From the NCBI GenBank assembly GCA_002084525.1, contig NBLH01000004.1, forward strand, positions 1 through 34,221: a stretch of DNA of 34,221 bases. The letters run 5' to 3'. The stretch's first letter is position 1. The number at the start of each line of letters is the position of its first letter. A program made the translations under genes and the position numbers. The DNA is from Bacteroidetes bacterium 4572_117 (GTDB lineage: Bacteria; Bacteroidota; Bacteroidia; Bacteroidales; NBLH01). Under the pieces are notes generated by a model. That model was not told where the DNA came from. It saw nothing but the letters and a program-made list of their open reading frames with translations, and ran no database searches. Positions 1 to 34,221 of the stretch are shown piece by piece.

Positions 1-863
1 ACTGTTTTAAACGGATAAATAAACAAATAAAGCAATATGGACACAAACATCATCCAAATAATATCAAATGCAAAAGCTACATGGTCGATATGGATTTCCT
101 GTATCATACTAGTTATACCAAGCACAGCCATAATGTTAAATATGTTTGAACCTATAATATTTCCAATTGAAATATCTGTTTGCTTTTTTAATGCAGCAAT
201 TATAGATGCAGTTAATTCAGGCACGCTGGTGCCAAAAGCCACAATTGTGATAGAAATAACCCTTTTGCTAAGCCCCCATTCAACAGCAATATTCACAGCT
301 GAGTTAACCAATAAATCGGCACCTAAAGCTAGCCCAAGAGATGAAACAACGACCAAAATTATTGAAATATACAATTTGTATTGTGGTTTTATGGTTTTCT
401 CATCCTGCCCCGTATCGTTGTCTTTATTAGATTTAGTAACGGAATAATATAAGTAGGCTGCTAACAGGGTGAATAAAATCAAACCCTCATAAAATCCCAA
501 AATATTATTGAAAGTGAAAATATAAAGCAGTATCGAGGCAATCATCATTACCGGCCAATCAAGGCGCAGTGCGTTTTTATGCACAGGGATAGGTATTAAT
601 ATTGCTGTAAAAGCCAACACTAAACCAATATTTGAAATATTTGAACCTATAACATTCCCAAAAGCAATTTCGGGGCTACCGGAAAGGGCAGCTTGCATAC
701 TTACTAATAGTTCAGGTGCCGAAGTACCAAAGGCGATAACAGTAACGCCAATTACCATGGTTGGGATTTTAAAATATTTAGCAATAGATACGCCCCCTTG
801 CACTAAATATTTACCGCTAAAAACTAAAATGGTGAGCCCAAGAATGAAAATTAGATAATCCAT
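1..863 (-). CDS. CaCA-family Na+/Ca2+ exchanger (YrbG-like), partial
   Basis: This is an inner-membrane cation antiporter that probably exchanges Ca2+ for Na+. It reads in the reverse direction from an ATG at 861-863 and stays open to the window edge, giving about 287 residues. Family members are usually about 310-330 residues, so only the last part is missing. Both signature alpha repeats are visible: GTSAPEL at residues 46-52 and GTSVPEL at about 211-217, each followed by a GN(V/I)IGSN(I) motif. A charged, Asp-rich linker separates the two halves, as expected for the inverted-repeat topology. The start lies 8 bp after the tatA stop, so the two genes are probably cotranscribed. The family is clear; the transported ion is inferred from the family. 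Confidence 0.9.
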   Translation of the reverse strand, partial: MDYLIFILGLTILVFSGKYLVQGGVSIAKYFKIPTMVIGVTVIAFGTSAPELLVSMQAALSGSPEIAFGNVIGSNISNIGLVLAFTAILIPIPVHKNALRLDWPVMMIASILLYIFTFNNILGFYEGLILFTLLAAYLYYSVTKSNKDNDTGQDEKTIKPQYKLYISIILVVVSSLGLALGADLLVNSAVNIAVEWGLSKRVISITIVAFGTSVPELTASIIAALKKQTDISIGNIIGSNIFNIMAVLGITSMIQEIHIDHVAFAFDIIWMMFVSILLYLFIYPFKT

Positions 864-871
864 AAGTCAGC

Positions 872-1090
872 TTAGCCCTTTATATTTTTTTTAATTTCAG
901 TAACATCTTTCACGATATCAGTATCTGTAATTTCCTTTTTTATGTCATCTGTTGCCTTCTTAAACTCTTTTAATCCTTTTCCAAGCCCTTTTGCCACTTC
1001 AGGGATTTTTTTTGAACCAAAAAGAAGTAAAATAACAATAAGGACTATAAATATTTCAGGGCCGCTTATAAATAAAAACTGGGTATACAT
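872..1090 (-). CDS. tatA: Twin-arginine translocase subunit TatA/TatB-type
   Basis: This is a small single-span component of the Tat pathway, which exports folded proteins across the inner membrane. At 72 residues it is typical of TatA. The N-terminal membrane helix (about residues 8-24) begins with the GPEIFIV segment. It is followed by the conserved [17 protein letters not shown] hinge and amphipathic helix, then a charged, Lys/Asp-rich tail. The short tail favours TatA over TatB, but Bacteroidota often have only TatA-like proteins, so the letter is a best guess. No tatC is present here. It lies 8 bp upstream of the exchanger and 131 bp downstream of the secDF fragment, with a hairpin terminator in that gap. 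Confidence 0.92.
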
Positions 1091-1155
1091 AACAAAATAC
1101 TTTTAGTATTTTTAATCAAATAAAAATAAAAACTGGATTTAAAACGCAAATATAA

Positions 1156-1183
1156 CAAAAGTAAATAGAAAAGCCACTACAAA
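1156..1183 (-). promoter_or_regulatory. Possible tatA promoter
   Basis: Read on the minus strand there is TTTG at 1180-1183, a 16-bp spacer, and TACTTTTG at 1156-1163. The latter fits the Bacteroidota -7 consensus TAnnTTTG. The spacer is shorter than the usual 19 or so, and a second -7-like box, TATATTTG, lies at 1147-1154. The site overlaps the secDF terminator hairpin, which would fit a new transcript starting as the previous one ends. Confidence 0.35.
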
Positions 1184-1199
1184 TTGCAATGGCTTTTTT
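1169..1199 (-). terminator. Rho-independent terminator downstream of secDF
   Basis: A perfect 8-bp stem pairs AAAAGCCA (1169-1176) with TGGCTTTT (1190-1197) around a 13-nt loop. U-rich sequence flanks it in both directions. It lies 23 bp past the secDF fragment stop and separates it from tatA. Confidence 0.6.
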
Positions 1200-1221
1200 A
1201 TTGATAATAATTTCTTCTATG

Positions 1222-1390
1222 TTATTTTCTATCTTTCTTTTTACCGCCTTTGTATAGTTTGCGCTCATCAACTACTTCTTTTTCCGTAGCTTTAATTGTG
1301 TCGAACACAACTGGTGTAGCAATGAAAAGCGAAGAATATGTACCAACAACAACACCAATTAACAAAGCAAATACAAACCCTTGAATTACT
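1222..1390 (-). pseudogene. secDF: Out-of-frame C-terminal fragment of SecDF
   Basis: This stretch encodes the end of SecF, the last transmembrane helix with the GTYSSLFIATP motif and a Lys-rich cytoplasmic tail, in a different frame from the main secDF reading frame. The homologous part starts at the EVIQGF segment (codon at 1390-1392). An ATG at 1420-1422 could open a 66-residue reading frame, but its first ten or so residues are the NDTVVVFDRI codons read out of frame, so it is not a natural gene start. About 40-45 residues that SecF normally has between the VFDRIRE loop and this helix are absent. I read it as the distal half of a gene broken by a deletion, or as an assembly error. Confidence 0.8.
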
Positions 1391-4207
1391 TCAGATACGG
1401 TCAAAAACAACCACCGTATCATTCAACGAGTAACCAATTACTGTAAGAATAGCTGCAATAAATGCTTGATCTATCTCAAGCGAAAATGGCATAATTCCGT
1501 ATAATATTGAAAATATCCCAAGGGTTATTAACACATCATGGGCTAATGCAACAATAGCACCAATACCAAACTGCCAATTTTTAAACCTAACAAAAATATA
1601 TACAAACATTATAATCAAGGAGAAAATAATAGAATATATTGCAGCAATTTTAATGTCATCGGCAATAGTAGGCCCTACTTTTCGTGAGCTTTGCCTGTAA
1701 TCACTTATAAATTTTTCAAAATTAACATCACCATCAAATATTGGCAGTAATTTGGTATTAGAAGGGTTAACTTTCATTTCTTCCCTAATTTTCTCATCTA
1801 AAACCTTGAGGCCTTCATATAACTTAGCTTCTACAATGCTGTCTGAATTGGCATCATCATTATCAACCATAAATATAGTACTGATTTTTACTTGGTTGTC
1901 ACCTCCATAAGTTTTCACTTCGGGAGTATTCCCATCAAATGGGGTGGCAAGGTTTTTAGCTATTTCAACAGTATTTACATCATTTTCAAATTTTACGACA
2001 TATGTTCTACCGCCTTTAAAATCAATCCCTTGTTTTAGTCCCCTAGTGGCTAAAGAAACAATACCAAGAATTACTATAATAACTGAAATTCCATAAAACA
2101 ATTTCCTTTTGCCTATAAAATCAATATTAAGGTTTTTAAATGCATTTTCGGTAAATTTAGTTGAAAAGCTAATAGTCTTCTTTTTATCTAACAACCAAAT
2201 AAACACCAAACGGGTAATAAAAATAGCTGAAAATAAAGAAGTCAAAATACCAATCATCAACGTAATAGCAAACCCTTTTATTGGCCCGTGACCAAATATG
2301 AATAAAATCACAGCTGTTAAGAATGTTGTAATGTTGGCATCAAGAATTGCAGAATAAGCATTATTATAACCATCGGCAACAGCCAGTTTAATACCTTTAC
2401 CTAAGGATAATTCTTCCCTTATCCTTTCATAAATCAGCACGTTTGCATCAACCGACATACCAATGGTAAGCACAATACCAGCCATACCAGGCAATGTAAG
2501 TACAGCACCAAAAGAAGATAATACACCAAAAATAAAGAAGATATTTGTAATAAGCGCTATATCAGCAACATAACCTGCCGTTTTGTAGTAGAATATCATA
2601 TATAACAGTATTACAAAAAATGCAATTACAAATGATATTAAACCCGAATTGATTGCCTGTTCACCTAATGAAGGACCAACGATTTGCTCTTCAATAATAC
2701 GTGCAGGTGCTGGTAATTTACCAGATTTTAAAATATTTGCAAGGTCTTTTGCTTCTGTAACAGTAAAATTACCTGATATTGAAGACCTGCCACCTTTAAT
2801 TTCGCCATTTACTACCGGATATGAATAAACAAAATTATCTAAAACAATTGCTATTTGTTTACCAATATTTTCTTTTGTTATCCTTGCCCATTTTTGTGCA
2901 CCTTCAGCATTCATACTCATTGAAACCTCCGCTGTTGCTTGGTTTTGACCAAATTCATCACGTGCATTAGTGATTACTTCACCGCCTAAAGCAGGTAAAC
3001 CATCACGGTTTGTTACTTTAATGGCAATAAGCTGAAAGTATTCGCCTTTTGTTTTATAATCGATAGGCTTAACTTCCCAAATCAGTTTAAGGTTTCTTGG
3101 CAATATTTCTTTAACTTGCTTTAATTTAAGGTATTTGTTTACTTTGCCTGTATCTTTTATGTGTGATGTACCTACTGCGGCACCTTTTAGTAATTGCCCA
3201 TCACGTTCACTTGGCCTCAAAACGGCAAACAACGGATTTTCTTTTTCAAATGCAGCAAAAGCGTTATCAGTCGATACTGATTTTGTTGTATCCTTTTCAA
3301 TTTCCTCTAAAAGGCTTAAGGTGGTATCTTTTTTAGTTTCACCGTCAACTGCAAGCACTGTCGAATCTTTCAGGGTTTCTTCAGTTACAGCTTGTTCCGT
3401 TGTTGTCGAATCTTTGGTTTCAAGGCTTTCGTCTTTAGCTAAAACTTCCTTTACCTTATCGTTGGCTGCCCTTAACGACTCAAATATTTCGGTGTTATCA
3501 AATGTTTCCCAAAACTCAAGGTTAGCAGTCCCTTGCAATAATTTCCTTACACGTTCAGGATCTTTAATACCTGGTAGTTCAACCAACACCCTGCCCGCAA
3601 CGTCCAATCGTTGTACGTTTGGCTGTGTTACACCAAAATGGTCAATACGTGTACGGATAATGTTGAATGAATTATCAATGGCATCCTGTGTTTCTTTACG
3701 AACTATTTCAATTACTTCTTCGTTGGTTGAATTGTAAGTAATCCTGTCTTTTAAATCAATTGTATTAAAAATTGCGGCAAGGCGTGCACCTTCCGGGGCC
3801 ACTTCGTTAAAAGCCTGCCCAAACAGTGTTACAAAGTCATCCTGACTGTTTTCCTGGAGTTCTTTAGCCCTATTTAAAGCACTAATAAAAACTTCATCTT
3901 TATTGTTGTTTGAAAGTGACCTTATTAAATCAACTACCGATACTTCAAGAATTACGTTCATCCCCCCTTTAAGGTCAAGCCCTAAATTAATTTCTTGTGC
4001 CTGACAATCTTTGTACGAATACCATAAAAAGTAGTTGTCAATAGCTGCTATCGAATCAATATAAGCTGTTTCCTTTTGGAGGTTTCCTTTTGCGTATTCA
4101 GCAGCATCTTTTTTAACACCATTGGTTACCCAGGTAAAAGAAAGCTGATAAATACTCACTAATGTCATCGCAATTGCTAGTAGTATAATTGCTCCTTTGT
4201 TTCGCAT
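1391..4207 (-). CDS. secDF: Fused protein translocase subunit SecDF, C-terminally truncated
   Basis: SecDF is an inner-membrane RND-type motor that uses the proton gradient to pull secreted proteins through SecYEG. The 938-residue frame shows an N-terminal membrane helix (about 5-27), the SecD signature LGLDLKGG (75-82), and the periplasmic P1 domain. A Thr/Asp/Glu-rich insert lies at about 245-320. The six-helix SecD bundle follows (about 515-690, with the charged VDAN motif near 586-589), then the SecF half with GIDFKGG (728-734). Fused SecDF of about 1000 residues is normal in Bacteroidota. The frame ends at the VVVFDRI motif with TGA (1391-1393), and the rest of SecF continues out of frame after an apparent deletion. 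If the lesion is real, SecF function is probably lost or reduced. Confidence 0.9.
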   Translation of the reverse strand: MRNKGAIILLAIAMTLVSIYQLSFTWVTNGVKKDAAEYAKGNLQKETAYIDSIAAIDNYFLWYSYKDCQAQEINLGLDLKGGMNVILEVSVVDLIRSLSNNNKDEVFISALNRAKELQENSQDDFVTLFGQAFNEVAPEGARLAAIFNTIDLKDRITYNSTNEEVIEIVRKETQDAIDNSFNIIRTRIDHFGVTQPNVQRLDVAGRVLVELPGIKDPERVRKLLQGTANLEFWETFDNTEIFESLRAANDKVKEVLAKDESLETKDSTTTEQAVTEETLKDSTVLAVDGETKKDTTLSLLEEIEKDTTKSVSTDNAFAAFEKENPLFAVLRPSERDGQLLKGAAVGTSHIKDTGKVNKYLKLKQVKEILPRNLKLIWEVKPIDYKTKGEYFQLIAIKVTNRDGLPALGGEVITNARDEFGQNQATAEVSMSMNAEGAQKWARITKENIGKQIAIVLDNFVYSYPVVNGEIKGGRSSISGNFTVTEAKDLANILKSGKLPAPARIIEEQIVGPSLGEQAINSGLISFVIAFFVILLYMIFYYKTAGYVADIALITNIFFIFGVLSSFGAVLTLPGMAGIVLTIGMSVDANVLIYERIREELSLGKGIKLAVADGYNNAYSAILDANITTFLTAVILFIFGHGPIKGFAITLMIGILTSLFSAIFITRLVFIWLLDKKKTISFSTKFTENAFKNLNIDFIGKRKLFYGISVIIVILGIVSLATRGLKQGIDFKGGRTYVVKFENDVNTVEIAKNLATPFDGNTPEVKTYGGDNQVKISTIFMVDNDDANSDSIVEAKLYEGLKVLDEKIREEMKVNPSNTKLLPIFDGDVNFEKFISDYRQSSRKVGPTIADDIKIAAIYSIIFSLIIMFVYIFVRFKNWQFGIGAIVALAHDVLITLGIFSILYGIMPFSLEIDQAFIAAILTVIGYSLNDTVVVFDRI

Positions 4208-4257
4208 TTTTCTTTACTTTAATTATATTTTATTTAACTATCCATTTTTTAAGAGCG

Positions 4258-4286
4258 CAAATATATAGATTTTTTTTTAAAATAAA
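4258..4286 (-). promoter_or_regulatory. Probable secDF promoter
   Basis: On the minus strand the -7-like box TATATTTG (4258-4265) matches TAnnTTTG. A TTTA (4283-4286, three of four to TTTG) lies 17 bp upstream. The predicted start would leave a leader of about 45 nt before the secDF ATG. Confidence 0.45.
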
Positions 4287-4355
4287 GACTTAAAGTATAG
4301 TTATCATTATTATAAGGCCAACATGAGAACTTTAATGTATAATTGAGCATGGCCC

Positions 4356-4412
4356 AAAAAAACACACAACACACAATTTTGCAAAAAGAATAATTGTTTT
4401 AGTGCTGTGTGT
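4356..4412 (-). terminator. Minus-strand terminator-like hairpin
   Basis: An 11-nt arm at 4362-4372 pairs with 4402-4412 with a single G-T wobble, and an inner ACAATT/AATTGT pairing extends it. Read on the minus strand the stem is followed directly by six Ts (4356-4361). It lies upstream of secDF and has no annotated gene ending at it, so it is either an orphan or the end of an unrecognised RNA. Confidence 0.5.
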
Positions 4413-4503
4413 CAGTATAATAACGAACTTGTCAATTAACTAATTTGTTGAAATTTTAGATTTTAGGAAAGACTAATGTTTTAACAAGAAAATGGTAAGG
4501 TAC

Positions 4504-4786
4504 TATATATTGCTATAGTTTCGCAGATGTTATAATGTTTCGTTAATCATCTGTTTCTGAAAACGCATTAATTACATATGGTTTAATTAAGTAAATTACA
4601 AATTCCATTTTGTTATTGCTAAGAATTGGCTTTTTTTAGTGGAATTTTGTGCCTTTGTGTTTTTGTGGCGTTTTTTCCTTTTGCCACGAAAGCCCTAAAA
4701 CACAAAAAAACCCACAATTTATTGCAAATTACTGACTATCTGCACCGTATCATATTATATGTTTAGCTGCGAAACATCAGTATATA
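4504..4786. repeat. Possible small non-autonomous element with inverted ends
   Basis: The left end has TATATA, an 8-nt gap, then GTTTCGCAG (4518-4526). The right end holds the inverse, CTGCGAAAC (4767-4775), a 5-nt gap, then TATATA. The interior contains an imperfect palindrome (4645-4707) whose 25-nt arms share 19 positions, several differences being wobble-compatible. No transposase or target-site duplication is apparent. It could be MITE-like, or the inverted repeat could be chance in AT-rich DNA. Confidence 0.35.
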
Positions 4787-4801
4787 AATTATATACAAAA
4801 A

Positions 4802-4828
4802 ATGCCGATGATAAAATATCATCGGCAT
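4802..4828 (-). terminator. Rho-independent terminator, minus strand
   Basis: A perfect 12-bp stem, ATGCCGATGATA (4802-4813) with TATCATCGGCAT (4817-4828), closes a 3-nt loop. On the minus strand a run of Ts follows (4797-4801), so it should stop transcripts coming from mdh. The distance is unusual: it lies 328 bp past the mdh stop, so the mdh message would have a long 3' tail. Confidence 0.75.
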
Positions 4829-5155
4829 AATTATACACTTTATGATAATAATTAAAATAATCTCATATCGCCAATTCCTATGCCAGACAAGCTGGAAAAG
4901 TTTTGACAGGATTTACATGATTAACATGTTTTTAATTCAAATTCTGCAAAAAAAACCAACAATATTGAAATTAAGATACCAACCGGCATTATTTTGCTGG
5001 CCAAATTATTATGTTGTTAAACTTTGCTAAAAAACAAATTTTTTACTAAATTCGATTAATATTAGTGTGTTTTAAGCTAAAAAAAATCAGTATGAATCCG
5101 TTAAATCAGTGTTATCAGCATTCCTGTTTTTTGTTTGTAGCAAAGCTACGCTAAG

Positions 5156-6082
5156 TTATTCATCTAATAACCCATTTGTTTTACGGACAGCTTCTGCCGA
5201 AGAAACAAGTTTTTCTTTTTCTGCGTCAGATAATTCGATTTCAAGGATTTTTTCCACACCATTTTTACCGATAACAGCGGGAACCCCAATACATATATCG
5301 TTTAAGCCATATTCACCTTCAAGGAAACAAGAACAAGGGAACATTTTTTTTGAATCCAGGGCAATGGCTTTTACCATTTCTGAAATAGCTGCCCCTGGTG
5401 CATACCAAGCACTTGTCCCTAACAATTTAGTAAGGGTTGCACCCCCAACTTTAGTTGCTTCTACAACTTCTTGCCTTTTTTCAACTGAAATAAGTTCAGC
5501 AACAGGAACACTATTACGCGATGCTTTTTCAATTAACGGAACCATCCCCTTATCACTGTGTCCGCCAATTACCATTGCTGAAATTTCAGAAGTTGGGCAA
5601 TCCATTGCTTCTGCTAATCGATATTTGAAACGTGCACTATCTAAAGCCCCGCCCATACCAATAACTTGATTTTTCGCTAACCCTGAGCTTGTTGCTACTA
5701 AATAAGCTAAAGTATCCATTGGGTTAGAAACAACAATAATAATTACATCTGGCGAATGCTCTAATAAGTTTTTTGTTACATCTTTTACAATTCCGGCATT
5801 GATACCAATAAGTTCTTCACGCGTCATACCAGGTTTACGAGGAATCCCACTTGTAATAACAGCAACATTACTATTTGCAGTTTTCGAATAATCACCTGTA
5901 GTTCCAACAATTTTTGAATCAAACCCATTCAAAGAAGAGGTTTGCATAAGATCCATTGCTTTACCTTCAGCAAATCCTTCTTTTATATCCAATATCACTA
6001 TTTCATCGGCAAAATCTTTAATAGCGATATACTCAGCTGCACTAGCACCAACAGCACCAGCTCCTACAACAGTTACTTTCAT
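5156..6082 (-). CDS. mdh: Malate dehydrogenase (LDH-like, NAD-dependent)
   Basis: This cytoplasmic enzyme interconverts malate and oxaloacetate with NAD(H) in the reductive or oxidative arm of the TCA cycle. At 308 residues it matches the LDH-like bacterial MDH family. The Rossmann motif GAGAVG lies at 7-12 and Asp32 is placed to bind the NAD ribose, favouring NAD over NADP. Substrate and catalytic residues are all present: Arg82 and Arg88 in IPRKPGMTR, Asn120 in SNP, Asp148 and Arg151 in DSARF, and His175 in GGHSD. The Arg pair at 82/88 indicates malate rather than lactate. It stands alone, with a terminator far downstream and a TATATTTG box (6155-6162) upstream as a possible -7 element. Confidence 0.97.
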   Translation of the reverse strand: MKVTVVGAGAVGASAAEYIAIKDFADEIVILDIKEGFAEGKAMDLMQTSSLNGFDSKIVGTTGDYSKTANSNVAVITSGIPRKPGMTREELIGINAGIVKDVTKNLLEHSPDVIIIVVSNPMDTLAYLVATSSGLAKNQVIGMGGALDSARFKYRLAEAMDCPTSEISAMVIGGHSDKGMVPLIEKASRNSVPVAELISVEKRQEVVEATKVGGATLTKLLGTSAWYAPGAAISEMVKAIALDSKKMFPCSCFLEGEYGLNDICIGVPAVIGKNGVEKILEIELSDAEKEKLVSSAEAVRKTNGLLDE

Positions 6083-6445
6083 AATTTTATATTTAAATTA
6101 GTTATTTATTACATTTGATTTATAACGCTAAATTACGGCAAAATTTGCTCTTATCAAATATATTTAACAACATATACAAATAGCTCGAACTGACAATATT
6201 TATTTTATTGTCCGTAATCTAACATCCCAACTTCTAATTACTTGACATCTAATGTAAAACACTAAGAATTAAGTTGCCAAGAGTAATTAATCCTAGTTTA
6301 ACTATTCTCTTAAACCGCAATGACTCTGAAACTTACAAGACTTTTCCACACCAATGGTGTAAATATGCATGCAATAAATAAACTTAGAATCTTATTTTAT
6401 TAAACGTAACTGTATTATATTTGCAAAATAATTAAAACATGTAAT
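6083..6445. other. Divergent intergenic region between mdh and glmM
   Basis: These 363 bp hold the divergent promoters: a TATATTTG-type box for mdh at 6155-6162 (minus) and one for glmM at 6416-6423 (plus). A small perfect hairpin, ACACCA/TGGTGT with a single central A, sits at about 6349-6361. I see no coding sequence or known RNA. Confidence 0.5.
6395..6423 (+). promoter_or_regulatory. Probable glmM promoter
   Basis: TATATTTG at 6416-6423 matches the Bacteroidota -7 box TAnnTTTG. A T-rich TTTT (6395-6398) sits 17 bp upstream as a weak -33 element. Transcription would begin about 15 nt before the ATG at 6446. Confidence 0.45.
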
Positions 6446-7840
6446 ATGACATTAATAAAATCAATTTCTGGAATTAGGGGCACTATTGGTGGAAAACCCG
6501 GTGAAGGTTTAAGCCCTTTGGATGTTGTGAAATTTACATCAGCATTTGGATTTTGGATAAAAAATAAGGGCACAGCCAATAAAACAAAAATGGTGGTTGG
6601 AAGAGATGCAAGAATATCAGGCCCTATGGTTAATCAATTGGTTTGCGCTACTTTAAGCGGGCTTGGTATTGATGTTGTTGATATTGGCTTGGCTACAACC
6701 CCAACAACTGAAATGGCTGTTGTTAAAGAAAAAGCTGATGGTGGTATTATTATTACTGCAAGTCATAACCCAAAACAATGGAATGCGCTTAAACTGTTAA
6801 ATTCTAAAGGTGAATTTATTACTGATACAGATGGAAAAGAAGTATTACACAGTGCTGACATTGAGGATTTTATATTTGCAGATGTTGATATGTTGGGAAC
6901 AATAACAAGCAATGAAAAAGCCCTTGATTTCCATATTGATGAGATTTTAAAATTACAATTAGTTGATATTGAGGCTATAAAAAAAGCTAATTTTTCTGTA
7001 GCTATTGATGCTGTGAATTCTGTAGGTGGTATTTCTATACCGCCACTCTTAAAAAAACTTGGCGTAAACAATATCACAGAGCTTTACTGCGAACCAAATG
7101 GTGTTTTTCCACATAACCCTGAACCATTACCTGAAAATTTAACTGAAATTTCTGCAATAATTAAAAAAAACAAGGCTGATGTTGGTTTTGTGGTTGACCC
7201 TGATGTTGACAGGCTAGCAATTGTAAATGAAGATGGTAGTATGTTTGGTGAAGAATATACTTTAGTGGCAGTTTCTGATTATATCCTGAATAACAAAAAA
7301 GGGAATACCGTTTCGAACCTTTCATCTACCCGTGCATTAAAAGATATTAGTGATAAACATGGTGTTGATCATTTTTCAGCAGCAGTTGGTGAGGTAAATG
7401 TTGTTACAACAATGAAAGAAAAGAATGCCATTATTGGGGGCGAAGGTAATGGGGGGATTATATATCCTGAATTACATTATGGAAGGGATTCATTGGTTGG
7501 GATTGCATTATTTTTATCGCATTTAGCAAAATCGGGTAAAAAATGTTCTGAATTAAGAGCCGGATACCCAAATTATTTTATTTCGAAAAATAAAATCCAA
7601 CTTAGTCCTGAAATTGATGTTGAAAAAATCCTGATTAAATTTAAAGAAAACTACGAAAAACAGGATGTAAAACTAAATACAATTGACGGTATAAAAATTG
7701 ATTTTGAAAGTGAGTGGGTACAGCTTCGTAAATCGAATACAGAACCAATAATTAGAATTTATGCAGAAAGCAAAACAGAGGAAAGTGCTAATAATCTTGC
7801 TGCAAAAATCATTAATGAAATTAAAGAGTTGATAAAATGA
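6446..7840 (+). CDS. glmM: Phosphoglucosamine mutase / phosphohexose mutase
   Basis: This alpha-D-phosphohexomutase probably converts glucosamine-6-phosphate to glucosamine-1-phosphate for UDP-GlcNAc and thus for peptidoglycan. All four active-site elements are present: the phosphoserine loop TASHNP (Ser106), the Mg2+ loop DPDVDR (251-256), the sugar-specificity loop GGEGNGG (331-337) and the phosphate-binding loop RKSNTEP (428-434). Length (464) is typical for the family. GEGNGG resembles the Bacteroidota GlmM set, but phosphomannomutase or phosphoglucomutase activity cannot be excluded from sequence alone. The stop overlaps the next gene's ATG by 4 bp (ATGA), indicating translational coupling with the SGNH hydrolase. 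Confidence 0.9.
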   Translation: MTLIKSISGIRGTIGGKPGEGLSPLDVVKFTSAFGFWIKNKGTANKTKMVVGRDARISGPMVNQLVCATLSGLGIDVVDIGLATTPTTEMAVVKEKADGGIIITASHNPKQWNALKLLNSKGEFITDTDGKEVLHSADIEDFIFADVDMLGTITSNEKALDFHIDEILKLQLVDIEAIKKANFSVAIDAVNSVGGISIPPLLKKLGVNNITELYCEPNGVFPHNPEPLPENLTEISAIIKKNKADVGFVVDPDVDRLAIVNEDGSMFGEEYTLVAVSDYILNNKKGNTVSNLSSTRALKDISDKHGVDHFSAAVGEVNVVTTMKEKNAIIGGEGNGGIIYPELHYGRDSLVGIALFLSHLAKSGKKCSELRAGYPNYFISKNKIQLSPEIDVEKILIKFKENYEKQDVKLNTIDGIKIDFESEWVQLRKSNTEPIIRIYAESKTEESANNLAAKIINEIKELIK

Positions 7841-8634
7841 AGTACCTAAATCTATCAGCTTTTATTATTCTTTTATCTTTAACAACATGTAATGCCCAAA
7901 ATAATGAACATCAAAACAATAATGATGGACAAGGGGAAGGGGACACGCATGTTATCGAAAATAAAAAACCAATAAAAAATAGGCCGTTTAACCCTAAAAA
8001 TTTAAAGTTACTTTCAGAATTTATTGATACATTGTTGCTTGATCGGCACGATGTTGAGATAGGGATTTTTTTAAAAGACGATTCATTAAATACAAGCAGG
8101 GAAATTGAGATCGTTTTTTCGGGTAGTTCTAGCATACGCAGGTGGAACACGCTTGAAACCGACATGGACAAAATAAGTGTGCTAAATAGGGGCTTTGGGG
8201 GCTCTACTATACCTGATGCGATTTATTTTGCAGATATTTTGTTTTTTAAACATAATCCCTCGAAAATTGTGTTTTATTCAGGCGACAACGATGTTGCCTG
8301 GTTAAAATCCAGTACTGAAAAAATTTCAAAATCATATAAATTATTATTCAAGCTTTTAAGATCAGAACTACCTGAAACAAAAATTTTTATATTATCGGTA
8401 AAACCTTCACCTGGCAGAAGGCAGTTTTGGCCACAAATGCAAGAAGTAAACCAGTTTCTAGCAACGTTTTGTCAAGAAAATAACAAGTGCGAATTTATTG
8501 ACGTTAGTAGTTGTTTACTTGATTCATCAGGAAATTTCAATAAAAAGCTATTTAATAATGATAATATTCATTTAAACGAAAAAGGATACCACCTTTGGGC
8601 AGATATTGTTTTTCAGGCTGTAAACAAAAACTGA
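7837..8634 (+). CDS. Exported SGNH/GDSL hydrolase
   Basis: This is a 265-residue secreted esterase-like protein. The N-terminus is a signal peptide (hydrophobic to about residue 16). TTC at 16-18 could be a weak lipobox with Cys18, or signal peptidase I could cut after NAQ. A low-complexity Asn/Gly stretch follows. SGNH blocks are clear: block I GSS with probable nucleophile Ser98, block II RGFGGS, block III GDND (149-152), and block V DNIHLN with Asp242 and His245. It is coupled to the mutase upstream and ends 4 bp from the convergent MBOAT gene. Substrate is unknown; an O-acetyl or other acyl ester on a cell-wall or surface sugar is the likeliest given the neighbours. Confidence 0.85.
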   Translation: MKYLNLSAFIILLSLTTCNAQNNEHQNNNDGQGEGDTHVIENKKPIKNRPFNPKNLKLLSEFIDTLLLDRHDVEIGIFLKDDSLNTSREIEIVFSGSSSIRRWNTLETDMDKISVLNRGFGGSTIPDAIYFADILFFKHNPSKIVFYSGDNDVAWLKSSTEKISKSYKLLFKLLRSELPETKIFILSVKPSPGRRQFWPQMQEVNQFLATFCQENNKCEFIDVSSCLLDSSGNFNKKLFNNDNIHLNEKGYHLWADIVFQAVNKN

Positions 8635-8638
8635 TGTT

Positions 8639-10156
8639 TTAAAACTGAAAGTAGATAAATGGCTGTAATTCAAACGTTTGGAATTGGTAAATGCCAAAAA
8701 CAACAATTATTACAATCAAAGCCATAATCCACAGGGGTAAACTTACAAATGCGTTTTTATACCAATTTTTAAACGATGAGGGAAGCCAGTGGACAATATA
8801 AGCAAATAATAAAAGGGCAAATACATTTTTGTAGGCAATAGTCATTTCAATTATTTTTGAACTGTCAAAAGCATAAACTATTTGGCTAATCATTGCATTT
8901 GCTTTGTCCATTGTTTCTGAACGGAACCAAATGCGGGTCATTGTAATAAAATTGAATGTGATAAATATGGCGTAAAACCTTACCGCCCAAGTATGATTAC
9001 CTTTAAAAGGGCTTATTTTTCGCCAATATTTATAAACAATTAACCCTATTCCGTTTAAACCGCCCCAAATTACAAATTGCCATGTATTGCCATGCCACAA
9101 ACCACCCAAAAGCATGGTTATCATCAGGTTTAAATTTGTCCTGAACTCACCGTGTTTATTACCGCCCAGTGGTATGTATAAATAATCTTTTAGCCAAGTT
9201 GAAAGCGAAATATGCCACCGTTTCCAAAACTCGCCCACATGCAATGCTTTGTACGGCGAATTAAAATTAACAGGTAACCGAAAACCCATAAGCAAAGCCA
9301 CACCGATAGCTATATCAGTATAGCCCGAAAAATCGGCATAAACCTGCATTGAATATGCATATAAACCCATTAGGTTTTCAAAACCGGAATAAGCTAACGG
9401 GTTGGAAAAAACCCGGTCAATAAAGTTTACGGCTATATAATCAGAGATAAACAGCTTTTTCAGCAACCCATTCAATATCAAAAATATAGCTGCGCCAAAT
9501 TCTTTTTTACTAAGTACATATTCCTTATATAACTGAGGTACGAATTCAGATGCACGTACAATTGGCCCTGCAACCAATTGGGGAAAAAATGATACATAAA
9601 AACCATAATCGAGAATGTTTGTTACAGGTTTAATTTTTTTTCGGTAAACATCGAGTATGTAACTGATAGTTTGGAAAGTAAAAAAAGAAATTCCTACAGG
9701 TAATATTATCTTGTCAATATCAAAACCGCCACCTGAAAACTGGTTTGCCCATAAATTAAAGTAATTAACAACTTTAAAATCACTTCCAAAAACATAGTTT
9801 ACCGAATTGATAAACATATAGGAATATTTAAAATACGAAAGCACAAATAAATTTAAAAACACACTCAATGCAACCAATAACTTCCTGTTTCGCTTGTTAT
9901 CAGACTTATAAATACCTTTTCCTATAAAAAAATCAGATATTGTTGAAAAAACCAGCAATAAAAAATAAATTCCACTTGTTTTATAATAAAAAAATAAACT
10001 AAGGAAAAAAAGATAGCCGTTTCGGGGTGTTTTTTTCTTATAAATAATTGAATAACCGGCCATTACCACTGCAAAAAATGCCCAAAAATAAAAACGGGTA
10101 AAAATCAATGGCGATTTTGGGTTAAATTTTAATATTTCAATTATTGTATCAAACAC
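8639..10156 (-). CDS. MBOAT-family membrane O-acyltransferase (AlgI/PatA-like)
   Basis: This is a 505-residue polytopic membrane protein that moves acyl groups, normally acetyl, across the membrane onto an extracytoplasmic sugar. The MBOAT signatures are present: FWKRWHISLSTWLKDYLYIPLGG with His315, and GGLWHGNTW with the near-invariant His355. About ten to twelve hydrophobic segments cover the chain. Length and motifs place it with AlgI (alginate), PatA (peptidoglycan) and DltB-type proteins. It is last in a minus-strand group whose two preceding genes encode SGNH proteins, the usual partners that complete the transfer outside the membrane. The acceptor is not shown by sequence. Confidence 0.92.
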   Translation of the reverse strand: MFDTIIEILKFNPKSPLIFTRFYFWAFFAVVMAGYSIIYKKKTPRNGYLFFLSLFFYYKTSGIYFLLLVFSTISDFFIGKGIYKSDNKRNRKLLVALSVFLNLFVLSYFKYSYMFINSVNYVFGSDFKVVNYFNLWANQFSGGGFDIDKIILPVGISFFTFQTISYILDVYRKKIKPVTNILDYGFYVSFFPQLVAGPIVRASEFVPQLYKEYVLSKKEFGAAIFLILNGLLKKLFISDYIAVNFIDRVFSNPLAYSGFENLMGLYAYSMQVYADFSGYTDIAIGVALLMGFRLPVNFNSPYKALHVGEFWKRWHISLSTWLKDYLYIPLGGNKHGEFRTNLNLMITMLLGGLWHGNTWQFVIWGGLNGIGLIVYKYWRKISPFKGNHTWAVRFYAIFITFNFITMTRIWFRSETMDKANAMISQIVYAFDSSKIIEMTIAYKNVFALLLFAYIVHWLPSSFKNWYKNAFVSLPLWIMALIVIIVVFGIYQFQTFELQPFIYFQF

Positions 10157-10196
10157 TTTTTATTTTAAATTAAATGATTTAAGTTTATGATTGTAC

Positions 10197-11462
10197 CTAA
10201 AACTTTGATTTAGCTGACATGTGATTATCGTATCCTTTAATAAATGCATTAAAAAACAAATCGCCTTTTAGTAAATATCCTTGCACATTAAAATGTATCA
10301 AATCTTTAACCATAAGGTTTTCCTGTTTCCAAAGCGACGATGAATTTAAGCCCCCCATAATCTTATAAAAATCCCAAACCCCGCAATTATTCTTTTTTGC
10401 CACTTCATAAATTACATTTTCAGCTAATTGCGTATTTACGTTCGGGTATCGCCTAAACAAATAACTATCGTTTGCAACAGTATTTAAAATTGCAGATTTT
10501 GGTGCTGCCGATTTTATTTTATTTATTAACAACTGGTAATTGTTCCGATAAAACTCAGGATTGAACTTTGTTGTATAAGCGTCATTGGTGCCAAGTGATA
10601 TTACAACTAAATCAGGATTAAGTGCAGCAAGCTGTTTTTCAAACAGTTGGCATCTTAAAAATGAAGGGAAACTTGCACCATTTACACCTATTGAATGATA
10701 AACTATTCCCGGGTCATCATTTTCAAGGCTTATACCATACAAAACGAATCTGCTTTGCAAAGGGCTATTTTTTAAAAATCCCATCTTGAATTTTCGGTAA
10801 TCTTTTTCCAGATAATACAGTGAAAAACCCAAAGAATCATTTTTTTCAACTTTTTCAACCTCTAAGCCGGGAAAACTAAGCTGAAATGACGAGGAATCGT
10901 TTTCATGAAATACCCTGATTTTATTAAAATAATATTCAACCAAGCTATCTGATTTCAATTTTATAGTTATACTTGCCGATTGATTATAACTGGTAACCGA
11001 ATAACCTAATAAACCAAGCAGGCAATTTTTTTTTCGCCCCACATTTCTGCATGAAACCCAATCGCCGGAATAATGTACCGAATAGCTCCTTGGGTTGTTT
11101 GTTTTTGAAATCCTATACGGAAAAACAGAGCCCCGCCCACCGTTTAAACCAGGATAAAAAGTTTGCAAACGTTCACGCATCCTCCCGGAATACACATCTG
11201 CCTGAATATGCGAACCTCCAATGTGGACAATTGAAATTTTTCCATCGCCGTTTAAAATAATGGTATCTAACTTATTGTAAAGACGGGTAAAACTTGAACT
11301 GTCACCAGGAAAGATTATTTTATTCTCTTCGTATTGAATAAAATTATAATAGTCTACATTGAGGGGATATTCTTCCTGGGCTATAATTTTAAACGAAAAA
11401 CCAGAAATCAAAAACAAGCTTAATGTAATGTATGTATGCAAATTAATTCTCTTTATAACCAT
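10197..11462 (-). CDS. Exported SGNH hydrolase/acyltransferase, GGSH-type block I
   Basis: This 421-residue protein has an N-terminal signal (hydrophobic from about 11 to 28, possible cut after IAQ). The SGNH catalytic set is visible: block I IVHIGGSHIQAD with Ser84, block III SLGTND near the middle, and block V KDLIHFN with Asp387 and His390. Block I has GGS rather than GDS, which is uncommon but keeps the serine. Its start overlaps the upstream SGNH gene by 20 bp, and the MBOAT gene starts 40 bp downstream, so the three are almost certainly one transcript. By analogy with PatB and AlgJ/AlgX it may accept acetyl groups from the MBOAT protein and pass them to a glycan. Esterase action is the alternative. 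Confidence 0.85.
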   Translation of the reverse strand: MVIKRINLHTYITLSLFLISGFSFKIIAQEEYPLNVDYYNFIQYEENKIIFPGDSSSFTRLYNKLDTIILNGDGKISIVHIGGSHIQADVYSGRMRERLQTFYPGLNGGRGSVFPYRISKTNNPRSYSVHYSGDWVSCRNVGRKKNCLLGLLGYSVTSYNQSASITIKLKSDSLVEYYFNKIRVFHENDSSSFQLSFPGLEVEKVEKNDSLGFSLYYLEKDYRKFKMGFLKNSPLQSRFVLYGISLENDDPGIVYHSIGVNGASFPSFLRCQLFEKQLAALNPDLVVISLGTNDAYTTKFNPEFYRNNYQLLINKIKSAAPKSAILNTVANDSYLFRRYPNVNTQLAENVIYEVAKKNNCGVWDFYKIMGGLNSSSLWKQENLMVKDLIHFNVQGYLLKGDLFFNAFIKGYDNHMSAKSKF

Positions 11463-13005
11463 ATTGTACTTTTTCCTTATCTCTTTTTTGTAGCTTGTTT
11501 TGTTTTTTGATATAATTATTATATTCCAACATTAAAGCACTATAAAACATCTGGGCTATTACCCTTGCACCCCTTGGGTTAAAATGTATAAAATCTTTTT
11601 CGGCTAAAGCTGGTTCGGCAAACACCCAACTTGGCATTGAATTTTCGCCGCCCATTGCTTCATACATATCCCAAAAAGCACAATCGGCCCTAAAGCTGGC
11701 CTTTTTGAGTGCATCCCTAATTAAGGTAATATTCGGGTAACTTACATATGTGTCTTTTTCCTTTCGCGACATATCGGCCAAACCAATAACAACAATCGAT
11801 ACACCTGGTATAAGCCTTTTTAAAGTTGCTAACTGGTTGTAAAAGCCTCTTTCGTAATACCCATAATCATCTAACACATAAGGAGTTAAATTACCACCAA
11901 ACTGCAACATTATCAACTTTACATTTAGTTTTCGGTAAATTGAGGCCAACAAAACATTACTTGAATTTGTGAAAATCAAACCGCTTGAACCTCGTAAGGC
12001 AATATTGTCAACTGCTACACCTTTATACCCATCTAATGCCATTGCATAAATATCAGGACTATCTTCACCCTTAAATTCCAAACGTAAATATGCAGGTGTA
12101 TTTGTAAATTGCCATTTTTTTTGTTGCATTTTTTCAGATGGGATAAGTATATTTTCGCTTAACAGTTCTTCACCTGCAAACATTTTTAAACTAAATGGCT
12201 TTTTATTGTAGCCATAAAATAACCTGGCTTGGATATATTTTTTTACGCTCTTAACAGCATATGGCGAGTGTTTTATTGTTAACGAAGCTGTATATTCTTT
12301 TTTGTTTGTTGTAGTAGTATCAGCTAGTAAAACACTATCGGCCTGATCCAAGGTTTTGGGTAATGGCGTAAAACGGCTAAAGCTAGCTAAAATACCATAG
12401 CGGCTGTGTTTCACCATAGTATCGCGTCGTGTAAAACCCACATAACGTTTCCATTCACCAGATGATTCGCTGACTACAGGCGACAAAAACCCATAAGGTT
12501 GGATAGCAGGTATCAGCCCAGGTCCTTGCCCACCAAATTGTGCCTGAAGCTTATGCCTGATGTACGATGTTATCCTGTCAGATTCAATTTGTGAATCGCC
12601 ATAATGCAATATCCTAATAAGTTTATTCGAGGCACGAAGGTTTGCCAGTTCATTAAAAAAGGGATATAAAACAGATTTATCATTAGCTGGGAATTCTAGT
12701 TTCCTGCTAACTTGTCCGGGTTTTATATCCAAGGTCTGATAATATATCAGGCTTGAGTCTTTCAAATATGCCTTTGTCCTGGTATCTACTACCGTTTGGA
12801 TAGTATCAGGCACTTGATTTTCCGATATAATTTTGTCAATATCAACATATTTATCCTGTTTGGATTCCAGGACATCTTCAACAGAAGGAAAATATAATGC
12901 CCAATCTTCTGTAATTTCCAAACCACCCTTTGGTATTACCAAAGAAATTATCAGCATCCCACCAAAAACTAACAGCATAAATATCAAGATATTATAAGGC
13001 TTCAT
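11443..13005 (-). CDS. Membrane-anchored SGNH hydrolase/acyltransferase
   Basis: This is a 520-residue protein with an N-terminal membrane anchor or signal (about 5-24) and an extracytoplasmic SGNH domain. Block I is ILHYGDSQIESDR with nucleophile Ser138; a GGN block III follows LIMLQF; block V is KDFIHFNPRG with Asp471 and His474. A long insert between blocks I and III (about 170-330) looks beta-rich and could be a carbohydrate-binding or jelly-roll module, as in other two-domain SGNH acetyltransferases. It overlaps the following SGNH gene by 20 bp and starts 58 bp after the lytic transglycosylase. The paired SGNH proteins probably have distinct steps, transfer and removal, or two acceptors. 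Confidence 0.82.
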   Translation of the reverse strand: MKPYNILIFMLLVFGGMLIISLVIPKGGLEITEDWALYFPSVEDVLESKQDKYVDIDKIISENQVPDTIQTVVDTRTKAYLKDSSLIYYQTLDIKPGQVSRKLEFPANDKSVLYPFFNELANLRASNKLIRILHYGDSQIESDRITSYIRHKLQAQFGGQGPGLIPAIQPYGFLSPVVSESSGEWKRYVGFTRRDTMVKHSRYGILASFSRFTPLPKTLDQADSVLLADTTTTNKKEYTASLTIKHSPYAVKSVKKYIQARLFYGYNKKPFSLKMFAGEELLSENILIPSEKMQQKKWQFTNTPAYLRLEFKGEDSPDIYAMALDGYKGVAVDNIALRGSSGLIFTNSSNVLLASIYRKLNVKLIMLQFGGNLTPYVLDDYGYYERGFYNQLATLKRLIPGVSIVVIGLADMSRKEKDTYVSYPNITLIRDALKKASFRADCAFWDMYEAMGGENSMPSWVFAEPALAEKDFIHFNPRGARVIAQMFYSALMLEYNNYIKKQNKLQKRDKEKVQYGYKEN

Positions 13006-13062
13006 TGTAGTAATTTAGTTTCCAACATCCTGAATTGTTGCAAACAGTGTTATCGTTTTTGA

Positions 13063-14688
13063 TTAACTCTTCCTTTTTATTTTTATAACCTGCCCTGCTT
13101 TAAGTGTCCTAACTTCGCGTTCAGTAAAATTATTCAATTTCATAATATCGAGGTTGGATATGCCAGGGAATTTTTTTGCAACTGTCCATAAATTCTCTCC
13201 TGGTTTTATTTTATAATACTCAAATTTTTTGTCAAATTTAAAATCAGTATTAGCACCTTTTGTTTTGGTATTTTTATAGGCAACAACATTTTTCTGGCTA
13301 AGGTTCATCGCATTAACCTTTTTGTATTTGTATACTTGTTTGTTTGGCACATATACTTCTAAACTTTGGCCAACCCTAATCATATTCCTTCTGCCTATTT
13401 TATTCCAGTATTTTAAATCAGCAACTTTTACATTGTACCAATCGGCAATAAAACCAATATTATCGCCAGGTTTGACAGTGTATTTTAGCTTGGTTTTGTT
13501 TTTAGTTGATGGTGGTTTATAATTGTATTTATACGATGATGCAGAATAGTAGTTGTTTTTTGAGTATTTTTTTGGTGTGATAACCACCCTTTTTGGATTA
13601 AAAAATATTGAATCTTTATACGCATAAATTGAGTCTTGCATATCTAAAAAAGCCATGGAATATTCAAAAGGCAACCTCAGGGAGTATGGATCAACAGTAA
13701 CAGGTATAATATCCTTTTTATACTGGGGGTTTAAATCACGCACTTGTTCAATCGGGATTTTTAATACCTCGGCAACTTGCCTTAAATGAAGTTTTTTAGT
13801 TACCATAATGGTATCGGTCATAACCGGCATTTTAATATCTATTGGTTGGATATTGTGCTTGTCGTAATAATTCATCATATATGCTGCACCAATAAAAGCG
13901 GGTACATATCCCCTGGTTTCCCGTGGCAAATACGGATAAATATCCCAGTAATCGCGCTTTCCTTTAGCCCTTCTTATAGCTTTATTTACATTGCCCGGGC
14001 CACAATTATACGCTGCAATAACCAATGTCCAATCTTTATACATATCATATAAATGCGATAAAAACTGTGCCGCAGCATATGACGATTTCAAAGGGTCGCG
14101 CCTATCGTCAACAAATGAGTTTATTTCAAGACGAAACATCCTTCCAGTACCGTACATAAATTGCCACAGGCCTGTAGCACCTGCCCTTGAAACGGCCCTT
14201 GGGTTCAAGGCAGATTCAATAATAGGTAGGTATTTTAATTCTAAGGGTAAATCATATTTATCAAGGATCTCTTCGAACATTGGAAAATAATAATCAGTTA
14301 AACCAATTAATACCGGAGCCGACCGTCTTCGTGTATAAAGTTCAATATATTTTCTAATGCGCTGATTATAAGGCAATTCTATTAAAGATGGGATTGCATT
14401 CAAACGTGCAATAAGTACTGAATCAGAAATCCCTTTTATATTTACTTCCTTGTCGGGCAATGTCAAGACTTTAACATCGCTACTTTTTATTGAATTTTTT
14501 ACATACCATAAATTTAGCAAACTATCTAAATCGTTTTCAATTTGTTTACTTTCGTTTTTATTAACAACAATTGTATCTGTTGGATGTGTTGATGCCATAC
14601 TACCGTAGGCAGTAAAAAATAAAAATGTTGCGATAAATAATACCCTCTTCATATTCATAATAAACCTTATTAATTCTTTTTTTGACAA
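13063..14688 (-). CDS. LysM-containing lytic murein transglycosylase (MltD-like)
   Basis: This envelope enzyme cleaves peptidoglycan glycan strands to 1,6-anhydro-MurNAc ends. The 541-residue chain has a signal peptide, an SLT domain and wall-binding repeats. The catalytic glutamate is Glu158 in LPIIESALNP, followed by GATGLWQFM and AAYNCGPGNV. A LysM-like segment lies at about 299-340, and clear LysM domains at about 401-447 (YTVKPGDN) and 491-538 (YKIKPGEN). The Met at residue 13 (14650-14652), directly before KRVLFIA, gives a better signal peptide than the first Met, so translation may start there. One base separates this frame from the DUF5683 stop. The position in the parAB-DUF5683 group suggests a role at division or during wall growth. 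Confidence 0.92.
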   Translation of the reverse strand: MSKKELIRFIMNMKRVLFIATFLFFTAYGSMASTHPTDTIVVNKNESKQIENDLDSLLNLWYVKNSIKSSDVKVLTLPDKEVNIKGISDSVLIARLNAIPSLIELPYNQRIRKYIELYTRRRSAPVLIGLTDYYFPMFEEILDKYDLPLELKYLPIIESALNPRAVSRAGATGLWQFMYGTGRMFRLEINSFVDDRRDPLKSSYAAAQFLSHLYDMYKDWTLVIAAYNCGPGNVNKAIRRAKGKRDYWDIYPYLPRETRGYVPAFIGAAYMMNYYDKHNIQPIDIKMPVMTDTIMVTKKLHLRQVAEVLKIPIEQVRDLNPQYKKDIIPVTVDPYSLRLPFEYSMAFLDMQDSIYAYKDSIFFNPKRVVITPKKYSKNNYYSASSYKYNYKPPSTKNKTKLKYTVKPGDNIGFIADWYNVKVADLKYWNKIGRRNMIRVGQSLEVYVPNKQVYKYKKVNAMNLSQKNVVAYKNTKTKGANTDFKFDKKFEYYKIKPGENLWTVAKKFPGISNLDIMKLNNFTEREVRTLKAGQVIKIKRKS

Positions 14689-14689
14689 A

Positions 14690-15373
14690 TTACTTATTTA
14701 AACTTATAACAAATTTAAGCCCAAATACGTTTCTATTAACAGCTGCTACATTACCTATATCAGGCCTGACAGACATAGCCAAATCATCACTTATATCAAA
14801 ATCCATAAAACTTGCATCAACAGTTGCATCAATTATATTTAAAAAATATATCAATACCCCTATATAAATGGTCAAGTCCCTGTTCCGCCTCGAGGAATCT
14901 TTGTAGCTTTTAAGCCTTTTTGAATCAGCATTTGGTGCCCATACAGGTGGTTTGCCGCCTGCCTCTAAAATTGCATACGCATTTTTAAATCTTTCGTATT
15001 GGAAATTATTATCGTCGATAATATAATATGTGCCTATAAATAATGTGTAAATAATAGGGATTTTCCAATGTTTTTTATTGTAAGCCTGCCCTAAACCGGG
15101 TAATATTGCAGAATACCACCAAGCCCTTTGAGGATTTCGTGTGGTTTTTTCAAATTTTTCCTCAAATTCTAATTCAGTAATGCTATCAACAGGTGCTAAT
15201 TGCATAGAGTATTCTTCCTCTACATTTGTTTTCAAATGTTGCCTAGCACTTTCGACCTTAATTGTGTCTGTTTTAATTTTTTCATATATTTGGCCTAATA
15301 AACCAATATGAAAAAATGATATTACATAAAGTACTGTTAACCACCGCCACAAAATCTTTTTCTTAAACATCAA
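14690..15373 (-). CDS. DUF5683 membrane protein
   Basis: This 227-residue protein has a signal or membrane segment at about 9-27, a charged linker, then a domain with the hallmark SAILPGLGQAYN motif (88-99). Two or more hydrophobic helices follow (about 105-118 and 165-185). This matches DUF5683, a Bacteroidota family of unknown function commonly encoded next to parB and a lytic transglycosylase, as here. The motif and helices suggest a small inner-membrane protein. No catalytic residues are recognisable. The stop lies one base before the transglycosylase frame, indicating cotranscription. Confidence 0.85.
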   Translation of the reverse strand: MMFKKKILWRWLTVLYVISFFHIGLLGQIYEKIKTDTIKVESARQHLKTNVEEEYSMQLAPVDSITELEFEEKFEKTTRNPQRAWWYSAILPGLGQAYNKKHWKIPIIYTLFIGTYYIIDDNNFQYERFKNAYAILEAGGKPPVWAPNADSKRLKSYKDSSRRNRDLTIYIGVLIYFLNIIDATVDASFMDFDISDDLAMSVRPDIGNVAAVNRNVFGLKFVISLNK

Positions 15374-15461
15374 TATCTATATATTTGCTTTTTTCATAAA
15401 CCCAAATACGATATAAGCATCTAGCATTCAGGCATTTCACTTAACAAATAAACAATTTTTA

Positions 15462-16355
15462 TTAGTCAATTTTTTTATTAAAAATTCCAGAAATCCTATT
15501 AAACTCATCTTCGGAATTAAAAGAGATAGTTATGTTTCCTTTTCCATTTTCATTCTTTTTTAAATCTACTTTTGTATCGAGCCATTTATTTAACGAATTA
15601 CGAAAGCTAATATATTGTTTAGGTAACACTATTTTTTCAATTTTTTTATCGTCTTTCCTTACTGGATAATTAATTTCACGAACAATTGTTTCTGCATTAC
15701 GTACAGACAAGCCCTCATTAATAATCCTGTAAAAAACTTTTATTTGGGTATCAGGGTTATCAACATTCATGATAGCTTTTGCATGCCCTAAAGATACTTT
15801 TTTGTCGCGCACACCAACCTGTATGTCAGCCGGCAGCTTCAACAATCTCAAATAATTGGCTATTGTCGCTCTTTTTATGCCTATCCTGTCACTTAGCTTT
15901 TCCTGTGTTAAATTGCATTCATCCATTAGCCTTTGGTAAGTAACGGCAACTTCAACAGAATTAAGATCTTCTCTTTGAATATTTTCAACCAAAGCCATTT
16001 CTAACAATCCCTGATCATCGGCATCGCGAATAAATGCAATAATTGTTGTTAAACCTGCAATTTTCGAGGCCCTGTATCTTCTTTCACCAGAAATTAACTG
16101 AAAGTTACCATCATTTAATTTTTTTACGGTAATTGGTTGAATAACCCCCAATTGTTTTATTGAATCTGCAAGTTCGTTTAATGCCTCTGTATTAAATTCT
16201 TTTCGTGGTTGAAATGGGTTAGTACCTATTTTAGCAATTTCAATTTCAGCTATTGAACTTGTAGAAACAGCTTCTTTTACTGTTTTTTTTTCATATTTCG
16301 AATCATCTATCAGTGCACCTAAGCCCCTACCTAATGCTCTTTTTTTAGCTACCAT
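15462..16355 (-). CDS. parB: Chromosome-partitioning protein ParB
   Basis: ParB loads at parS sites near the origin, uses CTP to slide along DNA, and recruits ParA and SMC to segregate chromosomes. The 297-residue sequence begins with the conserved KKRALGRGLGALI. The nucleotide-binding motifs are NPFQPRK (46-52) and GERRYR (90-95), and a helix-turn-helix with LTQEKLSDRIGIKRATIANY starts at about residue 149. A short dimerisation domain ends the protein. Its partner parA is upstream with 193 bp between them, and DUF5683 follows 88 bp downstream. This arrangement is standard for the chromosomal locus in Bacteroidota. Confidence 0.96.
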   Translation of the reverse strand: MVAKKRALGRGLGALIDDSKYEKKTVKEAVSTSSIAEIEIAKIGTNPFQPRKEFNTEALNELADSIKQLGVIQPITVKKLNDGNFQLISGERRYRASKIAGLTTIIAFIRDADDQGLLEMALVENIQREDLNSVEVAVTYQRLMDECNLTQEKLSDRIGIKRATIANYLRLLKLPADIQVGVRDKKVSLGHAKAIMNVDNPDTQIKVFYRIINEGLSVRNAETIVREINYPVRKDDKKIEKIVLPKQYISFRNSLNKWLDTKVDLKKNENGKGNITISFNSEDEFNRISGIFNKKID

Positions 16356-16548
16356 ATTTTTCTATGTTTTTTATATTGATGGCACTCACAAAAACCTGTT
16401 AAAATTTAAAATAAAATCTATACCATTTAAGATATTACAAACTGCCTCTTGCTACTGCAACCATCTACCTATCAAGATATTATAAAGGACTACGAATTAT
16501 TGTCTTATCAATTCCAAATTTAATAATTAGCAAATCTTAATCACAGTT

Positions 16549-17340
16549 TCATGCTTCTTTCATTTCCTCTTCTTCTGGCTCGTTATTTTGCAGCATTTCA
16601 CGTGCCAAATTCAGGTAACTTAATGCACCTTTTGAGTTTGCATCGTATAAAACCACTGGTTTTCCATAACTTGGCGCCTCACTTAATTTTATGTTTCTCT
16701 GTATAATTGTTTCAAAAACCATGTCATCAAAATGTGTCCTCACTTCTTCAACTACCTGGTTCGATAATCTTAAGCGGGCATCGTACATTGTAAGTAAAAA
16801 ACCTTCAATTTCAAGCTCAGGGTTTAACCTGTTTTGAATCATTTTTATGGTATTAAGTAATTTACCTAAACCTTCAAGTGCAAAGTATTCGCACTGGACT
16901 GGAATAATTAATGAATCGGCAGCAGTTAATGCATTTAAGGTAAGAAGCCCTAAGGACGGTGAACAATCAATTAAAACATAATCGTAATCGTCTCTTATCT
17001 TTTCAATGACTTTCTTCAAAATCATTTCTCTATCAGGAATGTTAAGCATCTCAATTTCAGCACCAACTAAGTCAATATGCGATGGAATTAAATCCATACC
17101 TTTTGTTTCGCTGCTTAAAACCACTTCATGGGGGTCAGTACCGTCTATTAAACATTCATAAATGCTGTTTTCAATTTTTCGTAAATCAAAACCAATTCCT
17201 GAAGTAGAATTTGCTTGCGGGTCAGCATCAATCAACAATATTTTCTGTCCTAACACTGCCAAACTGGCGGCAAGATTAATTGCGGTTGTTGTTTTGCCAA
17301 CTCCGCCTTTTTGGTTTGCCAAGGCTATAACTTTCGACAT
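16549..17340 (-). CDS. parA: Chromosome-partitioning ATPase ParA (Soj)
   Basis: ParA is a Walker-type ATPase that binds nucleoid DNA as an ATP dimer and forms the gradient that pulls ParB-parS complexes. The 263-residue protein opens with the deviant Walker A motif KGGVGKTT (signature Lys11, catalytic Lys16), followed by LLIDADPQANST (Walker A') and DYVLIDCSPSLGLL (Walker B). Size and the absence of an N-terminal helix-turn-helix mark it as a chromosomal Soj type, not a plasmid type Ia ParA. A short acidic tail (EPEEEEMKEA) ends the chain. It is the first gene of the minus-strand group and has its own promoter-like sequence. Confidence 0.96.
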   Translation of the reverse strand: MSKVIALANQKGGVGKTTTAINLAASLAVLGQKILLIDADPQANSTSGIGFDLRKIENSIYECLIDGTDPHEVVLSSETKGMDLIPSHIDLVGAEIEMLNIPDREMILKKVIEKIRDDYDYVLIDCSPSLGLLTLNALTAADSLIIPVQCEYFALEGLGKLLNTIKMIQNRLNPELEIEGFLLTMYDARLRLSNQVVEEVRTHFDDMVFETIIQRNIKLSEAPSYGKPVVLYDANSKGALSYLNLAREMLQNNEPEEEEMKEA

Positions 17341-17415
17341 AAGAATTTTTGTTAATGGTTTTTAATTGTTTCAATTAAAAACTAATATTAATAAAACAAT
17401 GATTTTTAAAAGCCA

Positions 17416-17447
17416 CAAATTTATATATTTATAGCTAGAATAGTAAA
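17416..17447 (-). promoter_or_regulatory. Probable parA promoter
   Basis: On the minus strand TAAATTTG (17416-17423) matches the TAnnTTTG -7 box, with TTTA (17444-17447, three of four to TTTG) 20 bp upstream. The implied leader before the parA ATG is about 70 nt. Confidence 0.5.
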
Positions 17448-17546
17448 TTAATTACAAAGAAATATCAACCAAGGGAAAAACCACATAAGCACGATAATTA
17501 CCTTTAGCAAACCCAATTCTTTTGCAATTATGTAAAGCATTGCACT

Positions 17547-18176
17547 TTAAATGGCAATAAATAAGGTACTGATAATTATCCCAAGGCCAAAAATTGTTAC
17601 AAAAGAGCCGGTAATTTTATTAATCCACCAAAGTTTCCTGAAATTAATTTTTGCCCTAAAAATATTTACAAAGGTTGTCAAAAACAACCACCAACCAATA
17701 GCACCTGCAAAAACACCAACAATAGTAATTATTACACTTTTTCCGGATTCGACTTTATCGAGCCCCAAACTTGCAAATACAGCACCAAACACTACAATTA
17801 CAACCGGGTTGGTGATAGTAATTAAAAACCCGGAGATCAAATCACTTATATAAGTCCTTTTTTGTGTTTTTTGCCGCCTGTACTGTTTTGCGGGATTGGA
17901 CAAATAAATCCTAATCCCTAAAACAACAACAATAATACCACCAATAATACGAATCATTACTTGGTTGGCATCAAGAAAATCGGCAATAACGCTTACACCA
18001 AAACCAGCAATTATTGCATACATTATATCAGCCAGTGCAGAAGCAAACCCTGTTACCAATCCTGAAAAAACACCTCTGTTAATCGTCCTTTGAATACATA
18101 ATACCCCAAGGGGACCAACCGGTGCAGTAACAGCTATCCCAACAATAATTCCCTTAGTTATGTATTCTATTATCAA
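17547..18176 (-). CDS. LysE/RhtB-family amino-acid exporter
   Basis: This is a 209-residue inner-membrane protein with about six hydrophobic helices. The N-terminal AVTAPVGPLGVLCIQRTINRG segment is the LysE/RhtB signature (Pro-Val-Gly-Pro loop followed by a charged RG). Members export amino acids or related small molecules using the proton gradient. The second half carries an ITNPVVIVVF segment, the equivalent of the conserved NPK/NP motif. The substrate cannot be told from sequence. It lies 20 bp downstream of the DUF5606 gene, so the two may share a transcript, though their functions show no obvious link. Confidence 0.88.
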   Translation of the reverse strand: MIIEYITKGIIVGIAVTAPVGPLGVLCIQRTINRGVFSGLVTGFASALADIMYAIIAGFGVSVIADFLDANQVMIRIIGGIIVVVLGIRIYLSNPAKQYRRQKTQKRTYISDLISGFLITITNPVVIVVFGAVFASLGLDKVESGKSVIITIVGVFAGAIGWWLFLTTFVNIFRAKINFRKLWWINKITGSFVTIFGLGIIISTLFIAI

Positions 18177-18196
18177 TTTGTCGGCTTAATTATGAT

Positions 18197-18706
18197 TTAC
18201 TCTTTTTCAGGATTGTTTTTTGAGTCATTATTGTTTTCTTCTTCTTTTTCTTCTACTACTTCAATCTCATTAGATTTAAGATCTTCTTTTTCAGACGATT
18301 CAGTGTCTCCTTCAACATCATCTTCTAAATCGACCATATCTAAACCAACAAGGATGTTATACCAATTTATAACTTTTTTGATATCTGAAACATACACTCT
18401 TTCTCTATCATAATCCGGTAAAATCTCAATAAAAAATTTCTTTAAATCTTCTGAACCGGATTTATGATTAATGGTTTCTTTGCCATCTTCTTTTTCAAAA
18501 ATCTTTTTCAAAATTTCCTTCAAATGCACTTCCCCATCTTCTGTATAAATTGCTATATCATCTAATGTAGAAATTTTTGAAGTAGCAAAAGCCTGCATCC
18601 TTTTTTTGTCAATTAAAGATTCTACAACAAATCCTGACTTTGTTTGTTTAATGAGTTTAAACAGCCCACCATAACCACTTATTGACAATATTCCCTTTAA
18701 ATCCAT
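18197..18706 (-). CDS. DUF5606 domain protein
   Basis: This 169-residue cytoplasmic protein has no signal peptide. The N-terminal two thirds starts MDLKGILSISGYGGLFKLI, the typical opening of DUF5606, a Bacteroidota-restricted family of unknown function. A second conserved part (about 95-130) contains the ILPDYDRERVYVSDIKKV stretch. The C-terminal 40 residues are strongly acidic and low complexity (Glu, Asp, Asn, Ser), and are probably disordered. It lies between the J-domain protein upstream and the LysE exporter downstream. I can offer no biochemical role. Because the family is small and widely kept in the phylum, a basic cellular role is possible. Confidence 0.83.
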   Translation of the reverse strand: MDLKGILSISGYGGLFKLIKQTKSGFVVESLIDKKRMQAFATSKISTLDDIAIYTEDGEVHLKEILKKIFEKEDGKETINHKSGSEDLKKFFIEILPDYDRERVYVSDIKKVINWYNILVGLDMVDLEDDVEGDTESSEKEDLKSNEIEVVEEKEEENNNDSKNNPEKE

Positions 18707-18752
18707 TTTAATTATTTTACTTTAATACTATAGTTCCATTATTTTGTGGGCA

Positions 18753-18782
18753 CAAAAGTACAAAAAAACTACGTTTTTCAAT
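18753..18782 (-). promoter_or_regulatory. Probable promoter of the DUF5606 gene
   Basis: On the minus strand TACTTTTG (18753-18760) matches TAnnTTTG, and ATTG (18779-18782, three of four to TTTG) lies 18 bp upstream. The predicted transcript would have a leader of about 40 nt. Confidence 0.5.
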
Positions 18783-18810
18783 AAAATTAAACGAATAACA
18801 AAGCTATTTT

Positions 18811-19323
18811 TCATTTGTGAGTTTTTTTTATCAATTTATATGCGTCTAGTATATTTTGGAAGTTGCGCCTAGCCTCTTCCTTAAACTCATCGCCTAAATG
18901 TTCGACTTTATCGGGATGATATAATTTTGACAATCGCCTAAAAGATGATTTGAGCTCGTCAACACTTACGTTTTCATTTATCTGGAGTATTTTATATGCC
19001 GCTTTTAAACTCGGGTTATTCATTGCTATAACCGATTCATAATCTTTAAGTTCAATACCCATCAACTCTGCTATTTCAATTAAGCTTCGTTCAGTTTCGT
19101 TAAACTGTTTATTGTTTTTTTGTTGAGAAACAAAAAATCTAAATGCATGTAAACGAACACTATAGCTTTTTTTCTTATAGAACTCTAAAAAAGTTTTTGA
19201 ATTTATATTCTTTTTTTTAATCAAACCCATAATTGCAGAGCTTGCCAAAATAGCTGTCCCTCCAACTATTCCAAAAATTGTCCAGCCAATTGAATTGGTA
19301 CCCTTCTGATTGTTATTAGCCAT
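18811..19323 (-). CDS. Membrane-anchored J-domain (DjlA-like) co-chaperone
   Basis: This 170-residue protein has an N-terminal membrane helix (about 13-35), a middle helical segment (about 50-105) resembling a short TerB-like region, and a C-terminal J domain. The J domain starts AAYKILQINENVSVDELKSSF and contains the essential HPD tripeptide (136-138), so it should stimulate a DnaK ATPase. The order helix, TerB-like, J domain resembles DjlA, shortened. The J domain would face the cytoplasm and could recruit DnaK to the membrane. A TAATTTTG box (19358-19365) lies upstream on the minus strand. Target and partners are unknown. Confidence 0.85.
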   Translation of the reverse strand: MANNNQKGTNSIGWTIFGIVGGTAILASSAIMGLIKKKNINSKTFLEFYKKKSYSVRLHAFRFFVSQQKNNKQFNETERSLIEIAELMGIELKDYESVIAMNNPSLKAAYKILQINENVSVDELKSSFRRLSKLYHPDKVEHLGDEFKEEARRNFQNILDAYKLIKKTHK

Positions 19324-19512
19324 AAAGTTTAATTTTATATCATATCATATAAAATGACAAAATTAGTAAATTCATCAATAGATATGCTATTTTTTCATTA
19401 ATTTTGAAGTGGTATGGGGTTTGAGTAGTATAATTACTGTTACTAAACATATAAATAGTTAAATTGTTGTTAACTGGTAAGTTATAAATAAAATAAATTT
19501 AAAATAATAAAG

Positions 19513-20472
19513 ATGGATTTTTTTAAGCCGATGAATATCGAAAAAATAAAATGTTTGGTTATTGGTTCGGGCCCTGCCGGGTATACAGCAGCAATATATG
19601 CAGCAAGGGCAAACCTAAAACCGGTGATTATACAAGGAATGGAACCAGGTGGACAATTAACCACTACCACCGAAGTTGAAAACTTTCCAGGTTATCCTGA
19701 GGGAGTAACCGGCCCTGTATTAATGGAAGATATAAAAGCACAAGCAGAACGGTTTGAAACTGACATCAGGTGGGGAGAAGTAACAAAAGTTGATTTTTCA
19801 AAAAGACCTTATAGGGTAATTGTTGACGATGAACAACAAATTGATGCTGAAACAGTTATAATATCAACTGGTGCAACCGCAAAATATTTGGGCCTTGAAT
19901 CTGAAAACAAATATAAAGGTTTTGGTGTTTCGGCTTGCGCAACCTGCGATGGGTTTTTCTATAAAGGAAAAGATGTAGCTATTGTTGGGGGTGGCGACAC
20001 TGCCTGCGAAGAGGCAACCTACTTGGCCGGATTATGTAATAAGGTATACATGATTGTGAGAAAAGACTACCTTAGGGCATCAAAAGCTATGCAAAAAAGG
20101 GTTGAAAACACAAAAAACCTAGAAGTTTTATATGAGCATAACACCAAAGAAATTACAGGCGACAAGGTTGTAACAGGTATTACCCTTATAAAAAGGATGG
20201 GCGAAACCGACGAAAAAGAAGTTAAGCTGAAAATTGACGGGTTCTTTTTAGGGATAGGGCATAAACCAAATTCCGATATTTTTAAAGATTATTTAGATAT
20301 TGATGAAAACGGGTATATTAATACAGTACCGGGAACATCAAAAACAAATATTAAAGGGGTTTTTGCTTGTGGCGACGTGCAGGACACAACTTATAAACAA
20401 GCAGTAACTGCAGCTGGCTCAGGTTGTATGGCAGCCCTTGACGCTGAAAGGTTTTTAGGTGAACAAGAATAA
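19513..20472 (+). CDS. trxB: Thioredoxin-disulfide reductase
   Basis: This cytoplasmic flavoenzyme passes electrons from NADPH to thioredoxin. The 319-residue sequence has the FAD-binding GSGPAG (18-23), the redox-active CATC pair (Cys142 and Cys145), the NADPH-binding GGGDTACEEA (159-168), and the C-terminal FAD motif GVFACGDVQD. Length is normal. A later in-frame Met at residue 7 (19531) could be the true start, since homologues often begin shortly before the first beta strand. It is monocistronic: a minus-strand gene lies on each side, and a GC-rich hairpin follows 8 bp after the stop. A structured repeat lies between that hairpin and the next gene. Confidence 0.97.
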   Translation: MDFFKPMNIEKIKCLVIGSGPAGYTAAIYAARANLKPVIIQGMEPGGQLTTTTEVENFPGYPEGVTGPVLMEDIKAQAERFETDIRWGEVTKVDFSKRPYRVIVDDEQQIDAETVIISTGATAKYLGLESENKYKGFGVSACATCDGFFYKGKDVAIVGGGDTACEEATYLAGLCNKVYMIVRKDYLRASKAMQKRVENTKNLEVLYEHNTKEITGDKVVTGITLIKRMGETDEKEVKLKIDGFFLGIGHKPNSDIFKDYLDIDENGYINTVPGTSKTNIKGVFACGDVQDTTYKQAVTAAGSGCMAALDAERFLGEQE

Positions 20473-20479
20473 TTTTATG

Positions 20480-20505
20480 GGACAGGCTTCAATTAAAGCC
20501 TGTCC
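20480..20505 (+). terminator. Stem-loop after trxB
   Basis: GGACAGGCTT (20480-20489) pairs perfectly with AAGCCTGTCC (20496-20505) around a 6-nt loop, starting 8 bp after the trxB stop. No strong T tract follows on the plus strand, so it may act as a weak terminator or a 3'-end stabiliser. Confidence 0.55.
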
Positions 20506-20590
20506 TAAAACGTTTATAGGATTACCATACCTAGCAAACTAAGAAAGCCTATCCTGCCAATGAGCGTATGAAGCTTTAGTTAGATGGAAC

Positions 20591-20695
20591 TAAGCACTAA
20601 ATGCTATTTAATGTTCTTACGCACTGGTGCAAATATCTTACAATATGCAAGTTGTGTAAAAGTAAATATCCAATTAATTTTGTCTGGGTACTTAA
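20591..20695. repeat. Structured intergenic repeat, copy 1
   Basis: This stretch is closely similar to 31411-31540 in the same orientation. Shared blocks include CTATTTAATGTT, CAATATGCAAGTTG, GTAAAAGTAAATAT and ATTAATTTTG. It contains internal inverted repeats: GCACTGGTGC (20621-20630) and TTACGCA with TGTGTAA. It lacks the roughly 24-bp GC-rich insert found in copy 2. It lies between convergent genes and overlaps no reading frame. Confidence 0.8.
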
Positions 20696-20703
20696 TTAAT
20701 AGG

Positions 20704-22824
20704 TTACAACATCCTATCCTTAAGTTTCTTCACTATTTCATTCGCTTTGTTGCTTGCTAGTTTTAGTTCCCTTTCTTTTTCTACAATGTCGGTCATATCA
20801 AAAACCAAGCATATAATTTTAGAGAACTTTTCATCTTCATCATACGAAGGCGTAAAAGTTTCGTAAAACCATTTTTCTTGCTGCCCGAAAAAATATTGGT
20901 TTAATTTTTTTAGCACACGTCCAGACAAAAGCTCAGACATAAAATTCTGAAATTCAGGATTTTGAACCTTGTCATCTTGCATAAAATCTTCAAGTCTCCG
21001 TCCTTTTAATTCATTAAAATTTATTCTTGCCATTTGCAAATACTGGTCATTTGCTTCAATAATTTCACCGTTAAACGAAAGGGAATAGGTCCCTAATGAA
21101 TTATCAACAGCTGCCTTAACGTTATTGTATTTTGTTTTTACTTCTTTAAAATCGTTTCCAATATTTTTATTTGTTTCTTTCAAACGTGCAATTTCACCTT
21201 TATTGTTATCAATCAAGTTCAAATATTCTTTGTTAAGTTTTTCCTCTTTAATTTTGGACCTGGACATTGTTTTTTGCATTTCTTCAATCCGTTTCCTTGA
21301 TTCTTCTTCCTGCTTTGTTAAACGACCTGATTTTTCATTAGACTCTTGTAGGAGTTTTGCGGTATGGATATTAATTTTCGCACTCGAAATAGTTGCAGCA
21401 ATACTTTCCCCAATTTTCTCGACAAATTCAATCTGATATGGTTGAATGTCATTAAAAGAAGCCAATTCAACTACACCATAAACTTCTTCGTTAAGCTTTA
21501 AGGGGACAATTAGCAGGCTTTTTGGGTTATCTTGCCCTAAGCCTGAGGTAACATGGATATAATCTTTCGGTATATCGTTCATGAAAATTGTTTCATTTTC
21601 AAGCACACATTGGCCAACAAGGTTTTCACCTAAATCAATCCGTTTCTGTACATATTTCCTTCTATCATAGGCATAAAATGCCACAAGTTCCAGATATTCA
21701 TCATTTTTATTATCATCATTAATAATAAACAAACCACCTAAGCTTGCATCAAGATACCTTACAAGTTTTGTTAAAATCTGGTTTGTTAACTCTTCCAAAT
21801 CTTCTTTACTTTCTCGTAACAATACCCCAAATTCTGCCAATCCCTGCGATGCCCAACTTCGTTGATAGTTTTCAGTGCGCCTTACTTCTGAATCTTCTGA
21901 TGCTTTTTTAAGATTTTCGCGCATCAAAATCAATGAGTTCCCTAGCTCATCTTCTTCGCTTAATGGGGTAAATTTACTTTCATAATTTTTATTACCAATC
22001 TCGTGCGAGAACTGAGAGATTTTCCTTAATCCTTGAATTAAATCATTTAAGGCTTTTCCCATTTCGCCAATTTCATCAGAACCTGAAACTTTAAGTTCAT
22101 TTGGTATACGCCCCTCGCTCATTAATATTATATTTTTCTTGATTTTGTTTATCGGTACAATTAAAGCACGTGTTATTGTAAAAGCGACAATTAATATCAC
22201 AAAAAGCAATATTGTTGCAGACCATTGTATAATATTTTCAAAATCATTAAATGATTTATCCATTTTCAATATTGAACTATCAGTGGCTGAATCGAAACTA
22301 GCCGACAATATTGAGAGTTTAGATAAAATACGGTCTGTTAAAACCATTACCACTTGCCCTTCTTCAATATTTGAGCTCCCATATAATTTAGCAATGGGGC
22401 TATTGTAGTCTTCTGGCGAGCTAAGCTTACCCATTATTTTTTTATGTTCACGAAAAAGATTAATTGCTGTTAATTTTATGGTATCATACTCAGCTTTGTT
22501 TTTAGTTGTCCAATTATTCGATAAAGAGTCAAGCCTTTTACCTATTCTTTCATAGTCGGTATCGTGTAAATTTATTAACTGTTTTTTATACTTGGTATCT
22601 TTTCGTTCAGCAACCCAATTAACAATTAACATTTTAGAATTAGTTATTAACAAAGCCATATCATTAACTGCATTAGCTGATGGCAAATTAATTTTACTAA
22701 TTTCGTGATTTAGGTCGGTATTCTTCTGCAAAGTTCTGAATGTAAACACATTAGTAATTAAAACAAAAACCAATAATACACCAAATCCTATACTTATTTT
22801 ATTCGCAATTGTTAAGCGGAGCAT
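20704..22824 (-). CDS. Membrane sensor: 4-helix bundle, HAMP, GAF, coiled coil, PAS; no output domain
   Basis: This 706-residue membrane signal protein has TM1 at about 12-28, a periplasmic four-helix-bundle domain (29-200) like MCP ligand-binding domains, TM2 at about 201-218 and a HAMP domain at 219-272. A GAF domain (about 345-485), a long charged coiled coil (485-570) and a PAS domain (572-686) follow, then a short helix to the end. There is no histidine-kinase core, GGDEF, EAL, cyclase or methyl-accepting signalling tip. Output must therefore come from a partner protein, or the protein is a scaffold. Similar GAF/PAS proteins without effectors occur in Bacteroidota. No kinase or regulator gene is adjacent. 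A TACATTTG box lies at 22918-22925 on the minus strand. Confidence 0.82.
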   Translation of the reverse strand: MLRLTIANKISIGFGVLLVFVLITNVFTFRTLQKNTDLNHEISKINLPSANAVNDMALLITNSKMLIVNWVAERKDTKYKKQLINLHDTDYERIGKRLDSLSNNWTTKNKAEYDTIKLTAINLFREHKKIMGKLSSPEDYNSPIAKLYGSSNIEEGQVVMVLTDRILSKLSILSASFDSATDSSILKMDKSFNDFENIIQWSATILLFVILIVAFTITRALIVPINKIKKNIILMSEGRIPNELKVSGSDEIGEMGKALNDLIQGLRKISQFSHEIGNKNYESKFTPLSEEDELGNSLILMRENLKKASEDSEVRRTENYQRSWASQGLAEFGVLLRESKEDLEELTNQILTKLVRYLDASLGGLFIINDDNKNDEYLELVAFYAYDRRKYVQKRIDLGENLVGQCVLENETIFMNDIPKDYIHVTSGLGQDNPKSLLIVPLKLNEEVYGVVELASFNDIQPYQIEFVEKIGESIAATISSAKINIHTAKLLQESNEKSGRLTKQEEESRKRIEEMQKTMSRSKIKEEKLNKEYLNLIDNNKGEIARLKETNKNIGNDFKEVKTKYNNVKAAVDNSLGTYSLSFNGEIIEANDQYLQMARINFNELKGRRLEDFMQDDKVQNPEFQNFMSELLSGRVLKKLNQYFFGQQEKWFYETFTPSYDEDEKFSKIICLVFDMTDIVEKERELKLASNKANEIVKKLKDRML

Positions 22825-23054
22825 AATTTATATTATAATTAATTAAACAGAAAAACAATCATTTATTTTAGTGAACATCCTATTAATAAACAAATTACAT
22901 AAGTATTCAATAAATATCAAATGTAAGAATTAATTCTAGTTTGGAAAAATATATACAACAAATAAGCCAATTTGTATTTAAAAATTTTTTTGCTTCGTTT
23001 GAAATTGCGTTATTTGTATAATTAAGAAATTACTAACAGACTAATTATTAAATT

Positions 23055-24449
23055 ATGACAGAACAAATACAAAATTCATTACGGGAGTCAAAAACAGCAA
23101 GATGGCTTGCTTTACTTTTTGTTTCTTTAACCCTTGTGGCAGGATATTATTTTGCTGATGTAATGTCGCCACTTAAATCAATGTTAACTGAGAATGCCAA
23201 ATATGCTTGGGATGGCAACGAATATGGCTTTTTTACAGGGGCTTATTCTTGGCTTGTGGTACTTGGATTTCTAATAGTTGGCGGAATTATACTTGATAAA
23301 AGTGGGATAAGGTTTACCGGAATTATTTTTTCTGTTATCATGATTATTGGTGCAAGCCTTATGTACTATGCGTTAACAGATGTTTTTTTAAATGGTGGGT
23401 TTGGATATGATTTTTTAGATTCGTTTATGAAAGATTTCAACCCCTCGGTAAAACTGGCTGCTGTTGGTTATGCAATTTTTGGCTTAGGTATCGAGATATT
23501 AGGTGTAACTGGTTCACGTATTGTTGTGAAATGGTTTAAAGGGAAAGAAATGGCTTTTGCGATGGCATTGCAGGTGGCTTTTGGTAGGTTAGGTATGCTT
23601 TGGGTATTTTGGCAAGCACCGCGCCTGGCTGGTGCCGAAGAAATAGTAACAAGGCCCGTTGCCCTTGGTTTAGTAATTGTAGTTATTGGCCTTTTAACAT
23701 ATTTGGTATACTCTGTAATGGATTTTAAATTGGATAAACAAGAGAATATTGATTTGTCTGATGAAGAAGAAGAATTTAAATTTTCTGATATAGCAAAAAT
23801 ACTTACAAACAAGGCATTTTGGTACATCGCACTACTTTGTGTTTTATTTTATTCAGCTGTTTTTCCGTTTTTGAAGTACGCACCTGATTTAATGGTACAT
23901 AAGTTTTTCGAACCAAAAGGAACTGCCGGTGATATTCCTGCTTTGTTGCCTTTTGGAACTATGATACTTACACCTATTGTGGGTTTATTTTTGGATTATA
24001 AAGGTAAAAGTGCAAGTATAATGATTTTAGGTTCATTGTTGCTTATTCTTGTTCATTTAGGTTTTGCTTTCGGGCCTGCTAATGTGTATTTTGCTATTGC
24101 TTTAATGATAATTTTGGGTGTATCGTTTTCATTCGTTCCCGGTGCAATGTGGCCGGCTGTCCCTAGTATCGTTAAAGAACAATATCTGGGCACTGCATAT
24201 TCTTTGATATTCTGGATACAAAACTGGGGCTTAATGGGTTATCCTATGATAATTGGCTGGGCTTTAGAGGAATACAATCCGGGAATAACTGAGCAATTAC
24301 AAAACGGTGCCGATGTGCATTACGATTACACTGTACCGATGATGATTTTTGCAATTACCGGTTTCTTAGGGTTACTTTTCGCTTTTCTATTGAAATCTGA
24401 AGATAAAAAGAAAGGTTACGGATTAGAACTTCCAAATAAAGCAAGCTAA
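23055..24449 (+). CDS. MFS transporter
   Basis: This 464-residue inner-membrane protein has about 12 hydrophobic segments in two halves. A charged cytoplasmic loop in the middle (about 228-247, DKQENIDLSDEEEEFKF) is typical of the major facilitator superfamily. The GG(I)ILDKSGIRF stretch after the second or third helix corresponds to the MFS loop 2-3 motif, and a similar LFLDYKGKS appears in the second half. I cannot assign a substrate. Homologues in Bacteroidota are annotated simply as MFS transporters. It stands alone between convergent or divergent minus-strand genes, so the context gives no pathway clue. Confidence 0.85.
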   Translation: MTEQIQNSLRESKTARWLALLFVSLTLVAGYYFADVMSPLKSMLTENAKYAWDGNEYGFFTGAYSWLVVLGFLIVGGIILDKSGIRFTGIIFSVIMIIGASLMYYALTDVFLNGGFGYDFLDSFMKDFNPSVKLAAVGYAIFGLGIEILGVTGSRIVVKWFKGKEMAFAMALQVAFGRLGMLWVFWQAPRLAGAEEIVTRPVALGLVIVVIGLLTYLVYSVMDFKLDKQENIDLSDEEEEFKFSDIAKILTNKAFWYIALLCVLFYSAVFPFLKYAPDLMVHKFFEPKGTAGDIPALLPFGTMILTPIVGLFLDYKGKSASIMILGSLLLILVHLGFAFGPANVYFAIALMIILGVSFSFVPGAMWPAVPSIVKEQYLGTAYSLIFWIQNWGLMGYPMIIGWALEEYNPGITEQLQNGADVHYDYTVPMMIFAITGFLGLLFAFLLKSEDKKKGYGLELPNKAS

Positions 24450-24516
24450 TCTACACAGATTACTTGTTTAAATTTTAGGTTGACTATTCCGGATTGATGG
24501 TTTTAGACTAATTAGA

Positions 24517-24662
24517 GTTTGTCCATAAAATCACGATATTTATCTTACGCCCATTCAGGGTTTTTGTAATATGCTGATTCACAACCCTGTGCTACGCACA
24601 GGGCTAATGCTTAACGCCCACTTTGGGGCTTATATGAAAAAATACCGACATTATGGGCAAAC
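24517..24662. repeat. Palindromic intergenic element (MITE-like), 146 bp
   Basis: The ends are imperfect inverted repeats: GTTTGTCCATAA (24517-24528) against TTATGGGCAAAC (24651-24662), with further similarity inward. The centre has a perfect 8-bp stem, CCCTGTGC/GCACAGGG (24585-24592 with 24596-24603), with a 3-nt loop. CAGGGTT (24557-24563) can alternatively pair with AACCCTG (24583-24589). No reading frame is present. The form suits a non-autonomous mobile element or a repetitive palindrome, and it lies in the gap between the converging MFS and comEC genes, where it could end both transcripts. Confidence 0.6.
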
Positions 24663-24705
24663 ACTAATTAATGCCTAGTGAGCTACTAATGATCAATGGC
24701 AAATT

Positions 24706-26811
24706 TTAGAATTCTTTTATATATGCCCCCAATTCTTTTACATTATAAACATTTATACCTAGGTCTGCACAATCCCTCAAAATAGTTTTTTCCTGCCAAT
24801 AAGGGATAGTTGCATCCATGACCAGGGTTTCAAATATAAATAATTCATTTAACCGATCTACATTTGAACTAAAGCCTTTTGACAATACTACAATATCTGT
24901 TTTTAATTTTGATGTGCTCGCCATTTTATTAAGGTCTCCATCATTTAATAAAACAGCACGAAAACCATTATAAGCCAAATACTTTTTTTTGATGTACAAC
25001 CCTATAAGAGCTTGATTATCTGCCTGACTACCAACAGATTGCACAATCATCGTGTCTTTTATAAATTTATTTGTCAGAAAATTATCCAATAGGTAACCTG
25101 TGTGTTTTTTGTTTTCAGAAAAACTACTATCTGTGAATATCGTAAAATTTTTATCGTGTTTAAAACCAATAACCGGGGTCGATTTTGAATTAAAAACAAT
25201 GAACATTGTTTGCCCGTATGCGTTTATTTGTCGATAATTTTTTGAGCTTGCAAATAATAAAAATAGGGCAAGTGAATAAAAAACATATTTTTTGTTATTG
25301 TTTATCATATAAAAAGCAATTGCCAGCATAATTAAATACAGTGCAATTGACTCATAAGCTGAAAAGCTAATTTGATTTATTGATGAAACAGGCAAGTTTT
25401 CAATTTGCAAAGTTGAATAATTAAGTGCTGCTATTGTGGATTTTAGGGCGTATGCAATAATATCAGAAATAAATGGCAAAAAATTAAAAACAAGCAAGGC
25501 AATAGCCAAAACAATAATCATGTAAGCCGCAGGTATGGCAACCAAATTGGTTATAAAAAAATATGAGGGAAATTTGTGAAAGTAGTAAATACTTATGGGA
25601 AAAGTACCAATTTGTGCCGCAATTGATACTGCTGTTAATGCCCAAATTTTGTCAAGTATTACATTTTGTGGGTTTAGTAAGCGATAAATTTTAGGCTGGA
25701 AATAAATAATTGCCAGCACTGCAAGATATGATAATTGAAACCCCACATGCAAAATTGCCAAAGGTTTGAAAAGCAAAATTAAAAAAGCAGATACTGCAAT
25801 TGAATTATAAACGCTTGGCCGCCTACCTGAAGCATTGCCAACGATAATAAACGAAAGCATTATCGAAGCCCTTGTTACTGAAGGAGAAAGACCTGTTATT
25901 AATGCAAACAACCAAATAAAAACAATTAGTATAACAGCTTTGCTTGCTTTCACGAGTGTATTTTTGCGCATAAAAAACAACATGCTATTTAGCAAAAGAT
26001 AAATAATACCAACATGTAAGCCCGAAACAGCCAAAATATGCATTGCTCCCGAAGTTGAATAAGTTCGCATAATTTCTGGGCTTAAATAATCTTTTACGCC
26101 TAAAGTTAGTGCGGCTAAAATTGCAAATTCATCTCCAGTAATATTTTTCGATTTATATATTTCAAGTAGTTTTTCCCTTAGCTTGTATGCTGTTGCATAA
26201 ATAATGTTTCCTTGTGTTTTTGCGACCAATTTCCAGTTGCCAGTGTTTAAATAAGTTTGATAATGAATGTTTTTATTTGCCAAATATTCTTTATAGTCGA
26301 ACTCATTTGGATTACCGGAATTTTTAATGGCCTTAAAGTCTGCATTAAAGGTAATTAAATCGCCATACTTTAGTAATGCAGATAAGCTATCCCTTTTAGC
26401 ATATACAATAACTTTTTCATTACTGGCAACCCACACTGTATCAGATAGGTAGTTTTCAATTTCCAATATTAATCTGATTGATTTTTTTGTCTCTTTTATT
26501 GGTTCAATCAGCTTTGCAGTGAATTTATTGGCAGAAGAAAAGTTGTTGTTGGTTTTGTTTTGGATGCTTACAGTCATTGCACCGGCTAAAAACAATGAAA
26601 GGGATATTAAAAAACCCATTACCCATCTTTTATGATAGTTGGTTTTTTTATTGTAATAATATCCGTAAAGAATGGTAGAGGCAACAACTAAAATTAAGCC
26701 AGCGTACAAGTATTGATAAGGAAAAGGGAACTTGATTTTATAGATAATGCCAATTATAAATGGTACAATCAACCTAAAAAACGGTATTTTCCTTATTTCA
26801 TTAATAAACAT
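24706..26811 (-). CDS. comEC: ComEC/Rec2-family DNA-uptake channel protein
   Basis: This 701-residue inner-membrane protein is related to the competence channel that takes single-stranded DNA into the cytoplasm. An N-terminal DUF4131-type region with three hydrophobic helices and an OB-like segment (about 1-190) precedes the competence domain, whose core motif TSGAMHILAVSGLHVG lies at about 255-270. GLSPSVTRASIM and HVGFQLSYLAVLAIIYF follow. The C-terminal 170 residues are soluble and sit where many ComEC proteins carry a metallo-beta-lactamase nuclease domain, but I see no HxHxDH metal motif. This shorter form is common in Bacteroidota. Whether the organism is naturally competent cannot be judged from one gene. 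Confidence 0.9.
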   Translation of the reverse strand: MFINEIRKIPFFRLIVPFIIGIIYKIKFPFPYQYLYAGLILVVASTILYGYYYNKKTNYHKRWVMGFLISLSLFLAGAMTVSIQNKTNNNFSSANKFTAKLIEPIKETKKSIRLILEIENYLSDTVWVASNEKVIVYAKRDSLSALLKYGDLITFNADFKAIKNSGNPNEFDYKEYLANKNIHYQTYLNTGNWKLVAKTQGNIIYATAYKLREKLLEIYKSKNITGDEFAILAALTLGVKDYLSPEIMRTYSTSGAMHILAVSGLHVGIIYLLLNSMLFFMRKNTLVKASKAVILIVFIWLFALITGLSPSVTRASIMLSFIIVGNASGRRPSVYNSIAVSAFLILLFKPLAILHVGFQLSYLAVLAIIYFQPKIYRLLNPQNVILDKIWALTAVSIAAQIGTFPISIYYFHKFPSYFFITNLVAIPAAYMIIVLAIALLVFNFLPFISDIIAYALKSTIAALNYSTLQIENLPVSSINQISFSAYESIALYLIMLAIAFYMINNNKKYVFYSLALFLLFASSKNYRQINAYGQTMFIVFNSKSTPVIGFKHDKNFTIFTDSSFSENKKHTGYLLDNFLTNKFIKDTMIVQSVGSQADNQALIGLYIKKKYLAYNGFRAVLLNDGDLNKMASTSKLKTDIVVLSKGFSSNVDRLNELFIFETLVMDATIPYWQEKTILRDCADLGINVYNVKELGAYIKEF

Positions 26812-26999
26812 TAATACAGGATATTTATTTCTTGTAAAAATATAAAACTTGTACGAATTTAAGCTAATCCTAATTACCTGTTAATTAACACAAAACAAAT
26901 AATTATTAGTATCCCAGAATACCTAAACCAGAGCCAAACCGCTTAGTGCCTCTATAGGCTAATTTTGAGTTTTAGACCAGACTCTTATATACAAAAAAA

Positions 27000-27027
27000 C
27001 AAAAGCTCCCAAAATTGGGAGCTTTTG
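27000..27027 (-). terminator. Rho-independent terminator of the PFOR gene
   Basis: A perfect 13-bp stem (27000-27012 with 27015-27027, core AGCTCCC/GGGAGCT) closes a 2-nt loop. On the minus strand a seven-T run follows (26993-26999). It lies 28 bp after the nifJ stop. Confidence 0.9.
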
Positions 27028-27055
27028 TAAATATAAATATCTGTTTTAAACTTTG

Positions 27056-30000
27056 TTATTCGCCAGAATAATCCATTTCAGCTAAACGCTTGTAATAGTT
27101 ATAACGCCATTTAGAGTTTTCCTCGGCTGCTGCAAATAATAATTTGGCTTCTTCCGGGAAAGCTTTAACCAATGATGTATACCTTGTTTCGCTGTTCAAA
27201 AATTCTTGGAACATATTCCATTCCGGTTCTTTTGAATCTAAACTAAAAGGATTTTTACCTTGATCAGCTACCTCAGGATTAAATTTATACAAATGCCAAT
27301 AACCTGATTTTACGGCTAATTTTTCCTGTTCAATAGTAGTGCTCATACCTTTACGTAAACCATGCGCAATACAAGGTGAGTAAGCAATAATTAACGATGG
27401 TCCCGGATATGCTTCTGCTTCTTTAATTACTTTAAACGCATGGGCCATACTTGAACCCATCGCAATTTGTGCAACATAAACATAGCCATAGGTCATTGCC
27501 ATTGCCCCAAGGTCCTTTTTACGGATTTTTTTACCCGAAGCTGCAAATTTAGCAACTGCACCTGTAGGTGTAGCTTTTGAAGATTGCCCACCTGTATTTG
27601 AATAAACCTCGGTATCAACAACAAGCACATTAACATCCTCGCCTGAAGCAAGTACATGGTCTAAGCCACCATAACCAATATCATATGCCCAACCATCGCC
27701 ACCAAATATCCAGTGCGATTTTTTAGCCATATATTGTTTTAAACCTAAAACTTCTTTTGCAAATGGTAATTCGCATTTTTCAAGCATTGGGATAACAGCA
27801 TCAGTAGCAGCTTGCGAATTTGCACCATCATCTTTGGTGTCAATCCACTTTTGCATAGACTCTTTTAATTCAGCAGGAACATCAAGGTTTACCGCATCGG
27901 CAAATTTTCTTTCAACACGTGCCCTTAATTTATCAGAACCAATAGCCATACCAAAACCATATTCAGCATTGTCTTCGAATAATGAATTTGCCCAAGCTGG
28001 CCCTTTACCTTTTGGATTAGTTGTATAAGGTGTTGAAGGGGCAGAACCACCATAAATTGACGAGCAACCTGTTGCATTGGCAACGGTCATCCTGTCACCA
28101 AATAATTGAGTAATTAGTTTAATGTAAGGTGTTTCGCCGCATCCTGCACATGCACCTGAAAACTCAAATAATGGTTGGGCAAACTGGCTATTTTTAAATG
28201 TTTTCTCTTTAGGGACAATAGTATCTTTATAAGAAACATTTTTCGCAACATAATCCCAATTTTTAGCTTCGTGTATTTGCGATTCAAGAGATTTCATCAC
28301 CAAAGATTTTTCTTTTGAAGGACAAACCTCGACACAAACACCACATCCTGTACAATCTAACACACTTACCTGAATAAGGTATTCGTAACCTTTAAGGTCT
28401 TTACCGCTTGCAGGGATAGTTGTTATTTCAGTAGGTGCTTTTGATTTGTCGTTTTCGTCAAACAAGAAAGGACGGATTGCCGCATGTGGGCAAACATAAG
28501 CACATTGGTTGCATTGTATACAATTATCTGATAACCACTCAGGTACATCAGCTGCAACGCCTCTTTTTTCATAAGCAGCAGTTCCCTGTGGGAATGTTCC
28601 ATCTTCACGGTCAACAAATGTACTTACAGGTAAATCATCACCTTTTAGTGCATTAATTGGGTTAACAACATTTTTAATAAATTCAGGATATTCTGTTGTA
28701 TCGGCCTCATCCCCACCTTTTAAATTTGCCCATTCAGCAGGAACCTTAATTTCAGTAACATCGCCACCTCTATCAACTGCATCGTAATTCATTTTTACAA
28801 TCTTTTCACCTTTCATCGAGAATGTTTTTACAATTGCCGATTTCATTTCAGTAACTGCATCATCGTAAGGAATAACATTTGCGATTTTAAAGAATGCCGA
28901 TTGCATAATCGTATTTGTTCTTGAACCAAGCCCAATTTCAACGGCTATTTTTGTTGCGTTGATGATATATAATTTAATATCATTCTCTGCCAAATACTTT
29001 TTAATACTTTCTGGCAAATGTTTTTTGGTTTCTTCTTCGTCCCAAATACTATTTAAAAGAAAAGTGCCACCTTTTTTCAGCCCCTTCAACATATCATATT
29101 TTGTAAGATATGAAGAAACATGGCATGCAACAAAATCAGGTGTTGTAACAAGGTATGTCGATTTAATTTGTTTGTCGCCAAATCTTAAGTGTGATATTGT
29201 GATACCACCCGATTTTTTTGAATCGTATGAAAAATATGCCTGGACAAATTTATCAGTTGAACCACCAATAATTTTAATTGAGTTTTTATTGGCCCCAACA
29301 GTTCCATCAGATCCTAAACCATAAAACTTAGCCTCATATGTACCTTCTTCAGATAAACTAATTTCCGGCAACAATGGTAATGAAGTAAAAGTAACATCAT
29401 CAACAATACCTACGGTAAACCTGTTTTTAGGCTCTTTTTGTTTTAGGTTGTTAAAAACAGAAAGCATTTGTGCCGGTGTTGTGTCTTTTGAGCTTAATCC
29501 ATAACGCCCACCAACAATAATTGGGGCATTTTCTTTACCATAGAATAAATCCCTTACGTCTAAATATAATGGTTCCCCATTAGCGCCAGGTTCTTTAGTC
29601 CTATCCAATACAGCAATTCTTTTTACTGATTTTGGATAAACGTTCATGAAATACTTTTCAGAAAAAGGTCTGTATAAATGAACAGATATTAGCCCGATTT
29701 TGTCACCTTTTGCATTCTGAAAATCAACAACCTCTTTAATTGTTTCAGTAGCAGAACCCATTGCAATTACAATATTTTCAGCATCTGGGTCACCATAATA
29801 AGTAAACGGGGCATATTCACGACCTGTCAATTTTGTTATTTCTTGCATGTATCCGTCAACAATATCAGGAACCGCATCATAAAACTTGTTTGCAGCTTCC
29901 CTTGACTGAAAATATATGTCTGGGTTTTGTGCTGTACCCCTAGTTACAGGATGCTCAGGATTTAATGCACCATCACGGAATTTCTGTAAAGCGTCCCAAT

Positions 30001-30592
30001 CCAGCATCTTTTTTAAATCTTCCTGCTCTATTGCTTCTACCTTCTGAATTTCGTGCGAAGACCTGAACCCATCAAAAAAGTGGACAAACGGGATACGTGA
30101 TTTTATTGATGCCAAATGCGCAACCCCGGCTAAATCCATAATTTGTTGTATACTACCGGTTGCTAAAAAAGCAAAACCGGTCTGGCGGGCACTCATAACA
30201 TCAGAGTGGTCGCCAAAAATTGATAATGCTTGCGCCGCTAAGCTACGTGCACTAACATGAAAAACAGCCGGTAACAACTCACCAGCAATTTTATACATAT
30301 TTGGTATCATCAGTAACAAACCCTGTGAAGCAGTATAGGTTGAGGTTAATGCCCCAGCTTGAAGCGAGCCATGTACAGCCCCTGATGCTCCACCTTCAGA
30401 TTGCATTTCTTTTACATCTACCGTTTCGCCAAAAATATTTTTTCGCCCGTTGGCAGCCCACTCATCAACATTTTCAGCCATGTTTGATGATGGTGTAATA
30501 GGATAAATTGCCGCAACCTCACTAAACATATATGCTATATGCGAAGCAGCATAATTCCCGTCAATAGTAAGGTATTTTTTAGTTTTCACCAT
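27056..30592 (-). CDS. nifJ: Pyruvate:ferredoxin (flavodoxin) oxidoreductase
   Basis: This cytoplasmic homodimer oxidises pyruvate to acetyl-CoA and CO2, reducing ferredoxin or flavodoxin; it is the main pyruvate-oxidising enzyme of many anaerobes. All domains of the single-chain form are present in 1178 residues: the N-terminal pyruvate-binding domain with YPITPSS, the gamma-type domain, and a two-cluster ferredoxin domain with CIQCNQCAYVC (Cys691, 694, 697, 701) and CTGCGVCVEVC (747, 750, 753, 757). The TPP domain follows with CAGCGE (815, 818) for the third cluster and GGDGWAYDIGYGG. It is monocistronic with a strong terminator. It implies at least a facultatively anaerobic metabolism, using ferredoxin made elsewhere. 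Confidence 0.97.
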   Translation of the reverse strand: MVKTKKYLTIDGNYAASHIAYMFSEVAAIYPITPSSNMAENVDEWAANGRKNIFGETVDVKEMQSEGGASGAVHGSLQAGALTSTYTASQGLLLMIPNMYKIAGELLPAVFHVSARSLAAQALSIFGDHSDVMSARQTGFAFLATGSIQQIMDLAGVAHLASIKSRIPFVHFFDGFRSSHEIQKVEAIEQEDLKKMLDWDALQKFRDGALNPEHPVTRGTAQNPDIYFQSREAANKFYDAVPDIVDGYMQEITKLTGREYAPFTYYGDPDAENIVIAMGSATETIKEVVDFQNAKGDKIGLISVHLYRPFSEKYFMNVYPKSVKRIAVLDRTKEPGANGEPLYLDVRDLFYGKENAPIIVGGRYGLSSKDTTPAQMLSVFNNLKQKEPKNRFTVGIVDDVTFTSLPLLPEISLSEEGTYEAKFYGLGSDGTVGANKNSIKIIGGSTDKFVQAYFSYDSKKSGGITISHLRFGDKQIKSTYLVTTPDFVACHVSSYLTKYDMLKGLKKGGTFLLNSIWDEEETKKHLPESIKKYLAENDIKLYIINATKIAVEIGLGSRTNTIMQSAFFKIANVIPYDDAVTEMKSAIVKTFSMKGEKIVKMNYDAVDRGGDVTEIKVPAEWANLKGGDEADTTEYPEFIKNVVNPINALKGDDLPVSTFVDREDGTFPQGTAAYEKRGVAADVPEWLSDNCIQCNQCAYVCPHAAIRPFLFDENDKSKAPTEITTIPASGKDLKGYEYLIQVSVLDCTGCGVCVEVCPSKEKSLVMKSLESQIHEAKNWDYVAKNVSYKDTIVPKEKTFKNSQFAQPLFEFSGACAGCGETPYIKLITQLFGDRMTVANATGCSSIYGGSAPSTPYTTNPKGKGPAWANSLFEDNAEYGFGMAIGSDKLRARVERKFADAVNLDVPAELKESMQKWIDTKDDGANSQAATDAVIPMLEKCELPFAKEVLGLKQYMAKKSHWIFGGDGWAYDIGYGGLDHVLASGEDVNVLVVDTEVYSNTGGQSSKATPTGAVAKFAASGKKIRKKDLGAMAMTYGYVYVAQIAMGSSMAHAFKVIKEAEAYPGPSLIIAYSPCIAHGLRKGMSTTIEQEKLAVKSGYWHLYKFNPEVADQGKNPFSLDSKEPEWNMFQEFLNSETRYTSLVKAFPEEAKLLFAAAEENSKWRYNYYKRLAEMDYSGE

Positions 30593-30862
30593 AATTAAAC
30601 TATTTTAAATTGATTTATTTTTATTGCGTTTGTTACAAATTTGTATGCTTTGATTTTTTTTAGTAAAACCTTAAATTTAATACTTATTTGACTAATCTGC
30701 AAAATTAAACTTTTTTTACAAATATTTACAGTAGTTTTTATATTATAAAACAAGTTTAAAAATTTTTTTTGTAAATTTGTTTCATATATGGCTTTTGTAA
30801 ATAATTTATGCTTTGATTTTTCGTTTTAATTATTACAATAGTTCGGTGCATTTTTGAAATGG

Positions 30863-30875
30863 GCTGATAATCAGC
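30863..30875. promoter_or_regulatory. Perfect palindrome, possible operator
   Basis: GCTGAT and ATCAGC flank one central A, making a 13-bp symmetric site in the region between nifJ and the rSAM-associated lipoprotein. Its symmetry fits a dimeric regulator, but no regulator gene is nearby and no second copy was noticed. Confidence 0.3.
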
Positions 30876-30917
30876 AGATTAGGACAGTACCAGATGGTTG
30901 TATATATTACTGATTAT

Positions 30918-30968
30918 TAGTTCGTTACCTTTTTATTCGTGCATTCGCGGCAAAAATATAACGAACTA
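30918..30968. repeat. Inverted repeat enclosing a dispersed-repeat-like core
   Basis: The 10-bp arms TAGTTCGTTA and TAACGAACTA are perfect inverses around a 31-bp core. The core includes ATTCGTGCATTCGCGGC, which resembles a common intergenic repeat in Bacteroidota. The element ends 25 bp before the lipoprotein ATG, so it would lie in the promoter or leader. Confidence 0.5.
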
Positions 30969-30993
30969 TTATTATTACTAAAACACATTTATT

Positions 30994-31359
30994 ATGATTA
31001 GTTTCTTTAAAAAACCACTGCATTATATTTTAACAGGTTCTTTCTCTGTTGTTTTTGCAGCTTGTTACGGGGCACCTATGAATCTTGAAAACCCAAAACT
31101 AATTAAGGCAACCGATGGAAATAGTACACCGATAAAAGGTTTGAAAGTAAGCCTTTTCGAAAATCGATTGAATATTAATGAGGCATATACTGACCAAGAT
31201 GGTTCTGTTGAGTTTTATGTTCAACAAAAAGAAATGTATGATTATGAAGTTACCATTGAAGACGTTGACGGCGAAGAAAACGGTGGCGAGTTCATTAACA
31301 AAGATGTAAATGTAACTGAAACAAGCTTTGTTGAAGTTGTTTTAGAAAAGAAGAATTAA
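30994..31359 (+). CDS. Radical SAM-associated putative lipoprotein
   Basis: This 121-residue exported protein has an N-terminal charged and hydrophobic signal (KKPLHYILTGSFSVVFAAC) ending at lipidation residue Cys24. The CYGAP sequence at the cleavage site is characteristic of the lipoprotein half of the rSAM/lipoprotein system (the family I recall as TIGR04134). The mature part resembles a carboxypeptidase-regulatory-like beta fold, with the AYTDQDGSVEF turn and the conserved-looking DVDGEENGGEF segment at about 90-100. Cys24 is the only cysteine. A radical SAM gene lies 220 bp downstream on the same strand, and the pairing is what supports the family call. The lipoprotein is the natural candidate for modification by that enzyme, but this has not been shown and the function is unknown. 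Confidence 0.85.
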   Translation: MISFFKKPLHYILTGSFSVVFAACYGAPMNLENPKLIKATDGNSTPIKGLKVSLFENRLNINEAYTDQDGSVEFYVQQKEMYDYEVTIEDVDGEENGGEFINKDVNVTETSFVEVVLEKKN

Positions 31360-31410
31360 TTTTTGTGAATATTTGAATATCTTGTGGCTTACAAAGTTTT
31401 TAAAACTTGG

Positions 31411-31540
31411 TAAGTACTAAGTGCTATTTAATGTTGCATACGCACTAGTGCAAACATCTTTCAATATGCAAGTTGCGTAAAAGTAAATATACAACGGCGA
31501 AGCCCTCACCGGAGATAATTAATTTTGATTTGGTACTTAC
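31411..31540. repeat. Structured intergenic repeat, copy 2
   Basis: This is a direct relative of 20591-20695. It carries a roughly 24-bp GC-rich insert (about 31492-31516, including the GGCGAAGCCCTCACCGG stretch) that copy 1 lacks. Ends are inverted: GTAAGTAC (31410-31417) and GTACTTAC (31533-31540). It contains the perfect 10-bp palindrome GCACTAGTGC and TACGCA/TGCGTA arms. It separates the lipoprotein and radical SAM genes, and if transcribed it would form structure in their shared message. Confidence 0.8.
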
Positions 31541-31579
31541 GTCTTGTCTTTGTAGAAACCTAAAACTAAACTTCCGAAC

Positions 31580-32656
31580 TTGAAGCTAAAACCAAAAATA
31601 AAGCAAAGTCTACACTCGTTTTACAAATCGATTGAAATAAAAGAGCATAAATTATCTTACCTTTTTATTGAGATAACCCAAAAATGCAATTTAGATTGTT
31701 TGCATTGTGGCTCGGACTGCAAAGCAGAAGTGAACCACCCTGAACTTACTACCGACAGCTGGTTTAAAATTATTGATTATTTTGAACAAACATATTCTAA
31801 AAGTGTTGCTTTTGTACTTACGGGTGGCGAACCTTTAATGCATCCTGATATTTACAAAATTGGACGCTACATTAAAGAGAAAGGAATGCGCTGGGCTATG
31901 GTAACAAATGGCATTATCCTGAATGAGAGACGTTTAACAAAGCTAATTGATTCAGGAATTTACAGTATTACCCTAAGTTTAGATGGGTTAAAAGAAACAC
32001 ATAACTGGTTAAGGAATAATAAAAACGCTTTTGATAGGGCCAACATAGCCATGTCGCTTTTAGCAAATTCAAACATAGCTTTTAAAGATATTGTAACATG
32101 CGTTTCGCCCAAAAACTTACATGAATTACCAGATATAGCAAATTTATTAATTGAGAATAAAATTAAAGAATGGAGATTATTCAGGATTTTTCCTTCGGGT
32201 AGGGCAAAAAACAATAAAGAACTAAACCTCACTTTTGAGCAGACCCAAGAAATGTTGCAGTTTATTATAAAGAGTAAAAAAGCTTTTATGGCAAAAGGGT
32301 TAAACATTAACTTGAGTTGCGAAGGCTGGTTACCAATGCAAACTGATTTAAAAGTACGCGACCAGCCGTTTTTTTGTCGTGCCGGTGTTAGTATTGCTTC
32401 TATTTTATCAGATGGAACTATAACCGGATGTACAAATAACCATGAAGGTTTTCATGTAGGGAATATTTTAAAAGATAATTTTTCTGTTGTTTGGGAAAAC
32501 CGTTTTGATATTTTCCGGAAACGGGAATGGCTTGCCAAAACCGATTGCAAAAACTGCAAACATTTTAAACAATGTAATGGTAGTTCTATTCATCTATGGG
32601 AAATGGGTGATAAAAAGCCTAAGTTTTGCTATGAAGTAGATTTAACAGTTAGTTAG
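31580..32656 (+). CDS. Radical SAM/SPASM-type enzyme of the rSAM/lipoprotein system
   Basis: This is a 358-residue cytoplasmic iron-sulfur enzyme. The CX3CX2C motif (Cys36, Cys40, Cys43, with Cys47 nearby in CLHCGSDC) binds the 4Fe-4S cluster that cleaves S-adenosylmethionine. TGGEP (81-85) is the SAM-binding GGE motif. The C-terminal region has SPASM-like cysteines at 266, 284, 323, 326, 332 and 350, including CX2CX5C and the CNGSSIHLW segment, so it should hold auxiliary clusters. SPASM enzymes commonly modify peptides or proteins. No ATG fits: the frame opens after a TAG at 31553-31555, so I accept the TTG at 31580. It pairs with the upstream lipoprotein, matching the family I recall as TIGR04133. 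Its stop is one base from the convergent caspase gene. Confidence 0.9.
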   Translation: MKLKPKIKQSLHSFYKSIEIKEHKLSYLFIEITQKCNLDCLHCGSDCKAEVNHPELTTDSWFKIIDYFEQTYSKSVAFVLTGGEPLMHPDIYKIGRYIKEKGMRWAMVTNGIILNERRLTKLIDSGIYSITLSLDGLKETHNWLRNNKNAFDRANIAMSLLANSNIAFKDIVTCVSPKNLHELPDIANLLIENKIKEWRLFRIFPSGRAKNNKELNLTFEQTQEMLQFIIKSKKAFMAKGLNINLSCEGWLPMQTDLKVRDQPFFCRAGVSIASILSDGTITGCTNNHEGFHVGNILKDNFSVVWENRFDIFRKREWLAKTDCKNCKHFKQCNGSSIHLWEMGDKKPKFCYEVDLTVS

Positions 32657-32657
32657 T

Positions 32658-33959
32658 TCATTTTGTGCTACCCTTGATACAACGGACAGAAAAACCTAAG
32701 CTTTTGGCATTAGAATAAATACCAACTGATTCACCGGAACGGCTGACATCTAAATTCCATGCAAAATAATTATTTTCAGACGAAGTCCAAAAACAAGATT
32801 TGCTTGTAATACCATCGAAATCACCATTTAGAATATATCTAAAGCCTCCAAATACATTTAAAAAGGCAGAACATTCCCCTGACATTAATTTTACATACGA
32901 TGCATTACCTTTACCACCATAATTGTTTAACAATGTTTCAAAATCTTTTTTTGTGGGCAGCCTCCAGCCATTAGGACAAACGGTTTTGGCAGTTTCCCAA
33001 TTGTAAAGGTAACCAAATTTTGCCACATTAGTTGGGCGGTTATCATAACTCCAACTACCATTTGTTGTTTTATATGCTAAATTTTCCGCCATCCATAACT
33101 GGTTAGCTAGTTCTACTGTTTTATAACGTTTATTGTCCCTATTATCGGTTAAGTAGTTTTGGGTCCCCCTTGGTTCATTGGGTTTAATTGAGTCATTAGT
33201 TGTGTTATCCTGATTAAAATAAATTACTTTAGATAAAGAGCTATTAAACCAAGGTTGTTGTTTTTTTCCGGTTTTTGCGTACACATCATTTCTTACATTG
33301 GTCAGCACTTCGTAAATAGATAGGTTGGGCTTTTTTAGCTGTTTTACCCATGCGGTTGTATACGGGCTATTATTACCTGAACCATCAAAAGCTACATTGT
33401 TGGGCTCGGTGGCAAAGGCAATCAGGCTACCTGTGGGGTTGCTTTTAACTATGGTAAAACCTTTGTTGCTACTGCCTTTTGTCCATGAGCGAAAGGGGTT
33501 GTCGCGGCAGGCATCTAAAATAAACACATTTGAACCACCGCTATAGCTTTCAACTTTTTGAAAAACATAGCTAAGTTGCACGCCTTTATCGTCAGCATCA
33601 ATTTTATCGTTAACATTTACGGCATCAACCGGGACCAAGTAATTTTTTCCATCAATTTGGTAACCATGCCCTGAATAATAAAACACAAAAATATCACAAT
33701 CGCTAAGTTTATCAACAATGTTGTTTACCGCACGTTTAATTTCTGTTTTAGTTGCATCGGATATCATTGTAACCTCAAAACCTAAATTTTGCAAACTTGT
33801 TTTAATCAGCTTGGCATCGTTTACCGGGTTTTTTAAAACTGCGTTCTTGTCATGATAATTACTATTGCCAATTATAAGGGCTATTTTTTTTTGTTTATTT
33901 TGTGCAAGTACAATTGTTGCAAAAGCAAATAATAAAAAAACAAAGGTTATTCTTCTCAT
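32658..33959 (-). CDS. Secreted caspase-like (C14) protein with C-terminal FISUMP domain
   Basis: This 433-residue exported protein has a signal peptide (1-19, cut after VLA). A caspase/metacaspase-type peptidase domain follows at about 25-250. The catalytic dyad is intact: His98 in FYYSGHG and Cys151 in ILDACRDNP. KIALIIGNSNY and the NPVNDAKLI stretch at the start are typical of bacterial caspase-like proteins. A linker of about 20 residues leads to a FISUMP domain (about 270-430), recognisable by NQLWMAENLAYKT, GYLYNWETAKTVCPNGWRLPTKKDF, and the closing SVRCIK. FISUMP occurs in many secreted Bacteroidota proteins; its function is unclear. It would act in the periplasm or outside the cell. 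Its substrate is unknown. Confidence 0.9.
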   Translation of the reverse strand: MRRITFVFLLFAFATIVLAQNKQKKIALIIGNSNYHDKNAVLKNPVNDAKLIKTSLQNLGFEVTMISDATKTEIKRAVNNIVDKLSDCDIFVFYYSGHGYQIDGKNYLVPVDAVNVNDKIDADDKGVQLSYVFQKVESYSGGSNVFILDACRDNPFRSWTKGSSNKGFTIVKSNPTGSLIAFATEPNNVAFDGSGNNSPYTTAWVKQLKKPNLSIYEVLTNVRNDVYAKTGKKQQPWFNSSLSKVIYFNQDNTTNDSIKPNEPRGTQNYLTDNRDNKRYKTVELANQLWMAENLAYKTTNGSWSYDNRPTNVAKFGYLYNWETAKTVCPNGWRLPTKKDFETLLNNYGGKGNASYVKLMSGECSAFLNVFGGFRYILNGDFDGITSKSCFWTSSENNYFAWNLDVSRSGESVGIYSNAKSLGFSVRCIKGSTK

Positions 33960-34155
33960 ATTATGATTTTTTTAATGCTATTCCAATTTGTACAAAAATA
34001 CATTTTTTGATTTTATATGAAAATTTGTTTTATGAACATACTTTAATTGTTGAGTTGTTTATTTTGTTGATATTTAAAATATCTGAATGATAAAAATTCA
34101 GTTTTTGGATTGAATCAATGAGTCCAGTCTAAAAAGGGTGAAAAAATACAATCTA

Positions 34156-34221
34156 AAAATCAGGATTTACCCCTAACCCTAAAGGGCGTCCTGATTTTCA
34201 GTAACTTCGCCCTTTAGGGTT
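34156..34221. repeat. Interleaved inverted repeats at the right window edge
   Basis: AAAATCAGGA (34156-34165) is inverted as TCCTGATTTT (34189-34198). AACCCTAAAGGGCG (34175-34188) is inverted as CGCCCTTTAGGGTT (34208-34221). The two pairs are interleaved in the order A, B, A', B'. No reading frame overlaps them, and the window ends within the last arm, so the element may continue. Confidence 0.65.

Follow-up and report, generated by a model that had tools for sequence, protein, structure and literature searches.

Exported lipoproteins beside TIGR04133-type radical SAM enzymes share an X-Tyr-Gly motif, a possible site of splicease-like editing

PlpX-type spliceases target X-Tyr-Gly, excise tyramine and join the carbonyls to an alpha-ketoamide (PMC10533398, PMC11002830, PMC10373908). 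Natural PlpX sites are MYG and LYG, and the PlpXY tags include PIRPLYGLPI (PMC10533398, PMC11002830), which matches the pattern YGxP. Several rounds are possible within one precursor (PMC10373908), and spliced peptides have been reported as protease inhibitors (PMC10373908, PMC11117315). The PlpX/PlpXY system (TIGR04103; IPR026482 according to PMC11002830) uses an RRE partner, PlpY, and its substrates are Nif11/NHLP peptides. The TIGR04103 (PlpX-class) cluster of Nostoc sp. C057, annotated as nif11-class maturase 3, contains a Nif11 precursor that ends with ALYGLPPELF, and a 35-residue ORF upstream of a related Agathobacter enzyme, unannotated in the record, ends with VMYGTGVRM. A related enzyme is also found in the GDL-motif/DUF1843 system (TIGR03913), whose small partners often have an N-terminal YG (LYGVGI, PYGVAV). 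This system differs from the one described here, since the partners are cytosolic peptides of about 55-70 amino acids, the enzyme is larger with a C-terminal extension, and no lipoprotein is involved. For the pair TIGR04133/TIGR04134, a SPASM enzyme and a lipoprotein, a literature search found no paper naming either family.

The window, that is the complete stretch of 34,221 nucleotides analysed here, contains a pair of this kind. The sequence-only reading had described a lipoprotein and a SPASM-type radical SAM enzyme encoded in tandem, and both ORFs lie where it had placed them (Table 1). Alignment confirmed the CX3CX2C motif (Cys36/40/43), the GGE motif and the six C-terminal cysteines that it had listed for the enzyme, and these Cys residues and the GGE are invariant among 26 homologues. 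The lipoprotein has, as described, a 23-residue signal followed by Cys24 and then YGAP, and Cys24 is the only cysteine of this protein.

Table 1. Features of the gene pair in the window.
Feature	Position	Strand	Basis
Lipoprotein gene, 121 aa, ATG start, TIGR04134-like, probable substrate	30994..31359	+	ORF, TIGR04134 profile match, AlphaFold model
Signal peptide (residues 1-23), which the enzyme probably uses as leader	30994..31062	+	Conservation of positions -20 to -1
Cys24-Tyr25-Gly26-Ala27-Pro28, lipidated Cys (= X) and YGxP core, predicted modification site	31063..31077	+	Motif counts beside homologous enzymes
Transthyretin/CnaB-like beta-sandwich domain (carrier)	31087..31347	+	AlphaFold model, Foldseek
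DVDGEENGGEF loop within the carrier domain, regarded as a structural element and not as the modified site	31261..31293	+	Alignment; absent from other YGxP scaffolds
Radical SAM/SPASM enzyme, 358 aa, TTG start, TIGR04133 clade, proposed XYG-editing enzyme	31580..32656	+	ORF, profile, tree, AlphaFold model
Single helix at the N-terminus of the enzyme, residues 5-22, with no winged-helix RRE	31592..31645	+	Secondary structure in the AlphaFold model
CNLDCLHCGS, radical SAM cluster motif with C-x-H-C-G-S signature	31685..31714	+	Gly44 comparison
GGE motif of the enzyme, residues 82-84	31823..31831	+	Invariant in alignment
SPASM domain, six Cys (266, 284, 323, 326, 332, 350)	32375..32629	+	PF13186 31.2 bits; Cys invariant

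The suggestion that both proteins belong to the rSAM/lipoprotein families was followed by profile searches. The best NCBIfam match of the enzyme is TIGR04133 (E 5.9e-113, 377.3 bits, under the curated cut-off of 425), which leads the next-best model by 230 bits; the sole family match of the lipoprotein is TIGR04134 (E 1.7e-7, 31.4 bits, under the curated cut-off of 39.8). The lipoprotein shares with TIGR04134 a lipobox signal and a beta-sandwich beside a radical SAM gene, and the enzyme gene adjoins a TIGR04134-type lipoprotein gene in the window and in its relatives. In a phylogenetic tree the TIGR04133 family branch has a support of 100/100, with the window clade of seven nested within it. 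Judged by these comparisons, the two proteins are divergent members of the named pair that score below its curated thresholds. They agree with it in having neighbouring genes in the same order for a SPASM enzyme and a lipoprotein, with the enzyme inside the TIGR04133 clade; apart from the lower scores, they differ in that the lipobox Cys directly precedes YG (CYG subtype), the mature protein is short (98 residues) and the genes are parted by a repeat.

Together with ten further loci the window enzyme forms a divergent clade (53-83% identity). Tandem conservation was to be expected from the sequence-only reading and was found here: the lipoprotein-rSAM pair is the only unit kept through all 11 loci, any other neighbour being present in at most five of them. 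The closest relatives also keep the two genes together as a unit, so the pair is far from a chance arrangement. The gap between the two genes is 220 bp in the window versus 0-40 bp in most relatives, since about 129 bp of a dispersed MITE-like repeat (31411-31539) lie there; the repeat has 41 matching places in its own genome, the closest other copy being 93% identical. A pyruvate:ferredoxin oxidoreductase gene, divergent from the pair (27056-30592, minus strand; TIGR02176, 1934 bits), is common to five clade loci; among the ten related loci, four have it in synteny. On the other side lies a convergent gene for a caspase-like protein (32658-33959, minus strand; Peptidase_C14, E 5.7e-47) fused to a Fib_succ_major domain, with its stop codon 2 bp from that of the rSAM gene. 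This gene was found in none of the other clade loci, and a function of the pair via the caspase-like neighbour was ruled out because it is not kept beside the pair in relatives. Further away the window encodes a DltB-like MBOAT protein (8639-10156, minus strand; TIGR04091, 168.8 bits, below the cut-off of 375).

Altogether, a TIGR04133 match with an E-value of 1e-70 or lower was found in 68 of 295 genomes of the same order. Beyond Bacteroidota the family was found in our genome collection in Spirochaetales, Fibrobacter, Myxococcota and Anaeromyxobacter oryzae, and one further annotated pair is located on a Treponema plasmid.

Reading the neighbours of 73 different enzymes revealed a shared X-Y-G-x-P, located just behind the lipobox or elsewhere in the exported protein, which the TIGR04133/TIGR04134 family models do not name. 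At Bacteroidales loci with enough upstream room, YGxP is present in an upstream ORF of exported type in 63 of 67 cases. It occurs in 74 of 202 ORFs near the enzyme versus 17 of 1300 elsewhere in the same loci (a background of about 1% of ORFs), and for lipobox-like ORFs the counts are 69 of 102 versus 1 of 275 (Fisher p ~1e-53 and ~1e-48, respectively; with many related partners, the ORFs are less independent than these values imply). A second set of loci from named genomes (Bacteroidota, Spirochaetota, Fibrobacterota, Myxococcota), which may overlap the first by a few genomes, showed YGxP beside the enzyme at 65 of 79 loci. Twelve loci of this set have no YGxP on either side, and seven of these keep a lipobox C-Y-G without the Pro in the adjacent lipoprotein; YG is therefore the core of the motif. 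The nearest non-members of the family (L099 and L100; 246 and 241 bits), which served as a negative control, have no YGxP nearby, and in a small sample of TIGR04134-like proteins from genomes without a detected enzyme (L150, L151) the motif is absent. At one locus (L149, genome G022) a lipoprotein with QACYGTPQD is followed by an apparently interrupted TIGR04133 gene near the contig end.

The tyrosine is strictly kept. Among 174 distinct lipoprotein-like ORFs near the enzyme 136 contain YGxP and two WGxP, with no instance of FGxP or HGxP; CYG at the lipobox is found in 70. Of 86 motif copies, 29 have Cys before YG; in the others this residue is mostly E, M, V, K or L. For the region beside the lipobox, the sequence-only reading had preferred an altered Tyr25, Gly or Pro to a Cys thioether, and a variable X with a Tyr that is never Phe or His agrees with this. 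The enzyme thus very probably acts on Tyr25 of X-Tyr-Gly, beside the lipid anchor.

The proteins that carry the motif beside a TIGR04133-type enzyme are diverse. They include transthyretin-like domains (TIGR04134), coiled-coil lipoproteins with one to three copies (L024, L027, L029, L032, L102, L103), short proline-rich tails (L098 with three copies, L105, L108, L025), Fibrobacter proteins with several copies each, and SPI-type exported proteins that start with Q-Y-G-x-P (IAQ|YGxP; L145, L146, L148). Scans of two coiled-coil proteins (L027, L102) and two short-tail proteins (L098, L105) found neither TIGR04134 nor a strong Pfam match. In L108 (about 4.3-7.6 kb) five different small exported YGxP proteins precede a single enzyme; four of them resemble one another in the lipoprotein signal, whereas their mature parts are partly unrelated. 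In L148, the last part of the stretch looks by eye like a type IX secretion sorting domain. Since the motif moves among unrelated scaffolds beside one enzyme family, it is best read as the target of that enzyme, and the beta-sandwich is best explained as an exchangeable carrier.

This diversity bears on two other readings. The modification could lie in the DVDGEENGGEF loop, an earlier candidate whose residues D90, D92 and G98 are invariant within the transthyretin-like scaffold, or it could be a Cys-based thioether, a frequent product of SPASM enzymes. The loop turned out to be a feature of the transthyretin-like domain that coiled-coil and short-tail partners beside the same enzyme do not have, and the candidate was dropped; a thioether at the lipobox was likewise ruled out because X varies, the only Cys of the window protein being the lipidation site. 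Taken together, we consider both highly improbable. Alternatively, YGxP might be a docking or sorting signal, the enzyme modifying another protein or a small molecule with the lipoprotein as its partner. The motif is located at the membrane anchor, the usual place of sorting signals, and the best non-family NCBIfam models for the enzyme are those for the heme-biosynthesis proteins AhbD and NirJ. Unlike a sorting signal, YGxP recurs two to three times within a protein and also occurs in C-terminal tails. It is carried by several unrelated exported proteins per locus, and no unit other than the pair is kept by all members of the clade, which makes this explanation quite unlikely compared with the motif as the site of modification.

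An AlphaFold model of the lipoprotein (pLDDT 82) has one N-terminal helix and a beta-sandwich, with the SusC N-terminal extension 9hfj and the transthyretin-like 2gpz as best Foldseek matches. The sandwich starts about seven residues after Cys24, which would leave the predicted site in close contact with the membrane anchor. Within each of two subclades the signal positions -20 to -1 are about 47-48% identical versus 34-36% for the mature domain. Signals are usually less conserved than mature domains; the opposite pattern seen here suggests that the signal is read as a leader. The sequence comparison supports the earlier proposal of a radical modification installed before export. Overall, the earlier reading is supported in part; it had overlooked that the motif recurs on unrelated scaffolds, as well as the conserved signal and the link to XYG spliceases.

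The AlphaFold model of the enzyme (pLDDT 92.5, pTM 0.89) consists of one N-terminal helix, the barrel and the SPASM domain, without an RRE-like N-terminal domain. Closest solved folds are SkfB, BlsE, SuiB, the sulfatase maturase anSME and PqqE; sulfatase maturase, SkfB, SuiB and PqqE are alike in overall fold and differ in having other substrates and motifs, with 17-21% identity to the window enzyme. A closer kinship with PlpX-type enzymes may be indicated by Gly44 of the CxHCGS signature, which is present in 20 of 20 TIGR04133, 7 of 7 PlpX/GDL-group and 4 of 4 further TIGR04103-like enzymes, and in none of 15 other SPASM enzymes (NirJ, MftC, PqqE, BlsE, TIGR04053 and others). In a tree without the long rows (PqqE, BlsE and others, with which the deep branches are unresolved) TIGR04133 and PlpX/GDL-type enzymes are on one side of a 99/97 branch versus NirJ, MftC and TIGR04053. 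TIGR04103-like enzymes are also present in Bacteroidota (L110-L114), the signature being seen in L110-L113, and two of them (L110, L111) come after a conserved protein of about 170 amino acids. No convincing XYG peptide was found beside L110-L113, so CxHCGS would mark kinship rather than reaction.

The pairing, the motif, its independence of the scaffold, the conserved signal and the signature common with PlpX-type enzymes can all be read from the sequences themselves. Like PlpX, the window enzyme is a SPASM radical SAM protein that has a partner with XYG, here the CYGAP of residues 24-28, in a motif that recurs with the family and resembles the LYGLP core, with multiple sites per precursor possible. 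It differs from PlpX in its partner, an exported lipoprotein instead of a Nif11/NHLP peptide, in the number of SPASM cysteines, the seventh of PlpX-type enzymes (CX3C) being missing, and in that neither an RRE partner nor a conserved third gene was found through the 11-locus clade. TIGR04103 is only its 12th best NCBIfam model (98.9 bits, cut-off 725). Because of the absent RRE partner and the low TIGR04103 score we do not class the pair as a member of PlpXY; by analogy it is filed as working like a splicease.

By the same analogy, tyramine excision is the reaction we would name for the XYG site, with the chances evenly balanced. The same XYG(x)P tyrosine could instead undergo other chemistry, such as a Tyr-centred cross-link, beta-carbon oxidation, decarboxylation-like cleavage or epimerisation of the Gly, since the motif association fixes the site and not the reaction. 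SPASM enzymes are chemically diverse, as the closest solved folds illustrate, and the Cys count and the RRE partner are unlike PlpXY. Cyclophane-type enzymes would be expected to accept Phe or Trp and to require a fixed partner residue, whereas a strict Tyr followed by Gly, with X and the third position unconstrained, is the splicease XYG rule, and a PlpX-family precursor has the same YGLP core. We therefore regard such other chemistry as a serious but less probable alternative to tyramine excision.

The following sequence of events can be proposed. After translation the cytoplasmic enzyme would bind the precursor via its signal peptide, which would take the role of a RiPP leader, and would recognise X-Tyr-Gly just behind the signal. 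Radical editing of Tyr25, most likely with net loss of tyramine, would be followed by Sec export of the edited preprotein and processing by Lgt and LspA. The outcome would be an envelope protein with an electrophilic alpha-ketoamide at or near the lipid-bearing residue; in the window clade X is the lipidated Cys24 itself, and the product would still have to pass Lgt and LspA. In our view it is about an even call that the two genes form a protein-editing system in which the signal acts as leader and XYG is edited before export, most likely by tyramine excision. The more specific proposal, a splicease-like enzyme that edits exported lipoproteins with the Sec signal peptide as leader, is tentative and falls somewhat short of that. 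The likeliest role would be a tethered, reversible covalent trap for serine/cysteine proteases or other envelope nucleophiles. Given the reports of protease inhibition by spliced peptides, a protease trap of this kind is our first functional guess, although protease inhibition as the cellular role, taken over by analogy, is rather unlikely; alternatively, editing might protect or alter the lipoprotein N-terminus.

Scott et al. 2022 (Chem 8:2659) reportedly surveyed 939 predicted spliceases, and the novelty of the splicease reading would be smaller if that survey includes TIGR04133 enzymes. The family name does not cover the reading proposed here, in which the XYG of exported lipoproteins is edited, the signal acts as leader and, in the window clade, X is the lipidated Cys. 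If it is true, a pair with a merely descriptive name, widespread in about a quarter of the sampled genomes of this order and in Spirochaetota, Fibrobacterota and Myxococcota, would gain a site and a likely reaction. Backbone splicing would then be extended from secreted peptides to folded envelope proteins, a signal peptide would serve as modification leader, and gut and environmental bacteria would carry a reactive ketone at a surface anchor.
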